A stretch of 64,000 nt of DNA from Belliella pelovolcani (lineage in GTDB: Bacteria; Bacteroidota; Bacteroidia; Cytophagales; Cyclobacteriaceae): contig NZ_FTOP01000011.1 of the NCBI RefSeq assembly GCF_900156785.1, positions 62,001 through 126,000 on the forward strand. The letters run 5' to 3'. The position numbers and the translations under genes are program-made. The notes below the pieces were generated by a model. It did not search any database and was not told where the DNA came from. It worked only from the letters and a program-made list of their open reading frames with translations. How positions within the stretch are numbered: position 1 is the first letter of the stretch; each line of letters begins with the position of its first letter. Of this stretch, positions 1 to 64,000 are shown piece by piece.

Positions 1-38
1 CAAGCCTTGAAAATAAATTGAAAGAGCTTTTTGATTAA
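1..38 (+). CDS. 3' end of an unknown gene
   Basis: The third frame is open from the window edge to a TAA at 36-38 and encodes the tail SLENKLKELFD. A strong intrinsic terminator follows 23 bases later, which supports this being a real gene end on the plus strand. Too little is present to assign a function. Confidence 0.5.
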   Translation, partial: SLENKLKELFD

Positions 39-61
39 GTTTGAATCCAATAAAATACCCT

Positions 62-91
62 GCCACTTACCTGTTGTAAGTGGCTTTTTTT
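62..91 (+). terminator. Intrinsic terminator
   Basis: A perfect 9-bp stem (GCCACTTAC with GTAAGTGGC) with a 5-base loop is followed by seven T. It ends the transcript of the gene cut by the left edge and insulates the operon that follows. Confidence 0.85.
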
Positions 92-153
92 ATTCAAAAA
101 AAATATTTTATCTTAATGGGTTGTAGCTAGTATTTATTATTGAGTTTTTCGCA

Positions 154-161
154 TACATTTG
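154..161 (+). promoter_or_regulatory. Candidate -7 promoter element for the LRR operon
   Basis: TACATTTG matches the Bacteroidota -7 consensus TAnnTTTG exactly. No TTG lies at the usual 17-23 base distance upstream, so only half the promoter is supported. It would give a 5' leader of about 125 bases for the lipoprotein gene at 292. Confidence 0.3.
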
Positions 162-291
162 CGCGAGAAATTCGTTCTCAGGATGCATAAAGTAATTTCA
201 AAATAAATAATTCATTTATTAATTATGGAATGCTTTTTGACTGTTAGAGGACAATCTCAAAAGGAACAAACTAAAATCTATAATTCCAAAC

Positions 292-762
292 ATGAAAAAA
301 AGAACCCTTCAATCACCTTTGAACAGATTGGTATTTATTGCACTGTTCGGCTTATTAGCCATGGGAGCTTGTAAAAGCAAGAAAAAAGTAGTTGCTGAAC
401 CAGCACCTCCTGCTCCAGTAGAGAAAGTAGAACCAGCACCTGCTCCAGCACCTGCACAGCCTTCGGCAGAAGAAGTCGCTGTAGGGAAGTTGGAAAATTA
501 CTTTAGCAGCATCGCTAACTCTACCAATGTTCAAGCTGCCAATAGCACAATTCAAGAAGCCTTGAGCATGTTTTCAAATCAAGAAACTCCAGTATTGATT
601 GTGATCTATGAAGAGAGCGGTATCAAAGATTACGATGAGCCTACTACCATCGTTAAATATTTGAACTATCTCAAAGACACCAAGAAAAACCTAAACTTCA
701 TCAGCGATATCAGGTTAGATGCCAATGGTAGAGTATCTGAATTGGAACTTCGTCGCAAATAA
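292..762 (+). CDS. Small lipoprotein with Pro/Ala-rich linker, unknown function
   Basis: The protein has 156 residues. A basic N-terminus and hydrophobic stretch end in the lipobox LAMGAC, with the acylated Cys near residue 27, so it should be anchored in the envelope. A flexible Pro/Ala/Glu segment (about residues 36-58) follows, then a compact domain containing PVLIVIYEESGIKDYDEPTT. I do not recognise this domain. It is the first of four plus-strand genes (25 bases to the next) that all encode exported products, so it may be the membrane-anchored partner of the secreted proteins downstream. Function unknown. Confidence 0.88.
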   Translation: MKKRTLQSPLNRLVFIALFGLLAMGACKSKKKVVAEPAPPAPVEKVEPAPAPAPAQPSAEEVAVGKLENYFSSIANSTNVQAANSTIQEALSMFSNQETPVLIVIYEESGIKDYDEPTTIVKYLNYLKDTKKNLNFISDIRLDANGRVSELELRRK

Positions 763-787
763 TCACTCAATCGATAATAATTAAACC

Positions 788-1366
788 ATGAAAAAATACA
801 TTTCCCTATTCCTATTCATGTTTGTGGCTAGCGCGACCATCTCTATGGCGCAGTCAGATAACATCAGCCCAGCAAGAAAGCAAGCCATCGATTCTTTGGC
901 TTTGGAAAAAGTAAAGGACTTAAGTAAATATATCTCTATCATCGGTAGCAAAGAGACACAATTCTCTGAAGCTAACAGAGTAATGGATAGAGCAGAAGAA
1001 TTATTCGCTCCAGATGCTGAAATGGGAGTTTCTTCTTTGAACAGAAAAGAGATTGCTTACTACAAAGTGAGAAGATATTTCGAAAGATTAATGGCTTTGA
1101 ACTATGATAGAGTAAACATCACTTGGTATGATATTCACTATATTTCTGATTTGGAAAGACAGCCTGATGGTAGATATGTAGGTGTGATTACAGTGTATCA
1201 AAGATTTGAAGGTACTTCTCTTGAAAGTGGCTTGAACTACAGAGATACTACGAAGAAAGACATCACTATCTATGTAGAGAAAAAACAAACTCAAATTGCA
1301 GGTAGAACAATTGAGTTCTGGGATGTGATGTTGGGTGACATCAGAGTGACTGAAACTTCAGCATGA
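788..1366 (+). CDS. Secreted protein sharing a domain with the downstream LRR protein
   Basis: The product has 192 residues with a classical signal peptide ending at SMAQ (about residue 22) and no lipobox. The mature part carries an IGSKET motif, an NRKEIAYYKVRRYFERL segment and a beta-rich C-terminal half ending in FWDVMLGDIRVTE. By eye it resembles the N-terminal domain of the LRR protein two genes downstream, which has VGSKDT and NKDITAYLKDIEFFF at matching spacing. That suggests duplication of one exported domain. Its stop overlaps the next start (ATGA), indicating translational coupling. No known family recognised. Confidence 0.88.
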   Translation: MKKYISLFLFMFVASATISMAQSDNISPARKQAIDSLALEKVKDLSKYISIIGSKETQFSEANRVMDRAEELFAPDAEMGVSSLNRKEIAYYKVRRYFERLMALNYDRVNITWYDIHYISDLERQPDGRYVGVITVYQRFEGTSLESGLNYRDTTKKDITIYVEKKQTQIAGRTIEFWDVMLGDIRVTETSA

Positions 1367-2202
1367 GAAAATTAGCAGTAATAATCATTCTATTTATTAC
1401 ATCAATTGAGTTGGCACCGGGGCAAGGTTTATACAGCCCCGGTTCCCCTCAAGATGATGGTAGATTTGCCGCTTCAACCAAACAGGTGAATCAATTTTTT
1501 AGACGATTCAATGGAGAAGAGAGTGCTGATGGCACTAAACGTTATTATGAAGACGACTCCAATTACAGAAATAGAGAACTAAGAGGTAAATTTATTAGCA
1601 TCCTTTTTGATAATGAGACTTCAGGTATTCAAAATAATCTGAAGACTGAATTCATGAAAGATGTTCTTTCTGAGCCTTTACCTCAATATTTAGCCTTTCA
1701 TAGAGGTGAGTGGTTTGCGGAGGTTGCCACCACTTTTATTTATAAAGGAAAAAGAGAAAATGTCACCTTGTTCATGAAGCTTCAGCCTGAGGGTTTGGGC
1801 TATGAATGGGTAGTAGATAGAGTGAGTTTCGCTCCATTTAAGAATTTATTTAAAAAACCGCAAGGTGATCAGAAGTCTTTCCTGCATCCAATGAGTCATG
1901 AAATTGGATTTATGAATTTGAGAAAGGCTTTTCAGGATAATAAATTACCTGAAGCATACACACCTAAAGAGTATGAACCAGATTATTTGACCTTGTTTTT
2001 GTACGAAGTCAAGAATGGAAACTTGAAATTTGATAACATCTCAGATGTGAAATTTCATTTCTTTCAAATCAACGATTGGTATTTTGAACTGAATCAGTTC
2101 AATAGACCAGGATTTAATACAGGTTGGCTTATTAGCAATTTGATCAAGCTAAAGCCAGGGGATAAAGAAGTTGTTCAAAAATTCATTTATGACCAGAACT
2201 AG
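1363..2202 (+). CDS. Secreted protein of unknown function
   Basis: The product has 279 residues with a signal peptide ending near APGQG. The mature region has a conserved-looking block KQVNQFFRRFNGEE, then YRNRELRGKFISILFD, and aromatic-rich segments towards the C-terminus (FHFFQINDWYFELNQF). No enzymatic motif is visible. The ATG overlaps the previous stop by four bases, and the next gene starts inside its 3' end, so the three genes are probably translated as a coupled unit. I do not recognise the family. A periplasmic or surface role is inferred only from the signal peptide and context. Confidence 0.87.
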   Translation: MRKLAVIIILFITSIELAPGQGLYSPGSPQDDGRFAASTKQVNQFFRRFNGEESADGTKRYYEDDSNYRNRELRGKFISILFDNETSGIQNNLKTEFMKDVLSEPLPQYLAFHRGEWFAEVATTFIYKGKRENVTLFMKLQPEGLGYEWVVDRVSFAPFKNLFKKPQGDQKSFLHPMSHEIGFMNLRKAFQDNKLPEAYTPKEYEPDYLTLFLYEVKNGNLKFDNISDVKFHFFQINDWYFELNQFNRPGFNTGWLISNLIKLKPGDKEVVQKFIYDQN

Positions 2203-4645
2203 GTTAACATATCTTTTTTTTGCCATTTTTATTCTAAATGGCTTCGTTTCCAAAGCTCAACAAGCTTTAGGGGATTATACCAAGCAAGAAATCAAGGATC
2301 TTAGCCAAAAGGTTGAGGATCAAGTTGCTTTCTTGGAGTATTTTTTCAACACAGTAGGGAGTAAGGATACTCCTGCTAGAGATAAAGATGTGATTATAAG
2401 AGAGAGTTATAAGAAGATTTTTAGAGACCATTTGGTACAGGTTGAAGATGATTTGTTATTGGACAGGAAAGTCATCACCAACAAGGACATTACAGCATAT
2501 TTGAAAGATATTGAGTTCTTTTTCAAGGATGCATCATTTAAGTTTAAGGTAAGAGAGGTGAAACCATTTTTGAGAGATAATGGTGAATTATCTTTTGTGG
2601 TATCTCTCGACCGAACATTGACAGCCACAGGTTTAAATAAAGAAAAAATCACCAATACTAAGGAGCGATTCATTGAAGTCAATGTGGATAAAAAGTCCAA
2701 TGAATTGAAAATCGCGAGTATTTACACAACTAAATTGAGTAGGGATGAGGAGTTGTTGGAGTGGTGGAAGCGATTGTCATTTACTTGGGAAAACTACTTC
2801 CGTAAGAAAGTTGGTTTGACTGATTCAGATTCGGTTACAATTGAGCATTTGTACAAAATCAGCTCAATTGACTCCATCAACCTTTCTGGGAATCAGTTTG
2901 TCGTGGATCTAGAACCGATTGAGGCACTTAGAGAACTGAAATTTCTAGACATTAGCAATACACAAATCAAAGAGTTGAATCCTATCAGCAATGTCACCTT
3001 CTTATCTTATTTGAATATTGCTAACACTCCAACTAAGGATATCCAATTTATCAAATATTCTGATAGATTGACGCATCTGAATATTTCAAATACAGAGATT
3101 AGTGATATCAGTGAATTGGGAAATTTAAAAGGACTTTCAATTTTAAGAGCACAGAATACACCGATCACAAGTTTCGCAGTACTCAATTCATTTTCTGCCT
3201 TGAGAACGCTCGATTTGAAAGGTAGTGGGTTCAATAACTTGGAAAATATCCAAGAGCTTGATCAGCTTGTATCTCTCGACATCAGTTCCAATTATTTGAT
3301 CAATTTTGAATTGCTTTCAAGCTTAGTAGACCTTGAAAATATCAATCTTCAAGAGACGAATATTGTTGATTTGACGCCCTTGAAGGAATTAAAAAAGCTC
3401 AAAGTAGTCAATATCAATCAAACGGAAGTCTCTGATATCAATGCCCTTGATGCCATGCCCTCACTACAACGAATCTATGCAGATAGGACACGCATAGAAG
3501 AATGGGTTGCTGATGAGTTTGCTAGAAGAAACCGAAGGGTGTTGATGATTCATCATGTGGAGAATCTTCAGACTTGGTGGGATGGTTTGTCTCAACCTTG
3601 GAAAGAAGTTTTTATCAAGATCAATCCAAATCTCAATAGGGCTGAACCGAGTATAGAGGAATTGTCTACCCTAGTTGGTATGGATTCCTTGGATTTATCT
3701 GGTAGTGGAGTAATCAATCTCGGACCAGTATTAAAGTTCAAAAAAATCAATTATTTGTCATTTGATGATACAGAAGTTGTGGATTTGTCTCCCTTGGCAG
3801 ATATCAAAACTTTGGTAAGAATCACAGGTAGAAATGCAGATGTGAATACATTGCAGCCTTTGGTCAATCTTCCAAATGTAGAAGTACTTGATTTTAGAAA
3901 TAACCCAATCAATTCCATCAGTGCGCTGACTGCGGTCAAGTCCTTGAAATATCTCAATGTTGATAATTCTAATGTTGGGCACCAGGAAGTAGTTTTGCTA
4001 TTGGAGCAAAATCCTTCTTTAAAAATCATATTCAGGACGGAAGATCTGATTGAATGGTGGGATAGTATGGATGAAAATTGGCAATCTTTGATCAAAAAGT
4101 ATTTCAACGCCACAGAAAATCCTAACTTGGAAGAACTGCATATTTGGACTTCTAGCAAGTCATTGAGCATAGAAAAGGAATCTGTTTCAAATTTCAGGAA
4201 CCTGAAGGCTTTCATTAATCTGAGAAGTTTGAAGATCGTCGATGTACCTGCGATGGATTATTCAGCTTTGAATGAGATGCTTTTACTGGAATCTTTAACT
4301 ATCAATCAAGCACCTATTTCAAATCTCAATGATGTTGCTCAACTTATCAAACTCACCTATTTGGATCTTTCAAATACAGGTATTGAAGACTTGAGACCAT
4401 TGTCGTCACTTAGGAACCTGAGTACTTTATTGATTTCAGGTACAACAATCAAAAACCTGCGAGGTCTAGAGTCCCTTTATTCTTTAGAAGAATTAGATAT
4501 TGCCAGTACCAATGTGAGGTCATTGAAGCCAGTACAAGGGCTCACTAACCTGAATAAGTTAAGCTGCTTCAACACAAGGATAAACAAAAGAGGAGTAGAT
4601 AATTTTAGGAAATTAAACCCTGAGTGTGAAGTGAGATATTATTAA
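2189..4645 (+). CDS. Large exported leucine-rich-repeat protein with three Trp-Trp modules
   Basis: I start this at ATG 2189 (818 residues) because it gives a clean signal peptide ending at VSKAQQ; an in-frame TTG at 2171 is less likely. An N-terminal domain (about residues 25-185) resembles the 192-residue protein upstream. Three LRR blocks of roughly 22-residue units (LxxLDISNTxIxxLxPL type, as in internalins) follow. Each block is preceded by a similar module beginning with Trp-Trp (residues 192-193, 463-464 and 623-624) and a further Trp about 8-9 residues later. LRRs usually form curved protein-binding surfaces, so a secreted or surface-exposed binding role is plausible. No T9SS tail is seen. 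It overlaps the previous gene by 14 bases. Function unknown. Confidence 0.88.
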   Translation: MTRTRLTYLFFAIFILNGFVSKAQQALGDYTKQEIKDLSQKVEDQVAFLEYFFNTVGSKDTPARDKDVIIRESYKKIFRDHLVQVEDDLLLDRKVITNKDITAYLKDIEFFFKDASFKFKVREVKPFLRDNGELSFVVSLDRTLTATGLNKEKITNTKERFIEVNVDKKSNELKIASIYTTKLSRDEELLEWWKRLSFTWENYFRKKVGLTDSDSVTIEHLYKISSIDSINLSGNQFVVDLEPIEALRELKFLDISNTQIKELNPISNVTFLSYLNIANTPTKDIQFIKYSDRLTHLNISNTEISDISELGNLKGLSILRAQNTPITSFAVLNSFSALRTLDLKGSGFNNLENIQELDQLVSLDISSNYLINFELLSSLVDLENINLQETNIVDLTPLKELKKLKVVNINQTEVSDINALDAMPSLQRIYADRTRIEEWVADEFARRNRRVLMIHHVENLQTWWDGLSQPWKEVFIKINPNLNRAEPSIEELSTLVGMDSLDLSGSGVINLGPVLKFKKINYLSFDDTEVVDLSPLADIKTLVRITGRNADVNTLQPLVNLPNVEVLDFRNNPINSISALTAVKSLKYLNVDNSNVGHQEVVLLLEQNPSLKIIFRTEDLIEWWDSMDENWQSLIKKYFNATENPNLEELHIWTSSKSLSIEKESVSNFRNLKAFINLRSLKIVDVPAMDYSALNEMLLLESLTINQAPISNLNDVAQLIKLTYLDLSNTGIEDLRPLSSLRNLSTLLISGTTIKNLRGLESLYSLEELDIASTNVRSLKPVQGLTNLNKLSCFNTRINKRGVDNFRKLNPECEVRYY

Positions 4646-4649
4646 AAAT

Positions 4650-4688
4650 AAAAGGTAAAGGGGTTGATTTTCAATCCCTTTACCTTTT
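4650..4688. terminator. Bidirectional terminator between convergent genes
   Basis: A 13-bp perfect stem (AAAAGGTAAAGGG with CCCTTTACCTTTT) has A/T tracts on both sides. It closes the LRR operon and overlaps the last codons and stop of the convergent kinase-like gene, so it can serve both strands. Confidence 0.8.
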
Positions 4689-5702
4689 GATTACCTGTTC
4701 TAGACTTTCTCTAAGAATAGCACCCATATTTTTACAGCTTAAGAATTTTTCGTTTTTATAGTGTTTGGCGAGGTCTATTTTGAGATGCGCAATATTCTCA
4801 GGAGTAGAGATTTTATCCTGTTCCATGCTTCTCAGGATATCTTCAATTTCTTTTGAGGAAGATTTGAGTCTGTTGGCTATCAAGGCTCGCTCTTCCCGCT
4901 GATATTGTACCATAGACTCAGACGTGATATGCTTGATGCCCAACTGTATCAGAGCATTGTTTTCTTTGAAATACTGAGGGAGGTAAATGGACTTTTTACC
5001 TTCATAGGATTGCTGATCAAAGTCAATCGCTCTGATTCTATAATGTGTTTCTTCAAAATCAGGAGTGACGTCAATCACGAAGTTTGACGAGTGCATATCA
5101 CCCAGAAGCCTGACAAAACACCTTTCATTAAACTTTACAAACTCCTTGGCTAATCGGATAGGGTTGAGCAAACTGTCATGGATATGCTGTTTCATAAACA
5201 TCTCCCCAGGAATACCAGCGATATGCTCTTCTATAAGCGTATTTTCATGCACGAGATATGAAATTCTATTTGGCGAGAGGAGATGTTCTAACTCTAACCC
5301 ATATACCCTAGATGCATCTGCATTTTTGACATAGAAGTAATCGAAGTTATCATTGATTCTATTGACAATCCTTACCCTGTAAGGCTGTGTATTGCCGTAA
5401 ACGCACAAATCTATGCGGTCTACATAGAGGTGTTTCATGACAGAAATATCACCTTCAGCCTTAAGGATTGCATAGATTTTTTTGACATTGTAGTGGATTT
5501 CTTCTCGATCAGATTCATTGAAAAATACAGTTTCCCATAGCGTATCATTACCCTTGAAATCATACAATGGGATAGAACTGCTATACCGAAGTAGGTCCTT
5601 ATAATGAATAGGGAAGCCTGCCTCTCTACCGTATTTGACTAAATAGCTTCTGAGTTTTTCGCTGATTGGAAATACAAGCTTCTTTTTACTGATCAATGCC
5701 AT
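4680..5702 (-). CDS. Protein-kinase-like fold protein, unknown substrate
   Basis: The product has 340 residues without signal peptide or membrane segments. Residues 120-230 show the ordered marks of the kinase-like fold: a candidate ATP-binding Lys126 (YFYVK), an acidic helix (LELEH, about 136-140), a hinge-like LIEEHIAG, a catalytic loop GDMHSSN (Asp202, His204, Asn207) and a metal-binding IDFD (Asp227, Asp229). The Dx[H]xxN...DFD pattern is typical of lipopolysaccharide-core, choline/aminoglycoside or Fam20-like kinases rather than classical Ser/Thr kinases. I infer a cytoplasmic phosphotransferase of unknown substrate. The remainder matches nothing I know. It stands alone on this strand, 10 bases upstream of the DUF3817 gene's stop. 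Confidence 0.85.
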   Translation of the reverse strand: MALISKKKLVFPISEKLRSYLVKYGREAGFPIHYKDLLRYSSSIPLYDFKGNDTLWETVFFNESDREEIHYNVKKIYAILKAEGDISVMKHLYVDRIDLCVYGNTQPYRVRIVNRINDNFDYFYVKNADASRVYGLELEHLLSPNRISYLVHENTLIEEHIAGIPGEMFMKQHIHDSLLNPIRLAKEFVKFNERCFVRLLGDMHSSNFVIDVTPDFEETHYRIRAIDFDQQSYEGKKSIYLPQYFKENNALIQLGIKHITSESMVQYQREERALIANRLKSSSKEIEDILRSMEQDKISTPENIAHLKIDLAKHYKNEKFLSCKNMGAILRESLEQVIKR

Positions 5703-5712
5703 CGTCTATCTA

Positions 5713-6036
5713 TTAGGATTCGATCAGTTCTTTTTCTTTTTTCTTTAGGTTTCTATCAAAAATAAATGGCCCAAATGGTAATACGGCGGCAACTAAACCC
5801 AAAAATGTCTTACTGAAACTCCAATCAAGTTTTTTTGCAGTAGGAAAAATGACATAGATATAAATGACAAAGAGGATTCCATGAGCCCAACCAACTATTT
5901 TGACTGCCATGGGCATATCAAAAACATATTTTAGAGGCATGGCAATAAAAAGTAAGAGCAAGAATGACAGACCTTCTACGATGCTGATTTTTCTAAAGCG
6001 CTTGAGCCACTTGATTTGATTTTCTTTTATAGACAT
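5713..6036 (-). CDS. DUF3817 family small membrane protein
   Basis: The ORF is open upstream to a TTG at 6063, but ATG 6036 (107 residues) is the likelier start. The sequence has a basic N-terminus, then RKISIVEGLSFLLLLFIAMP and three hydrophobic segments with the conserved VGWAHGILFVIYIY block. This is the pattern of the DUF3817 integral membrane family of about 100 residues. The biochemical role of that family is not established. The gene lies just downstream of a cytoplasmic protein of unknown function (10 bases from 6047 to the start) and is probably cotranscribed with it. Confidence 0.85.
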   Translation of the reverse strand: MSIKENQIKWLKRFRKISIVEGLSFLLLLFIAMPLKYVFDMPMAVKIVGWAHGILFVIYIYVIFPTAKKLDWSFSKTFLGLVAAVLPFGPFIFDRNLKKKEKELIES

Positions 6037-6046
6037 GAAGATTTTA

Positions 6047-6577
6047 TTAAGATTTGATACCAAATAATACTTGTAGTTTGCTCCAGAGTGATTTTTTCAG
6101 GTTGATTTGAGCATTGATATCTTTGAGATCATCTGCAAATAGGAATTCGACACCTTCATCATTTAAGATTTCGTAATTGTGTTGTTTTTTGTTAGATAGT
6201 TCATGATTCAGTTTACCGAAAACCAAAATTTTGCTTGGATTGAGTGTTTCTATCGACTTGAGTGAAACTTCTTCTACTGATTCAGAAGCAGCTAATGCGA
6301 TATCTTTTAGCGAACAACCTACAGCACCTAGGATTTTGAACAAAAACTCTCTCAGTTCAGGTTCCAAATGACTTCCTTGATAGATGATCATGATTGCTTT
6401 TCCAAAGTTACCTTCAAAAATCAAATCATCTTCTTGCCTCTCTGGGGTATCAACTTCGATTTCAGATTCTGAAGAGTCGTTGAATAGATTACTGATTAAT
6501 TTAGGAACTTCCTCTTTGACCACTACTAGCTCTGAATCTAGAAAAAGACTAAAATGCTTCAAATTCATGTTTTCCAT
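6047..6577 (-). CDS. Conserved hypothetical, possibly related to DNA polymerase III psi subunit
   Basis: A soluble 176-residue protein without a signal peptide. The N-terminal third is acidic and probably disordered. The C-terminal part has KAIMIIYQ, then LREFLFKILGAVGCSLKDIA, NPSKILVFG, and a terminal INLKKSLWSKLQ. That order (hydrophobic strand, helix with a short loop, strand, and a closing K..LW..L helix) recalls the psi (HolD) subunit of the DNA polymerase III clamp loader, which ends in a similar ALWQQI-type helix. This is a remote resemblance judged by eye, not an assignment. ATG 6577 is used; a second ATG at 6568 is possible. Confidence 0.8.
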   Translation of the reverse strand: MENMNLKHFSLFLDSELVVVKEEVPKLISNLFNDSSESEIEVDTPERQEDDLIFEGNFGKAIMIIYQGSHLEPELREFLFKILGAVGCSLKDIALAASESVEEVSLKSIETLNPSKILVFGKLNHELSNKKQHNYEILNDEGVEFLFADDLKDINAQINLKKSLWSKLQVLFGIKS

Positions 6578-6630
6578 GTGGCTAAATTGCTTAAAAATTA
6601 TGGCTCAAACAAACAAATTCTCTGCCCTTA

Positions 6631-6670
6631 TTATAAAAAAAGGTGGCTTGAAATAATCTTTCAAGCCACC
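6631..6670 (-). terminator. Intrinsic terminator of the thioesterase gene
   Basis: A 12-bp perfect inverted repeat (GGTGGCTTGAAA / TTTCAAGCCACC) with a 5-base loop is followed, on the minus strand, by a run of seven T. It lies 16 bases past the thioesterase stop. Confidence 0.85.
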
Positions 6671-6685
6671 AGTATCAATTAGTTT

Positions 6686-7219
6686 TTAATCTTCTTTTTT
6701 GTTTTCGAGATCAAAAATTGATCTTAACTCAACTGCATCTTTTGGATCCATTCTTTTTGCTAAAACAAGCCTCAGCTGCCTTCTTCTCAAAGCCCCTTCA
6801 TACAGTTCAATCTCTTCTTCTGATACTGGCTCTACTTCTGGAACTTCTATAGGTCTACCACCTTGATCTACCGCTACAAAAGTAAAAAAAGCTCGATGAG
6901 TTGTGATCTTTTTATTTGCCGGAATATCTTCTGCAAACACTTCAATGAATACTTCCATGGAAGAATTGAAAGCTCTGGTAACTTGCGCTTTAAGTGTCAC
7001 CACATTTCCCAAGGCAATTGGATGCTTGAAAGAAATGCTGTCTGCAGATGCAGTAACTACGATTCTATTGGAGTGCTTTTGCGCGGCGATAGCTGCCACT
7101 ACATCCATCCAGTGCATCAATTTGCCTCCCATGAGGTTGTTCAAAGTATTGGTATCATTGGGTAATACCATTTCAGTCATGATGACTTCTGATTGCTTGG
7201 CTAGTTTCTTTCTTGTCAT
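6686..7219 (-). CDS. Acyl-CoA thioesterase, hotdog fold
   Basis: This 177-residue protein hydrolyses acyl-CoA thioesters to free acid and CoA in the cytosol. It fits the hotdog acyl-CoA hydrolase family (YciA/BFIT type): the early NDTNTLNNLMGGKLMHWMD block contains the catalytic Asn/Asp region, followed by the long helix AAIAAQKHS, and then the strands SISFKHPIALGNVVTLKAQV and MEVFIEVFAED. The C-terminal 45 residues, rich in Glu and Arg, extend beyond the minimal domain. Monocistronic, with its own terminator. Substrate chain length cannot be read from the sequence. Confidence 0.9.
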   Translation of the reverse strand: MTRKKLAKQSEVIMTEMVLPNDTNTLNNLMGGKLMHWMDVVAAIAAQKHSNRIVVTASADSISFKHPIALGNVVTLKAQVTRAFNSSMEVFIEVFAEDIPANKKITTHRAFFTFVAVDQGGRPIEVPEVEPVSEEEIELYEGALRRRQLRLVLAKRMDPKDAVELRSIFDLENKKED

Positions 7220-7304
7220 AAAAATTATATTTTATACAAAAATACAGAATAAATTATCAATTTGAAAGAGATTAAGGTGTTTAATCCATATAATATTTTG
7301 ATCA

Positions 7305-7967
7305 TTATTTTGATCTCCAGCCTTCCTCGCCTAGTAAAGGTACAAAAGCAAAATTGTCATACTCCTCTTGAATAATTTGCTTTTCAGTTTTTTTGGTCAG
7401 TTTCATCATTTTTTGTGTATTTCGATCTCCTACAGGGATGACAAGAATTCCACCTATATTGAGCTGTTTCAGAAGAGAATTGGGAACCACAGGCGCTCCA
7501 GCTGTTACAATTATCTTATCAAATGGCGCTTGTGATGGAATTCCTTGTGAACCATCTCCAAGATAGAAATTGATCGGAATACCTAGCTTGGTGAGAAATT
7601 TCTTTGTTCTATCATACAGTTTTTTTTGGTATTCTATGCTGTGTACTATGCCACCCATCAAATGGAGTATGCTAGCTTGATAGCCAGATCCAGTTCCTAT
7701 TTCGAGAATCTTGTCCCCGGGCTTGATTTCCAAGAGTTCAGTCTGAAAAGCCACCGTATAGGGTTGAGAGATTGTTTGACCTTCTCCAATTGGAAAAGCT
7801 TTATCTTCATAAGCATGGGAGTCTAATGCAGTATCGAAAAAAAAGTGTCGTGGCAAAGTATTGATTGCCTCAAGTACAGCTTCGTTTTTTATTCCTTTGG
7901 ATCGAAGGATGCTTACTAAAGCTTTGCGCTGTCCTTTATGTCTATATGTGTCTTCAAGTCTAAGCAT
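7305..7967 (-). CDS. pcm: Protein-L-isoaspartate O-methyltransferase
   Basis: The enzyme methylates isoaspartyl residues in aged proteins with S-adenosylmethionine, starting their repair. Of 220 residues, the family hallmark GQTISQPYTVAFQTELL precedes SAM motif I (ILEIGTGSGYQ), the acidic strand-2 end (HSIEYQ), the DGSQGIPSQAPFDKIIVTAGAP segment and the closing IPVGDRNTQ strand. Length and order match the PCMT family. It is divergent from riboflavin synthase, with 133 bases between the two starts. Confidence 0.94.
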   Translation of the reverse strand: MLRLEDTYRHKGQRKALVSILRSKGIKNEAVLEAINTLPRHFFFDTALDSHAYEDKAFPIGEGQTISQPYTVAFQTELLEIKPGDKILEIGTGSGYQASILHLMGGIVHSIEYQKKLYDRTKKFLTKLGIPINFYLGDGSQGIPSQAPFDKIIVTAGAPVVPNSLLKQLNIGGILVIPVGDRNTQKMMKLTKKTEKQIIQEEYDNFAFVPLLGEEGWRSK

Positions 7968-8100
7968 GAATGTGGAAAAAGATTTTATTAGAAACTTTAA
8001 TTGAGACTGCTAAGTTAAGGTTTAAAATGGCTTAATTTGAACAATCGATCATTTGCTGTTTTGATCACCTGAATCTTTGATATTTAAATTTTAGAAGGAA

Positions 8101-8694
8101 ATGTTTACTGGAATCATAGAAACCATCGGGACAATTAAAAATATAGAAAAAGAAGGAACCAATATTCACTTTGATTTAGAATCACCAATCACTGCTGAGT
8201 TGAAAATAGATCAATCAGTGGCTCACAATGGAGTTTGCCTGACTGTTGTTGCCATCGAAGGTGCTGTATATAGGGTGACAGCGATAGATGAAACACTCAA
8301 AAAAACGAGTTTGAAGAATTGGACCGTTGGTAAAAAGGTAAATATCGAAAGGTGCATGCCTGCCAATGGGAGGTTTGACGGACATATCGTACAAGGTCAC
8401 GTAGACCAAGTCGGTAGGGTAGAGGCGATTTCAGAACAGGATGGATCTTGGATTTTTGATTTTTCTTTTGATGCCAACTCTGGAAATGTCACGGTAGAAA
8501 AAGGATCAATTACCGTGAATGGAACAAGTTTGACCTGTTTCAACTCAAAAAATGGAAGATTCTCGGTAGCCATTATTCCTTATACTTATGAATTCACCAA
8601 CTTCCACCAACTCAAAGTTGGAGATGAAGTGAATTTGGAATTTGATGTGATTGGAAAATATATTCAGAGGATAATTAGAGGCTACGAAGCTTAA
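8101..8694 (+). CDS. ribE: Riboflavin synthase, alpha subunit
   Basis: This enzyme dismutates two molecules of 6,7-dimethyl-8-ribityllumazine to riboflavin, the last step of vitamin B2 synthesis. The 197 residues consist of two tandem lumazine-binding barrels: the first begins MFTGIIETIGTI and has the NGVCLTV motif; the second begins GHIVQGHVDQVGRV and has NGTSLTC. A short C-terminal trimerisation helix (IGKYIQRI) follows. The start has AGAAGGAA a few bases upstream. Its 3' end overlaps the convergent PAP2 gene by four bases. No FMN riboswitch was seen in the 133 bases upstream. Confidence 0.95.
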   Translation: MFTGIIETIGTIKNIEKEGTNIHFDLESPITAELKIDQSVAHNGVCLTVVAIEGAVYRVTAIDETLKKTSLKNWTVGKKVNIERCMPANGRFDGHIVQGHVDQVGRVEAISEQDGSWIFDFSFDANSGNVTVEKGSITVNGTSLTCFNSKNGRFSVAIIPYTYEFTNFHQLKVGDEVNLEFDVIGKYIQRIIRGYEA

Positions 8695-9263
8695 CGAACT
8701 GATTGTGTACTCAATTTGTGAATAGCTTGGCTAATATACCAAGCTCCCCAAGCGGCTGAAACTCCCACTAAGCCACCTACAGTCACATCCGCTGGGTAGT
8801 GTACACCTAAGTAAATTCTGGTATAGGAAAAGAAAGTAGCCCAGAGAAATAGCCATTTGATATGATCATGTTTTTGACCTAATGTCAGGTACATGATCAT
8901 AGCTATTCCAAAGCTATTGGAAGCATGAGACGAGGCAAATCCATAAAGGCCGCCACATTTACCGTAGTTATGGACTATTCCATCCCAAATTGGATCATGG
9001 CAAGGTCGTAATCGTTCAAAAAACGGTTTCATAAATCCCGAAGTAAATTGATCAGCAAATAGAATAGTCAATCCAATTCCAATGAAAACCCACCAAGATG
9101 ATTTGCCATAGTGCCTAATCACTAAGAAGCTCAAAAACAAATACAGGGGAATCCATGGCCATGTTTGGGTCAACTGAAACATGACTGGGTCTAGCCAATC
9201 ATGATGAAAGCTATTCAAATAGATGAATAGACCTTCATCCCATGCTTTGATTTTTTCAATCAT
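8691..9263 (-). CDS. PAP2-family membrane phosphatase
   Basis: A 190-residue integral membrane phosphatase with the three PAP2 signatures in order: KPFFERLRP (KX6RP), ASSHASNSFG (where SSHAS replaces the usual PSGH) and RIYLGVHYPAD (the RX5HX3D block). Five or so hydrophobic segments frame them. Relatives dephosphorylate undecaprenyl pyrophosphate, phosphatidylglycerophosphate or lipid A; the exact substrate cannot be told. The motifs indicate an extracytoplasmic active site. Ten bases downstream of hemF and probably cotranscribed with it. Confidence 0.92.
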   Translation of the reverse strand: MIEKIKAWDEGLFIYLNSFHHDWLDPVMFQLTQTWPWIPLYLFLSFLVIRHYGKSSWWVFIGIGLTILFADQFTSGFMKPFFERLRPCHDPIWDGIVHNYGKCGGLYGFASSHASNSFGIAMIMYLTLGQKHDHIKWLFLWATFFSYTRIYLGVHYPADVTVGGLVGVSAAWGAWYISQAIHKLSTQSVR

Positions 9264-9273
9264 AATTCCGTTT

Positions 9274-10167
9274 TCAAACCCAGTTGATATCTTTCTTTAG
9301 CAATGCAAGTGTTTTTGCTTCTTCAGAACCGACTTCAGGTTGATGCATGTATTGCCAATTTGCTACAGGTGGCATACTCATCAGTATGCTTTCTGTTCTG
9401 CCATTGGTATCCAATCCAAACTTCGTTCCCGCATCCCAGACTAGGTTAAATTCCACATAGCGCCCTCTTCTCAAAGCTTGCCATTGCTTTTCTTTCTCTC
9501 CGTAAGCCAGTTTACTATTTTTATTCATAAAGTATCTATAGACTTTGGGGAATAAATACCCGATGGCTTTTGCAAATTCAAAAATTTGAGTCATCTCTGA
9601 GTCATCTTTTGAACTCAATCTATCAAAGAAGATTCCGCCTATCCCACGGGTTTCATTCCTATGTTTGATAAAAAAGTAATCATCCGCCCATTTTTTGAAT
9701 TTTGGGTAATAGTCAGGGTTAAACTGATCACAGGTATCTTTAATAGCTTGATGAAAATACTTGGCATCCTCTTCATCCACATAATGTGGCGTCAAGTCTA
9801 TACCTCCGCCAAACCAATTGACCCCATTGCTCATCTCAAAATAACGGATATTCATGTGGATGATAGGAACCATAGGACTTTCAGGGTGAATCACAATAGA
9901 TACACCCGTTGCAAAAAAATCTGCTTGGTCTAGCTGAAGCTTTTGTAGGATTTTGTCAGGAGTCGGACCTTCTACTGCTGAGAATGCCACCCCACCTTTG
10001 GCGATGATATTTCCATCCTGAATGATTCTAGTGCGACCCCCTCCGCCTTCTGCACGAGTCCATTCGTCTTCTATGAATTTTGCTTTGCCATCTTCAAGTT
10101 CTAGCTCACTACAAATATGGTCTTGTATCAACTTGAAGTCTTCGGCAATTTGATTTTTATTTATCAT
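9274..10167 (-). CDS. hemF: Oxygen-dependent coproporphyrinogen III oxidase
   Basis: HemF oxidatively decarboxylates coproporphyrinogen III to protoporphyrinogen IX in haem synthesis, using O2. The 297-residue length is standard. Clear family blocks are GGGGRTRII, the catalytic-region IIHMNIRYFE, WFGGGIDLTPHY, RGIGGIFFDRL, RRGRYVEFNLVWDAG and the C-terminal MPPVANWQY. Nine bases separate it from the upstream TrpF-like gene. Presence of the oxygen-dependent enzyme points to an aerobic organism. Confidence 0.96.
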   Translation of the reverse strand: MINKNQIAEDFKLIQDHICSELELEDGKAKFIEDEWTRAEGGGGRTRIIQDGNIIAKGGVAFSAVEGPTPDKILQKLQLDQADFFATGVSIVIHPESPMVPIIHMNIRYFEMSNGVNWFGGGIDLTPHYVDEEDAKYFHQAIKDTCDQFNPDYYPKFKKWADDYFFIKHRNETRGIGGIFFDRLSSKDDSEMTQIFEFAKAIGYLFPKVYRYFMNKNSKLAYGEKEKQWQALRRGRYVEFNLVWDAGTKFGLDTNGRTESILMSMPPVANWQYMHQPEVGSEEAKTLALLKKDINWV

Positions 10168-10176
10168 TTTTCTTTT

Positions 10177-10803
10177 TCAATCTTCTACTTCCAAAGCTTC
10201 TAAAATATCCGCTAATTCATCAAAGTCCTTCAACCCAGGCTTGATTTCGTGTCCTCCTTGCAAGCAAATTCCTTTGACACCTGTTTGATTCAATGTTTTT
10301 TCGATTGTGTCTGCTTCTAAACCAAAGCCAAGTAGCACATCACATTTTGATGATAGTTCGCTGATTTTATTGGCAACGGTATCATTCAATTCAAGAGAAG
10401 TACTATCTAAAAGAATAACTACTCCGAAGCTTTTATAGGAGTTTGATTTAGCGATGATTTCATCTAGCTCTGAAGCTTCATGAATCGTTATTTTAAGTAT
10501 CAAACCATAACCAGAATTTACCAACATTTTGAGATGGATTTCTTCTTGAATTTGAATATACTTGATGCCTTCATAGCTTTGTAAAGTGCTGAGAATAGTG
10601 TCGGGATGGGCAGTTTCAAATTCGGCAACGTATTCCAAGCCAGAAAGCCAATCAGTTATTTCTTTGAATTTTTCAGGAGAAATAAAATCTTCATGACTTT
10701 GTTCCAAGTTGAAACCCATCAGATTGACGTACATTCCAGCACAGTACCGGGCATCACTTAAATTGTTGATATTGCTTACTTTGACAAAAGTTTTCAGAGA
10801 CAT
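10177..10803 (-). CDS. TrpF-like TIM-barrel protein, probably not a standard PRA isomerase
   Basis: The 208 residues follow the plan of phosphoribosylanthranilate isomerase: KVSNINNLSDARYCAGMYVN at the start, LLDS (Asp133) in the middle, LLGFGLEADTIEKTL and GICLQGGHEIKPGLKD at the end. However, the catalytic Cys of the KICG motif is Ser10 (KVSN), and the Gly-rich phosphate loop usually after LLD is absent (STSLELN). No other trp genes are nearby; it sits 9 bases ahead of hemF. It may be a diverged paralogue with another substrate or a non-enzymatic role. Whether a true TrpF exists elsewhere cannot be told here. Confidence 0.85.
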   Translation of the reverse strand: MSLKTFVKVSNINNLSDARYCAGMYVNLMGFNLEQSHEDFISPEKFKEITDWLSGLEYVAEFETAHPDTILSTLQSYEGIKYIQIQEEIHLKMLVNSGYGLILKITIHEASELDEIIAKSNSYKSFGVVILLDSTSLELNDTVANKISELSSKCDVLLGFGLEADTIEKTLNQTGVKGICLQGGHEIKPGLKDFDELADILEALEVED

Positions 10804-10885
10804 GCTTAAATATTTTGTTTTTCTGACTGCTAAGGTAAAAGATTTCGATCGAAAAATGTATTTTTAGCCCATTGTACCGATCAGT

Positions 10886-11572
10886 ATGCTTAGAAAATAT
10901 GTCATAGTTTTATACTTATCTATTGGTCTTGTCCTAGGGTGTAGAGAAGTAGAGGACCCTACACGAGATCTTGGTTATGATTTTCAACCATTAGAAATTG
11001 GAAACTTCTGGGAGTATGTCGTTGAAGAGACTATTGTATTTGGAGAGAATGATTCTGAAACGAGTAATTTTTTCATCAGAGATAAGGTAGACTATAGCTA
11101 TAGAAATGAGGCAGGAGAGATCGTCTATGTAATCTTACGCGAAAAGGGGACTAGTCGAAATAATTATATCAGTGATGGTAATTATGCACTTTTTATTAGA
11201 AACAATGCTTTGGTACGCATGCAAAATAATGAAAGAGTAGTGATGTTAGCATTTCCTCCGCGATTAGGAAGATCATGGGATGGTCGAGTCTATTCAAGTA
11301 ACCAATCAGAACAGTTTGAGATAGATTTACTTGGTGGGTACGCCTTAGACGATAGGAATTATACACAGGCGGCAAGGGTTTTGCAAGAAGATGATGATGA
11401 TTTGATTACTTTTCGAGACAAGAGATATGATGTTTATGTGAAGGGAATAGGTCAGATTGAACATTATTATGAAGTATTGACTTATTGTTCTAGAAATGAC
11501 TGTTTGGGACAGCAGTTAGTTGATTCGGGTCGAAAAACCCACATGAAGATTATTAATTATGGAAGGAATTAG
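10886..11572 (+). CDS. Lipoprotein of unknown function
   Basis: The product has 228 residues with a lipobox LVLGC (Cys about 19), so it is an envelope lipoprotein. The mature part is beta-rich (IGNFWEYVVEETIVF, VDYSYRNEAGEIVYVILREKG, LGRSWDGRVYSSN) in the manner of Bacteroidota lipoproteins of lipocalin-like size, and has two Cys near the C-terminus (TYCSRNDCLG). I cannot assign a family. It overlaps the T9SS subtilase start by 14 bases, so the two are probably coexpressed. Interaction with the protease is speculation. Confidence 0.87.
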   Translation: MLRKYVIVLYLSIGLVLGCREVEDPTRDLGYDFQPLEIGNFWEYVVEETIVFGENDSETSNFFIRDKVDYSYRNEAGEIVYVILREKGTSRNNYISDGNYALFIRNNALVRMQNNERVVMLAFPPRLGRSWDGRVYSSNQSEQFEIDLLGGYALDDRNYTQAARVLQEDDDDLITFRDKRYDVYVKGIGQIEHYYEVLTYCSRNDCLGQQLVDSGRKTHMKIINYGRN

Positions 11573-13202
11573 ACTTGTATTTGTGTTTTTGTTTGTGTTG
11601 GTCATGGGATCAGTACAAGGACAAAGCAAGTATGCCATTCATTATAAATTTAAGCCTCAGGATGCTTACAGCTTGGATAGACCACAAGAATTTTTGACAG
11701 CAAAAGCTATAGAGCGTCGAGACCGGTATCAAATCCCTTTAGATTCGATGGATTTGCCAGTTTCTGAAAAGTATATCTCTACCATATCTGAGTTGACTGA
11801 AAGTATGCTTTACCATATCAGTTGGTTCAATGCATCCTTGGTAGTCGCTACAGAATCACAGATACAAGAAATAGAGGCTTTGGATTTTGTAGAGAAGGTA
11901 GTGTATGCAGCACCAATCATCGGAAATGGTGCAAGGTTGATTCAGAAAATCAAAAAGGGCTTCAATCTAAAATTGAATCTAAAAAACGCTAGGGTTTCCT
12001 CAAATGTATATGATTTTCAAAACGGACTTTTGGGAATACCTGAAATGCATGAACTTGGATTTAAAGGAGAGGGCATTACTATTGCAGTTTTTGATGCAGG
12101 ATTTCCAGATGTGAATAACATTGAAGCTTTTAGTCATTTGTTTGAAAATCAGAGGATTGTTGGAGGGAAGGATTTTGTGGATTTAAATAATCAAAATATA
12201 TTTTTTAAAAATCAGCATGGAATGAATGTACTTTCTGCCATTGCCTCAAATAAACCAGGGGAGCTTGTAGCGGGAGCCCCAAACTCTAATTATATTTTAT
12301 GTATTACTGAAGATACTTCCAGTGAATATAGAATTGAAGAGTATAACTGGGTGAAGGCAGCCACATATGCAGATAGCCTTGGGGTAGATATTATCAATTC
12401 CTCTTTGGGGTATTTTGACTTTGATGATCCAACTATGGATTACACTGTCTCAGATTTGAATGGTCAGATTGCGATAATTTCAAGAGGAGCAGATATTGCA
12501 CAAAATAAGGGTATTCTAGTTGTGACAAGTGCTGGGAACTATGGAAGTGTGGGTGAATCTTCCGTCACTGCACCAGCGGATGCACATGGAATTTTGTCAA
12601 TTGGCGCAGTCAATAGTTCATTGGAAAGGGCAGGTTTTAGCTCTAGGGGTCCTACAGCAGATGGTAGGATAAAGCCAGAATTGAGTACTTTGGGACAAGG
12701 AGTGTATATTTATGTTCGTCCTAATATCAGCGTTTCTCAATCAAGTGGCACATCCTTCTCTGCGCCTCAAATTACTGCATTAGCGGCCGGGCTTTGGCAA
12801 GCAAAACCAGAATGGACAAAAGATGAATTAATTGAGGCGTTGATCCAAAGTGGTTCTCAATTTGAATCTCCAGACAATCTTTTGGGCTATGGAATTCCAA
12901 ATTTTTCAAGGGCTTATTTTGGGGAAGTTTTGAATATTGAAAACTCTGAGCCTGAAATCAAATGGAAAGTATTTCCTAATCCACTAGAAGGTTCTATTAT
13001 AAACGTTGAATTTGGTAATCGTTTAGATGCTTCATTTCTTTTAATAAATTCAACAGGAACTGTAATCCAGTCAGGTGAGATGAGCAGGGAATCCAGTCAA
13101 AATCCATTTGAGATTTCGACCCCCAATTTACCTGTGGGAGTATATGTGCTAGAGGTAAGAGATGCTGCTACTGTCAAAAGGATAAAATTGATAAAAAAAT
13201 AG
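11559..13202 (+). CDS. Secreted S8 subtilisin-like protease with T9SS sorting tail
   Basis: A 547-residue exported serine protease. A signal peptide (to VQGQ, about residue 22) is followed by a propeptide-like region, then the S8 domain with triad Asp178 (AVFDAGFPD), His220 (NQHGMN) and Ser399 (GTSFSAPQ); VTSAGNYG supplies the oxyanion Asn. The last ~80 residues, from WKVFPNPLEG to GVYVLEVRDAATVKRIKLIK, are a type A T9SS C-terminal sorting domain, which directs export across the outer membrane and is normally removed. It is translationally coupled to the upstream lipoprotein. Substrates are unknown; a nutrient-scavenging role is likely. Confidence 0.94.
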   Translation: MEGIRLVFVFLFVLVMGSVQGQSKYAIHYKFKPQDAYSLDRPQEFLTAKAIERRDRYQIPLDSMDLPVSEKYISTISELTESMLYHISWFNASLVVATESQIQEIEALDFVEKVVYAAPIIGNGARLIQKIKKGFNLKLNLKNARVSSNVYDFQNGLLGIPEMHELGFKGEGITIAVFDAGFPDVNNIEAFSHLFENQRIVGGKDFVDLNNQNIFFKNQHGMNVLSAIASNKPGELVAGAPNSNYILCITEDTSSEYRIEEYNWVKAATYADSLGVDIINSSLGYFDFDDPTMDYTVSDLNGQIAIISRGADIAQNKGILVVTSAGNYGSVGESSVTAPADAHGILSIGAVNSSLERAGFSSRGPTADGRIKPELSTLGQGVYIYVRPNISVSQSSGTSFSAPQITALAAGLWQAKPEWTKDELIEALIQSGSQFESPDNLLGYGIPNFSRAYFGEVLNIENSEPEIKWKVFPNPLEGSIINVEFGNRLDASFLLINSTGTVIQSGEMSRESSQNPFEISTPNLPVGVYVLEVRDAATVKRIKLIKK

Positions 13203-13253
13203 GGGGCTATAATCTTTTTTATTTCCTTTGCAGCAAATATAATTTTGCTCAAA

Positions 13254-13907
13254 ATGTCCGTAAAAATAGCTCCTTCCATATTAGCTTCTGATTTTGCTAA
13301 TCTCCAAAAAGAAATTGAGATGCTCAATGCATCAGAAACTGATTACATTCATGTAGATATCATGGATGGTGTTTTTGTACCTAATATTTCCTTTGGTATT
13401 CCAGTAACTGAGGCTGTCAAGCGACATGCAAAAAAGCCACTTGATGTTCATTTAATGATCGTCAATCCTGATCAATATCTTGAAGCATTCAAAAATGCTG
13501 GTGCGGCAATAATTTCAGTTCACTATGAAGCATGTACACATTTGCACAGAACATTACAAGCTATCAAACAGCTTGGTTGTAAAGCTGGAGTGGCACTCAA
13601 TCCACATACCTCAGTCGAATTATTGAAAGATGTGATCAATGATATTGACTTGGTGTGTATCATGTCTGTTAACCCAGGTTTTGGTGGGCAAAAATTTATA
13701 GAGCAAACCTATCCTAAAGTAAAAAGATTGAAAGAAATCATCCTCGAGCATGGGGCTTCTACCGAAATTGAAATTGACGGTGGGGTTAACAAAGACAATG
13801 CACCATTGCTGAGAGCTGCTGGAGCAGATGTTTTAGTTGCTGGAAGTTTTGTCTTTAATTCACCAGATCCTATTCAGACTATCAAAACCCTGAAAGCAAT
13901 AGAATAA
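13254..13907 (+). CDS. rpe: Ribulose-phosphate 3-epimerase
   Basis: Interconverts ribulose 5-phosphate and xylulose 5-phosphate in the pentose phosphate pathway. I use ATG 13254 (217 residues) instead of the in-frame TTG 13245, because the family begins just before IAPSILASDFANL. Key residues are in place: HVDIMDGVFVPN (His, Asp), DVHLMI (His), VNPGFGGQKF (phosphate loop), IEIDGGVN (Asp) and VAGSFVF. A perfect -7-like box TAATTTTG lies at 13240-13247 but has no -33 partner and is very close to the start, so I do not claim a promoter. Confidence 0.96.
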   Translation: MSVKIAPSILASDFANLQKEIEMLNASETDYIHVDIMDGVFVPNISFGIPVTEAVKRHAKKPLDVHLMIVNPDQYLEAFKNAGAAIISVHYEACTHLHRTLQAIKQLGCKAGVALNPHTSVELLKDVINDIDLVCIMSVNPGFGGQKFIEQTYPKVKRLKEIILEHGASTEIEIDGGVNKDNAPLLRAAGADVLVAGSFVFNSPDPIQTIKTLKAIE

Positions 13908-14055
13908 TATTGAATTTTGAAATTACCTTCGGTCAGAATTATTTGCCTTTTAACAATTATTGTGGTTTAGTTTTTGCATATTTCCTTGTGAAAATGCGTT
14001 TTAAACGTTTTATTGTAAATTGATTTTATTAAAAAACTAAATTTAAACTATTGTC

Positions 14056-14580
14056 ATGATGAAAAGAGTGTTTGTACTAGCCTTCTTGATGTTGGGATTG
14101 ATGAGTGTTCAGGTGAATGCTCAGGATGAGTCAGAAGAAGTGACTGAAGAGGAAATGATGAAATTTGCTTCTATGGAGGCACAGTTTGCGAAGTTTATAG
14201 CTAAAAAGCAAGCTGAAATGGAAGATATGATCAAGACGAATGAGGTGATCGAAGGAGGAGGTGCAAGATACAATGAAATCAAAGCAGCTTGGGGTAATGA
14301 AGAGAAAATGGCCGAAATTGAAGTGACTGAAGAAGAAAAGGCAGAATATCAAAGAATACAGGACTTTATTGCTTCTATCGGAGATGATGCTAGACAATAT
14401 AAGACTGATTTGATTATGGATCAGGAAGTATTGGGAGCGGCAACTTACAACAAAGTAAACAAGGCCATGAAGGAAGATCCTGAAGTTAAAGAAAAGGTTG
14501 ATTCTCTGATTGCTGAATTGAAAGCCAAAGCTGATGAGGAAACAGTAACTGAAGAAGATGAAACAACTGCAACAGTATAA
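14056..14580 (+). CDS. Secreted acidic helical protein, DUF4168-like
   Basis: The product has 174 residues with a signal peptide ending at VNAQ. The mature protein is very Glu/Lys-rich and predicted helical. Two half-repeats are visible: IEGGGARYNEIKAAWGNEEK and VLGAATYNKVNKAMKEDPEV, each ending in a region that recalls the GL..e.Yn.I..a...DP.l element of DUF4168 exported proteins. A periplasmic location is inferred. The tail is a string of Glu/Thr. A terminator follows directly, so it is monocistronic. Biological role unknown. Confidence 0.85.
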   Translation: MMKRVFVLAFLMLGLMSVQVNAQDESEEVTEEEMMKFASMEAQFAKFIAKKQAEMEDMIKTNEVIEGGGARYNEIKAAWGNEEKMAEIEVTEEEKAEYQRIQDFIASIGDDARQYKTDLIMDQEVLGAATYNKVNKAMKEDPEVKEKVDSLIAELKAKADEETVTEEDETTATV

Positions 14581-14602
14581 TTTTCATACATTTTGAATAA
14601 AT

Positions 14603-14633
14603 AAAAAAGGTCTTCATCAAGAAGGCCTTTTTT
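14603..14633 (+). terminator. Intrinsic terminator
   Basis: The stem AAGGTCTTC/GAAGGCCTT with a short loop and flanking A and T runs ends the DUF4168-like gene. It is immediately followed by the promoter of the next gene. Confidence 0.8.
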
Positions 14634-14634
14634 A

Positions 14635-14663
14635 TTGCCTATTCCTGTATTAAACTATCTTTG
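14635..14663 (+). promoter_or_regulatory. Bacteroidota-type promoter for the outer-membrane protein gene
   Basis: TTG at 14635-14637, an 18-base spacer and TATCTTTG at 14656-14663 match the TTG(N17-23)TAnnTTTG consensus exactly. The start codon is 20 bases downstream of the box, giving a leader of about 14 bases. Confidence 0.55.
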
Positions 14664-14682
14664 AAATTCGTTATTATCGTAT

Positions 14683-15666
14683 ATGAAAATCAAGTATACA
14701 ATCATTGTCCTATTAGTTTTTGGATTTAGTAGCCTTTCGCTAGCCCAAGAAGATTTTTTTGGAATAGACACCAAAGCCAAGCGCAACAGAATGAGTCAAA
14801 GCAATCTAGGGAATGTTTTTAGACAAGCTGTGAGTAACTTTAGTTTTGAGCTTGCTGCAGGAGGTAATTATCTAAATAATCAAATTATGTTTAATTCTGA
14901 GCAACCCAGCTTTTATCCAATTGATCAGGTTAGAAATATTTCAAATGTTAGCGAGATTGCTTCTCAAGATACCCTTTCATTTAGAGGCGCAGGATTTGGA
15001 GTTCCTATCAACCTTGGAGTTAGGTTAAATCTCTTTGATATTTTCACGTTAGGTGGTGGTTATGGCCGTGAGATGGGTAGTTTTTCTTCAATGTCGAGTG
15101 GGGATTATGATTTCACTTTTGATCAGAGCGCATATACTTTTGATAAGCTTTATGGCACTTTTGGTTTAGTTCTCTATGATGCAAAAAGGAGAGTGAGTTT
15201 TCTTAAGTGGCGTTACAGAAAATTTGCTTCTCAAAACACCTACATGCAATCAGAGAAAAATCAAAGAATGCGACAAAATTACCCTTGGCGATTTATCCTT
15301 GAAGGAGAGTACGGGCAAATGTTCAACAGGTCTTCTCCCGATGCAAATCTCAATTTTAGTAATGAACCTTATTATGGATTGGCTTTGAGAATTGAAAGAG
15401 AGTTTTCAGAGTATGCTAGAATATTTGTGAAAGCAGGAGCAGAGTTTAGAAGTTTGGTATATGCCCCTCAAAACTTGGAAGAATTTCAAAATATACAACA
15501 AAGAGTATATGGTGCACAAATTGGCCTTTCAATTAGCCTTCCTGGAACTAAGAGATGTAAGGTTCAAGGTTGTGGTGTGGTAATGAAGCACTTACATGAA
15601 GGGGTAGAGTATAGGGGTAGTTCTATTTGGAATTTCCAAAACAGAAAAGTAGGTCAATGGTATTAA
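14683..15666 (+). CDS. Probable outer-membrane beta-barrel protein
   Basis: The product has 327 residues with a signal peptide ending at SLAQ. The mature part alternates polar and hydrophobic residues with many aromatic-flanked strands (FELAAGGNYL, GVPINLGVRLNLFDIFTLGGGY, LYGTFGLVLYDAKRRVSFLKW, EPYYGLALRI, ARIFVKAGAEFR), as in outer-membrane barrels. Unusually the last strand is not terminal: a tail of about 35 residues with two Cys (KRCKVQGCGVV) and a basic, aromatic end (NRKVGQWY) follows. Its own promoter and short leader are visible. Ligand and function unknown. Confidence 0.85.
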   Translation: MKIKYTIIVLLVFGFSSLSLAQEDFFGIDTKAKRNRMSQSNLGNVFRQAVSNFSFELAAGGNYLNNQIMFNSEQPSFYPIDQVRNISNVSEIASQDTLSFRGAGFGVPINLGVRLNLFDIFTLGGGYGREMGSFSSMSSGDYDFTFDQSAYTFDKLYGTFGLVLYDAKRRVSFLKWRYRKFASQNTYMQSEKNQRMRQNYPWRFILEGEYGQMFNRSSPDANLNFSNEPYYGLALRIEREFSEYARIFVKAGAEFRSLVYAPQNLEEFQNIQQRVYGAQIGLSISLPGTKRCKVQGCGVVMKHLHEGVEYRGSSIWNFQNRKVGQWY

Positions 15667-15759
15667 AACTTCATCAAAAACCCTTTTTTTGAGTGTAAAT
15701 TCGTGTTTCAAAACCATATTCTTTTTATTATCTTGCAAGCTTATTGAGAATACATAAAT

Positions 15760-18291
15760 ATGGCTCAAGGAGAAAACGAGAATATCATACCAATTAACAT
15801 TGAGGACGAAATGCGTGGAGCCTACATCGATTATTCGATGTCGGTTATTGTTTCCAGAGCACTTCCAGATGTCCGAGACGGACTAAAGCCTGTTCACCGA
15901 AGAATACTCTTCGGAATGCAAGAACTAGGAGTATTACATAATAAATCTTTTAAAAAGTCTGCAAGAATTGTGGGTGAGGTACTTGGTAAGTATCATCCAC
16001 ATGGTGATTCAGCAGTTTACGAAACAATGGTTAGAATGGCGCAGCCATGGTCTTTGAGATACCCCTTAGTGGATGGTCAAGGTAACTTTGGTTCCGTTGA
16101 TGGAGATAATCCAGCGGCGATGCGTTATACAGAGGCAAGACTGAAAAGGATTGCTGAGGAGCTATTGATTGATATCAATAAGGAAACCGTTGACTTCCAG
16201 TTGAATTTCGATGACTCTTTAAAAGAACCAGTTGTTTTACCAGCTAAGATCCCAGCATTGTTGTTGAATGGTGCTTCGGGTATCGCAGTGGGTATGGCAA
16301 CCAATATGGCACCCCACAACTTGGGAGAAATTGTAGATGGCATTACTGCTTACATTGACAATAGGGATATAACAGTCTCTGAATTAATGGAGTTTATAGT
16401 AGCACCTGATTTCCCAACGGGTGGTATTATCTATGGTTACAATGGTGTCAAGGCAGCATTTGAGACAGGAAGAGGTAGAGTTGTCATTAGAGGAAAGGCA
16501 GAGATAGAGACTAAGGATAGTGGTAAAGAAATGATCATCATTTCTGAAATCCCATATTTAGTCAATAAGGCTAATATGATCGAGAAGACAGCGCAGCTGA
16601 TCAACGAAAAGAAAATCGATGGGATCTCGGCTATAAGGGATGAATCAGACCGTCAAGGGATGAGGATAGTTTATGAACTAAAGCGTGATGCTATCTCTAA
16701 TGTTGTCTTAAACAATCTATATAAGCAAACACAATTACAGACCTCATTCTCAGTTAATAATGTAGCCCTTGTCAAAGGTAGGCCGCATACATTGAACTTG
16801 AAGGACATGATTGTGCATTATGTCAATCACCGTCACGAGGTAGTAGTCAGAAGGACAGAATATGAGCTAAGAGAAGCAGAGAAAAGGGCCCATATTTTAT
16901 TGGGGTATTTAATTGCTTTAGATAATTTGGATGAAGTCATTGCTCTAATTAGAAACTCTAGAGATCCAGAAACAGCAAGAAATGGCTTAATTGAAAGATT
17001 CGAATTGAGTGAAATTCAAGCCAGAGCAATCTTAGACATGAGGTTGCAGCGTCTTACAGGCATGGAACGTGAGAAGATCCAGGAGGAGTATGATCAGATC
17101 ATGAAGTTGATTGAAGAGCTTAAGGAAATTCTCGCTGATGAGGGCAAGAGAATGCAAATCATCAAGGATGAACTTGCTGAGATCAAAGAACGCTATAATG
17201 ATCCTAGAAGAACTACTATAGAACACAACGCGGAAGACTTCAGCTATGAAGATATGATTCCAAATGAAGAAGTGGTGATTACCGTATCTCATGAAGGGTA
17301 TATCAAGCGTACAGCACTTACAGAGTATAGAACTCAGAGTAGGGGTGGAGTAGGTTCTAGAGGAGCAACAACCAAAGATGATGATTGGACAGAATATTTG
17401 TTTACAGCTTCTACACATAATTATCTACTGATATTTACAGACCTTGGTAAGTTGTTTTGGTTAAAAACTTATGCAATACCAGAGGGAGCAAAAGCTTCCA
17501 AAGGTCGCCCTATTCAAAACTTAATAAATATCACATCAGAGGATAAGATTCGATCTATCATTCAGGTGGGAGATCTTAATGATCCTGACTATATAAATAA
17601 TAATTTCTTAGTAATGGTTACTAAGAATGGTATCATCAAGAAGACCACATTAGAACAATATTCGAGACCTAGAACAAATGGTATCATCGCTTTAAATATC
17701 AGAGATGAAGATCAATTGATGCAGGTTGAAATGACAAACGGAGATTCACATATCATCATTGCAGCGAAATCAGGAAGGGCAATTCATTTCCACGAGTCTA
17801 CAGTAAGACCTATGGGGCGTACGGCTACTGGTGTAAAAGCCATTTCGTTAAGTAATGTTAATGACCAAGTGATTGGCATGGTATGTGCCGCTAGAGAAGA
17901 TGCTAACCTATTGGTAGTTTCGGAAAAAGGATACGGGAAAAGATCACCCCTTGATGAATACCGTATCACCAACCGAGGAGGAAAAGGTGTAAAAGCCATG
18001 AATGTCACCGAGAAGACGGGATCACTTGTTGCAATCAAAGAAGTGGTTGATTCTGATGACCTGATGATAATCAATAAATCAGGAATCACCATCAGAACTC
18101 CAGTTTCTAGCTTGAGAGTAATGGGTAGAGCGACACAAGGTGTAAGATTGATCAAATTGGGAGAAAATGACGAGATATCTTCCGTTGAGAAAATCAGAAA
18201 AGACGAATCCGAGGTCGAAGATACTACCATAGATGCTCAGGGAGAAAGCCCTGATTCAGAAAACAATGAAACTGAGGAACCAAACATTTAA
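15760..18291 (+). CDS. gyrA: DNA gyrase subunit A
   Basis: Breakage-rejoining subunit of gyrase (843 residues). Active-site Tyr lies in [10 protein letters not shown]. The quinolone-resistance region reads [12 protein letters not shown]: the usual Ser is present, so no classical resistance change is seen. A coiled-coil ([19 protein letters not shown]) leads to the C-terminal beta-pinwheel. The GyrA box is divergent, QSRGGVG instead of QRRGGRG, while the repeated [11 protein letters not shown] and [11 protein letters not shown] blades are clear. The acidic Asp/Glu-rich tail is typical. Twelve bases separate it from the TPR gene. gyrB is 40 kb away in this window, also on the plus strand. Confidence 0.97.
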
Positions 18292-18303
18292 GAAAAACAC
18301 AAA

Positions 18304-19512
18304 ATGAAAAAATTAATCCTATCAATCGCATTGGCAGGTCTTGTTTCTGTGAGTTTTGCCCAAAAAAAGGTAGCAAAATCTGCTGAGAAAAATTTCAAAA
18401 AAGGTGAGTTGACAACAGCATTAGATGAAATCAATGCTGCCTTATCAAACCCTGAAACAATGGATGATCCATCAAATCATCTGTTAAAAGGTAAGATTCA
18501 AACCAAAATGTTTGAAGCTGGAGATGAAAATGAAATGTCTACGGTCGCTCTTGGTAGAGATGCTTTCGGAACTTTCACAAAGACTATGGAAATGGTAGGT
18601 AATGATGAAAGTTCAAAAGTTGGAAAAGAAGTTTATAAAGATGATTTGGCTGGTATGCCAGAAAATCTAAGACCATTTGGAATTGTGACCTTGAAAAATA
18701 CTGCTTTCCAGAAAGCAATAGCGACTTACGAGGAAGACAATATGGAGATGGCTTATGAGTTCTTTGCTTTGGCTGGAGATATTGATCCTACTGATTCTAC
18801 TATGAACTTCAATGCTGGATACCTTGCAAATGATTTAGGAAAGTATGAAGAAGCTAAAAAATATTTTAACAGATTGTTGGAGCTTGAGGATTATAATAAA
18901 TTGAATGCTTATTATTTCTTGATTCAGATTGCTACAAGTGCAGATTCTAATCCAGAGGAAGCTTTAAGATTGATAGGGGAGGCAAGAAAAGCAGATCCTT
19001 CCGATAAGACTTTAGCTGAATATGAAATTCAATTGTTATTACAATTGAATAAAATGGATGAAGCATTGACTTCTGTGGTTTCAGCCCTCGAAAATGATCC
19101 TAATAATGCTGGAATTCTTCTTAGATATGGATACTTGCTAGAGCAGTCTGGTGATTTGGAAGGAGCTTTAGTTCAATATAAGAAATCTGTAGAAGCTGAT
19201 CCTGAGTTTTTTGAAGGAAATAACTATGCAGGCGCTATTTATCTTGAGAAAGCAAGAGTTATTCTTAATGAAGTAGGAAACCTTTCTGATGAAGAATGGG
19301 AAAAAAGAGCTGATTCTATGAATAAAGAAGCCGAAGGATATTATAGAGAAGCTGTACCATATTTTACAAAGGCAACAGAAATCAGGCCTGACTCTACTGA
19401 TATCCTTGAGATACTTTTTCAAATCCACACCAGACTTGGTAACAAGGAAGAGGCTGAAAAGTATAATCAAAAACTAATTGCCATCCTTGGTGAAAATTGG
19501 ATGGAAGGTTAA
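18304..19512 (+). CDS. Exported TPR-repeat protein
   Basis: The product has 402 residues with a signal peptide ending at VSFAQ. TPR units are readable through most of the mature protein, for example AYEFFALAGDIDPTDSTMNF, NDLGKYEEAKKYFNRLLEL, NKMDEALTSVVSALENDPNN and LLEQSGDLEGALVQYKKSVE. Such repeats form superhelical protein-binding scaffolds; a periplasmic partner is likely but unidentified. The gene begins 12 bases after gyrA and is probably read from the same transcript; a strong terminator follows. Confidence 0.92.
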   Translation: MKKLILSIALAGLVSVSFAQKKVAKSAEKNFKKGELTTALDEINAALSNPETMDDPSNHLLKGKIQTKMFEAGDENEMSTVALGRDAFGTFTKTMEMVGNDESSKVGKEVYKDDLAGMPENLRPFGIVTLKNTAFQKAIATYEEDNMEMAYEFFALAGDIDPTDSTMNFNAGYLANDLGKYEEAKKYFNRLLELEDYNKLNAYYFLIQIATSADSNPEEALRLIGEARKADPSDKTLAEYEIQLLLQLNKMDEALTSVVSALENDPNNAGILLRYGYLLEQSGDLEGALVQYKKSVEADPEFFEGNNYAGAIYLEKARVILNEVGNLSDEEWEKRADSMNKEAEGYYREAVPYFTKATEIRPDSTDILEILFQIHTRLGNKEEAEKYNQKLIAILGENWMEG

Positions 19513-19530
19513 TTCTTAAATCATTAATAC

Positions 19531-19562
19531 AAAAAAAGCTACCTTTCGAGGTGGCTTTTTTT
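19531..19562 (+). terminator. Intrinsic terminator of the gyrA-TPR unit
   Basis: AAAAAAGCTACC/GGTGGCTTTTTT pairs through a TTTCGA loop, with a T run at the end, 18 bases past the TPR stop. Confidence 0.85.
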
Positions 19563-19685
19563 GTTGTTAGCACGACTAAATAACCACTGATACATTTTTT
19601 AAAATCATCTAAAACCCTTTGGTAAAAAAACGTTTTTAAATGATAGTTGCTTCTTATAGCTTTTACCTTTCAAACAATAGACCTT

Positions 19686-22145
19686 ATGTTAAAACATGTA
19701 AGTTTGTCATTAGCTTTTATATGCTTGACATTTCAATTTTCTTATGCTCAAAATCCCTCTTCGAAACTTTATCATGATCTATTAAAACTAAAAGAGACAA
19801 AAAGGATCCTTTTCGTGGCAGCCCATCCTGATGATGAAAATACAAGACTGATCTCGTATTTAGCAAATGGTGAACATGCTCAAGTGGCTTACCTTTCTCT
19901 TACCCGTGGAGATGGGGGGCAAAATTTAATTGGAAAGGAGCTTGGGATTGAATTGGGAATGATAAGGACTCACGAACTCCTAAAAGCAAGAGAAACTGAT
20001 GGAGGAAGACAGTTTTTTTCAAGAGCGCTTGATTTTGGATTCAGTAAGAATCCAGATGAAACATTGAATAACTGGGATAAAGAGCATTTGCTTTCTGATG
20101 TAGTATGGATTATCAGGAATTTTCAACCTGATATTATTATCAATAGATTCAATACCATTCCAGGGACCACACATGGACATCATACGACATCTGCTATCCT
20201 TTCTTCAGAAGCTTTTGATATCGTAGATGATCCAGAGGCTTTCTCAGAACAACTCAATTATACAAAACCTTGGAAAGCAAAAAGATTATTTTGGAATGCG
20301 TATAATTGGGGAGGTCAGTATGAACCAAAAGATGGAATGAATTATCATATTTTTCCTGTAGGTGATTATAACCCTTTGTTAGGCACCACCTATTCTCAGA
20401 TCGCAGCAGATAGTAGGACTATGCATAAATCTCAAGGCTTTGGATCCACTTCACAGATAGGTTTTGGACAAGACTTTATCGAACAGATCAAAGGTGAAAG
20501 TTTCAAAAATAGTCCATTTGAAGGTATTGAAAGCCGCTGGAATAAGGTTCCAAATGGACAATCAATCGTATCAGCAATTGACAAAGCCATTCAAAGTTTT
20601 GATTTTATCGATGTTGAACAAAATGCAAAGAATCTGTTGAATATTAAGAGAATAATGGATTTCTCTGATTTCCAAGAACCATGGTTCAAGGAAAAGCAAG
20701 ATTTCATCAATCAATTGATTTTAGATGTTTTAGGTGTAAAAGCTGAATTTATTATCAGAAAAGAAATAGCATATGCTGGAGAGTCTGTAGATGCTGAGAT
20801 GATTTTTAATAATCCAAGTAGCCTGCCAATTCAAATCATACAAGTTCGAAATTCACTTTTGAATATGAATATGAATAAAGAAGCGGTGGATAATAAACCA
20901 ATAAGTCAGTCATTAAAACTGACTATTCCAAAAGATTTCCCTATATCTCAACCGTTTTGGTTAGAAAAACCAATTGATAATAGTTTATTTGATATTCAAG
21001 ATAAAAATAATATTGGTGCACCGATCAATAAACCAAGCATATCTCTTTTGCTGGATCTAAAAATAGATGGACAGTCTATTCAATTAGAGCTACCTTTGAT
21101 GTATAAATATAATGACCAGGTAGATGGAGAAATAAAGCAGCCATTTACAATTGTTCCAGAGGTCAATGTAAGCCTAACTCAATCATTGGTGTTTTTGGTA
21201 GGTGGTGCTAAACCTGAGCTGTCAGTCGAGGTAACATTCAAAGATAAGTTTCTTGATGGTGAGTTAATATTTGAGGGGCTTACAAATGCGCAATATCAGA
21301 TTCTTGCATCAGAAAAGGATGAAAGGAGGAAAAGAATAATTTATCAGGTAAAGTTACTTGATTCTGATGTTGAAAAAAAGGAGGTAACTGCTGCATTCAG
21401 TGCGAGTGATGGAAGGGTTTTTAATCAAAATACCAAAAGAATACTTTATAAGCATATTCCTAATCTGACCTATTTTACACCTTCTCAATTCAGCCTGATT
21501 AAAATGGATATTAAGATGTCTGATCAGAAGGTAGGTTATATCGTTGGAGCAGGAGATGATGTCCCTGATGTGTTGAGAAATTTAGGCTATGAAGTGAATT
21601 TTATAGAAAATGGAGATATTCAAAAGGATAAACTGAATGCCTACAAAACAATAGTGATTGGCATCAGGGCATTTAACACCAATCAAAATTTAGCAAACAA
21701 TGTCGATCAATTGATGGAATATGTCAAGGGTGGAGGTAATCTGATTGTGCAGTATAACACATCTTCTCCACTACTTACTCGTGACTTAGGTCCATACCCA
21801 TTTTCAATATCAAGAGATCGTGTGACGGTAGAAGATTCTCCAGTCGAAGCTGATTTCAATCATCCTGTTTTAAGTTATCCAAATCGAATATCGAGTCAGG
21901 ATTTCGATGGCTGGGTGCAAGAAAGAGGATTATATTTTACTTCGAACTGGGATTCAAAATATACTACGCCTTTTATCATGCAAGACCCAGGTGAAAAGGA
22001 AAGCGCTGGTTCACTTTTATTTACTCAATATGGTAAAGGTACTTACACATATTCTGGAATCTCGTGGTTCAGGCAATTACCTGCGGGAGTTCCTGGTGCT
22101 ATCAAAATCTTTGTCAATCTAATCGAACAAGGTGATGGACGATAA
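19686..22145 (+). CDS. Exported PIG-L/LmbE-family deacetylase with C-terminal GATase-like domain
   Basis: The ORF extends back to a TTG at 19647, but ATG 19686 gives 819 residues with a good signal peptide (ending SYAQ). The zinc deacetylase motif AAHPDDE is at residues 45-51 with a second His cluster GTTHGHHTT around 162-170; this family removes N-acetyl groups from GlcNAc-type substrates. A middle beta-rich region follows, then a C-terminal domain (VGYIVGAGDDVPDVLRNLGY, IVIGIRAFNTNQNLANN, YVKGGGNLIVQYNT) shaped like the Gln-amidotransferase/ThuA fold. The stop overlaps the next small ORF by 11 bases. Likely acts in the periplasm on an N-acetylated sugar or glycan; this is inferred. Confidence 0.92.
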   Translation: MLKHVSLSLAFICLTFQFSYAQNPSSKLYHDLLKLKETKRILFVAAHPDDENTRLISYLANGEHAQVAYLSLTRGDGGQNLIGKELGIELGMIRTHELLKARETDGGRQFFSRALDFGFSKNPDETLNNWDKEHLLSDVVWIIRNFQPDIIINRFNTIPGTTHGHHTTSAILSSEAFDIVDDPEAFSEQLNYTKPWKAKRLFWNAYNWGGQYEPKDGMNYHIFPVGDYNPLLGTTYSQIAADSRTMHKSQGFGSTSQIGFGQDFIEQIKGESFKNSPFEGIESRWNKVPNGQSIVSAIDKAIQSFDFIDVEQNAKNLLNIKRIMDFSDFQEPWFKEKQDFINQLILDVLGVKAEFIIRKEIAYAGESVDAEMIFNNPSSLPIQIIQVRNSLLNMNMNKEAVDNKPISQSLKLTIPKDFPISQPFWLEKPIDNSLFDIQDKNNIGAPINKPSISLLLDLKIDGQSIQLELPLMYKYNDQVDGEIKQPFTIVPEVNVSLTQSLVFLVGGAKPELSVEVTFKDKFLDGELIFEGLTNAQYQILASEKDERRKRIIYQVKLLDSDVEKKEVTAAFSASDGRVFNQNTKRILYKHIPNLTYFTPSQFSLIKMDIKMSDQKVGYIVGAGDDVPDVLRNLGYEVNFIENGDIQKDKLNAYKTIVIGIRAFNTNQNLANNVDQLMEYVKGGGNLIVQYNTSSPLLTRDLGPYPFSISRDRVTVEDSPVEADFNHPVLSYPNRISSQDFDGWVQERGLYFTSNWDSKYTTPFIMQDPGEKESAGSLLFTQYGKGTYTYSGISWFRQLPAGVPGAIKIFVNLIEQGDGR

Positions 22146-22236
22146 GGTGAATTGGAATAAATGGTATTGGTTGTTAATCATTGCTTTAGCAGTATTGATT
22201 GGCTTATTTTATTGGTTAACCCAAGCATTTTCATGA
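22135..22236 (+). CDS. 33-residue single-pass membrane peptide between deacetylase and symporter
   Basis: An uninterrupted ORF beginning ATG GAC GAT AAG and ending TGA. The product starts MDDKVNWNKWYW, followed by one hydrophobic segment of about 18 residues (LLIIALAVLIGLFYWL) and TQAFS. It starts inside the end of the deacetylase gene (11-base overlap) and its stop shares ATGA with symporter start 22233. AAGG lies just upstream. The two overlaps give the typical look of a coupled three-gene unit. I infer a small subunit or chaperone of the symporter; no family is known to me. Confidence 0.68.
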   Translation: MDDKVNWNKWYWLLIIALAVLIGLFYWLTQAFS

Positions 22237-23939
22237 GTACGGTTGATTGGATTGTATTATTTTCTACATTATTTCTGATAGTTGGCTATGGGGTATATAA
22301 AACCTATGGGCCCAAGAGTATGGACAATTATTTGAGAGGTGATAGTGACATGAACTGGTGGACCATTGGACTTTCAATCATGGCTACTCAAGCGTCGGCT
22401 ATTACCTTTTTGAGTACTCCTGGACAGGCGTATGAAGATGGAATGCGTTTTATACAATTCTATTTTGGCTTGCCAGTTGCAATGATCATTCTTTCAGTTA
22501 CGTTTATACCTATTTATTATAAATTGAAAGTTTACACCGCATATCAGTTTCTTGAAAATAGGTTTGATTTAAAAACAAGAACTTTAGCAGCTCTTTTATT
22601 TCTGACACAGCGGGGTTTAGCAGCAGGGATTACAATCTATGCTCCATCTATTATTTTATCGACCCTTTTGGGTTGGAGTCTATTTTGGACTAATATTTTT
22701 ATAGGTCTGCTTGTAATCTTATACACTGTGTCAGGAGGGACAAAAGCAGTTTCGATTACTCAAAAGCAGCAAATGGCCGTGATGATGGGTGGGATGGTAC
22801 TAGCTGGCGTCTTCGTGATTAATATGCTCCCAGTGAGTTTCTCTGAAGCGCTACATGTGGCTGGAAAAATGGAGCGTTTGAATATTGTGAATTTTGAATT
22901 CAACCTTTCAGATCGTTACAATTTTTGGTCAGGTATGACGGCTGCATTATTCCTTTTTCTTTCCTATTTTGGAACTGATCAGTCTCAAGTTCAAAGGTAT
23001 TTGACAGGAAAAACACTTGCAGAGAGTCGAATGGGACTGATAATGAATGGGCTATTGAAAGTACCGATGCAATTTATCATCCTATTTATAGGTGTTATGG
23101 TTTTTGTGTTTTATCAGTTTTTCCAACCTCCTGTAGTATTCAATAAAGTGCAAACCGAGAGTCTTATCAATTCAGGATTAAGAGATGACTATTTTCAATT
23201 AGAAGAACAATTTTCAGAGGTTTTTGACCAAAAATCAAAATCAATTTCTGAATTACTTTTAGCTATAGAAAGTAGTAATGAAGTAGGTATAGCAGATGCT
23301 CAAGCAAAAATGAAGTCTGCGCATACCAAACAAGAAGAAATCAGAAAAGATGTCAAATCTTTGATAATTCAAAATGATGCCTCAGCTGAAACAAAGGATA
23401 CAGATTATGTTTTTATGCGCTTCGTGATGGACTATCTGCCTGTAGGAATTGTAGGGCTGCTTTTTGCAGTTATCTTTTCTGCTGCCATGTCATCTACTGC
23501 CTCCGAACTCAATTCTCTTGGTACAACTTCAACTGTGGATATCTATAAAAGGTCTCTTTACAAAGAGGGTTCAGATAAGCACTATATGCTTTCCTCCAAA
23601 TGGCTTACCGCGTTTTGGGGTGTCTTTGCAATTTTATTTGCTACTTATGCGACATTATTTGAGAATTTGATTCAGGCTGTCAATCTTCTTGGATCCCTAT
23701 TTTATGGGACAATTTTAGGCATTTTCTTGGTAGGTTTCTATATGAAATGGATCAAAGGAAATGCCGTATTTGTTGCAGCTCTTATGGCAGAAGCTATTAT
23801 TTTATTGATTCACTGGCACAATGGAGATGCTCTATTTGGTATTCCAATCAATATTGGTTTTCTGTGGTACAATGCCATAGGCTGTATTTTGGTCATGGTT
23901 TTTGCTATTCTCATTCAGGCTGCCAATAGACAGAAATAA
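22233..23939 (+). CDS. Sodium:solute symporter (SSS family)
   Basis: ATG 22233 (568 residues) is preferred over ATG 22161, because it begins with the conserved MSTVDWIVLF first helix and shares ATGA with the small ORF. The protein has about 13 membrane helices, and SSS landmarks such as NWWTIGLSIMATQASAITFL (sodium-site helix), GQAYEDGM, YTVSGGTKAV and AMSSTASELNSLGTTS. Residues ~306-392 form an unusually long soluble, Glu/Lys/Gln-rich insert, probably helical. Substrate is unknown; pairing with an exported deacetylase suggests a sugar or sugar-acid released in the periplasm. Confidence 0.94.
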   Translation: MSTVDWIVLFSTLFLIVGYGVYKTYGPKSMDNYLRGDSDMNWWTIGLSIMATQASAITFLSTPGQAYEDGMRFIQFYFGLPVAMIILSVTFIPIYYKLKVYTAYQFLENRFDLKTRTLAALLFLTQRGLAAGITIYAPSIILSTLLGWSLFWTNIFIGLLVILYTVSGGTKAVSITQKQQMAVMMGGMVLAGVFVINMLPVSFSEALHVAGKMERLNIVNFEFNLSDRYNFWSGMTAALFLFLSYFGTDQSQVQRYLTGKTLAESRMGLIMNGLLKVPMQFIILFIGVMVFVFYQFFQPPVVFNKVQTESLINSGLRDDYFQLEEQFSEVFDQKSKSISELLLAIESSNEVGIADAQAKMKSAHTKQEEIRKDVKSLIIQNDASAETKDTDYVFMRFVMDYLPVGIVGLLFAVIFSAAMSSTASELNSLGTTSTVDIYKRSLYKEGSDKHYMLSSKWLTAFWGVFAILFATYATLFENLIQAVNLLGSLFYGTILGIFLVGFYMKWIKGNAVFVAALMAEAIILLIHWHNGDALFGIPINIGFLWYNAIGCILVMVFAILIQAANRQK

Positions 23940-23977
23940 AAAAATGCACCTTAGAATAATCTGAGGTGCATTTTTTG
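23938..23977. terminator. Bidirectional terminator between symporter and M28 peptidase
   Basis: The stem ATGCACCTTAG/CTGAGGTGCAT (one G-T pair), flanked by A and T runs on both sides, sits between two convergent genes. Confidence 0.8.
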
Positions 23978-23995
23978 TCAAATATTTCCGAGAAC

Positions 23996-25345
23996 TTATC
24001 TTGTAATAGGCTGAGGAAATACAGCGAGACTTTCGTGCCCACCTTCTCCTACGGCCTGCACTGCAAAGAAATAGTTGTCTTTGGAATAAGGAATAGTGAG
24101 TGTAGTATCTTCTGTATAGAACTTTTTAGACCACATGGACTCGTTTGTTTCTCTCATCAAGACATAGTAGCCTTTCGCCTTCCCGATTTTTGGAGCCTCC
24201 CATCTCAAAGTGGAAGTATTGCTCAATCTTCTTACATCTATCCCTACCATTTGTGGTTCGGAAGGGGCGGTAGCTAAATATGCCAAAGCAGCAAGGTTGA
24301 TTCCCGTTGCTTTTCTCATGTATTCAAAATCCATGAATTCTGGTAAATCCCCGTATTGTATACCATCTTCCAGTCTTACATTTTCATGTTGAGCGTAATA
24401 GTTTTCATTCATTTCACATACTCGGATAGCTGTGAAGCCTTCTCTGGCAAAAGGTGTATGATCTCCACCACGAAGGAATCGATCATTTCTGTATATCAGT
24501 TTTACTTCAAGTTGATCCACGTACCTTTCTCCAACTTCTTTCATAAATCTAGCAAGTTGTCGTGATTTACTATCATTTTCGCCATTGGTATATCTTCTTA
24601 CAGCAGCCATTTGCTCTGTTTCCGCCATAGGAACACCTTCTGAAAAAATTCTGATTCTTGTATTGTCGGCAATATCTGTTCCTGAGGATCTGCTGTTACC
24701 TATCATATCATTGTTGAGGACAGCTGCAAGATTCCAGTTTTCTGACTTTGCTTTTTTGGCTAAGTACTCTGCACCCTTAAGCCCTTGTTCTTCACCACTG
24801 ACTACTACAAACTTGATCGTAGCAGGATAAGTGTTTTTTGACATAATTTTGACTAGCTCTATGATGGCAGCTACTCCAGAACCATCATCATTTGCACCTG
24901 GGGCATCAATTTTTGAATCCATGACACTAAGTGCTCTACTATCTATATGAGCCATGATGATAAAAATTCTATCATCATTTGGATCTATACCTTGCAAGGT
25001 TGCAATGACATTTCCTAATTTACTATCTGTTGGAATTCTCCTGTTGTCAGCTGGAATAGTAAAGAAATCAATCTCAGAGCTTAATCTTCCTCCAGCATCT
25101 TTTTCAAATGATTTGAAATGATTTAATACATAGTTTTGAGAAGCAAGAATCCCTCTATTTTCCTCTTCTTCGCTCAGCGTGTGCCTCGTGCCAAAGTCTG
25201 CTAGGTCTCTTACATATTGCTCTAAGCTCGTAGCACTGATTTGTGAAACCATTTTTTCAATTTTTGAATCTCTTTGAACAATCTGAGTTTGAGCAAATGC
25301 AGATGTTGAAACAAGTAGGGTAATTATTATGAATATTTTTCTCAT
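23996..25345 (-). CDS. Exported M28-family zinc aminopeptidase
   Basis: Starting at ATG 25345 (449 residues) gives a signal peptide MRKIFIIITLLVSTSAFAQ; the longer TTG-initiated frame is unlikely. The di-zinc ligands are in family order: AHIDSR (His), GANDDGSG (Asp), GEEQGLKG (Glu pair), NNDMIGN (Asp) and GGDHTPF (His). About 90 C-terminal residues (MVGIDVRRLSNTSTLRWEAP ... YYVLMRETNES) look like a fibronectin type III domain. A secreted or periplasmic aminopeptidase for protein scavenging is inferred. Divergent from the DinB-like gene, with 68 bases between starts. Confidence 0.94.
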   Translation of the reverse strand: MRKIFIIITLLVSTSAFAQTQIVQRDSKIEKMVSQISATSLEQYVRDLADFGTRHTLSEEEENRGILASQNYVLNHFKSFEKDAGGRLSSEIDFFTIPADNRRIPTDSKLGNVIATLQGIDPNDDRIFIIMAHIDSRALSVMDSKIDAPGANDDGSGVAAIIELVKIMSKNTYPATIKFVVVSGEEQGLKGAEYLAKKAKSENWNLAAVLNNDMIGNSRSSGTDIADNTRIRIFSEGVPMAETEQMAAVRRYTNGENDSKSRQLARFMKEVGERYVDQLEVKLIYRNDRFLRGGDHTPFAREGFTAIRVCEMNENYYAQHENVRLEDGIQYGDLPEFMDFEYMRKATGINLAALAYLATAPSEPQMVGIDVRRLSNTSTLRWEAPKIGKAKGYYVLMRETNESMWSKKFYTEDTTLTIPYSKDNYFFAVQAVGEGGHESLAVFPQPITR

Positions 25346-25413
25346 TTTAGTTATAGGTGATTTTGAAACTATTAAATTTACTAAAGTACTATAGATCACC
25401 AAACGAATTTTAC

Positions 25414-25929
25414 ATGAACGAATCTATGAAACCCAAAGTAGGAGAATATGCCCCTTATTACGGAAAGTATATTGATAAAATTATCAATGAAGATATTTCC
25501 AAGTTGTTGCTGAATCAAGTAGAGGAAATAAGAAAGTTTTACGAGGAAATGGGGGAGGAGAAGAGCAATCTGGCCTATGCTGAAGGTAAATGGACTGCAA
25601 AGGAAGTTTTAAATCATATTGCTGATACGGATAGAGTGATGACATTTAGAGCTTTATGCTTTTCAAGGGGAGAGACTTCACCTTTACCTGGATTTGATCA
25701 GGATATCTATGTTTCCAATGCTAGAGCCAATGATATTCCATTAATGAATTTACTTGAGGATTTTGAAATGCAGCGTTATGCCTTGGTATCTATGTTGAAA
25801 ACGCTTCCAATAGCAAGTTATACCAAGACTGGAATTGCGAGTAATCATGAGGTTAGTGTCAGAGCATTATTTTATATCATGGCTGGCCATGTTTTGCATC
25901 ATTTAGAGGTTTTGAAGGAGCGATATTGA
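25414..25929 (+). CDS. DinB/YfiT-like metal-dependent four-helix protein
   Basis: I use ATG 25414 (171 residues); ATG 25426 is also possible, and the TTG at 25357 would overlap the divergent gene's promoter. The metal-site histidines of the DinB_2/YfiT fold are visible: NHIADTDRVMTFRAL (first His), and GHVLHHLEVL near the C-terminus. Relatives include bacillithiol-S-transferases and thiol-dependent detoxification enzymes. Many Bacteroidota make bacillithiol, so that activity is plausible but unproven here. Confidence 0.88.
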   Translation: MNESMKPKVGEYAPYYGKYIDKIINEDISKLLLNQVEEIRKFYEEMGEEKSNLAYAEGKWTAKEVLNHIADTDRVMTFRALCFSRGETSPLPGFDQDIYVSNARANDIPLMNLLEDFEMQRYALVSMLKTLPIASYTKTGIASNHEVSVRALFYIMAGHVLHHLEVLKERY

Positions 25930-26012
25930 AATTCTTCAATGGTTTGAAAGTAGCCTTTATTGATCATTGTCGGATTATAAAAGTATGTTTTTGACGTCTT
26001 CATGAAATTAAA

Positions 26013-26045
26013 TTGGGGTGTATTCGAGAAATTATACTATATTTG
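26013..26045 (+). promoter_or_regulatory. Candidate promoter for the 555-residue gene
   Basis: TTG at 26013-26015 and TATATTTG at 26038-26045 have a 22-base spacer, inside the accepted 17-23 range. The predicted leader is about 130 bases and contains no strong structure that I can see. Confidence 0.35.
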
Positions 26046-26179
26046 CTGAATTTATCTACTGCAAAAAATCTAAGAAAATGAATTTGAGCTTGCTTTTTAA
26101 ATCGACAAAAAATTCTTTTCACGCAGTTTGAAAATTTCACATAATTTCAGAATAAGAATAACTAAAAAATAAAATTTAT

Positions 26180-27847
26180 ATGAAAAGAACAAGAGCACAG
26201 GAATCACGAGCCGCCATTGAAAGACTATACATTACAATGAGACACCTTTTTATGAGAGGGTCTTATAAGCCTATGGGAGTTTCTGGTGAGTCGCTGGTGA
26301 GTTCACTTTTGGTGTTGAGTCCGGAGATTTATGGTCTAGTGGTGGACGAAGAAAAAATAGAATTAGATGGGCTGCTTTATGTCATGGAACGTCTACCTAG
26401 AGGAATAGAGGAATGTAGATATGTGAGATTGATCAGTCGAGAAGGTTATGAGAATTCTGATTTTCCTACATTAGTTCCTGCCAAAAGAAGAAGAAATTGC
26501 TACAGAGTAGACCATGATCAAATGTATGTAGAGATGACCAGAGGTAAGTCAGATATTTATGATATACTGACTCACCTTACCTTTCTTTATATTGAATCAG
26601 AGAAAATCAGGGCAAATTCTACAGATCATAAAGGTAGAATCAACTTGAATTGGCAGATGTTGGAGAAAATAGTAGAGAAGGAGCGAAATGGAGAAGATTT
26701 TGACAAAGAGGCTGCTTGCTCTTATCTCAGCCATATTACAGGAAGAACATTTGACGAGACCCATGTAGCAGTGAGCAAGTTTGGCCAGTCTTCAAATTCA
26801 AATAGCCTTTTCTCAATTATTTATCACTTGGGTAAATTATCTATTGACGAATTTGCTGAAGAGAAAGATAGAGAGATTTCATTTTCGGCTACGCTAAGAG
26901 AAAGAGTGGGCCATCACGTATATGGAGAGTTGTGGGCCAATAGAATCAAAAAAGTATTGGATGAAAAAGGCCTGCTAGAAAGGCCTATACATATCATCTC
27001 AGCAAATCTTCATAGCGTGGTCAACACCATCTTTGGACATCAAGCATTGGGATTGAAAAACTACGATGAAATTGAAAAAGTCGCAATGGATATCAGTGTT
27101 GGTGATAAAAAGAATAAGGGGAGAGAAATACAAGCCTTTGCTAATGCAAACGGTTTTATAGATTTACCAGATTTGTCAGGAACAAATATAGGGGCACAGC
27201 TTATTGATACTGCTCAGATGAGTAAAGATACCGTCATCCCGGGAGTTTCACTACCCAAAGACCCAAAAGCCAGACCTGTCATCGTTGTGATGGATTATGC
27301 ATTTGGAGAACAGGCTTATGAATGCTTTGATGAATTGCTGAAGCCTTATGAAAAGGACGGTAAGGTAATTCCATTGGATGTAGTTTCAGCATCAATCATG
27401 GGTAAAGCTGGAATTCTTGAAGGAAACAAAGGAGATATCATGATTCCAAGCAGTCATGTATTTGAAGGGACTGCAGATAATTACCCATTGAAAAATGAAT
27501 TTAAAAAATCAGATTTTGAAGGTTTTGGACTTGGGGTGTATGATGGCCCGATGATAACGGTATTGGGTACTTCATTGCAAAATAAAGATGTTCTGAGATA
27601 TTTTATGGAGTCCTCTTGGAAAGCATGTGGCTTAGAAATGGAAGGGGCACATTACCAGAAAGCAATCCAGTCAGCTAGTAAAATTAGAAATTCAATTAGA
27701 AAGAATGTAAAAGTCCTGTATGCATATTATGCTTCTGACAATCCTTTGGAAACAGGAAGTACTCTTGCATCTGGCGCTTTGGGAATGGAAGGTGTGAGAC
27801 CAACTTACTTGATTACTTACAAGATTCTGGAAAAAATATTTTCTTAA
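26180..27847 (+). CDS. Conserved Bacteroidota protein with nucleoside-phosphorylase-like C-terminus
   Basis: A 555-residue soluble protein without signal peptide. I know this only as a conserved unknown family (possibly DUF6909). The N-terminal ~230 residues are helical with a basic patch (PAKRRRNCYR). From about 365 on the pattern recalls the phosphorylase/AMP-nucleosidase superfamily: VIVVMDYAFGEQAYE, then MGKAGILEGNKGDIMIPSS (cf. the Gly-rich ...GDvvip turn), then GLEMEGAHY (cf. the ...dME.a ribose-binding Glu), then YYASDNP. That fold assignment is mine, by eye. It may act on a nucleoside or nucleotide. Monocistronic with a terminator. Confidence 0.9.
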   Translation: MKRTRAQESRAAIERLYITMRHLFMRGSYKPMGVSGESLVSSLLVLSPEIYGLVVDEEKIELDGLLYVMERLPRGIEECRYVRLISREGYENSDFPTLVPAKRRRNCYRVDHDQMYVEMTRGKSDIYDILTHLTFLYIESEKIRANSTDHKGRINLNWQMLEKIVEKERNGEDFDKEAACSYLSHITGRTFDETHVAVSKFGQSSNSNSLFSIIYHLGKLSIDEFAEEKDREISFSATLRERVGHHVYGELWANRIKKVLDEKGLLERPIHIISANLHSVVNTIFGHQALGLKNYDEIEKVAMDISVGDKKNKGREIQAFANANGFIDLPDLSGTNIGAQLIDTAQMSKDTVIPGVSLPKDPKARPVIVVMDYAFGEQAYECFDELLKPYEKDGKVIPLDVVSASIMGKAGILEGNKGDIMIPSSHVFEGTADNYPLKNEFKKSDFEGFGLGVYDGPMITVLGTSLQNKDVLRYFMESSWKACGLEMEGAHYQKAIQSASKIRNSIRKNVKVLYAYYASDNPLETGSTLASGALGMEGVRPTYLITYKILEKIFS

Positions 27848-27872
27848 ATTCAAAAAAATGCAATAATCATTC

Positions 27873-27905
27873 AAAGCCTGATGTGTAAATGTCAGGCTTT
27901 TAGTG
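27873..27905 (+). terminator. Intrinsic terminator
   Basis: The 9-bp stem AAAGCCTGA/TCAGGCTTT with a 10-base loop is followed by T-rich DNA, 26 bases past the stop of the 555-residue gene. The T run is short, so it may be weak. Confidence 0.65.
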
Positions 27906-28000
27906 TTTTATTTAGGGGAGTTCTATTTTTTGATTTTTGCTTGTGTCTAAAATCATCATAAAAACTGACTTTTCTCATGTTTTAGGGAGCTAAGGCATAA

Positions 28001-28008
28001 TACCTTTG
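28001..28008 (+). promoter_or_regulatory. Candidate -7 box of the YceI-porin operon
   Basis: TACCTTTG fits TAnnTTTG exactly, 25 bases before the ATG at 28033. The -33 region has only ATGTTT where TTG is expected, so the promoter may need an activator or be weak. Confidence 0.4.
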
Positions 28009-28032
28009 ATTCATAATCAAAAGCAAAAAGCC

Positions 28033-28611
28033 ATGAACAAGTTTAGCTTACAAATAATCAAAACCACACTCTTAGCAGTAATTGTCTTCTTCAACTATTC
28101 AGTATTTGCACAATCAGACTTCTCTTTAGTTTCTGGTGCAGATCTGAAAGTGACTGGAACGTCTACTTTGCATGATTGGGATATGAAATCTAGCACAGCT
28201 ACAGGTAAAGCACAGATTACTTTAGAAAATGGTAAAGTTGTCAATGTAAAAAATGTAACGATCACTATGCCTGCTGAAAGTATCAAAAGTGGTAAAAGTG
28301 GTATGGATAAAAATGCCTACACAGCATTGAAAACGAAAAACCATAAAGATGTAAAGTTTACATTGAAGGAGCTAATAGCCAAAGGGAATGGTTTCGAAGC
28401 AACGGGAGATTTTACAATTGCTGGAGTAACTAAGTCAGCAAAATTCCCAGTAACAGCAAGTGTGGCTGGTGATAAGGTCACTTTCAAAGGACAACATGAT
28501 TTCAAATTAACAGATTATAACATAGATCCTCCCACAGCTTTGATGGGAACAGTAAAAACAGGTAATGAAGTAAGTATCCATTTCAATGTCACATTCCAAC
28601 CAACAAAATAA
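28033..28611 (+). CDS. YceI-family periplasmic lipid-binding-like protein
   Basis: ATG 28033 (192 residues) gives a signal peptide ending VFAQ; the TTG at 28006 is rejected. The mature protein shows the YceI lipocalin-like barrel: LKVTGTSTLHDWDM, VTITMPAESIKSGKSGMDKN, LKTKNHKDVKFTL, GDFTIAGVTKSAKFPV and FKLTDYNIDPPTALMGTVKT. YceI members bind polyisoprenoids or related amphiphiles. Seven bases separate it from the porin gene, and a shorter YceI-like protein follows that, so all three are probably one operon. Confidence 0.93.
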   Translation: MNKFSLQIIKTTLLAVIVFFNYSVFAQSDFSLVSGADLKVTGTSTLHDWDMKSSTATGKAQITLENGKVVNVKNVTITMPAESIKSGKSGMDKNAYTALKTKNHKDVKFTLKELIAKGNGFEATGDFTIAGVTKSAKFPVTASVAGDKVTFKGQHDFKLTDYNIDPPTALMGTVKTGNEVSIHFNVTFQPTK

Positions 28612-28618
28612 TTAAATT

Positions 28619-29884
28619 ATGAAAAAGTACATCCTTTCCCTAATTGCTATCGCAGGCTTATCAGCCGCTACGATGGCCCAAGGACTCCAAAGAGATATGC
28701 AATTCTGGAGATCCTATGATCAAAGAGGTATCAATGTTTTCGAAACAGGAAAAGCAGATACAGTTGAATTTGATGGAATCAAAGTAAGAGTTGGAGGTCA
28801 CTTCACTCAGCAATTCCAAAGCTTAAGCCACAGTAATGCAGCAGGTTCCCCAGCTCTTATCGAAATCGGTGCAGGTACTAACTTAGCTACAGCAAACTTG
28901 AACATCGATGTTGCCTTGGCAGATGGTGTGAGATTGAACTTGGTGACTTATCTTTCTTCTAGACACCACCCTGAAACTTGGGTGAAAGGCGGATTCTTGC
29001 AAGTAGATAAATTAGGTTTCTTGGGAATCGGTAATACAGATTGGTTTGACAAGTACCTGACAGTGAGAGTCGGTCACATGGAGATCAATTATGGTGATGC
29101 CCACTTCAGAAGATCAGATAACGGTAATGCGATGTACAACCCATTCATAGGTAACTATATCATGGATGCATTTACTACAGAAGTTGGTGGGGAAGTATTC
29201 TATCAAAATAACGGTTTCTTAGCAATGGTTGGCGTAACAGGTGGTGAGATTCAAGGAGGGGTGACAAGACCAGATGACAGAAAGTTAAACTTCCTAGGTA
29301 AAGTTGGTTATGATAAATATGTCACTGATGATATCAGAGTAAGATTGACGGGGTCTATTTACTCTACATCAGGATCTGCAAGAAATACCCTATGGGGTGG
29401 TGACAGAGCAGGATCTAGATATTACTTGGTAATGGATCCAGTAGGAGCTACTACAGCAGCAAACTTTACTTCAGGTAGGTTCAACCCTAATCAAACTGAC
29501 AATATCACAGCTATGGTATTCAACCCATTTGTGAAAATCAAAGGCTTGGAATTATTTGGAAACTTTGAGCAATCAAAAGGTAAAGCTGCGAACGAGCAGA
29601 CTGACAGAAGTTGGAACCAAATCGGAGCTGATGCTGTCTACAGAATAGGCGTAAAAGAGAATGTTTACCTTGCTGCAAGATACAATAAAGTAAGTGGTGA
29701 GTTAACGGGTGGTAGAGATGTGAGCATCGATAGAGTTCAGATAGGCGGTGGTTGGTTTGTTACCAAAAATATCCTAGCTAAGCTCGAATATGTAAACCAA
29801 AACTACAATGACTTCGCTGTTGGAGATATCAGAAATGGAGGTAGATTCAATGGCCTAATGATAGAAGGTGTCATAGGATTCTAA
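28619..29884 (+). CDS. Outer-membrane porin-like beta-barrel protein
   Basis: The product has 421 residues with a signal peptide ending TMAQG. The mature protein is a run of amphipathic strands: VRVGGHFTQQFQSL, ATANLNIDVALADGVRLNLV, KYLTVRVGHMEINYGDAHF, GFLAMVGVTGGEI, IRVRLTGSIYSTS, VYLAARYNKVSGEL, LAKLEYVNQNYNDF, ending with an aromatic C-terminus (IEGVIGF), the classic barrel end. It resembles Bacteroidota porins of about 400 residues. Flanked by two YceI-type genes, it may exchange an amphiphilic or lipid-like substrate with them; that is inferred. Confidence 0.92.
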   Translation: MKKYILSLIAIAGLSAATMAQGLQRDMQFWRSYDQRGINVFETGKADTVEFDGIKVRVGGHFTQQFQSLSHSNAAGSPALIEIGAGTNLATANLNIDVALADGVRLNLVTYLSSRHHPETWVKGGFLQVDKLGFLGIGNTDWFDKYLTVRVGHMEINYGDAHFRRSDNGNAMYNPFIGNYIMDAFTTEVGGEVFYQNNGFLAMVGVTGGEIQGGVTRPDDRKLNFLGKVGYDKYVTDDIRVRLTGSIYSTSGSARNTLWGGDRAGSRYYLVMDPVGATTAANFTSGRFNPNQTDNITAMVFNPFVKIKGLELFGNFEQSKGKAANEQTDRSWNQIGADAVYRIGVKENVYLAARYNKVSGELTGGRDVSIDRVQIGGGWFVTKNILAKLEYVNQNYNDFAVGDIRNGGRFNGLMIEGVIGF

Positions 29885-29897
29885 ATTAAAAATAATC

Positions 29898-30419
29898 ATG
29901 CGTGTCCTTATAGCATTGATTCTCGTACTTAGTCACATCGTTCCTTCTGAAAAGGAACTGATCATCAAGGAAAAGGTCATCACCGTACAAGGTCAGACCT
30001 CTTTGGGAAGCTTCAAATGTGACTATCTGAATCAAGGTTTTAAGGACACGCTTTTTGTTAATAGTGCCAAAAGCCAAAAGCCAATTGTTTTTGACATTCC
30101 AGTTCAGGAGTTTGGCTGTGGTAATTTTTTACTAAATAAAGACTTTAGAAAGACAATTAAAGCTGATGAGTATCCACATGCTAAGGTTCGAGTAAATAAC
30201 TTGAAATTAAAAGGCAAGGACTATACATGTGACGTAATCGTCAATATTGTAGGTAAAAGATTGGAATACAAAAGCTTAGATCTTACCAATGGAGGGAATC
30301 AACTCAAAGGTAACATTATCCTTAATTTCGATGAACTAGACCTAAGTCCTCCAAAAAAACTTGGTGGCTTAATCAAAGTCGAAGAGCAACTAGCTTTAGA
30401 AATAAAACTTGGATTCTAA
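29898..30419 (+). CDS. Short divergent YceI-like secreted protein
   Basis: The product has 173 residues with a hydrophobic N-terminus that may be a signal peptide (cut around SHIVPSEK). It keeps the YceI outline: KVITVQGQTSLGSFKCDY at the start (cf. VTGTSTLHDW), FDIPVQEFGCGNFLLNKDFR, IKADEYPHAKVRVNNLKL (cf. LKTKNHKDVKFTL) and CDVIVNIVGKR. Three cysteines (FKCDY, FGCGN, YTCDV) are absent from the paralogue. It starts 13 bases after the porin gene. Its stop is two bases from the stop of the convergent argH. Confidence 0.85.
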   Translation: MRVLIALILVLSHIVPSEKELIIKEKVITVQGQTSLGSFKCDYLNQGFKDTLFVNSAKSQKPIVFDIPVQEFGCGNFLLNKDFRKTIKADEYPHAKVRVNNLKLKGKDYTCDVIVNIVGKRLEYKSLDLTNGGNQLKGNIILNFDELDLSPPKKLGGLIKVEEQLALEIKLGF

Positions 30420-30421
30420 CC

Positions 30422-31765
30422 TTATGTGGTAGAACCCAATAGTTTGATATACGCCTTATTTACTTTTTCAAAATCAAATTTTTCGATGACTGCTCCCATT
30501 TTGGCACTGATGTCATCCACACAAAGATTTCCTATGCTTCCTTCATGTGTATGGTTTACTTGTTCTTGATTCGGATTGAAGTCATCCTTTTCTATATCCA
30601 TTCCAACCTTTTTGTAGGCATCTCTAAACGGTACACCTTTCAAAACAAGTTCATTCACTACTTCTACTGAGAACACATGCTTGTAAAATGAATCTTTGAG
30701 AATTTCAGGTTTGATTTTGATTTCTTTGAGCATGAGACTAGTCATGTTGATACATGATATCAATGATTCCAAGCCTGGAAAAATATGTTCTTTTAATAGT
30801 TGCAGATCACGGTGATAGCCTGTAGTTGTATTGGTGAGTATTAAGGTGATAGCTTGAGGGATATTTTGAATTTGATTTGTTTTGGCTCTGATCAATTCGA
30901 ATACATCTGGATTCTTTTTGTGAGGCATGATGCTACTCCCGGTAGTCAGTTCATCGGGAAAAGAAATGAACCCAAAGTGCTGATTCATAAATAGACAAAT
31001 GTCCGCAGCCATCCGATTTAATGTACCTGCCAAGCCTGCCATTGCAAAGGAAAGTGTTTTCTCTGTTTTTCCACGGCTGTTTTGTGCGTTGATCACATTA
31101 TGATGGAGATCATCAAAGCCCAGTAATTTAGTAGTCATATTTCTATCCAAGGGAAATGAAGATCCGTAACCTGCTGCTGAACCCAATGGGTTTTTGTCTG
31201 CCAATTTGTAAGCTGTAAGCACTAGTTCAAGATCTTCTGCCAGTCCCTCAGCAAAAGACCCAAACCACAATCCAAAGGAAGAAGGCATAGCAAGTTGTGT
31301 ATGGGTATAGCCTGGCATCAAGTCTGATTGATGCTTTTTTGATAGTTTTTGGAGTAGATCAAATAATTCTTTTGACGCTTCTACTAATTCACGAATGGCT
31401 GCCCTGTAGTAAAGTTTTAGATCAACCAAGACTTGATCATTACGAGACCTTCCACTATGTAGTTTCTTGCCAACTTCTCCATATCTTTCTGTCAACAAGA
31501 ACTCCACTTGAGAGTGCACATCTTCCACCCCTTCTTGGATGTCAAATTGACCTTTTTCTATTTCTAGATAGATTTCTTTCAATCCTTTCAAAAGTAAACT
31601 TAATTCTTCTTTGCTTAAGAGGTCTATTTTCTCAAGCATAATAGCATGTGCCATTGAACCTAGTACATCAAAAGGAGCTAAAAGTATGTCAAATTCAGGA
31701 TCTCTGCCAATTGTGAATTGTTCGACTTCTTTGCTGCTCGTTTTATCTTTTTGCCAAAGCTTCAT
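30422..31765 (-). CDS. argH: Argininosuccinate lyase
   Basis: Cleaves argininosuccinate to arginine and fumarate, the last step of arginine synthesis. The 447 residues carry the fumarase/aspartase signature GSSIMPHKKNPD, the substrate-binding HSGRSRNDQV and GYTHTQLAMP. It is the last gene of the arginine operon, 12 bases after the M20 deacylase. No terminator lies between its stop and the convergent YceI-like gene, so the transcripts probably run into each other. Confidence 0.96.
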   Translation of the reverse strand: MKLWQKDKTSSKEVEQFTIGRDPEFDILLAPFDVLGSMAHAIMLEKIDLLSKEELSLLLKGLKEIYLEIEKGQFDIQEGVEDVHSQVEFLLTERYGEVGKKLHSGRSRNDQVLVDLKLYYRAAIRELVEASKELFDLLQKLSKKHQSDLMPGYTHTQLAMPSSFGLWFGSFAEGLAEDLELVLTAYKLADKNPLGSAAGYGSSFPLDRNMTTKLLGFDDLHHNVINAQNSRGKTEKTLSFAMAGLAGTLNRMAADICLFMNQHFGFISFPDELTTGSSIMPHKKNPDVFELIRAKTNQIQNIPQAITLILTNTTTGYHRDLQLLKEHIFPGLESLISCINMTSLMLKEIKIKPEILKDSFYKHVFSVEVVNELVLKGVPFRDAYKKVGMDIEKDDFNPNQEQVNHTHEGSIGNLCVDDISAKMGAVIEKFDFEKVNKAYIKLLGSTT

Positions 31766-31777
31766 GAGGTATTTAAG

Positions 31778-32842
31778 TTATGCTGTTTGAAAGTATTGAT
31801 TGAGTAACTTGATGTATGAATTGATTCCGGATTCTATCTCGGATAAGTAGATGAATTCATCAGCTGAATGTGACCGAGCTGAATCTCCAGGCCCTATTTT
31901 TAGCGAAGGAAAAGGCATCAAGGCTTGATCTGATAGTGTAGGGCTCCCGTACTGACTGATGTTCAATGTTTTTAAAACTTTTAAAATTCGATGATTATCA
32001 GGGATTTTGGAAGAGTTAAGTCTTAATGATCTAGGTACTAGATTGGCTTTAAGCTTAGGAGTTATTTCTTCCAATGCTTCTTCAAGAGAGTAGGCATCAG
32101 TAACTCTTACATCCAGCGTATAATTACAAGTATCGGGTATAACATTATGCTGTGTTCCAGCTTGTATTAACGTAGCTGTAATTTTTGTTTTGCCTAAGTA
32201 TTTTGACTCTCGTTCAAATTGGTAGTTCTGAATAAATAGTAAATCATCGAGTGCCTCGTAGATTGCATTTACACCTTCTTCTCTAGCGGCATGACCGGCT
32301 TTTCCTTTGACAGTTGCATCTACTACGAGAAGGCCTTTTTCTGCTACTGCTGCTTCCATCTGAGTAGGTTCTCCTACAATTGCTAGATCGATCTTAGGAA
32401 GCAAATTCAAAATGCTCTCAACACCATTTTTACCTGAAATCTCTTCCTCAGCAGTAGCTGCTAAGATCAGGTTGTATGAACAGTCTTGGTAATAAAAATG
32501 AAGGAAAGTAGCGATCAAAGCAACAAGGCATCCACCTGCATCATTACTTCCTAATCCATATAATTTCCCCAAATCTACCTGAGGATTGAAAGGGTCTCTG
32601 GTATAGCCGGAATTAGGCTTGACAGTATCATGGTGTGAGTTTAACAGTATCGTAGGCTTGGAGTCGTCAAAGAACTTGTTTTTAACAAGTATATTATTTT
32701 GAGACCTAACTACAGGTATTTTTCTTTGTTGGAAAAAATTATTTAAAATATCAGCTGTTTGGTCCTCTTCTTTACTGAAAGAGGGTGTTTTGATAAGTTC
32801 CTTGAGGAGGTCTATAGCTGCATGATAATCTGGAGAAGCCAC
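31778..32842 (-). CDS. argE: M20-family N-acyl-ornithine/citrulline deacylase (ArgE/DapE-like)
   Basis: The product has 354 residues starting at GTG (stop TAG lies two codons upstream, so no ATG is possible). The M20 zinc ligands and catalytic residues are in order: LLNSHHDTV (His/Asp), GLGSNDAGG (Asp), AATAEEEISG (Glu pair), VGEPTQ and HSADEF (His). As carbamoylation in this pathway acts on N-acylornithine, the enzyme most likely removes the acyl group from N-acyl-citrulline, a step shown for related Bacteroides/Xanthomonas systems; the specificity here is inferred from the operon. Confidence 0.93.
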   Translation of the reverse strand: MASPDYHAAIDLLKELIKTPSFSKEEDQTADILNNFFQQRKIPVVRSQNNILVKNKFFDDSKPTILLNSHHDTVKPNSGYTRDPFNPQVDLGKLYGLGSNDAGGCLVALIATFLHFYYQDCSYNLILAATAEEEISGKNGVESILNLLPKIDLAIVGEPTQMEAAVAEKGLLVVDATVKGKAGHAAREEGVNAIYEALDDLLFIQNYQFERESKYLGKTKITATLIQAGTQHNVIPDTCNYTLDVRVTDAYSLEEALEEITPKLKANLVPRSLRLNSSKIPDNHRILKVLKTLNISQYGSPTLSDQALMPFPSLKIGPGDSARSHSADEFIYLSEIESGINSYIKLLNQYFQTA

Positions 32843-32922
32843 GTTCTAACTTAAAATTTTAATGATATTTTACTTCAATTATTGATGTTGGTAATCTATT
32901 TTAAATAATTGAAATTCAATTA

Positions 32923-33723
32923 TTAATAAAGATCATATTTGTGACTTTCTATCATAGTGCCAGATACTTTACCTTTGGCAGCAAGTAGCAAATTTTCAGC
33001 TTTTCCAATCCACACCAGATTGACACCTTTTTTCAAAGCAGAGAAAGCATTATCCAATTTTGGGATCATACCGGAATGGATTACATTTTCTTGTTTGAGT
33101 TCTTGATAGATGTCATCATTGATCAATGGGATAATTGAGTCATCATTTTTTTCATCGATTAGAACTCCCGCTTTATTGAAACAATAATAGAGATTGATTC
33201 TGTGTTTTCCTGAAAGCGCTACTGCCATTTCAGAAGCGATACCATCTGCGTTTGTATTGAGGAGTTGTCCTTTTTTATCGTGAGTGATGGCACTGATTAC
33301 AGGAATTATATCTTGATCCAATAAGTTTTCGAGAAGGTCTGTATTGATGGTTTTGATATCACCAACAAAACCATAATCTATCTTTTTTACAGGACGTTTT
33401 TTGGATTGAATCAAGTTGCCATCAGCCCCAGTCATTCCCAATGCATTTTGTTTTAATTTTTGAAGTTTTGCTACTATCTGCTTATTGATCAATCCAGCAT
33501 ATACCATTGTGACGATGTCTAAGGTGTCTTTGTCGGTGATTCTTCTGCCATCGATCATTTCTGGCATGACTCCGAGGCTTTCTCCAAATTTTGACGCAAG
33601 TACTCCACCGCCATGCACTAGGATTTTTTTTCCTGGAAATCTTGAAAATAGAAAAAGGAATTCTTCAAGTTTTTCGGGGTAATCAATGACATTTCCGCCA
33701 ATTTTGATAATACTGATATTCAT
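32923..33723 (-). CDS. argB: N-acetylglutamate (N-acylglutamate) kinase
   Basis: Phosphorylates N-acylglutamate at the gamma-carboxyl with ATP. The 266 residues belong to the amino-acid kinase fold: KIGGNVID (ATP-binding Lys), LVHGGGVLASKFGE (Gly-rich substrate loop), ADGNLIQSKK, LLNTNADGIASEMA and SGMIPKLDNA. It lies 29 bases after argF' and 80 bases before argE. In Bacteroidota the acyl group may be acetyl or succinyl; the sequence does not decide. Confidence 0.95.
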   Translation of the reverse strand: MNISIIKIGGNVIDYPEKLEEFLFLFSRFPGKKILVHGGGVLASKFGESLGVMPEMIDGRRITDKDTLDIVTMVYAGLINKQIVAKLQKLKQNALGMTGADGNLIQSKKRPVKKIDYGFVGDIKTINTDLLENLLDQDIIPVISAITHDKKGQLLNTNADGIASEMAVALSGKHRINLYYCFNKAGVLIDEKNDDSIIPLINDDIYQELKQENVIHSGMIPKLDNAFSALKKGVNLVWIGKAENLLLAAKGKVSGTMIESHKYDLY

Positions 33724-33752
33724 GGTGTTAATAGGTTTGTTAGGTTTGGTTA

Positions 33753-34697
33753 TTATTCAATGATCATGCTAAGCACTGCTTGTGCTGCATAAATTCTATT
33801 TTCAGCTTGTTTTTGAACAAGGCTTCTTTGTCCATCTAAAACTTCATCTGATAGTTCTACATTTCTCCTAACAGGGAGACAATGCATAACTTTTGCACCT
33901 GAGGCATTTTTGAAATGTGACTCTCTAAGCATCCAATCAGGGTCAGTTGTATGAATTTTCCCATAGTCATTGAAAGCCGACCAGTTCTTGACATAAACGA
34001 AATCAGCTCCCACTAGAGCTTTATTCTGATCATATTCGATAGTGGCTCCCTTCGTGAATTTTTCATCTAATTCATAGCCTTCTGGATGTGTTATAGTTAA
34101 GTCATAATCACATCCCACTGCCCATTCTGCAAAAGAATTGGCTACTGCATGTGGAATAGCTTTGATATGTGGAGCCCATGTGAGCACCACTTTTGGTTTG
34201 ACACCAGATAGCATGTGCTCTTGAATGGTTACCATATCTGCAAGACTCTGTAGAGGATGCCTTATGGCACTTTCTAAAGAGACAACTGGAATTCCTGAGT
34301 ACTTTATGAATTGATTGAAGATATAATCTTCAGTATCTTCTTTTTTGTCAACCAGTGATGGGAAGGCTCTTACTGCAAGAACATCGAAGTATGTCCCTAA
34401 AACAGCGGCAGCATCTTTGATATGTTCTACAGTACCTTTATTCATGATGGCACCCTCCTTCATTTCAAGTGCCCAGCCTTCTTTATCCATATTCATGACT
34501 ATGGCTTCCATACCAAGATTCATTGCCGCTATTTGGGTACTAGCCCTGGTTCTCAATGAAGGGTTCAAAAAAATACAGCCTACACGCTTTCCTAAACCTT
34601 TTGATATATCAATCCTAGGGTTATTTTTATAAGCTAGAGCTTTCTCGATCAATCGATCTGCTAAGGATTTATTTTCGAATTGGGTGAAATGCTTCAT
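33753..34697 (-). CDS. argF': N-acetyl/N-succinyl-ornithine carbamoyltransferase
   Basis: Transfers carbamoyl phosphate to an N-acylated ornithine, giving N-acyl-citrulline. The 314 residues keep the transcarbamylase marks in variant form: NPSLRTRASTQ in place of STRTR, HPLQSLADM (HPxQ) and the C-terminal HCLPVRRN (Cys-Leu-Pro). The S-L-R-T-R form and an operon lacking a classical argF indicate the ArgF' branch. B. fragilis uses the succinylated and Xanthomonas the acetylated substrate; the discriminating loop cannot be judged safely by eye. Confidence 0.92.
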   Translation of the reverse strand: MKHFTQFENKSLADRLIEKALAYKNNPRIDISKGLGKRVGCIFLNPSLRTRASTQIAAMNLGMEAIVMNMDKEGWALEMKEGAIMNKGTVEHIKDAAAVLGTYFDVLAVRAFPSLVDKKEDTEDYIFNQFIKYSGIPVVSLESAIRHPLQSLADMVTIQEHMLSGVKPKVVLTWAPHIKAIPHAVANSFAEWAVGCDYDLTITHPEGYELDEKFTKGATIEYDQNKALVGADFVYVKNWSAFNDYGKIHTTDPDWMLRESHFKNASGAKVMHCLPVRRNVELSDEVLDGQRSLVQKQAENRIYAAQAVLSMIIE

Positions 34698-34815
34698 GAT
34701 AGTGATACTACTTGTGAAAAGAAGGAGGTTAGGTTGTTTAGAGAAGTTTTTTCAGCTCAGATGAAATAATATTTCAATGAATGTGAATTTGCTGAATAGA
34801 ATTATTGGTAATGAT

Positions 34816-35946
34816 TTAAGCTAAAATTTTCTTCAAGCTATCTAAAAACGAAGATAGTTGATTTATTTCAATATTTAAAGGAGGTAGCAAACGAATGGTA
34901 TGCTTTCCTGCTGAACTTCCTGTAAATATTTTGTATTTTGAAATTAATTCAGAACGAATTGGTCCTGCTTCTTTTTCAAAGTCAATCCCAATCATCAAGC
35001 CTTTTCCCCTTACTGATGTGATGCAACCTATCTGTTCAAGTTCTTTTATAAGATAGTTTCCTAATGTATGGGAGTTTGAAATTAAATTTTCACTTTCTAT
35101 AACTTCTAAGACTGCAAGACCAGCTGCGCAGGCAAGGTGATTTCCACCAAAAGTGGTTCCTAATAAGCCATAAGATGCGTTGAAGTCAGGATGGATCAAT
35201 ACGCCACCAATAGGATAGCCATTTCCCATACCTTTGGCAATCGTAATGATGTCAGGTTTGAGTCCATCTACCCACTGATGAGCAAAGAATTTTCCTGTCC
35301 GACCATATCCTGACTGTACTTCATCGAGAATCAATTTAGCACCATACTTTTGACATAGGGATTGAAGATCTAGAAGAAAAGTTGCTTCTGGTACATGTAT
35401 TCCATTGACTCCTTGAATTCCTTCTATGATGATCCCGGCGATATTCCCGATTTTCAACTGTTTTTCAACAGCCTCAGTATCGTTCCAAGGTAAAATAAAG
35501 GTGTCTTTTCGGTGGTTTGAAGGTGCTATTATTTTTGGGTTGTCAGTAAGTGCGACGGCGCCACTTGTTCGACCATGAAATGCACCACTAAAAGATATAA
35601 AACCTGATTTCTGTGTTGCGAATGAAGCAATCTTCAAGGCATTTTCATTGGCTTCTGCTCCAGAATTACACAGAAAGAGATGAAAGTCCGAGTAACCTGA
35701 AAGCTCCCCCAATTTTGAAGCTAATAACTTTTGAATAGGAATTTGAACGGAATTGGAATAAAAAGCGATCTGATCAAGCTGATCTTTGATTCTTTGATTG
35801 AAGTGAGGGTGTGAGTGACCTATAGAGATCACTGCATGGCCTCCATAAAGGTCTAAGTATTCATTTCCTTGATCGTCCCAGATTTTTGCTCCTTGTGCTT
35901 TTACCGGTGTCACATTGATCAATGGGTAGACATCAAATAGTTTCAT
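34816..35946 (-). CDS. argD: N-acetylornithine (N-acylornithine) aminotransferase
   Basis: The PLP-dependent class III aminotransferase converts N-acylglutamate semialdehyde to N-acylornithine. The 376 residues have the catalytic Lys in IITIAKGMGNGYPIGG, the cofactor Asp in KLILDEVQSGYGRTG, and the N-terminal GGHAVISIGHSHP. It follows argC by 10 bases. A gap of 118 bases to argF' contains no recognisable promoter. A second class III aminotransferase (48388-49572) exists in the window, but only this one is in the arg cluster. Confidence 0.95.
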   Translation of the reverse strand: MKLFDVYPLINVTPVKAQGAKIWDDQGNEYLDLYGGHAVISIGHSHPHFNQRIKDQLDQIAFYSNSVQIPIQKLLASKLGELSGYSDFHLFLCNSGAEANENALKIASFATQKSGFISFSGAFHGRTSGAVALTDNPKIIAPSNHRKDTFILPWNDTEAVEKQLKIGNIAGIIIEGIQGVNGIHVPEATFLLDLQSLCQKYGAKLILDEVQSGYGRTGKFFAHQWVDGLKPDIITIAKGMGNGYPIGGVLIHPDFNASYGLLGTTFGGNHLACAAGLAVLEVIESENLISNSHTLGNYLIKELEQIGCITSVRGKGLMIGIDFEKEAGPIRSELISKYKIFTGSSAGKHTIRLLPPLNIEINQLSSFLDSLKKILA

Positions 35947-35956
35947 AATTTCCTAT

Positions 35957-36922
35957 TTAGAAAGCAATGCTTTTGAGTTTTAGACCTTTTTCTTCAGTAA
36001 GGCCAAAAGCCAAGTTGAAGTTTTGAACAGCCTGTCCAGATGCTCCTTTCAATAAATTGTCTATAGCAGCATGAATCACTAATTGACCTGCCTCTTTTTG
36101 AATATGTAAGATACATTTATTGGTATTGACAGCTTGTTTAAGATCTATATCATTGGTAGAAATGTGAGTAAATGCAGCATTAGAATAAAAATCTTTATAA
36201 AGCTTTAATGCATCTTCTAAATTCCCATCAAACTTAAAATAGGCAGTTATCCAAATACCACGGGGGAAGTTTCCTCTGTAGGGAACAAACAATAATTCAT
36301 GATCAAATTTGGGGCTGATTTGAAGGAATGTTTGATTGATTTCCTTGAGATGCTGGTGAGTGAACAACTTATAAACAGATAGATTATTGTTTCGGTGGCT
36401 AAAATGTGAAGTATCAGCTAATTTTTTACCTGCACCTGTACTACCTGTAATTCCAGAAATATGAATCGAGCCTTTTACTAGGTGATTTTTTATGGCAGGA
36501 AGAAGCGCGAGCTGGATTGCCGTAGCAAAGCAACCAGGATTAGCTATTCTTTTTGCAGTTTTGATTTTTGAGGCATTGATCTCAGGAAGTCCATAGACAA
36601 ATCCATCACTTTCATCTCTGAAGTCTGTACTCAGGTCAATTATGACAGTTTTAGGGTCAAAGTTATGCTTTGAAAGAAAGTTCTTTGTTTCCCCATGAGG
36701 TAAACCTAGAAAAACTGCATCTAAACCATTGACTTCGACTCGATCCGTAAAAGTCAGCTCAATATCACCAATCAAGTCTGGATGTACTTCAGCTATATAT
36801 TTTCCTTTTTGGCTATTGGAATGGACATATGCAATATCAACATTTGGATGGTGTACGAGTAATCTAAGGAGTTCACCGCCAGTATAACCCGCTCCACCTA
36901 TGATAGCAACTGTTTTTTTCAT
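35957..36922 (-). CDS. argC: N-acetyl-gamma-glutamyl-phosphate reductase
   Basis: NADPH-dependent reduction of N-acylglutamyl phosphate to the semialdehyde. The 321 residues show the nucleotide loop IGGAGYTGGELLRLL, the catalytic Cys in RIANPGCFATA and the conserved HxxE-type region HQHLKEINQTF. Its start shares ATGA with the stop of argG, implying translational coupling. Confidence 0.96.
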   Translation of the reverse strand: MKKTVAIIGGAGYTGGELLRLLVHHPNVDIAYVHSNSQKGKYIAEVHPDLIGDIELTFTDRVEVNGLDAVFLGLPHGETKNFLSKHNFDPKTVIIDLSTDFRDESDGFVYGLPEINASKIKTAKRIANPGCFATAIQLALLPAIKNHLVKGSIHISGITGSTGAGKKLADTSHFSHRNNNLSVYKLFTHQHLKEINQTFLQISPKFDHELLFVPYRGNFPRGIWITAYFKFDGNLEDALKLYKDFYSNAAFTHISTNDIDLKQAVNTNKCILHIQKEAGQLVIHAAIDNLLKGASGQAVQNFNLAFGLTEEKGLKLKSIAF

Positions 36923-38112
36923 GATTCAGGTTGATTTACTTGATGAAAAATTGCAGTTTGATTACCTAGAATTATGGTAAAACCTTTGACGTCATCGGCA
37001 GTGTACCCCTTATTCATTTCTCCATAGCTACCAAATTTTGATGCCATCAGGTCATGTTTAGACGCTATGCCGATCAATTGGAATCGATAAGGTAAAAGAC
37101 AGGCAGTAACAGTTCCGGAAACAAATTTTTGAGAGTCAGCTAAGAATGCTTCAAGGTTTCTCATCACTGGATCTAGGTAATGTCCTTCATGTAAATGATT
37201 ACCATAAAATTCGGAGATTTGATTTTTCCAATATATCTGCCATTTGGTCAAAGTGTGTTTTTCAAGTAATTGGTGAGCTTTGATAATCAAGAGCGGTGCA
37301 GCTGCTTCAAAACCTACTCGGCCTTTGATTCCAATGATGGTATCACCTACATGAATGTCTCTACCAATACCAAAAGGAGCTACTATTTCATTTACTTTGA
37401 GAATAGCGTCAACTGGATTTTTGAAAGCTTCTCCATTGACAGATTTCAACTCTCCATGTTCATAACCAAGTGTGATTTCTTCCTTCTCTGTCTTTGAAAC
37501 TGGAGTTGGCCATGCTTCTTCTGGAAGACTTTGACTTGAAGTCAAAGTCTCCTTTCCACCAACTGAAGTTCCCCAAATGCCTTTATTAATTGAATAAGCA
37601 GCTTTTTCAAAGTTCATATGTACCCCATGCGTTTTGAGATATTCTATTTCAGCTTCACGACTTAGTTTTAGATCTCTTATTGGAGTGATGATTTCAATAT
37701 CAGGAATGATAGTTTGAAAAATCATATCAAATCTCACCTGGTCATTACCTGCACCTGTACTTCCATGGGCGATGCATTTAGCACCTATATTTTTGGCATG
37801 CTCAGCTAATGTTTTGGCTTGAAGAATTCTTTCAGCTGAAACTGAAAGCGGATAGGTTTGATTTTTAAGGACATTTCCAAATACAAGGTATTTGATAACT
37901 TCATTATAGTAGATGCTAGTGACATCGAGAATTGTAAAAGATGCGATACCGAGACTATTAGCTCTTTTTTCCGTATCCAAAAGTTCATCTTTACTGAAGC
38001 CACCAGTATTGATTAAAACTGCATGAACTTCATAACCAAGGTCCTTTGAAAGATATAAGGCACAAAATGTTGTATCTAGTCCTCCACTGTATGCTAATAC
38101 TACTTTTTTCAT
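36919..38112 (-). CDS. argG: Argininosuccinate synthase
   Basis: Condenses citrulline and aspartate with ATP. I start it at ATG 38112 (397 residues), directly before KKVVLAYSGGLDTTF, the pyrophosphate loop; the TTG at 38133 adds an atypical extension. Other landmarks are HGSTGAGNDQVRFD, WGTSVGGKETLTSSQSLPE and IHVGDTIIGIKGRVGFEAAA. The gene lies 35 bases after the GNAT gene. argG in the second place of the operon, ahead of argC, is the usual Bacteroidota arrangement. Confidence 0.95.
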   Translation of the reverse strand: MKKVVLAYSGGLDTTFCALYLSKDLGYEVHAVLINTGGFSKDELLDTEKRANSLGIASFTILDVTSIYYNEVIKYLVFGNVLKNQTYPLSVSAERILQAKTLAEHAKNIGAKCIAHGSTGAGNDQVRFDMIFQTIIPDIEIITPIRDLKLSREAEIEYLKTHGVHMNFEKAAYSINKGIWGTSVGGKETLTSSQSLPEEAWPTPVSKTEKEEITLGYEHGELKSVNGEAFKNPVDAILKVNEIVAPFGIGRDIHVGDTIIGIKGRVGFEAAAPLLIIKAHQLLEKHTLTKWQIYWKNQISEFYGNHLHEGHYLDPVMRNLEAFLADSQKFVSGTVTACLLPYRFQLIGIASKHDLMASKFGSYGEMNKGYTADDVKGFTIILGNQTAIFHQVNQPES

Positions 38113-38147
38113 CTTTATATTTGTTTCAAGCACTTACGTGCATATAA

Positions 38148-38828
38148 TTAAAATAAGCTAATGGTTTTATTTTTAGTCTTTTTCAAGTTGAGCATGACAT
38201 ACTTTTTTAGCCTAGTCCAGCGCTCAAATAGTTTGATGTTTTTCTTAAAGTCATTTCTTAGCGCTAGGTCTTCTTTTTGAGATTGCTCAGGTTTTGGAAC
38301 ATATAGCATGGCTGTGCAAAGACAGTTGTTTCTACTTTTCATTTGTAGAATTTCAAAATTGACACAGCTCTGACAGCCTTTCCAAAACTGTTCGTCGTCA
38401 GTAAGGTCAGCATAAGAAACAGGGATATAGCCTAATTCTGAGTTGATTTTCATCACAGCAGCACCAGTTGTAAGTCCAAAAATTTTTGACTCGGGGTACT
38501 TTATTCTACTCAGTTTGAAGATTTCCATTTTGATCAATCTCGCTAATCCATATTTTCTAAATTTAGGAGCGACGATCAAACCAGAGTTTGCGACAAATTT
38601 GCCATGTCCCCATGCTTCAATGTAGCAAAATCCTGCCCACTCACCCTGTTCGGTTAAAGCGATTACAGCCTTTCCTTCCATCATTTTAGTTTTGATGTAT
38701 TCAGGAGATCTCTTTGCAATTCCAGTACCTCTGGCTTTTGCAGATTCTTCCATTTCCTCTGTTATGATTATTGCATAATCGAGATGAGCTTCAGTAGCTG
38801 TTGTTATTTTGAATGTGAAATTGTCCAT
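38148..38828 (-). CDS. argA: GNAT acetyltransferase with Cys cluster, probable N-acylglutamate synthase
   Basis: First gene of the arg operon, so it probably acylates glutamate. The 226 residues hold a GNAT core: GFCYIEAWGHGKFVANSGLIV, then the acyl-CoA loop RKYGLARLIKMEIF and KINSELGYIPVSY. It is unrelated in layout to the kinase-like E. coli ArgA. After the core comes a CxxC...CxC arrangement (GCQSC, then NNCLCTAML) that could bind a metal, perhaps for regulation; that is inference. The basic, Lys-rich C-terminus is unusual. The assignment relies on position and fold. Confidence 0.82.
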   Translation of the reverse strand: MDNFTFKITTATEAHLDYAIIITEEMEESAKARGTGIAKRSPEYIKTKMMEGKAVIALTEQGEWAGFCYIEAWGHGKFVANSGLIVAPKFRKYGLARLIKMEIFKLSRIKYPESKIFGLTTGAAVMKINSELGYIPVSYADLTDDEQFWKGCQSCVNFEILQMKSRNNCLCTAMLYVPKPEQSQKEDLALRNDFKKNIKLFERWTRLKKYVMLNLKKTKNKTISLF

Positions 38829-39194
38829 TGATCTTTTGAAATAGACAGTGATTGAATCTGGAATTCAGGTTAGGATAATAATAAATTGCTTGCTATTGTA
38901 GGTCTTCCACATAGGAAACCAATGAAAATAAGAGGGACTATGCCCTATAGCTGTTCCTAAATTCCCTAAAAGGAGCTAAAAATAACATAGCACTATCGGA
39001 GTTTACCGTTAAAACAGAATTGGTCGCTATGTTAGGATATTTTAACATTTGATAATATATCAATGCAAAGGTTAGAACTTATCAATCATTATCAAAGTAA
39101 AATTTCAAATAATTTAAAAATTGAGAATAATTTTTGAATGATGAAAAAATCAAAAAATAATGACTAAATTTGTCAACAAATATAATGTCAACAA
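38829..39194. promoter_or_regulatory. Divergent intergenic region between arg operon and fic
   Basis: These 366 bases contain regulatory-looking structure but no real gene. TAACATAGC (38983-38991) and GCTATGTTA (39026-39034) form a 9-bp perfect inverted repeat. On the minus strand an ATG inside its left arm opens a 16-residue ORF (38938-38988). A 6-bp-arm palindrome TTGATA-ATA-TATCAA lies at 39049-39063. Near the fic start is a pair of 11-base repeats. No arg promoter matching the consensus was found. Confidence 0.5.
38938..38988 (-). other. Possible arginine-operon leader peptide (speculative)
   Basis: A 16-residue ORF, MLFLAPFREFRNSYRA, starts 160 bases upstream of the first arg gene. It has three Arg residues, all encoded by AGG. 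Arg-rich leader peptides can couple translation to operon expression, but no terminator hairpin with a T run is visible between it and argA, so this is a weak call. Confidence 0.2.
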
Positions 39195-39196
39195 AT
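39165..39196 (+). promoter_or_regulatory. Candidate operator overlapping the fic -7 box and start codon
   Basis: TGTCAACAAAT occurs twice, at 39171-39181 and 39186-39196 (period 15). The first copy overlaps a perfect -7 box, TAAATTTG (39165-39172), and lies inside the palindrome ATTTGT-CA-ACAAAT (39168-39181). The second covers the fic start codon. The encoded Fic protein has an N-terminal HTH, so autoregulation is likely. Confidence 0.5.
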
Positions 39197-40265
39197 GAAA
39201 ACTTTGTTTCTAATTTTAAGAGAAGCTAGAATTACAAAAGGAATTGTAATTAGAAATTTGGCGCAAGCATGCGGGTTGGATCCTGCTTTGGTTTCAAAGT
39301 TTGAAAAAGGTCATAGGCTTCCTAATGAAGAAAACTTAAAAGTTTTAGCAAAAGCTCTTGATTTATCTTTTGATGAACTTCGCAAAGTTTGGCTTGCCGA
39401 AAGGGTTTATCAGATTCTTGCAGATGAGAGGGATGCTTCCGATATTCTTGCATTAGCTGAATCAAGAGTAGAATACCTTACTAGTAAGCAATCGTTAGAA
39501 TTACAAGAGTTGGGTAATCCGATTATTGAAAACCTTCAAGAGATAGATGAATTGAAGGACAAGTGGACTGCAGAAAAACCTCTCAATTCTACCCAGCTTC
39601 GAAAAATGAAAGAATTTTTCAATATAGCATATACCTATGAGAGTAATAGGATAGAAGGAAATACACTGACTCTGCAAGAAACACACTTGGTAGTCAATGA
39701 AGGAATTACAATAGGAGGGAAGTCTGTTAGAGAGCATTTGGAGGCTATCAACCACTCCGAGGCGATCGATTATTTAGAAGATTTGGTCAATAAAGATGCG
39801 GTTTTCAATAGGAGAGTACTATTAGAATTACACTATTTGATTCTAAAAGGAATTGATAGAGAATATGCAGGAAAATTTAGAAATGTACCTGTGAGGATTT
39901 CGGGTAGTGAACATATTCCTCCTCAACCTTATTTGCTTGAAAAATTAATGGAGGAGTACTTTATTCATTATGAAAATCACAAAGATACCATGCATCCGGT
40001 GATTTTAGCATCAGAGATGCACGAGAGGTTGGTCAGTATTCATCCATTTGTAGACGGAAATGGCAGGACAAGTAGGTTGGTGATGAATCTGATTTTGATG
40101 CGTCATGGATTTCCAATAGCAAACCTGAAAGGGGATCTGGAGTCAAGGTTGGCATATTATAAAGCATTAGAAAATGTACAGGTTCAAAATGACCCGAGTA
40201 TGTTTTATGATTTGGTAATCAACGCTGTAAAAGATTCACTCCATAGACATTTGGAAATGGCTTGA
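39195..40265 (+). CDS. Fic-domain AMP-transferase with N-terminal HTH
   Basis: The 356-residue product begins with an XRE-type HTH (about residues 11-55; CGLDPALVSKFEKG is the recognition part). A linker leads to the Fic domain with motif HPFVDGNGRTSR at 283-294, including the catalytic His and phosphate-binding GNGR. The inhibitory helix motif SNRIEG is at 150-155, before the Fic core, which makes this an intramolecular class II Fic protein. Such enzymes usually transfer AMP to a protein; the target is unknown. Fusion to an HTH suggests it controls its own transcription. Confidence 0.93.
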   Translation: MKTLFLILREARITKGIVIRNLAQACGLDPALVSKFEKGHRLPNEENLKVLAKALDLSFDELRKVWLAERVYQILADERDASDILALAESRVEYLTSKQSLELQELGNPIIENLQEIDELKDKWTAEKPLNSTQLRKMKEFFNIAYTYESNRIEGNTLTLQETHLVVNEGITIGGKSVREHLEAINHSEAIDYLEDLVNKDAVFNRRVLLELHYLILKGIDREYAGKFRNVPVRISGSEHIPPQPYLLEKLMEEYFIHYENHKDTMHPVILASEMHERLVSIHPFVDGNGRTSRLVMNLILMRHGFPIANLKGDLESRLAYYKALENVQVQNDPSMFYDLVINAVKDSLHRHLEMA

Positions 40266-40275
40266 TTTGTAAATA

Positions 40276-40306
40276 CAGCTTAGTGATTTTTACTAGGCTG
40301 TTTTTA
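40276..40306 (+). terminator. Intrinsic terminator of fic
   Basis: The stem CAGCTTAGT/ACTAGGCTG (one G-T) with a 7-base loop and five T lies 11 bases after the fic stop. Its T run touches the stop of the convergent zinc-ribbon gene. Confidence 0.75.
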
Positions 40307-40459
40307 TAAAATGAACATTATTAAAAGAATAATAGCCATTATTATAGCTACCCAAGTATATAAGGGATTTCTTTTAGGGAATTCAAATTGACAAATTGGA
40401 CAAAAAGCCGCTTTTTGATCTATATCCATTGCGCATGAAGGACATTCTTTGGTTTTCAT
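40304..40459 (-). CDS. 51-residue zinc-ribbon protein with C-terminal membrane helix
   Basis: A complete ORF of 52 codons including the stop. It begins MKTKECPSCAMDIDQKAAFC and continues PICQFEF: two CxxC pairs (CPSC, CPIC) spaced as a zinc ribbon. After PKRNPLYTW comes a single hydrophobic segment of about 17 residues to the C-terminus (AIIMAIILLIMFIL), a tail-anchor layout with the ribbon in the cytoplasm. Regular Cys spacing and codon pattern argue that it is real. Function is unknown; similar ribbon-TM proteins are common near membrane or stress genes. Confidence 0.7.
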   Translation of the reverse strand: MKTKECPSCAMDIDQKAAFCPICQFEFPKRNPLYTWVAIIMAIILLIMFIL

Positions 40460-40516
40460 AATAGAGGAACTCTTTTTGAGGGTTTTTGATTTTCATTTAA
40501 ATAAACTTATAAAATT

Positions 40517-41227
40517 ATGAAAATAGAAATTTGGTCGGACATCATGTGTCCTTTTTGCTATATTGGAAAGAGGAGATTGGAGTCAGCTTTGAATAATTTT
40601 GAATATAAGGATCATATAAAAATTGAATGGAAAAGTTTTTTGCTAAATCCTGATATGGTTACAGATACCAAAAAATCAACTTTGGAGTATTTGTCAGAAA
40701 CAAAAGGATGGTCAATAGAACAAACACGCCAAATAACCAAGCAAGTGGTAGAAATGGCTAAGGAAGAAGGCTTAGAATATCGTATGGATACTACTGTAGT
40801 GGCTAATGCAAAAAAGGCGCACAGGTTGCTTCACTTAGCGAAATCTTTGGACAAAGGGGACGAAATGAAGGAGAGGTTATTAAAAGCATATTTCACAGAG
40901 TCCAAAAATATCGACGATAATCCAACTCTGATAGCCTTAGCCCTTGAAGTGGGTTTAGAAGAGGAAAAGGTGATTAAGTGTCTTGAATCAAAAGAATTTG
41001 AGTCAGATGTAAATAACGATATCAAAGAAGCGATGCAATTGGGAGTAAGGGGTGTCCCGTTTTTTGTTTTAGATAGAAAGTATGGTATATCTGGAGCCCA
41101 ACCTGTAGAAGCGTTTGATCAGACTCTTCAAAAGGCTTGGACTGATTTTGTAAAAGAAAATCCAATCATTCAAATGACCCAAGACAGTCAAGGAATGGCT
41201 TGTGATGTTGATGGGAATTGTGATTAA
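40517..41227 (+). CDS. FrnE-like DsbA-family thioredoxin-fold protein
   Basis: This 236-residue protein has no signal peptide, so it acts in the cytoplasm. The active site is MCPFCYIGKRRLE (CPFC) near the N-terminus. The helical insert and the C-terminal RGVPFFVLDRKYGISGAQPV (cis-Pro loop) match the FrnE/2-hydroxychromene-2-carboxylate-isomerase-like branch of DsbA. Relatives are polyketide or oxidative-stress oxidoreductases. Two extra Cys (CDVDGNC) end the protein. Monocistronic, with a strong terminator. Confidence 0.93.
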   Translation: MKIEIWSDIMCPFCYIGKRRLESALNNFEYKDHIKIEWKSFLLNPDMVTDTKKSTLEYLSETKGWSIEQTRQITKQVVEMAKEEGLEYRMDTTVVANAKKAHRLLHLAKSLDKGDEMKERLLKAYFTESKNIDDNPTLIALALEVGLEEEKVIKCLESKEFESDVNNDIKEAMQLGVRGVPFFVLDRKYGISGAQPVEAFDQTLQKAWTDFVKENPIIQMTQDSQGMACDVDGNCD

Positions 41228-41262
41228 AAAAAGGCTTCGGTTAACTCCCGAAGCCTTTTTCC
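41226..41262. terminator. Bidirectional terminator
   Basis: The stem AAAAAAGGCTTCGG/CCGAAGCCTTTTT, with a loop of about 7 bases, begins at the FrnE-like stop and ends before the convergent SMP-30 gene's stop. A/T tracts on both sides allow action in both directions. Confidence 0.8.
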
Positions 41263-41263
41263 A

Positions 41264-42175
41264 TTAATATGTACCGTATACTTTCATTCTGATTTTATAA
41301 ATTCCTTCGGAAGCTGTGATAAATAGAGTCTTACGATCGGGCCCAGCAAAAACGACATTGGCTGTCCATTTTTCTGGAATAGGGATGTGACCGATCTCTT
41401 CTCCTTTGCGATTATAGATCTTCACACCATCGGCACCAGTCAAGTATAAGTTTCCTCGATAGTCAATGGTCATTCCATCAGATCCTCTATTTATAAAAAC
41501 CTCTCTGTTTGTTAGAAAACCATCTTCGATGATATCATACTTATAAACTTTTTCGGCACCTATATCTGCTACATACAGGGTCTTCCCATCATAAGTTCCC
41601 ACGATGCCGTTTGGTTTTACAAGCTTGTCATCAACTCTCATGAATTGAAGTCTATCAGCTGATAGCAAATATAAGTGCTCGCCATTTTGCTCTGATACTG
41701 CATCTCTTGTCCAATATTCTCTTTTATAGAGAGGATCTGTGATGTACATGGTCCCAGAGGGAGTGATATAAAGATCGTTCGGTCCATTAAGCTTTTTGCC
41801 TTGGTATGCTTCTAATAATACAGTTTTGTTTCCCTTATCATCTATGGACCACAGTTGATTATTTTCATCAGCGCAAGCTATGATGTTACCTTCCCTATCC
41901 ATAAACATTCCATTTGATCGGCCTGCATCTTCCATAAAAACTTCTGTTTTATTGGTGAAAAAAGACCATTTGATAATCCGATTATTGGGCTGATCTGAAA
42001 AGTAAACATCTCCTAATCTGGAAACTGCTGGACCTTCTGTAAATCCAAAACCGTCAGCTATTTTCTCAAGTTGGGCATTTTTTTCAATTAGGTTCTTTTT
42101 GTCTACGATTTGAGCATGGGTGATACTCGACGAAAGGGATAAAAAAATAATAGCACTTAAAATATTACGCTTCAT
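41264..42175 (-). CDS. Exported SMP-30/gluconolactonase-like protein
   Basis: The product has 303 residues with a signal peptide ending THAQ. The six-bladed propeller repeats contain the metal-site residues of the SMP-30 family: GFTEGPAV (Glu), LNGPNDLYITPSG (Asn) and TLYVADIGAEKV (Asp). The family hydrolyses sugar lactones such as gluconolactone. A periplasmic lactonase is the best reading, but members vary widely. Located between two unrelated transcription units. Confidence 0.92.
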   Translation of the reverse strand: MKRNILSAIIFLSLSSSITHAQIVDKKNLIEKNAQLEKIADGFGFTEGPAVSRLGDVYFSDQPNNRIIKWSFFTNKTEVFMEDAGRSNGMFMDREGNIIACADENNQLWSIDDKGNKTVLLEAYQGKKLNGPNDLYITPSGTMYITDPLYKREYWTRDAVSEQNGEHLYLLSADRLQFMRVDDKLVKPNGIVGTYDGKTLYVADIGAEKVYKYDIIEDGFLTNREVFINRGSDGMTIDYRGNLYLTGADGVKIYNRKGEEIGHIPIPEKWTANVVFAGPDRKTLFITASEGIYKIRMKVYGTY

Positions 42176-42253
42176 TTGATGTGTGATTTATGATCAGGTG
42201 AATTAATTTCCCTTGCAAGATAAGATATCAAGCCTGTTTTTTCTAATTCTATG

Positions 42254-42283
42254 TTGTAAATGCCTCCAAGCTTCTTATTTTTG
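42254..42283 (+). promoter_or_regulatory. Bacteroidota-type promoter of the AbgT gene
   Basis: TTG at 42254-42256, a 19-base spacer and TATTTTTG at 42276-42283 match the consensus without mismatch. The ATG lies 21 bases downstream. Confidence 0.55.
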
Positions 42284-42303
42284 ACAAAACCCAAGCATGA
42301 ATC

Positions 42304-43857
42304 ATGGAAAAAATAGAAGGAAAAGCAAAGTCATCTTTAGATAGATTTTTGGATTTTATAGAAAAGGCTGGTAATAAACTTCCTGATCCAGCTATGCTTT
42401 TTTTGATATTGTTACTGATTACTTGGGGCTTATCTGCTGTTCTCGCTCCGATCAATTTTAATGCTTTTGATCAAATGAATGGTCAAGAGATCCGGGTAAT
42501 TAATTTATTAACTGGAGAGAAACTTGCAGCATTCCTCTCAAATATGATAGGCATATTCATCAATTTCCCACCTTTGGGAGTTGTTTTACTTGCTATGTTG
42601 GGTGTTGGTGTGGCAGAACATTCTGGTTTTATCAATGCTGGATTAAAATATCTGCTTGGGGTTACGCCGAAGATGCTGCTTACGCCTATTTTGGTGTTGG
42701 TGGCTATAGTGAGTCATACAGCGGCTGATGCTGGATATGTGTTAGTTATTCCGTTAGGAGGAGTTATATTCTATGCGGCTGGTAGACATCCAGTTGCTGG
42801 TATAGCAGCAGCATTTGCGGGAGTATCGGGTGGATTTAGTGCCAATTTTATCCCTTCTAGTATTGATCCATTGATTCAAAGTTATACTCAGTCAGCTGCG
42901 CAGATAATCCAGCCAGATATTTCATTGAATCCACTTAATAACATTATTTTCACTGGAATATCAAGTTTGATTGTTATAGCTGTTGTTTGGTATTTGACTG
43001 ATAGAATAATCGAGCCTCGCCTCAATAGAAGCTTGAAAATTGACAAGGATATTGTAGATATTCCAAAAATGGAAAGCTTAAGCCAAAAGGAGAAAAGAGC
43101 TTTTTGGTTAGCTTTTGGGACTTTATTATTGGGTTTGGTTTTACTCTTTTTTTGGGTGCTTCCAGAAGATTCTGCAATGAGAGATGCTGACGGTGCCATC
43201 ACCTCAAGGTATGCTCCGCTGATGGCTTCAATAGTACCGCTGATATTTATTTTATTCTGGATTCCTGGTTTGGTGTATGGATTTGCTAGTGGTACTTACT
43301 CATCAATGAAAAACATGGTAGAAGGAATGAGTAAGTCGGTGGGAAGCATGTCACACTATATTGTCATGGCATTTTTCTGTGCACTATTTATTAATGCTTT
43401 TACTGAATCCAAGATTGGAAGTATAGCGGCGTACAAAGGTGCAGAGTTTCTACAGTCTCTAGGATTGCCCGCTCAAATCACAATTGTGGGCATTGTCATC
43501 TTGACCGCAGTGGTCAATTTATTTGTCGGTTCTGCTTCGGCTAAATGGGCATTGATTAGCCCTGTATTTGTTCCTATGCTGATGCAGTTGGGAATTTCAC
43601 CTGACCTTACCCAAGCTGCCTACAGAGTAGGTGATTCAGTATCAAATATCATCACACCACTTTTGCCTTATTTTCCTTTGATTGTTGTATTCTGTCAAAA
43701 ATATGTCAAGTCCACAGGTATTGGGACATTGGTATCTATTATGATTCCCTATTCATTGACCTTACTGGTCGTGTGGACGCTTTTCTTGTTGTTATATTGG
43801 ACCCTTGGGATTCCGTTAGGATTACAGTCTACTTATGAATTTGTGATGGTGAAATAA
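42304..43857 (+). CDS. AbgT-family transporter
   Basis: The 517 residues have roughly 12 membrane segments. Family features include the N-terminal FIEKAGNKLPDPAMLFLIL, LGVGVAEHSGFI, HTAADAGYVLVIPLGG, GGFSANFIPSSIDPL (hairpin loop) and NLFVGSASAKWALISPVFVPM. AbgT members carry p-aminobenzoyl-glutamate or export sulfonamides by proton or sodium coupling; substrate direction is uncertain. An in-phase promoter lies immediately upstream. Monocistronic. Confidence 0.95.
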   Translation: MEKIEGKAKSSLDRFLDFIEKAGNKLPDPAMLFLILLLITWGLSAVLAPINFNAFDQMNGQEIRVINLLTGEKLAAFLSNMIGIFINFPPLGVVLLAMLGVGVAEHSGFINAGLKYLLGVTPKMLLTPILVLVAIVSHTAADAGYVLVIPLGGVIFYAAGRHPVAGIAAAFAGVSGGFSANFIPSSIDPLIQSYTQSAAQIIQPDISLNPLNNIIFTGISSLIVIAVVWYLTDRIIEPRLNRSLKIDKDIVDIPKMESLSQKEKRAFWLAFGTLLLGLVLLFFWVLPEDSAMRDADGAITSRYAPLMASIVPLIFILFWIPGLVYGFASGTYSSMKNMVEGMSKSVGSMSHYIVMAFFCALFINAFTESKIGSIAAYKGAEFLQSLGLPAQITIVGIVILTAVVNLFVGSASAKWALISPVFVPMLMQLGISPDLTQAAYRVGDSVSNIITPLLPYFPLIVVFCQKYVKSTGIGTLVSIMIPYSLTLLVVWTLFLLLYWTLGIPLGLQSTYEFVMVK

Positions 43858-43882
43858 GAGTGTGAAGTTTACTATTAAATAT

Positions 43883-45268
43883 TTATTTCAGGATCAAAAT
43901 CGAATCTAACTTTATCTTGGGTAGATAGCTTCTGAGAATGAATTTACTTTCTTGGTAAGGTTTTACGCGATGAATCATATCCAATAGTTCTTTTGGATTG
44001 TGAATATTTAGTTCTTTTTCAATGAATGTATGTCCTGAAAACATTCCGTTTTCAAAAAACAATGCGGCTTCTTCATTTTGACTTCTTCCTATGGTTTTGA
44101 TGATTAACATATTTTCTTCATTTGCTATTTTTTCTAGCCACTGATTAACTCTGATATTGTATTGCTCAGGCTTTTCTTGATTGCAACAAGCTCCTCTACA
44201 TTTGTTGTGTTCAAAATCATAACATGCTGATTTTGATTTTTGTACACCTGAGAGCTTAGGGCAAAGTTCATACTCAGAGATAGCCTCATTTAGAAATTTC
44301 CACGCGTCAGCATGATTTTCAAACTGGGTAATAGCAGGTTGGGAAGGAGTTATTTTGGACACTTGAAATCTTACATAACCCAAACTATCTTGATATTGTA
44401 TAACTCCCCAAGGTTGACTAGTGAATTTCATAGATTTGTTGTACTTGGGCCAGTTCTTTTTGATTTCTTGAAGTTCAAGGAAGTAAGCAAGCATTTCACT
44501 ACCTGTCAATAGCCAAGAGATGTCATGGATTTCATTCTTCAAATCCATTTTTAACTTTCCTTTAGTACTGCCTGAAAAATGACTTTTAAATCTACTTTTG
44601 ATATTGTTAGCTTTACCGATATAGATCACTTTGTGATTTACATCATAAAAATAATAGACACCTGTTTTTTCAGGAATCTTGCTATATTTTTCTTTGCAGA
44701 TGTTAGGAGGTAAAAATGACTCACCATTATTCTTTTTGAGAGTTTCATGGATTAATTCGGGATTTCTTTTAAGGATTTTATCAAATAGAATTGCTGTTGC
44801 TTTAGCATCTCCATAGGCGCGATGCCTATCTTCTATATATATGCCTAATGGTTCGCAAATCCTTCCTAAGCTGTATGATTTGTATCCAGGGAATGCCTTT
44901 CTGCTTAATCTTACCGTACAAATTTTGCTAGTCCTTAGCTCGTACCCTTCTTTTGCTAATGCTTTTTGAATAAATGTATAATCGAAATTTACATTATGTG
45001 CTATAAAAACTTTGTCATGAAGCATTTCATATATTTTTCGCGCTATTTGGCGAAATGTTGGTGATTGAGCCACCATGTCAGAATTGATTCCAGTCAAACC
45101 GGTAATATAACCAGGAATATAAGTTTCTGGATTGATAAGCGTATTGTAGGTTTCTGTGATCTCGTTACCATTGTGTATTAAAATAGCAATTTCAGTAATG
45201 CCAAGACCTTCTGAGGGATTTCCTCCAGCTGTTTCTATATCTACTATTGCAAAATTGACTCCTAACAT
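43883..45268 (-). CDS. DnaQ-type 3'-5' exonuclease fused to a GIY-YIG nuclease domain
   Basis: The 461 residues form a two-domain nuclease. Residues 1-165 are a DEDDh exonuclease: IVDIETAGG (Exo I), HNVNFDYTF (Exo II) and HRAYGDAKA (Exo III). Residues ~195-285 are a GIY-YIG domain: TGVYYFYDVNHKVIYIGKAN with the conserved Arg in IKSRFKSH. The C-terminal part has cysteines (CYDFEHNKCRGACC) like the UvrC-type Cys-rich segment. This architecture is known in Bacteroidota and mycobacteria and is thought to act in DNA repair, as Cho does; details are unproven. Confidence 0.94.
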   Translation of the reverse strand: MLGVNFAIVDIETAGGNPSEGLGITEIAILIHNGNEITETYNTLINPETYIPGYITGLTGINSDMVAQSPTFRQIARKIYEMLHDKVFIAHNVNFDYTFIQKALAKEGYELRTSKICTVRLSRKAFPGYKSYSLGRICEPLGIYIEDRHRAYGDAKATAILFDKILKRNPELIHETLKKNNGESFLPPNICKEKYSKIPEKTGVYYFYDVNHKVIYIGKANNIKSRFKSHFSGSTKGKLKMDLKNEIHDISWLLTGSEMLAYFLELQEIKKNWPKYNKSMKFTSQPWGVIQYQDSLGYVRFQVSKITPSQPAITQFENHADAWKFLNEAISEYELCPKLSGVQKSKSACYDFEHNKCRGACCNQEKPEQYNIRVNQWLEKIANEENMLIIKTIGRSQNEEAALFFENGMFSGHTFIEKELNIHNPKELLDMIHRVKPYQESKFILRSYLPKIKLDSILILK

Positions 45269-45436
45269 TCTTCAAATTTACACAATCTATATTGACACTA
45301 ATTTCAATTGTCAGGCATTGTCCCTAATTTTTCTCACAATTATTTTTTAGTAGTTAGAACATCTTTAAGTAATTCCATGTTTATATGTATATACATTTAA
45401 TATTGCTACATTAAATAAAAATAAAGACCCACTATA

Positions 45437-46774
45437 ATGAAACAAGTTCCTATCATTTCTCTCCAAGATGCCGCCAAATTGGTCAAGGATGGAGATATTT
45501 TACTGCAAGGTGGATTTGGGATGACCGGAAATCCGGTTCACTTGATGCATGCATTGGCAGAGACAGCAACAAAAGACCTGACCTTTATTGGAAACAATGT
45601 CGGTGAACCTGGAATAGGAGGGGGAAGGCTGTTGAGAAATGGGCAGATCAAAAAGATGATCGGTTCATTCTTTACTTCCAATCCAGAAGCAGTCAAAGCT
45701 GCGCAAGAGGGCAGAGTAGAATTTGAATTGATTCCTCAAGGTTCTTTGGCTGAGGCCATCAGAGCCGGTGGGGCTGGAATTGGTGGTTTTTATACGCCTA
45801 CGGCAGAAGGAACGGTGATTGCTGAGGGAAAAGATGTGAAAGAAATTGATGGGGTGAAGCAGGTTTTTGTCAAGGGAATAAAAGGAGATGTAGCCTTTAT
45901 CCGTGCCTGGAAAGCGGATACTGCAGGAAACTTACAATATCGCCTGACTGAGCAAAACTTCAATCCGGCTATGGCGACAGCAGCTAAGATAGTCATTGCG
46001 GAAGTGGAAGAAATTGTACCTGTTGGAGCGCTTGATCCCAATTTTATCCATACTCCAAGCTGCTTTGTGGATTATTTGGTAGAAGTGAAATTGACAGAAG
46101 AGGATTTAGGTTCTTCAGCAAAAGTGGGCAGTTCGGAAGATATTCCTGCTGACCGTATGCTGATTGCCAAAAGAGCCTTGCAAGAATTACAGAAAGGTGA
46201 TGTGGTCAACCTAGGGATAGGAATACCTACCTTAATTGCCAATTTGATCAGTCCTGAGGATGGTATCATCATGCATTCAGAAAATGGCATGTTGGGAATT
46301 GGTCCATCTCCAAAGCAAGGGGGAGCCATGGATTACCCGGTCAATGCAGGTAAGATCCCTGTAACGGCTTTGCCTGGTTCATCATACTTTGATTCTGCTG
46401 CTTCTTTTGGCATGATCAGAGGCAAGCATGTGGATGTAGCCGTGATGGGAGGCTTGGAAGTGGATGAAGCAGGAAACCTGGCCAATTGGGCTGTACCTGG
46501 TCGGCCGCTATTGGGAGTTGGTGGGGCCATGGATTTGGCTTCTGGAGCAAGGAAGTTGATCGTGACGATGAACCACACCTCACCCAAGGGGTCTAAAATC
46601 GTAAAATCCTGTAACTTGCCTTTGACAGCTAAGGCTTCGGTGGATATGGTGATTACAGAGTTGGCTGTGTTTGAATTTATCAAAGGCAAACTGACCCTAA
46701 CGGAACTGATGCCGGGCGTGAGTCTTGAAGAGGTGAAGGAGAATACTGAGGCTGAGTTTGAAGTTGGATTGTAG
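45437..46774 (+). CDS. Fused alpha/beta 3-oxoacid (probably 3-oxoadipate) CoA-transferase
   Basis: The 445 residues join both subunits of a class I CoA-transferase in one chain. The alpha half (1-230) has [19 protein letters not shown] and [11 protein letters not shown]; the beta half (~240-445) has [12 protein letters not shown] and the catalytic Glu282 in [12 protein letters not shown]. Alone, SCOT/ScoAB activity would be possible. The partner thiolase downstream is of the 3-oxoadipyl-CoA type, so 3-oxoadipate:succinyl-CoA transfer (PcaIJ-like) is favoured. The DNA looks GC-richer than its neighbours by eye, which may indicate a later acquisition. Confidence 0.92.
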
Positions 46775-46820
46775 ATTGTAGATTTAAGATTGTAGATATA
46801 AGATTTAAGATTCAAGACAT
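46767..46820 (+). repeat. Short imperfect tandem repeat of the TTGTAGATTTAAGATT type
   Basis: Units such as GATTGTAGAT, GATTTAAGATT and GTAGATATAAGATTTAAG follow each other over about 54 bases and include the stop codon of the CoA-transferase. I recall similar degenerate arrays dispersed in Cytophagales genomes; their role is unknown. Confidence 0.5.
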
Positions 46821-47150
46821 AAATAACTGGAAAAGTGGGATAAAAAGCGAGACACAACATTTGAGGTCTTTTTTGACATCGAATGTTTTATTATAGTTCT
46901 CTAATATGAATAAAATGATAACTCACTTTCAATTTTGATATGGGATTGAAAATATATTCAACATTAATACTGGATCAATATCCACAAGTATCTTATCCGT
47001 TTGTGGCGGATTAAATATCCATTAATATCTGAATCATAAAAAATTAGGTATAAATAGATTGCCAGTTTCTTTCCAGAGGTTCATATCAAAATATTACACG
47101 TTAAATCCATTTTCTATTAATACCATTATAACCATAGAATTATATACCTT
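46775..47150. other. 376-base intergenic region between CoA-transferase and thiolase
   Basis: It holds the short tandem repeat at its left end, an A/T-rich stretch and a minor 5-bp hairpin ATCCG/CGGAT (46995-47011). I find no convincing gene, terminator or TAnnTTTG promoter. The unusually long gap inside what should be one pathway unit suggests that the thiolase has its own promoter. Confidence 0.4.
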
Positions 47151-48359
47151 ATGAACTACAACGCATATATTATAGATGGCATTAGGACGCCAATCGGGAA
47201 TTTTGGTGGGGGATTATCTGCTGTAAGGGCTGATGATCTTGCAGCCATGGTTATCAGCGAATTGGTCAAAAGAAACCCTGTTATTCCTACTGATCAAATT
47301 GATGATGTGATTTTGGGCTGCCACAATCAGGCAGGAGAGGACAATAGAAATGTAGCTAGAATGTCCGCACTTCTGGCTGGACTTCCAGTGACTGTACCGG
47401 GAGAAACGATCAATAGACTTTGTGCCTCGGGTATGTCTTCCATCATTCATGCCGCTAGGGCTATTGCAGCAGGAGATGGGAATATTTTCATTGCGGGTGG
47501 AGTAGAGCAGATGACCCGTGGACCTTTGGTGATTTCCAAGGCAAGCAGGGCTTTTGGCAATGATGCTAAAATGGAAGACTCCAGCTTCGGCTGGCGCTTT
47601 GTCAATCCCAAGATGGAGGAAATGTATGGCACAGATCCCATGGGAATCACAGCTGAAAACCTCGTGGATCAGTATCAGATCAATAGAGCAGATCAGGATT
47701 TGTTTGCCTACCATTCTCAAATGAAAGCTGCCGAAGCACAGCGAAAAGGAATCTTGGCAGAGGAAATCATGCCTGTAAGCATTCCTCAGAGGAAATCCGA
47801 ACCAATTGTATTTGACCAGGATGAATTCATCAAGCCTCAGACTACTGTTGAGGCTTTGAACAAGCTCAGGGCTGTTTTTAAGAAAGATGGTACCGTGACT
47901 GCAGGCAATGCTTCGGGCTTAAATGATGGGGCTGCTGCTACCTTGATTGTGTCTGAGAAGATTGTAAAGGAATATGGACTCAAGCCTTTGGCTAAAATTG
48001 TGAGTTCAGCTGTTGTAGGGGTGGAGCCTAGAATCATGGGCATTGGTCCAGTTCCGGCTACAAAGAAAGCTTTGGAAAAAGCCGGGTTGACTTTAGCAGA
48101 TTTGGATGTGATAGAGTTGAATGAAGCTTTTGCCGCTCAAAGTTTGGCTTGTACACGAGCATTGGGATTATCCGATGATGATCCAAGGGTGAATATCAAT
48201 GGGGGAGCGATTGCACTAGGCCATCCCTTGGGTATGTCTGGCACTAGGATTACTTTGACTGCTGCCAAATCATTGGAGAGATTGAATAAAAAATATGCCT
48301 TGTCTACCATGTGTATTGGGGTAGGGCAGGGCTATGCTGTGGTGTTGGAAAGGGTGTAA
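47151..48359 (+). CDS. pcaF: 3-oxoadipyl-CoA thiolase-like acetyl-CoA acyltransferase
   Basis: Thiolytic cleavage of 3-oxoadipyl-CoA to succinyl-CoA and acetyl-CoA. The 402 residues have the nucleophile Cys91 (INRLCASGMSS), GGAIALGHPLG (His) and MCIGVGQG (second Cys). The GCHNQAGEDNRNVARMSALL block is the mark of the PcaF/PaaJ branch rather than AtoB or FadA. It works with the fused CoA-transferase upstream at the end of aromatic-ring or phenylacetate catabolism. Upper-pathway genes are not in the window. The choice between pcaF and paaJ is uncertain. Confidence 0.88.
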   Translation: MNYNAYIIDGIRTPIGNFGGGLSAVRADDLAAMVISELVKRNPVIPTDQIDDVILGCHNQAGEDNRNVARMSALLAGLPVTVPGETINRLCASGMSSIIHAARAIAAGDGNIFIAGGVEQMTRGPLVISKASRAFGNDAKMEDSSFGWRFVNPKMEEMYGTDPMGITAENLVDQYQINRADQDLFAYHSQMKAAEAQRKGILAEEIMPVSIPQRKSEPIVFDQDEFIKPQTTVEALNKLRAVFKKDGTVTAGNASGLNDGAAATLIVSEKIVKEYGLKPLAKIVSSAVVGVEPRIMGIGPVPATKKALEKAGLTLADLDVIELNEAFAAQSLACTRALGLSDDDPRVNINGGAIALGHPLGMSGTRITLTAAKSLERLNKKYALSTMCIGVGQGYAVVLERV

Positions 48360-48387
48360 ATCAAAAGTTCCAGTTTTACCTGAATTT

Positions 48388-49572
48388 TTAATTTACTTCA
48401 TCAATTGCTGCTAAAATGACAGTACAAGCTTCGTGGATTTGTTCCTCTGTAATAATTAAAGGGGGAGCAATCCGCATAGCATCATCACAGAATAAAAACC
48501 AATCTGTGATCACCCCTTTTTCGATAGCTAGGTCTATAATTGGCTTTAAGACATCAAAAGACTCAAATTCAACAGCCATCATCAATCCCTTATTTCTTAT
48601 TCCCTTTATTTTTGGGTGTTTTAATAATTTTTTGAACAGCTCAGCTTTGATCTCTACTTGATCCAAAAGATTTTCTTCTTGAATTATCTTTATCGTTGCC
48701 AGTGATGCTGCTGCACTTACCGGATGCCCCCCAAATGTGGTAATGTGTCCTAGTAGTGGGTTATTTTTGAAAGCCCCCATGACTTCTTTATTGGCAATAA
48801 AAGCGCCAATTGGCATGCCACCTCCCATGCCCTTGGCACAGACCAAAATATCTGGGACAATACCAAAGTGCTCAAAAGCCCAAAATTTACCTGTTCTACC
48901 AAATCCTGCCTGGATTTCGTCGAGAATTAGCAAAGTTCCTGTTTCATCGCAGCGCTTTCTCAAAGCTTGGAAGTAATTGCTACAAGCCACTTTAATTCCA
49001 GCTTCTCCTTGTATGGTTTCAATGATGACTGCTGCTGTATCTGTTGTAATTTCTGATAGTTGATAAAAGGATCCGTAGGTCACATTCCTAATACCAGGAA
49101 GCAAAGGCCTATAGGCTCTTTTGAATATTTCATTTCCTCCGACCGAAAGAGAACCATGGGATGAACCATGGTAAGCGTTGACGCAAGAGATGATTTCTCT
49201 TCTATTCGTATATCGTTTGGCTAATTTAAGCGCACCTTCTACGGCTTCACTTCCACTATTGACTAGGTAGACATTGTCTAGATGCTCAGGTAATGTATCG
49301 GTTAAAGCTTTGGCCAATTTTGTCTGTGGACTTTGTACATATTCCCCATAAACCATCAGATGAAGGTACTTATCCAATTGCTCTTGAATTGCAGTCAAAA
49401 CTTTAGGGTGCCTATGCCCTACATTGCTGACACCTATTCCGGAGATCAAGTCTAGGTATTTCTTTTCGCCAGGACCATACATGTACACGCCTTCTGCCTT
49501 TTCGATTTCTATCATCAAGGGGAAGTCTGTAGTTTGTGCTAAGTGAGAAAGAAATAATTGTCTATTATTCAT
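48388..49572 (-). CDS. Class III PLP-dependent aminotransferase
   Basis: The 394-residue enzyme has the signature lysine in VCAKGMGGGMPIGAFIA and the cofactor Asp in LLILDEIQAGFGRTG. The N-terminus GVYMYGPGEKKYLDLISG and NSGSEAVEGALKLAKRY are standard for ornithine/acetylornithine/GABA-type transaminases. Bacteroidota often carry this second copy outside the arg operon; annotations there vary and the amino donor is not clear. It is convergent with pcaF, 28 bases apart, and its start lies 36 bases from the methyltransferase stop. Confidence 0.93.
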   Translation of the reverse strand: MNNRQLFLSHLAQTTDFPLMIEIEKAEGVYMYGPGEKKYLDLISGIGVSNVGHRHPKVLTAIQEQLDKYLHLMVYGEYVQSPQTKLAKALTDTLPEHLDNVYLVNSGSEAVEGALKLAKRYTNRREIISCVNAYHGSSHGSLSVGGNEIFKRAYRPLLPGIRNVTYGSFYQLSEITTDTAAVIIETIQGEAGIKVACSNYFQALRKRCDETGTLLILDEIQAGFGRTGKFWAFEHFGIVPDILVCAKGMGGGMPIGAFIANKEVMGAFKNNPLLGHITTFGGHPVSAAASLATIKIIQEENLLDQVEIKAELFKKLLKHPKIKGIRNKGLMMAVEFESFDVLKPIIDLAIEKGVITDWFLFCDDAMRIAPPLIITEEQIHEACTVILAAIDEVN

Positions 49573-49608
49573 GCTAATTATTTGATCAGGAAATCTTGGA
49601 GCAAGTTG

Positions 49609-50508
49609 CTATTTGATTTTTCTAAATCTGAAAAATATTCCAAGTGGAAGTTTCTTTTCAAACCTATCTACCAAATACAACTCTCCATGTTCAGCGTTGT
49701 TAACTTCTTTGAAATTAGAATTCACCAAATTGGCAGCAATAATAGAGGAGAAGCTCAGTGAGTACATATTGAGTATTAGAAAATTATGCTCTGGTTCTAA
49801 AAGTTCGGCGCAGAGTTTTAGCATTTCATTGATTTGCTCTTCTAAAATCCACTTTTCACCGTCGGGTCCACGACCATAAGCTGGTGGGTCTAAGATGATT
49901 CCGTGATATTTATTTCCCCTTCTGACTTCCCTTTTGATGAATTTCATGGCATCATCCACGATCCATCGAATATCATTCAGGTTAGAGGATTCCATATTAT
50001 GCTTGGACCAAGTGACTACTTGCTTGACAGAATCTAAGTGAGTCACTTCAGCGCCTGCGGCTCTAGCTGCTATACTTGCAGCGCCCGTATAAGCAAACAA
50101 GTTTAATATTTTAGGATTTTTGATTGGGAATTTTTTCAATGTATCAGATATATAATCCCAATTGACTGCCTGCTCTGGAAATAGTCCAATGTGCTTGAAA
50201 GAAGTCATGGCTAAGTTAAACGTCAGTTTAACTTGATCCTGATTATTGTATTTGATTTGCCAATTGTGAGGGATTTTTTTTTGCTCAATCCATTGACCTT
50301 TTTCTGGATTATTTTTCTCCTTTGCGAAAATGGCATGAGACATGTTTTTCCACTCTTCAGAACTCATACTTTTGTCCCAAATAGCTTGAGGTTCGGGTCT
50401 GCTTAAAATATAAGGCCCAAAACGTTCTAATTTTTCAAACCCACCCGTATCTATTAATTCATAATCCTCCCAATACTGTGGAGTCAATGACAAAATTGTT
50501 TCCTTCAT
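49609..50508 (-). CDS. RlmI-like SAM-dependent methyltransferase
   Basis: The 299-residue class I methyltransferase has NLFAYTGAASIAARAAGAEV (motif I), the acidic THLDSVKQVV (strand 2), and the catalytic ILDPPAYGRGPDGEKW (DPPxxGRG), as in the RlmI/RlmK rRNA m5C/m7G families. The PUA domain of full RlmI is missing; instead about 130 residues with LERFGPYILSRPEPQAIW precede the core. The substrate is probably rRNA, unproven. On the minus strand TATTTTTG ends 5 bases before the ATG, which could give a nearly leaderless mRNA. Confidence 0.9.
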   Translation of the reverse strand: MKETILSLTPQYWEDYELIDTGGFEKLERFGPYILSRPEPQAIWDKSMSSEEWKNMSHAIFAKEKNNPEKGQWIEQKKIPHNWQIKYNNQDQVKLTFNLAMTSFKHIGLFPEQAVNWDYISDTLKKFPIKNPKILNLFAYTGAASIAARAAGAEVTHLDSVKQVVTWSKHNMESSNLNDIRWIVDDAMKFIKREVRRGNKYHGIILDPPAYGRGPDGEKWILEEQINEMLKLCAELLEPEHNFLILNMYSLSFSSIIAANLVNSNFKEVNNAEHGELYLVDRFEKKLPLGIFFRFRKIK

Positions 50509-50591
50509 CTTGCAAAAATAAAGATATAATTGAAGGCGTACATAAATGATTCTAATTTGCTGGTTAATTTCCTATATTTAATATTTATTAC

Positions 50592-51275
50592 ATGCTTATG
50601 GTCAAAGCTTCTAGACTTATGAAATTTCTACTGCTATTAGGATTGACTTTTATTCAGTATATAACTCTTGTGGCTCAAAATGACAAGGATGTTTCTTACT
50701 ATGAGCAAGGCTTCGATGTGATTATGATCAATGCAAGGAGCACTGGGATCAAAGGCACGCCATTTTTATTTGATCATGCACTTTATGGAAATATCACGCT
50801 GAAGTCTGGAAAACAACATGAAAGAATTTCTTTTAACATTGACTTATTGAAAGAAGAATTGATCATTCAAGGTGAAGGCAATAATGGACAGCCTCTTCCA
50901 GTACGCAATTGGATTACTTTGGAGACATTAGGTGAAATAAAAAGAGAGTTTGGGATCGAAATGATTCATGCCAAGTCAAAGATAGTGGAGTTTATTGGCG
51001 AATGGGAAGGCTCAAGAATAGTCGCTCTTCATAGCAAAAAACTTGTAAAGCCCTCATCGACTCGAGACAGTTACTCTCCTAGACAGTTTGATACATATAC
51101 CCATGCTGTAAGCTTTTATAGAATATCAGGTATGACTCAAGTAGAGATTAAGGTCAATCAATTTGTCAAAGAAATAGGAGGGAATGAGGCTAAGAACTTA
51201 ATTAAAGCTAATAAATGGAAAATAGAAGATCCAGTTGATTTTAAAAACCTCTTGCAGGCTTTACAAGCAAAATAA
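50592..51275 (+). CDS. Exported protein of unknown function
   Basis: The product has 227 residues. An N-terminal hydrophobic segment (LLLLGLTFIQYITLVAQ) looks like a signal peptide. ATG 50592 is used; ATG 50619, nine codons in, is equally good. The mature part has TPFLFDHALYGNITLKSGKQ and a basic, Ser-rich middle (LVKPSSTRDSYSPRQFDTYT). No motif or family recognised. Divergent from the methyltransferase gene and ahead of a convergent SDR gene. Confidence 0.82.
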   Translation: MLMVKASRLMKFLLLLGLTFIQYITLVAQNDKDVSYYEQGFDVIMINARSTGIKGTPFLFDHALYGNITLKSGKQHERISFNIDLLKEELIIQGEGNNGQPLPVRNWITLETLGEIKREFGIEMIHAKSKIVEFIGEWEGSRIVALHSKKLVKPSSTRDSYSPRQFDTYTHAVSFYRISGMTQVEIKVNQFVKEIGGNEAKNLIKANKWKIEDPVDFKNLLQALQAK

Positions 51276-51284
51276 TTATTGCTT

Positions 51285-52118
51285 TTAAAGCCAATCTGCT
51301 AACAATTCTTCACTTACAGCCCAAAGCTTTTGACGCATACTTTTAGATGAAGCGGAAGATGACGGTTTTACCGCCTTTGAGTTTTTGAAGTATGATCCAT
51401 TTAGGTTTTCTGGAAGTTTAGATTTTGCTAGAAAGATGCTAGTCTTTGCACCATCTTCTGCACTAATCATAAAAGGAGTGGCTAATTTCCAAAGAAAGGC
51501 AAAAATTCCGCTAGTATCAGAGCCAAAGTTGGTTTTGACTACCCCTGGATGGAGGGCATAACTTTTCAGTCCTTTATCACCATACAATTCAACCAGAGAT
51601 TTTGTGAAAAGGATATTGAAAAGCTTGACATTAGCATATGCTCCAAAAGCGCTATAGCTGTTCTCTTTATAATTTAAATCTGAAAATCTAACTTTTGCAG
51701 CCCGATGAGCCTCTGAACTAACATTGATAATTTTAGCTACATTCGAGTTGAGTAAAAGAGGGAGGAGTTTGTTAGTTAAAAGAAAATGGCCCAAGTGGTT
51801 AGCCGAAAGGCTAGTTTCAAATTGATCCATGGTAATCTCTTTTTGCTTGAAGATTCCGCCAGCATTGTTGATCAGAACATCAAGCTGATCACAATGATTG
51901 GATAATTCTTGTGCAGCGCTCACTACAGAATCCATGTCAGTCAAATCACAGTAAATAAAAATACATTTTTGACTAGCATCTGTTTTTAAATCTTTTACCA
52001 AATTTTCTGCCTTTTGCTTATTTCTTGCCAAAATGAAAATTTGCTCAAACGCTGGAATAAGGTTTCTTAAAGTAAATTCTCCGATTCCTGATGTGGCACC
52101 TGTAATAGCTAAATTCAT
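51285..52118 (-). CDS. Short-chain dehydrogenase/reductase
   Basis: The 277-residue SDR starts MNLAITGATSGIGE (Rossmann TGxxxGxG). The NNAGG loop and the catalytic pair Tyr/Lys in AYANVKLFN (YxxxK), with Ser in INVSSEAH, follow the retinol dehydrogenase-like subgroup (WWOX/RDH13 layout). It probably uses NADP(H) on a hydrophobic alcohol or carbonyl. Retinoid activity would be attractive here as retinal is made 3 kb away, but that is speculation. Confidence 0.92.
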   Translation of the reverse strand: MNLAITGATSGIGEFTLRNLIPAFEQIFILARNKQKAENLVKDLKTDASQKCIFIYCDLTDMDSVVSAAQELSNHCDQLDVLINNAGGIFKQKEITMDQFETSLSANHLGHFLLTNKLLPLLLNSNVAKIINVSSEAHRAAKVRFSDLNYKENSYSAFGAYANVKLFNILFTKSLVELYGDKGLKSYALHPGVVKTNFGSDTSGIFAFLWKLATPFMISAEDGAKTSIFLAKSKLPENLNGSYFKNSKAVKPSSSASSKSMRQKLWAVSEELLADWL

Positions 52119-52286
52119 AATTTAAAATTTTACAGTTAAACCAAGGTGGTTCTAAAATGTTATAGCAAAGCTTAAAAATGAAATTTTGTATAATGAAATA
52201 AAACTTATATTTAAGACAAAATTTAGTAATTTTATGCTTTTGAAATTTCAATATTTCAAAAAATATAGAAACTTATTCTTTCTAGC

Positions 52287-52309
52287 ATTTTCATAAATAT
52301 TATGAAAAT
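52287..52309. promoter_or_regulatory. 23-bp palindrome upstream of the lipid acyltransferase operon
   Basis: ATTTTCATAA-ATA-TTATGAAAAT has perfect 10-bp arms around a 3-base centre, 53 bases ahead of the GTG start of the acyltransferase gene, in the SDR-acyltransferase divergent region. It has no T tail, so it is more likely a binding site for a dimeric regulator than a terminator. Confidence 0.55.
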
Positions 52310-52362
52310 CAGTGTTTTAAAAGGAACTCTGAAAGAAACATTGACTTAATTTCCCAAAAAGA

Positions 52363-53184
52363 GTGAAAGTAAAAGAACCATTTATTGATATAGAGCAAGT
52401 ATTGAAGACTAAAAATCCGAAACTTCATCGGTGGCTTCCTTCATTTGCCCTCAGTTATATCAAAAGAATTGTTCACGAAGGTGAAATCAATCACATCATG
52501 GCCAAGAATGGCCACCTCCAAGGTCTAGACTTTGTGAATGCCTTAATTGAAGAATTTGGTGTTGAAGTAGAGCTCAAGGGTGAGGAGAATATCCCTATGG
52601 ATAGATCTGTTATATTTGCATCCAATCATCCACTGGGAGGGATGGATGGAATAGCTTTTATGTATGCCCTTGGTAAGTTTCGATCGGATATTCGTTTTCT
52701 GGTCAATGACATTCTAACCAATATTAGAAACTTTGAACCCATGTTTATCCCTGTCAATAAGCATGGAGCCAACTCAAGGAAGGTAACCAAATTAATTGAA
52801 GAAACTTATGCTGGAGAACATGCTGTGTTAGTTTTTCCTGCTGGGCTAGTTTCTAGAAAGCAAAATGGTCAAATTAAAGACCTAGAGTGGAAAAAAAGCT
52901 TTATTAGTAAATCCAAGAGGTATAAGAAAGACATTGTTCCAGTTTACATTGAGGGCAAGAACTCGAAATTCTTTTACAATTTGGCATTGATTCGGAAAAC
53001 TATCGGTATCAAAGCTAATATTGAGATGTTATACCTTGCTGACGAAATGTTCTCGCAAAAAGGTAAAAAAGTAGTGATTCATGTGGGAAAACCTATTTCT
53101 TATCAGTATTTTGATTCATCAAAAAGTGAAAAGGATTGGGCTGAAGAAATTAAAGAGACCGTTTACCAAATGGCCAAAAATTAA
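52363..53184 (+). CDS. PlsC-like acyltransferase, probable amino-acid-lipid O-acyltransferase (GlsA/OlsA-like)
   Basis: The 273-residue protein starts at GTG; no in-frame ATG precedes the conserved region. The acyltransferase motif is ASNHPLGGMDG with His89 and Asp95, an HX5D spacing seen in the hemolysin-like LPLAT branch. A second block FPAGLVSRKQNG and VPVYIEGKNS matches that branch. The next gene is an OlsB-like N-acyltransferase only 5 bases away. In Bacteroides thetaiotaomicron glsA/glsB make glycine lipids from such a pair; I infer glycine- or ornithine-lipid synthesis at the inner membrane. Confidence 0.85.
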   Translation: MKVKEPFIDIEQVLKTKNPKLHRWLPSFALSYIKRIVHEGEINHIMAKNGHLQGLDFVNALIEEFGVEVELKGEENIPMDRSVIFASNHPLGGMDGIAFMYALGKFRSDIRFLVNDILTNIRNFEPMFIPVNKHGANSRKVTKLIEETYAGEHAVLVFPAGLVSRKQNGQIKDLEWKKSFISKSKRYKKDIVPVYIEGKNSKFFYNLALIRKTIGIKANIEMLYLADEMFSQKGKKVVIHVGKPISYQYFDSSKSEKDWAEEIKETVYQMAKN

Positions 53185-53189
53185 GGTTT

Positions 53190-54143
53190 ATGCAAGCAAT
53201 TATACCTGCGATAGATAAGGAGTTGTTGAAGAAAGAGCTTACGCCGGAGCTCTTCCTTCGATATACCAATAATGGAAATAACCATATTTATCTGATTGAT
53301 TTTCACAATGCTCCAAATGTTGTCCGTGAAATTGGTCGATTGAGAGAATTGACTTTTAGGGGAGCTGGTGGAGGTACTGGTTTGGAGCTGGATATAGATG
53401 AAAACGATACTTGTGAAAATTGCTATCAGCAGTTGATTACTTGGAATCCAGAAGAAGAGGAGATAGTTGCAGGATATAGATTAATCTATTGTAAAAATGC
53501 TTCTTTTGATGAAAATAACATCATCAATCTCTCCACTGCGCATCTGTTCAAGTTCTCAGAAAAATTTATCAAAGAGTACATTCCACATACCATTGAATTA
53601 GGAAGGTCTTTTGTACAACCCAAGTATCAACCAAGCTTAGACAACCGTAAAGGCCTTTTTTCCCTTGACAATTTATGGGATGGGTTGGGAGCTGTAGTTA
53701 TGTTGCATCCAGAGGTGAAGTATTTGTTTGGTAAAGTCACGATGTACCCTCACTATGATCGAGAAGCGAGAGATCTCTTGCTTTATTTCATGAACCATTA
53801 TTTTCCTGATAATGATCAATTAGTAAGTCCTTTGGATCATTTAAAATTAGGATATGATACAGACCTATCTAAAATAGACCATATTTTTGATGGATTGGAT
53901 TATAAGGAAGGGTATAAATTGTTGAATTCAAGGGTAAGAGCAGCAGGAGAAAATATTCCTCCTTTGATCAATACCTACATGAACCTTTCTCCAAGTATGA
54001 AAACTTTTGGTACTGCACTCAATGACGAATTTGGGGCAGTAGAGGAGACAGGTATTTTGATCACCATTGACGATATCTATGAAAGCAAAAAGCATAGACA
54101 TATGGATACTTTTGAGAGAGATAAAGTATTTGGATCAAGATGA
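53190..54143 (+). CDS. OlsB/GlsB-like N-acyltransferase
   Basis: The 317-residue protein belongs to the GNAT-like OlsB family. The core is IVAGYRLIYCKNA followed by the family motif TIELGRSFVQPKYQP and the acyl-binding LDNLWDGLGAVVML; about 120 C-terminal residues (YMNLSPSMKTFGTALNDEF) also fit OlsB-like proteins. It transfers a 3-hydroxyacyl chain to the amino group of glycine or ornithine, giving the lyso-lipid for the PlsC-like partner upstream. Head-group identity is not readable. Its stop shares ATGA with the CoA-binding gene. Confidence 0.86.
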   Translation: MQAIIPAIDKELLKKELTPELFLRYTNNGNNHIYLIDFHNAPNVVREIGRLRELTFRGAGGGTGLELDIDENDTCENCYQQLITWNPEEEEIVAGYRLIYCKNASFDENNIINLSTAHLFKFSEKFIKEYIPHTIELGRSFVQPKYQPSLDNRKGLFSLDNLWDGLGAVVMLHPEVKYLFGKVTMYPHYDREARDLLLYFMNHYFPDNDQLVSPLDHLKLGYDTDLSKIDHIFDGLDYKEGYKLLNSRVRAAGENIPPLINTYMNLSPSMKTFGTALNDEFGAVEETGILITIDDIYESKKHRHMDTFERDKVFGSR

Positions 54144-54505
54144 AAAAAACCGTAATCATAGGCGCTACAACCAATCCCTCTAGGACTGCTTTCATAGCAG
54201 CAGGGATGTTTTCGGAATATAAAATTCCATTTGTACCGGTAGGTATCAAACAAGGGGAAGTTTTTGGAGAAGATATTTTAGACCTGAGATCTAAGCCAGA
54301 AATTGGAGATGTACATACAGTGACCTTGTATATTGGACCCAAAAATCAGCCGGAATGGTACGAATATATACTTTCTTTGAAGCCCAAAAGAATTATTTTT
54401 AATACAGGAACCGAAAATCCTGAATTTATAAAAATGGTTGAGGATAAGGGTATTGAGGCTACTGTCTCCTGTAATCTTGTTTTATTGCGAACTGGCCAAT
54501 TTTAG
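54140..54505 (+). CDS. CoA-binding (YccU-like) domain protein
   Basis: The 121-residue single-domain Rossmann-like CoA-binding protein starts KKTVIIGATTNPSRTAFIAA. FVPVGIKQGEVFGEDILDL and IFNTGTENPEFIKM resemble YccU/CoA_binding_2. Translationally coupled (ATGA) to the N-acyltransferase, so it may bind acyl-CoA or regulate lipid synthesis; this is inference. Its last four bases overlap the convergent blh gene. Confidence 0.88.
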   Translation: MKKTVIIGATTNPSRTAFIAAGMFSEYKIPFVPVGIKQGEVFGEDILDLRSKPEIGDVHTVTLYIGPKNQPEWYEYILSLKPKRIIFNTGTENPEFIKMVEDKGIEATVSCNLVLLRTGQF

Positions 54506-55374
54506 ACTTTTTGATGCTCTATAAAATTGTTCATCACAAATATATGCGGAGCTGAAATCAAAGAAACCAACACAAAAAACAAAAGAATGACTTGTTCTTC
54601 ATTCAAGAATTCTTTTGAAAGGTAGAGAATAAGGGAGATTCCAAGGATGCTGATACTACTAAAAGGGAGCAGTTGCTTGATAAACATTTTTAATTGACTC
54701 GAATTCAATTGTTTTGTCAAGGCATAATATTCGGCCTTCATGCTCGGTAAAGCATGCCAAAATCCAAAATATATCCCAAAGCCTAAAATCAGCGGAGTGA
54801 AATAGAGTAATAAACTCAAAAAGCATATTTCTAAAGCCAATTTGAATGACCCTTTCTGTCTTTGAATTAAAGTCAATCCCACAGATGTCATAAATAAAAT
54901 TACTATCAAGGTTAAGGACATGGGTTCTAAAATGCTGATATCAACTATGGAAATTAGGATATCGTAAGTTGACTGAAAATCACTTAAAAGAATAATCAAC
55001 AGGAAATTGGAACCAAGAATGAAATAAGTAATTGGTTTAAATTTGATTTGGTCAAAATCTAAAAAATGCGTTTGGCCAAAATGATACGCTGAAATTATTA
55101 TAAAAACTGCCAAGGATAATTTTGGGAAAAAGTACCATGAAATTAGATATAATGCCATGATGCCAAGATATTTAAATAGAAATAGACCTAAAGAAGATTT
55201 TTTATTGGAACCTTGGGGAAGTAAGTGATCTATTGCTCCATGTGGTATTCCTATACTGAGTAACACTACAGCAAAAACAATCCATTGGAAGGTGATATTT
55301 TCCTTGAAAAAAAGGAAAAATAAGAGACAAAGCCCTATGGCGATGCATTTGCCAATGTTTTCAATGTTGTTCAT
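54502..55374 (-). CDS. blh: Beta-carotene 15,15'-dioxygenase (Blh), makes retinal
   Basis: This integral membrane oxygenase splits beta-carotene into two retinal molecules. The 290 residues with about 8 membrane helices carry the family histidines: GIPHGAIDHLL, SAYHFGQTHFL, FWHALPSMKAE and the C-terminal VMNNFIEHQ. The iron-binding His are thus all present. It overlaps the 3' end of crtY by 14 bases, so it is translationally coupled to crtY. Provides the chromophore for the rhodopsin upstream. Confidence 0.94.
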   Translation of the reverse strand: MNNIENIGKCIAIGLCLLFFLFFKENITFQWIVFAVVLLSIGIPHGAIDHLLPQGSNKKSSLGLFLFKYLGIMALYLISWYFFPKLSLAVFIIISAYHFGQTHFLDFDQIKFKPITYFILGSNFLLIILLSDFQSTYDILISIVDISILEPMSLTLIVILFMTSVGLTLIQRQKGSFKLALEICFLSLLLYFTPLILGFGIYFGFWHALPSMKAEYYALTKQLNSSQLKMFIKQLLPFSSISILGISLILYLSKEFLNEEQVILLFFVLVSLISAPHIFVMNNFIEHQKV

Positions 55375-56503
55375 AATTCAATAAGGATTTGATGAATATA
55401 CCGAAAGAAAGCTTACGAAGTATATTCAATTCCTCAAAGAAGTTGGTTTCTTCATTCAAAAATTTAAGCACCTGATCTCCAGGATTCCTAGAGAACATTT
55501 CTTGAAAAATATCTGGTAACCTTTCAGGCCATCTGGAAGCGATATTGAGTAGGATATTGTCATAAAATTTAAATCTAAATGGTCTATTCCATGACAAGTT
55601 GGTTTTGGTACTTCCATTAACCAATTCATTGATCAGTTGCTTAGAGTGTTTTTGTATTGTATGATAGGTATAGCCCGTAGAAGGTTTTGTGCAACCTCCT
55701 ATGGTACCGACATTGATCCAGTTGGGATTTGTAGATGTAGAAAAGGCTTTCGTTGACATTGGTATAGAGCCCTTTTCTTCAAAAGTAATGTCAAAGTCTT
55801 TTGAGAATTTGGTTTCTATATAGTTTCTGAGCTTGGAGATCATCTCAGTAGTGTCTATATCAATCTTATCATACAGGGTGTATTCTACAAGAGCTTCTCT
55901 TTCATTGTATGGAAGTATATAAAAGAAGGAGAAAGCATCACTTTGATTTGGAACAAAATCCATCAAAGTGATTTGTTTAGAATCAAATACAGGATCCTTT
56001 GTTCTTATTTTCCAACCAAGAAAAATTTGCTTGAGCACGTCTTCAGGAAGCTCACCATTCAATTGCGGAATGGAGTTGATGATTTTTTTTCCTGAAAAAA
56101 CACTTTCAGTCGCTGTTAATAGTTCGAAATTCCCTTCAGAAGTCGTTTGGACGCCAACGATTCTATCATTGACAAATTTAATATTTGGTTTGTCCGAAAT
56201 CATTTCCAACATCTGCTGATAAAAGTCAGATGATTTGATGTGGTAATATTTAAGATTTTTTAGACTGCTAACGGTATTTTTTTTTCCTGATAGCGCAATC
56301 GAATTCCAAAAAGTAGGATTATCTTTATTTGGATGTGTATCCAATGGGGTAGGAGACCAGTAACACCAAGTTCTGTCGTTTTGATCCTTCTTTGAGGCAT
56401 CTATCACGAGAACGTTTTGATCTTTGAGTGGGCTGTCCAGCAAATAGTACAAGAAGCTGAATCCAGCACAGCCAAGACCTGATATGATGAAATCGTAGGT
56501 CAT
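55361..56503 (-). CDS. crtY: Lycopene beta-cyclase (CrtY type)
   Basis: Cyclises both ends of lycopene to give beta-carotene. The 380 residues start with a dinucleotide-binding IISGLGCAGFSFLYYLLD and keep DRTWCYWSP, the YILPYNEREALVEYTLY segment and GGCTKPSTGYTYHTIQ. Coupled to blh. The other crt genes (crtE, crtB, crtI) are not in the window, so lycopene must come from elsewhere. Confidence 0.94.
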   Translation of the reverse strand: MTYDFIISGLGCAGFSFLYYLLDSPLKDQNVLVIDASKKDQNDRTWCYWSPTPLDTHPNKDNPTFWNSIALSGKKNTVSSLKNLKYYHIKSSDFYQQMLEMISDKPNIKFVNDRIVGVQTTSEGNFELLTATESVFSGKKIINSIPQLNGELPEDVLKQIFLGWKIRTKDPVFDSKQITLMDFVPNQSDAFSFFYILPYNEREALVEYTLYDKIDIDTTEMISKLRNYIETKFSKDFDITFEEKGSIPMSTKAFSTSTNPNWINVGTIGGCTKPSTGYTYHTIQKHSKQLINELVNGSTKTNLSWNRPFRFKFYDNILLNIASRWPERLPDIFQEMFSRNPGDQVLKFLNEETNFFEELNILRKLSFGIFIKSLLNYEQH

Positions 56504-56533
56504 AGTTGGGAGTGGGGAGGGTGATATTTAAAT

Positions 56534-56566
56534 AAAAAGGTCACTCTGAATAATTACAGAGTGACC
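56534..56566 (-). terminator. Intrinsic terminator of the rhodopsin gene
   Basis: A 10-bp perfect stem (GGTCACTCTG/CAGAGTGACC) with an 8-base loop is followed on the minus strand by a T-rich run. It sits between the rhodopsin stop and the crtY start, so rhodopsin mRNA should end before crtY-blh. Confidence 0.82.
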
Positions 56567-56578
56567 AAATTAAGTTTA

Positions 56579-57328
56579 TTAAGCTGCTACAGCTTTATTT
56601 TTGTGTGTTTCAGCGATAGCTACAGAATAAATTACAAGACCGAAACCAATTTTGTTGATAGCATCAGCAAGGTTGTAGAATAAGTCAATGCTACTAACTT
56701 CAAACAAACCTGATAACAAGTTTCCTGGAAGAACCATGTAACCAATTGGATAGATTGACCATCCTAATGTAATGAAGATCTTCAACAAGAACATCGCTCT
56801 ACCCAAAGCAGGACTGTCAGAAGATTTAGCCAATTTAGCAACATCACCAGCGAATACTTCATACACGATATAAAGGTAACCTACAGTAGAAAGAACTCCC
56901 CAGAATACATTATTGTCGATTCCAGAAGTTTCACCAATGTAACCTGTTACCAACATAACCAAGGATGCTACGATCAATTTGGTCAATGTAGAGCCTTTTG
57001 CTCCAAATGGTTTTGTTAAAAGATAGAACTCCACACACATCAATGGAACTGTTAGTGTCCAGTCAACATATCTGAAGGCTGTTGGTGAGCTACCTGTTTC
57101 TAAATAGAAATCTCTCATGTAATAGTAGTGCACTGCTGCAATACCAGTGATGAGACCTGATACAAGAAGTGAAGTTTTCCACTTCCCGTCTACAGAACTT
57201 CTTTCCACAAAGAAGAATACTGCAGATGCAAACATAGCCATATACCCAATGAAAAAGGTAATGGCTACAGGATCACTGTTGACGATACGATCTAATCCGA
57301 TCATTTCTGCTGTTAAAATTGTGTTCAT
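56579..57328 (-). CDS. Light-driven proton pump, proteorhodopsin type (DTE motif)
   Basis: A seven-helix retinal protein of 249 residues in the inner membrane. Retinal Lys226 (ADAINKIGF) forms the Schiff base. In helix C, RYVDWTLTVPLMCVE gives Asp89 (acceptor), Thr93 and Glu100 (donor): the DTE proton-pump set, not NDQ (sodium) or NTQ (chloride). His67 (AVHYYYMRDFY) matches the proteorhodopsin His. Met97 at the tuning site predicts green absorption, as in other Bacteroidota. Gly144 (FWGVLST) occupies the helix-E site of xanthorhodopsin's antenna-carotenoid fenestration. Monocistronic, terminator downstream. Confidence 0.95.
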   Translation of the reverse strand: MNTILTAEMIGLDRIVNSDPVAITFFIGYMAMFASAVFFFVERSSVDGKWKTSLLVSGLITGIAAVHYYYMRDFYLETGSSPTAFRYVDWTLTVPLMCVEFYLLTKPFGAKGSTLTKLIVASLVMLVTGYIGETSGIDNNVFWGVLSTVGYLYIVYEVFAGDVAKLAKSSDSPALGRAMFLLKIFITLGWSIYPIGYMVLPGNLLSGLFEVSSIDLFYNLADAINKIGFGLVIYSVAIAETHKNKAVAA

Positions 57329-59669
<2,341 letters not shown>

Positions 59670-59690
59670 TAATTTTCAGAAAATAAATTT

Positions 59691-59716
59691 AAGGGAGCGA
59701 ATCGCTCCCTTTTTTA
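59691..59716 (+). terminator. Intrinsic terminator of gyrB
   Basis: A tight hairpin AAGGGAGCG-AAT-CGCTCCCTT followed by a T run lies 22 bases past the gyrB stop. Confidence 0.87.
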
Positions 59717-59795
59717 TTTCGTTATAAAATACTTAAACTTAAGCTCCATTTGGAGGATTATTATTAAGTAATTTCGCCCTAAGAATACTTGAATT

Positions 59796-61919
59796 ATGAA
59801 TATTGCAACCAAAGATAAATTTGATAGCATCATCTATGCGAGTGATCTTGTCAGTAGAGATTTAAGCTGGCTTAAGTTCAATGAGCGTGTTTTTGATCAA
59901 TCCAAAAAAGAATCAAGATCAATTTTCGAGAAGTTGAAATTTCTCGCAATCACTGCGTCTAACCTGGATGAATTTTTTATGATTAGAGTAGGTTCTCTCT
60001 ACAATTATCTTGATTATGATAAAGAAAGAGTTGACTACTCTGGGCTCAGAGAAGAACCTTTCAAGGTAAAATTGATGCTAGAGTGTCAAGCCTTTCACAA
60101 AAAGCAACAAGAACATTTTCAAAAAAACCTTCTGCCAAATATGGCAGATTCAGGTTTTATTTTGAGTAACGTCAAAAATCTAACTGAGGACGAGCAAGAG
60201 TATATCAGGTCTTATTTCAATAAGGCGATATACCCAATGCTAACTCCCATGGTATATGATGGTTATCGAACTTTTCCGATTTTGATGAATAAGCTCTTGG
60301 TTTTTGGAGTAGTCACTTTGGCGCCAGGAGAGAAAAAAGAAAATAGAAAACTATCTTTTGTGCAGATTCCTGCCAATATTCCGAGGTTTTTTGAAGTAGA
60401 GCGCGAAGATGTAGTGATCTACATCCCAATTGAAGAAGTAATCAGAGAAAATCTAATTTCGCTATTTCGAAATGTGAATATAGAATCTGTAAACCTATTC
60501 AGAATAACTAGAAATGGAGACTTTACTTTGGAAGAAAGTGAGGACATGGATGCGAACTTTCTGGAAGAAGTAAAGCGAAAACTTAACGAAAGAAAGACCG
60601 GCAGGGTAGTGCGAATTGAAATTGAAGAAGGATACAGCAAATGGATGATCAATTTGCTGAAAGAAAGGTGGAATATTCAAGATGACAGTATCTTCAAAGT
60701 AGAAAGAAGAAGTATGCTGGATTTCACTGGTCTTTGGCAAGTGATTGGGAATAGGCGTTTCAAAGATAGACTCCCTCAAATGCCCTCTCCAGTTCATCCA
60801 TTATCTTATCCGGAGGAAGGAACAGAAGATATTTTTCAGGTTTTGAAAAATAGGGATATACTTTTGCACCATCCTTATAACAACATCGACCCGATTCTTG
60901 ATCTAATTGAAAAGGCTGCGGATGATCATAATGTCATGGCTATCAAGATGACTATTTATCGACTTGCCAGTGATTCTAGGATAACCAAGGCGCTACTTAG
61001 AGCAGCTGAGAATGGCAAGCACGTATCGGTTCTTTTTGAAGTCAAGGCTAGGTTTGATGAGGAAAATAACATTCGTGAAGCCAAAAAGCTTCAAAAAGCA
61101 GGTTGCTTTGTAATCTATGGGATCAGTAATTTGAAAACACATACTAAATTGATGCTGATCGTCAAGAAGGACGAAAACAAGGTTACAAGATATGTTCACC
61201 TAGGTTCTGGTAATTACAATGAAGATACGGCAAGACTTTATACTGATATAGGTTTGCTTACTACCAATGAGATTCTGGCTAATGATGTGTCTGAATTTTT
61301 TAATGTAATCACTGGACATTCTATGCCAGACACTTATGAAAGCTTGATTACGGCACCTCGGGACATGAGAAATCAATTGATTAGCTTTATTGAACAAGAG
61401 TCAGAAAATGCCAAAAAGGGTCTTCCAAGTGGTATTTTTATCAAAGTCAATTCTCTAGAGGATTCCGAAATCATATATGCCTTGTATAGGGCTTCGCAGG
61501 CCGGTGTTCCCATAAAATTGATCATTAGGGGTATTTGCTGTCTTAGACCAGGAAGACCAGGTTTAAGTGAAAATATCGAGGTTTTTTCTATTGTTGGGGA
61601 CTATTTAGAGCATTCTAGAATCTATCATTTTCATAATAATGGTGAGACTAGAACTTATGCGGGAAGTGCTGATATGATGGTGAGAAGTTTTGACAAAAGA
61701 CTGGAGTCATTATTCAAAGTAGATGCACCACTTTTGGAAAAGCAATTGATGAACATCATAGCATTCAATCTTAGAGACAATGTCAACTCGTATAAAATGC
61801 TGGAGGATGGAACCTACATCAGAAAAATGCCTCAAGCGGATGAAGAAGAGTTCAATATCCACAAGGAGTTTTTTCATCTCAATGTAGACGATGTCATGCA
61901 GGTGAAGTTGATAGGGTAA
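59796..61919 (+). CDS. ppk1: Polyphosphate kinase 1
   Basis: Reversibly transfers the ATP gamma-phosphate to polyphosphate. The 707 residues match the PPK1 plan: N-terminal SRDLSWLKFNERVF, the middle FVQIPANIPRF, and the catalytic phospholipase-D-like core with the phosphohistidine in LKTHTKLML, VHLGSGNYNEDTARLYTDIG, and the second His in YLEHSRIYHF. The C-terminal AGSADMMVRSFDKRLE is conserved. It is convergent with the ppx gene, separated by a bidirectional terminator; the pair controls polyphosphate level. Confidence 0.96.
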   Translation: MNIATKDKFDSIIYASDLVSRDLSWLKFNERVFDQSKKESRSIFEKLKFLAITASNLDEFFMIRVGSLYNYLDYDKERVDYSGLREEPFKVKLMLECQAFHKKQQEHFQKNLLPNMADSGFILSNVKNLTEDEQEYIRSYFNKAIYPMLTPMVYDGYRTFPILMNKLLVFGVVTLAPGEKKENRKLSFVQIPANIPRFFEVEREDVVIYIPIEEVIRENLISLFRNVNIESVNLFRITRNGDFTLEESEDMDANFLEEVKRKLNERKTGRVVRIEIEEGYSKWMINLLKERWNIQDDSIFKVERRSMLDFTGLWQVIGNRRFKDRLPQMPSPVHPLSYPEEGTEDIFQVLKNRDILLHHPYNNIDPILDLIEKAADDHNVMAIKMTIYRLASDSRITKALLRAAENGKHVSVLFEVKARFDEENNIREAKKLQKAGCFVIYGISNLKTHTKLMLIVKKDENKVTRYVHLGSGNYNEDTARLYTDIGLLTTNEILANDVSEFFNVITGHSMPDTYESLITAPRDMRNQLISFIEQESENAKKGLPSGIFIKVNSLEDSEIIYALYRASQAGVPIKLIIRGICCLRPGRPGLSENIEVFSIVGDYLEHSRIYHFHNNGETRTYAGSADMMVRSFDKRLESLFKVDAPLLEKQLMNIIAFNLRDNVNSYKMLEDGTYIRKMPQADEEEFNIHKEFFHLNVDDVMQVKLIG

Positions 61920-61924
61920 ACAGA

Positions 61925-61962
61925 TAAAAAACGCCTCACAATCAAAGTGAGGCATTTTTTAT
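61925..61962. terminator. Bidirectional terminator between ppk1 and ppx
   Basis: GCCTCAC/GTGAGGC stem with a 7-base loop between AAAAA and TTTTTT tracts lies at the junction of two convergent genes, overlapping the ppx stop. Confidence 0.82.
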
Positions 61963-62849
61963 TTGACTACTTTCTTGATTTTATTTCTTTCGTATAGCAC
62001 ATTCATCAATCCATCTTTCAGTCCTACATCTGGTACGATCATTTTTTTGGATGCTGCTGCTGTCATAGCTGCAAGATAAATTTTGCTTGCAGGAATGATA
62101 ACGTCTGCCCGATCAGGATTCAGGTTAAGTTTATTGATTCTGTCCTCGTAAGAAAAAGACTCTAGGTATTCTTTAATTTCTTTAATCTTTTCTGGACTGA
62201 TGTATCTTTTATTCTTAGCTGGATTTGATAATTCAAAAATTTTATTGATGTTACCTCCTGTTCCAATACAGGTGATTTTGTCTTTATTGGTGATGTTTTC
62301 TTCTATGAATTTATTCATACTTTTCCATACAGAAAGTGGGATATTGTCATCCAATGCTCTGACCGAACCAATTTTAAAAGACTTTGAAGCAATCTTTTGC
62401 TTGTTTTTATAGATATTAAGCTCCGTACTACCACCACCCACATCGATGTGTAAATAAGGTTTTTCATCTATATATGACCACAATGCCAAATTGATTAGCT
62501 CCGCTTCTCTATTTCCGTCGATAATTTGGATTTTCAATCCAATATCCTGCTTGACTTCATCTGCTATCTCTTTTCCATTGGCAGATTCACGCATGGCAGA
62601 AGTTGCACACACCATGTAATCATCCACTTCGTAGAGGTCAATCAAAAGTTTAAAAGCCTTCATCAATTTTACAAACTTCCTTCTGTTCTTATCACTGATT
62701 TTTTGAACATGGAAAACATCCATACCTAATCTAAGTGGAAAGCGAAGGTATTCTAGTTTTTTGAAGGTGGTTTTATCCTCGTAGTGAGTTACATTGGTAA
62801 TTTGGAGCCTGATGGCATTGGATCCGATATCTACTGCTGCTAGTTTCAA
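61959..62849 (-). CDS. Ppx/GppA family exopolyphosphatase
   Basis: The 296-residue member of the ASKHA (sugar kinase/Hsp70) superfamily hydrolyses terminal phosphate of polyphosphate or pppGpp. It shows VDIGSNAIRLQI, LHIDVGGGSTELNIY and TCIGTGGNINKIFEL. Only the two-lobe core is present; the HD-like C-terminal domain of E. coli Ppx/GppA is absent, which is common in Bacteroidota. It starts with TTG 62849, since an in-frame stop lies a few codons upstream and no ATG is available. Pairs with ppk1. Confidence 0.93.
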   Translation of the reverse strand: MKLAAVDIGSNAIRLQITNVTHYEDKTTFKKLEYLRFPLRLGMDVFHVQKISDKNRRKFVKLMKAFKLLIDLYEVDDYMVCATSAMRESANGKEIADEVKQDIGLKIQIIDGNREAELINLALWSYIDEKPYLHIDVGGGSTELNIYKNKQKIASKSFKIGSVRALDDNIPLSVWKSMNKFIEENITNKDKITCIGTGGNINKIFELSNPAKNKRYISPEKIKEIKEYLESFSYEDRINKLNLNPDRADVIIPASKIYLAAMTAAASKKMIVPDVGLKDGLMNVLYERNKIKKVVK

Positions 62850-62948
62850 ATCAATATTTTAAATTAATGAAACAAATGGTTGAAAAGGTGTTCAATTACT
62901 ATTTGAGAAATCAATTCTAAATTAATCAAAAATAGCGGCTAAGAACTA

Positions 62949-63164
62949 CTAATTCTTATTTTTTCTTCCTCCCACAAGTAAGATTATACCTGCAGCTACA
63001 CTAATTCCTCCAGCATAATTAGGCCAGTTGACTTCATTTTCTTTGGTTTTGTTGACTTGTATTGGTCCAGCGTCAATGATATTTTCTTCCGTATTGAAAC
63101 TGATTCCTGAAAAAATGAACATCGCAATTCCGATAACTATCAAAATAATTCCCAAAGCTCTCAT
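62949..63164 (-). CDS. Small two-helix membrane protein, DUF3185-like
   Basis: The 71 residues contain two hydrophobic segments, GIILIVIGIAMFIFSGISF and ISVAAGIILLVGG, with an exported-side polar loop (ENIIDAGPIQVNKTKEN). The pattern fits the DUF3185 family of small membrane proteins with unknown function. It lies 50 bases downstream of the TerC-family gene on the same strand and may be cotranscribed with it. Confidence 0.85.
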   Translation of the reverse strand: MRALGIILIVIGIAMFIFSGISFNTEENIIDAGPIQVNKTKENEVNWPNYAGGISVAAGIILLVGGRKNKN

Positions 63165-63214
63165 AGTTTGTTTGATTGGTTTCTGTATCCATTAGGAGCA
63201 AGAAGCTTACCAAA

Positions 63215-64000
63215 CTATGAATTGGAGTGAAGTGACTTATACCGGTTCCATGATGCAATGATACTTATCAAAAGAATTCCAAACACAACTGATAGCGAAA
63301 TATAAGATGGAAAATGATAAGCAGCAGAAATGATCATCTTGAAACCGATAAAAATCAATATAAATGAGAGCCCATGTTGCAAGTAATGAAACATCTCAAA
63401 ACTATTAGCTAGTAGAAAGTACAGTGCCCTAAGTCCAAGTATCGCAAATATATTGGAGGTATAAAGGATAACAGGATCATTTGAAATAGCAAAAATGGCA
63501 GGAATGGAATCCACAGCAAATAATAGATCAGTAAACTCAATCACTGCGACTACCACTAGTAGTTGTGTCGCAAATCTTTTTCCATTAATCCTTACAAAAA
63601 ACTTCTCTCCATGGTATTTTGGATCTACTCTGAATAGTTTGTGAATGAGTTTAGTTCCCAAAGATTTTGAGAAGTCTTTTTTGTCCTCAACCTCTTCGTC
63701 TTGCTTCCAAGTCTTGATGCCAGCATAGAAAAGGAAGATTCCAAACATGGTCAATATGATATTGATATGAAGCTCAATACCAAATAGATAAAAAGGTTCA
63801 ATGAAAGTTAATTCTATTAAAGTAACACCAAAGAAAATGAAAATAGCTCTCATGATGATAGCTCCTAAGATTCCGTAAAACAAGACTTTGTGCTGGTATT
63901 TATCTGGTACTTTGAAAAACTTAAACACCAAGATAAAAACAAAAAGATTGTCTACGCTGAGGGCTTTTTCAATCAAGAATGCGGAGTAGTACTGAGAAGC
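63215..64000 (-). CDS. TerC-family integral membrane protein, 5' end beyond the window
   Basis: The frame is open to the right edge (codons for ASQYYSAFLIEKALSVDN precede any start), so the gene is truncated by the window. At least 261 residues remain. The conserved EKALSVDNLFVFILVF helix, the RAIFIFFG segment and the second acidic helix EFTDLLFAVDSIPAIFAI are TerC/Alx hallmarks; about seven helices are seen. Relatives export manganese (MntX/Alx) or confer tellurite resistance. Substrate here is not established. Confidence 0.92.
   Translation of the reverse strand, partial: ASQYYSAFLIEKALSVDNLFVFILVFKFFKVPDKYQHKVLFYGILGAIIMRAIFIFFGVTLIELTFIEPFYLFGIELHINIILTMFGIFLFYAGIKTWKQDEEVEDKKDFSKSLGTKLIHKLFRVDPKYHGEKFFVRINGKRFATQLLVVVAVIEFTDLLFAVDSIPAIFAISNDPVILYTSNIFAILGLRALYFLLANSFEMFHYLQHGLSFILIFIGFKMIISAAYHFPSYISLSVVFGILLISIIASWNRYKSLHSNS

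Follow-up and report, generated by a model that had tools for sequence, protein, structure and literature searches.

Domains of the NTF2-like superfamily fold into an alpha+beta cone, with helices packed on a curved sheet. Papers on the superfamily include PMC3924330. In the VirB8/TraM/TraH family of type IV secretion (PMC11753425, PMC8012802), an NTF2-like domain serves as a structural subunit of the envelope machine. Also relevant is TssNQOPR, which forms the membrane complex of type VI secretion in Bacteroidota. According to the cited sections of PMC10781749, TssP has PKD-like domains, TssQ and TssO have helical folds, and tssO, tssQ, and tssR are absent or unidentifiable in 27%, 23%, and 31% of type VI systems, respectively.

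Here we analyzed a four-gene operon of Belliella pelovolcani, located in a 64,000-nucleotide stretch of contig NZ_FTOP01000011.1 (the window). The proposed likeness to VirB8/TraM/TraH is that of an NTF2-like structural subunit in an envelope machine, and is one of compatible predicted folds. VirB8 is an inner-membrane protein, whereas three of the operon's products have N-termini resembling signal sequences and the fourth is a lipoprotein. Moreover, the 50 Foldseek matches listed (of 932) for the second protein, P0002, do not include VirB8, and Pfam gave no match to it. The TssNQOPR complex is alike in combining a lipoprotein with several periplasmic parts but differs in that the cited sections of PMC10781749 mention no NTF2 domain for its components. 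We put the probability at about one-half that the operon encodes a periplasmic scaffold, anchored in the outer membrane, with an interchangeable repeat module.

Operon organization and conservation

The features of the operon are summarized in Table 1. Within the window, genes 2 and 3 overlap by four bases and genes 3 and 4 by 14 bases. Among the best 80 of 131 loci, the same overlaps recur in 70/80 and 47/80, respectively; in the remaining loci the start codon is not fixed by the alignment start. These overlaps agree with the gene coupling proposed in a preliminary description of this DNA, whose positions for the reading frames of P0002 and P0004 were also correct. In the LRR region of P0004, spacers that contain WW lie at residue positions 192, 463, and 623 (motif positions). 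Above the cut-offs, a Pfam and NCBIfam scan of P0001–P0004 returned LRRs alone. A sigma-70 promoter scan was uninformative (15 found vs. 15.3 expected).

Table 1. Coordinates of the operon's genes and domains within the window
Feature	Position	Strand	Description	Basis
P0001	292..762	+	156-aa lipoprotein: lipobox MGAC (by eye), Pro/Ala-rich linker, C-terminal domain	ORF
D1	481..732	+	Shared domain, truncated, in lipoprotein P0001	HHalign, A3 profile search
P0002	788..1366	+	Exported 192-aa protein, essentially a free domain copy	ORF
D2	896..1357	+	Shared domain of P0002, predicted NTF2-like	A3 match, AlphaFold2, Foldseek
P0003	1363..2202	+	Exported 279-aa protein, shared domain not detected	ORF
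P0004	2189..4645	+	Exported 818-aa LRR protein (length from ATG)	ORF; Pfam LRR_4 E 1.1e-38
D4	2279..2701	+	Shared domain at the P0004 N-terminus	A2 match; HHalign to P0002 family
LRR region of P0004	2855..4642	+	About three blocks, block limits set by hand	Pfam, motif positions

The synteny that the preliminary description had asked about is conserved: all four genes lie together, in order and on one strand, in 80/80 loci (best 80 of 131), P0001 being found in every one. Genes that flank the unit in the nearest named record occur in 17–40 of these 80 loci (64 of the 80 full length). P0003 was detected in 11/11 P0002-positive genomes and in 0/20 P0002-negative genomes tested. In all 11 more distant genomes, P0003 and P0004-type (D4) proteins are kept even when unlinked. 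There are five unlinked D4 proteins, and LRRs were present in each of the two that were scanned.

P0002 identity across the best 80 of 131 loci is 84.4%–100%, which implies strong selection. For so conserved a protein, the lack of a family name suggests an envelope function under strong selection for which the libraries searched have no entry. Among the open-licence PMC articles listed, no title was on this operon, and no article joined the terms leucine-rich repeat, Algoriphagus, operon, and lipoprotein.

A domain shared by three of the four proteins

The preliminary description had proposed a duplicated domain, free in P0002 and fused to LRRs in P0004. Profile alignment and whole-genome profile matches support this duplication. 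With divergent members included in both profiles, HHalign aligned P0002 with the P0004 N-terminus at a probability of 97.7% (E 1.6e-12, 139 columns), compared with 0.4% for the best of 30 column shuffles and 0.6% for the reversed control. The HMM–HMM comparison, which the preliminary description had named as a refuting test, thus came out in favour of homology, but it reached this level only after divergent relatives were added: close orthologs alone gave 1.2%, with the correct register unchanged, and mixed wide/strict comparisons gave 85.8% and 82.2%. Independently of HHalign, an HMM built only from close P0004 orthologs matched P0002-type domains at two loci in a search of 2175 ORFs (L132, E 2.8e-4; L135, E 2.2e-3). 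A2, the wider P0004-domain profile, matched P0002-type proteins in three of 11 whole genomes (E 3.1e-6, 1.4e-4, and 3.5e-4) and not in the other eight; searched against the window's own genome, it did not match P0002 at E up to 10.

Chance, or convergence on a short motif, would fit the 1.2% of the strict comparison and the result of a single BLASTP comparison, in which a weak stretch over the signal peptide and IGSKET (E 0.017) was too weak to prove homology on its own. Such an origin is nevertheless very improbable, given that the whole-genome matches fall on the expected proteins and that the column shuffles of the high-scoring alignment are clean. On the strength of the profiles, we conclude that the two regions are homologous and that the common domain is real. 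The alignment pairs IGSKET with VGSKDT, as first described, and shifts the helix pairing NRKEI/NKDIT by six residues, so that NRKEI aligns with DRKVI and NKDIT with YYKVR. D4 is the best conserved segment of P0004 (mean identity over 78 sequences 0.75; for the LRR blocks 0.60, 0.43, and 0.54).

Overlooked by the preliminary description was a further, truncated copy of the domain, which by profile comparison is carried by the lipoprotein P0001. Its match to the P0002 family reached 96.6% in HHalign (E 5.7e-10; 79.2% with orthologs only), and a search of the window's own genome with A3, the P0002-type profile, found P0001 at E 5.8e-4 (match 481–684). Direct HHalign of P0001 against P0004 gave no match.

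We considered P0003 as a fourth copy and rejected it, as its HHalign probabilities to the other three were ≤0.7% and its fold had no significant match. With a Foldseek threshold of E 0.001, the P0003 model (AlphaFold2 pLDDT 78.5) matched nothing; its best match was a Mediator subunit at a nonsignificant E of 7.6e-3 (probability 0.66). A further weak match to P0002 in the window's own genome (L002, E 0.199) was also dropped, because no family HMM scored better than E 0.17 there. Some cassettes have an OmpA-type protein in place of P0003; these proteins, like the N-terminal regions of 24 D2 fusion proteins, did not match the four families in HHalign (≤6.6%).

Predicted fold of the shared domain

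AlphaFold2 produced one confident model of P0002 out of five (82.2 vs. 44.8–51.4), with the order H-H-E-E-H-E-E-E-E after the signal helix. Among the 50 listed of 932 Foldseek matches to this model, probabilities were 0.97–1.00 and query TM-scores 0.27–0.52; judged by their titles, these 50 appear to be NTF2-like. P0002 is accordingly predicted to adopt an NTF2-like fold, and for the domains of P0001 and P0004 the prediction extends by homology. The likeness to the superfamily is one of predicted fold; at the level of described sequence families, no Pfam or NCBIfam family matched P0002 at E up to 1, nor did any model of these libraries match the shared domain. Against PDB chains, A3 had no match up to E 1, and A2 had a single one, an ATP synthase chain (E 0.57).

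Many of the Foldseek matches are enzymes (e.g., SalBIII, LinA, and bile-acid dehydratase), as would be expected if the NTF2-like copies were small-molecule or catalytic pockets of the SnoaL/ketosteroid-isomerase type and not structural modules. We consider this improbable: the wider family has only a few invariant columns, most of them aromatic (F50, Y74, Q115, F117, and D130 of A3), and no fusion to a metabolic enzyme exceeded the Pfam cut-off among the proteins scanned.

Modular fusions and a candidate envelope scaffold

In other Cytophagales, D4 proteins are joined to TPR, Kre9/KNH Ig-like, WG, or outer-membrane barrel modules, and a caspase module is joined to a D2 protein. The D4 domain lies N-terminal to an outer-membrane beta-barrel in two proteins (L205 and L206), which suggests that the domain is periplasmic. 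Two related cassettes that were scanned (L121 and L131) also contain an OmpA or barrel gene. Both the D4–barrel proteins and these cassette genes fit an envelope scaffold.

In such a scaffold, P0001 would be the lipid anchor, with its Pro/Ala-rich linker reaching into the periplasm and ending in the truncated NTF2-like copy; P0002 would supply the free copy, P0003 would be an obligate partner, and the third copy, in P0004, would dock the LRR platform onto the complex. By analogy to VirB8, the NTF2-like copies would most likely bind each other or P0003, thereby building the scaffold, and the repeat module fused to D4 would determine what it holds.

The preliminary description had instead suggested a surface-recognition complex. 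In such a complex, the LRR protein would be displayed on the cell surface to bind prey, host, or polymer, with P0001 and P0002 holding it. LRRs are common binding platforms, and four of eight scanned large neighbours of related domains carry a type IX secretion (T9SS) sorting domain over the cut-off, both of which count in its favour. Other observations count against it. No T9SS sorting domain (Por_Secre_tail, CHU_C) was found by Pfam in P0001–P0004, the LRR protein included, at E up to 1, and the barrel fusions of the two relatives suggest a periplasmic domain. In Bacteroidota lipoproteins, acidic residues after the lipobox are a mark of surface export, but the lipobox of P0001 precedes KSKKK, with no acidic stretch. 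We regard surface recognition as unlikely; a periplasmic scaffold fits these observations better.

Relatives near type VI secretion genes

Of the 22 P0002-type places in genomes positive for TssC (PF17541), 11 lie within 25 kb of TssC, versus 0.23 expected. Cassette relatives are close to TssC in nine genomes, and in one genome they directly adjoin TssG and TssN; the genera with such relatives near type VI genes number four and belong to two families. TssC itself is present in 27/194 genomes of the order and in 0/16 genomes searched of the window's own family, including its own, where TssN and TssR (PF17643, PF17555) also had no match; nor do P0001–P0004 match any Tss family in Pfam. The type VI link therefore bears on the possible role of the relatives and not on that of this copy. 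Our search of open-licence PMC articles found none joining NTF2-like, type VI secretion, and Bacteroidota.

The spread of type VI-linked relatives, together with the absence of TssC from all 16 own-family genomes, could mean that the operon was left behind when a type VI secretion system was lost, and that its present role is minor or of another kind. The strong selection on P0002 argues against this, as does the D2 tree, in which the LRR type forms a single group, recovered in 90% of bootstrap trees, with the type VI-linked rows scattered over the rest; we think a relic quite improbable.

Returning to the scaffold, we suggest tentatively, and with less conviction than for the scaffold itself, that NTF2-like subunits and the P0003 family make up an unrecognised Bacteroidota envelope module. 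It would form the outer-membrane/periplasmic part of some Cytophagales TssN-positive type VI systems that have no detectable TssR, while in Cyclobacteriaceae it would be kept as a machine that stands alone and bears LRRs as its head. If the cassette does belong to type VI secretion in these relatives, it would inform what substitutes for missing or unidentifiable tssO, tssQ, and tssR. Because the set is found close to type VI genes as well as in TssC-free genomes, its role can be tested by deletion in both settings. The idea that the cassette simply replaces all of TssQOPR is weakened, since one such cluster (G332) has a TssO match and three of the six comparators likewise gave no TssR match.

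The operon and its conservation

The source genome of the window is 4.1 Mb in size, and the four genes of the operon lie close together near the window start, with overlaps of four bases between genes 2 and 3 and of 14 bases between genes 3 and 4.

Features of the operon and its surroundings
Feature	Position in window	Direction	Basis
P0001, lipoprotein	292-762	one direction for all four genes	ORF
P0001 Pro/Ala/Glu-rich linker, lipobox on one side, domain on the other	397-462		
P0002, 192 aa	788-1366	common to all four	ORF
P0003, 279 aa	1363-2202	common to all four	ORF
P0004, 818 aa with LRRs	2189-4645	common to all four	ORF
P0004 spacers, WW..L...W or WW..M...W, each preceding one LRR block	2762-2788, 3575-3601, 4055-4081		
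Inverted repeat between P0004 and the next ORF	4645-4690		by eye
ORF convergent to P0004	4680-5702		

Of 131 P0002 relatives confirmed by a contig scan, only the best 80 were kept, and the locus figures therefore describe close relatives. The order and single strand of all four genes were kept in 80 out of 80 loci; in L010, L030, L056, and L065, gene 4 is incomplete. Genes 2 and 3 overlapped by four bases in 70 loci and genes 3 and 4 by 14 bases in 47; elsewhere, the alignment start does not fix the start codon. Across the best 80 of 131, identity was 84.4%–100% for P0002, 62.8%–100% for P0001, 59.6%–98.9% for P0003, and 47.7%–94.5% for P0004 (leaving out the cut L010, at 44%). The closest named record among them was Belliella buryatensis (P0002 identity 100%), a member of the Cyclobacteriaceae. 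Genes flanking the operon in the nearest record were found in 17–40 of the 80 loci (64 of these loci have the full length). Within P0004, mean identity to the window protein over 78 sequences was highest in the N-terminal domain (0.75), with 0.60, 0.43, and 0.54 in the LRR blocks, using block limits that we set ourselves.

The Pfam scan gave no name to the WW spacers of P0004. The inverted repeat, absent from the output of the sigma-70 promoter scan, is perhaps a terminator shared by P0004 and the convergent ORF.

A domain shared by three of the four products

The preliminary description had proposed a domain duplicated between P0002 and the N terminus of P0004. For iterative building of family profiles we took 40 regions, covering 41 of the 83 places matched by A1 (the close P0002 profile). 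HHalign of the widened profiles joined P0002 to the P0004 N terminus with a probability of 97.7% (E 1.6e-12, 139 columns) and P0001 to P0002 with 96.6% (E 5.7e-10, 79 columns); 30 column shuffles reached at most 0.4% and 1.6%, respectively. When the profiles were restricted to close orthologs, the values were 1.2% and 79.2%, so the P0002–P0004 link rests on divergent members. First-round HMMs, built from close orthologs and searched among 2175 ORFs, matched P0002-type domains in both cases: L132 (E 2.8e-4) and L135 (2.2e-3) with the P0004 domain, and L118 (3e-4) and L117 (1e-3) with P0001.

A2, the wider P0004-domain profile (21 rows), was searched against 11 whole genomes and hit P0002-type proteins in three (E 3.1e-6, 1.4e-4, and 3.5e-4). 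Against the link, it hit none in the other eight, and on the own genome it matched nothing but P0004 at E up to 10. Together with the HHalign result, the three hits uphold the domain shared by P0002 and P0004. The duplication proved wider than proposed: A3, the P0002-type profile (35 rows), matched one more protein of the window's genome with E no greater than 0.001, namely P0001 at its C terminus (E 5.8e-4). HHalign gave no direct match between P0001 and P0004 (0.9%), again a result against, and none between P0003 and the other three families (0.7% or less). The reading of the operon as a surface-recognition complex is unproven.

AlphaFold2 produced one confident model of five for P0002 from 22 close sequences (pLDDT 82.2; the rest, 44.8–51.4), in which a signal helix is followed by H-H-E-E-H-E-E-E-E. 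A Foldseek search of the PDB gave 932 matches with E up to 10, eight of them at or below 0.001; among the 50 listed of the 932 were the CaMKII hub, NTF2, LinA, a bile-acid dehydratase, and designed NTF2 proteins, all presumably NTF2-like (judged from titles), and TM-scores on the query were 0.27–0.52. The P0003 model (pLDDT 78.5) had no Foldseek match at E up to 0.001.

Distribution and co-inheritance

Searching the phylum with the single P0002 sequence gave matches in six of 296 genomes, and searching with A3 gave nine, including two from another class and one weak match that contains a stop. The two from another class (L164 and L165; E 5.5e-14 and 9.1e-14) place the P0002-type domain outside the order, where it adjoins a 432-aa ORF and a 315/313-aa ORF. 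Within the order, A1 found 83 places in 68 of 194 genomes; the own family had 11 positive and five negative genomes out of 16.

P0003 was present in 11 out of 11 P0002-positive and zero out of 20 P0002-negative genomes, a test set of 31 picked by A1 result (the own-family genomes of the 68 positives and those listed of the 126 negatives). Beside the P0002 ortholog of 11 more distant genomes stood a lipoprotein-type domain in 10, P0003 in seven, and an LRR-type P0004 in six; all 11 encoded P0003 and a D4 protein (one with the P0004-type domain copy) somewhere in the genome. Five D4 proteins were unlinked, and both of the two scanned had LRRs.

Modules joined to the domain

In 29 loci of other branches, several ending at contig ends, we found D4 in 21 and P0003 in 15 (E below 0.01). 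Modules scoring over their Pfam cut-offs in D4 proteins were TPRs, Kre9/KNH Ig-like domains (L129, L207), WG repeats (L144), and outer-membrane barrels (L205, L206). An fn3 match in L117 fell slightly under its cut-off, L138 had Sel1 repeats and a weak D4 match (E 2e-3), and the Pfam scan gave no family for the D4 proteins of L121, L127, and L130. The protein at L143:7980-9557 combines a caspase domain (Peptidase_C14; 26.2 bits against a cut-off of 21.4) with a P0002-type domain fused behind it. One genome of 9.5 Mb (G464) had ten A2 matches, nine on D4-type proteins and one on a D2 (P0002-type) protein. Eight proteins over 900 aa near D2 or D4 genes, our own choice, were scanned; a T9SS sorting domain was over the cut-off in four (L130, L145, L174, L210), below it in two (L117, L127), and absent from two (L137, L204).

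Because the domain occurs by itself, on a lipid anchor, or in front of repeat and barrel modules of very different kinds, and its carriers are co-inherited, it is most simply read as a periplasmic docking module. The linker of P0001 resembles a tether across the periplasm, and the LRR head of P0004 suggests a protein or glycan partner. The NTF2-like VirB8 of type IV secretion serves as an analogy only and implies no family assignment.

In one locus, the place expected for P0003, after the D2 protein, is taken by an OmpA-family protein (L121:6688-8142), and genes of similar length occupy that place in other cassettes. Elsewhere, the lipoprotein and the P0002 ortholog are separated by an additional short P0002-like domain protein (L151:3571-3948).

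Proximity to type VI secretion genes

A search for TssC (PF17541) across the order was positive for 27 of 194 genomes and negative for all 16 from the own family, the own genome included; the window operon lies in a genome without a detectable type VI system. Within TssC-positive genomes, 11 of 22 D2 places had TssC no more than 25 kb away, against an expectation of 0.23, and the remaining 11 were not near it; the 11 near places are not independent, as they come from only nine genomes, four genera, and two families. In G190, a D4-D2-P0003 cassette is one gene from a ClpV-like ATPase, beyond which are TssC, PAAR, VgrG-like, TssF, TssG, and TssN genes. TssG and TssN come immediately after the D2-D2-P0003-D4 cassette of G332, and TssO has a match there as well.

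All nine genomes with D2 places near TssC had TssN and none had TssR over the cut-off (one weak match, G468), compared with TssN in six and TssR in three of six TssC-positive comparators; two of the three TssR-negative comparators (G298, G366) had an LRR-type D2 elsewhere. A tree built from 55 D2 rows united the LRR type as one group in 90% of bootstrap trees, and the type VI-linked label required six changes, four of them forced.
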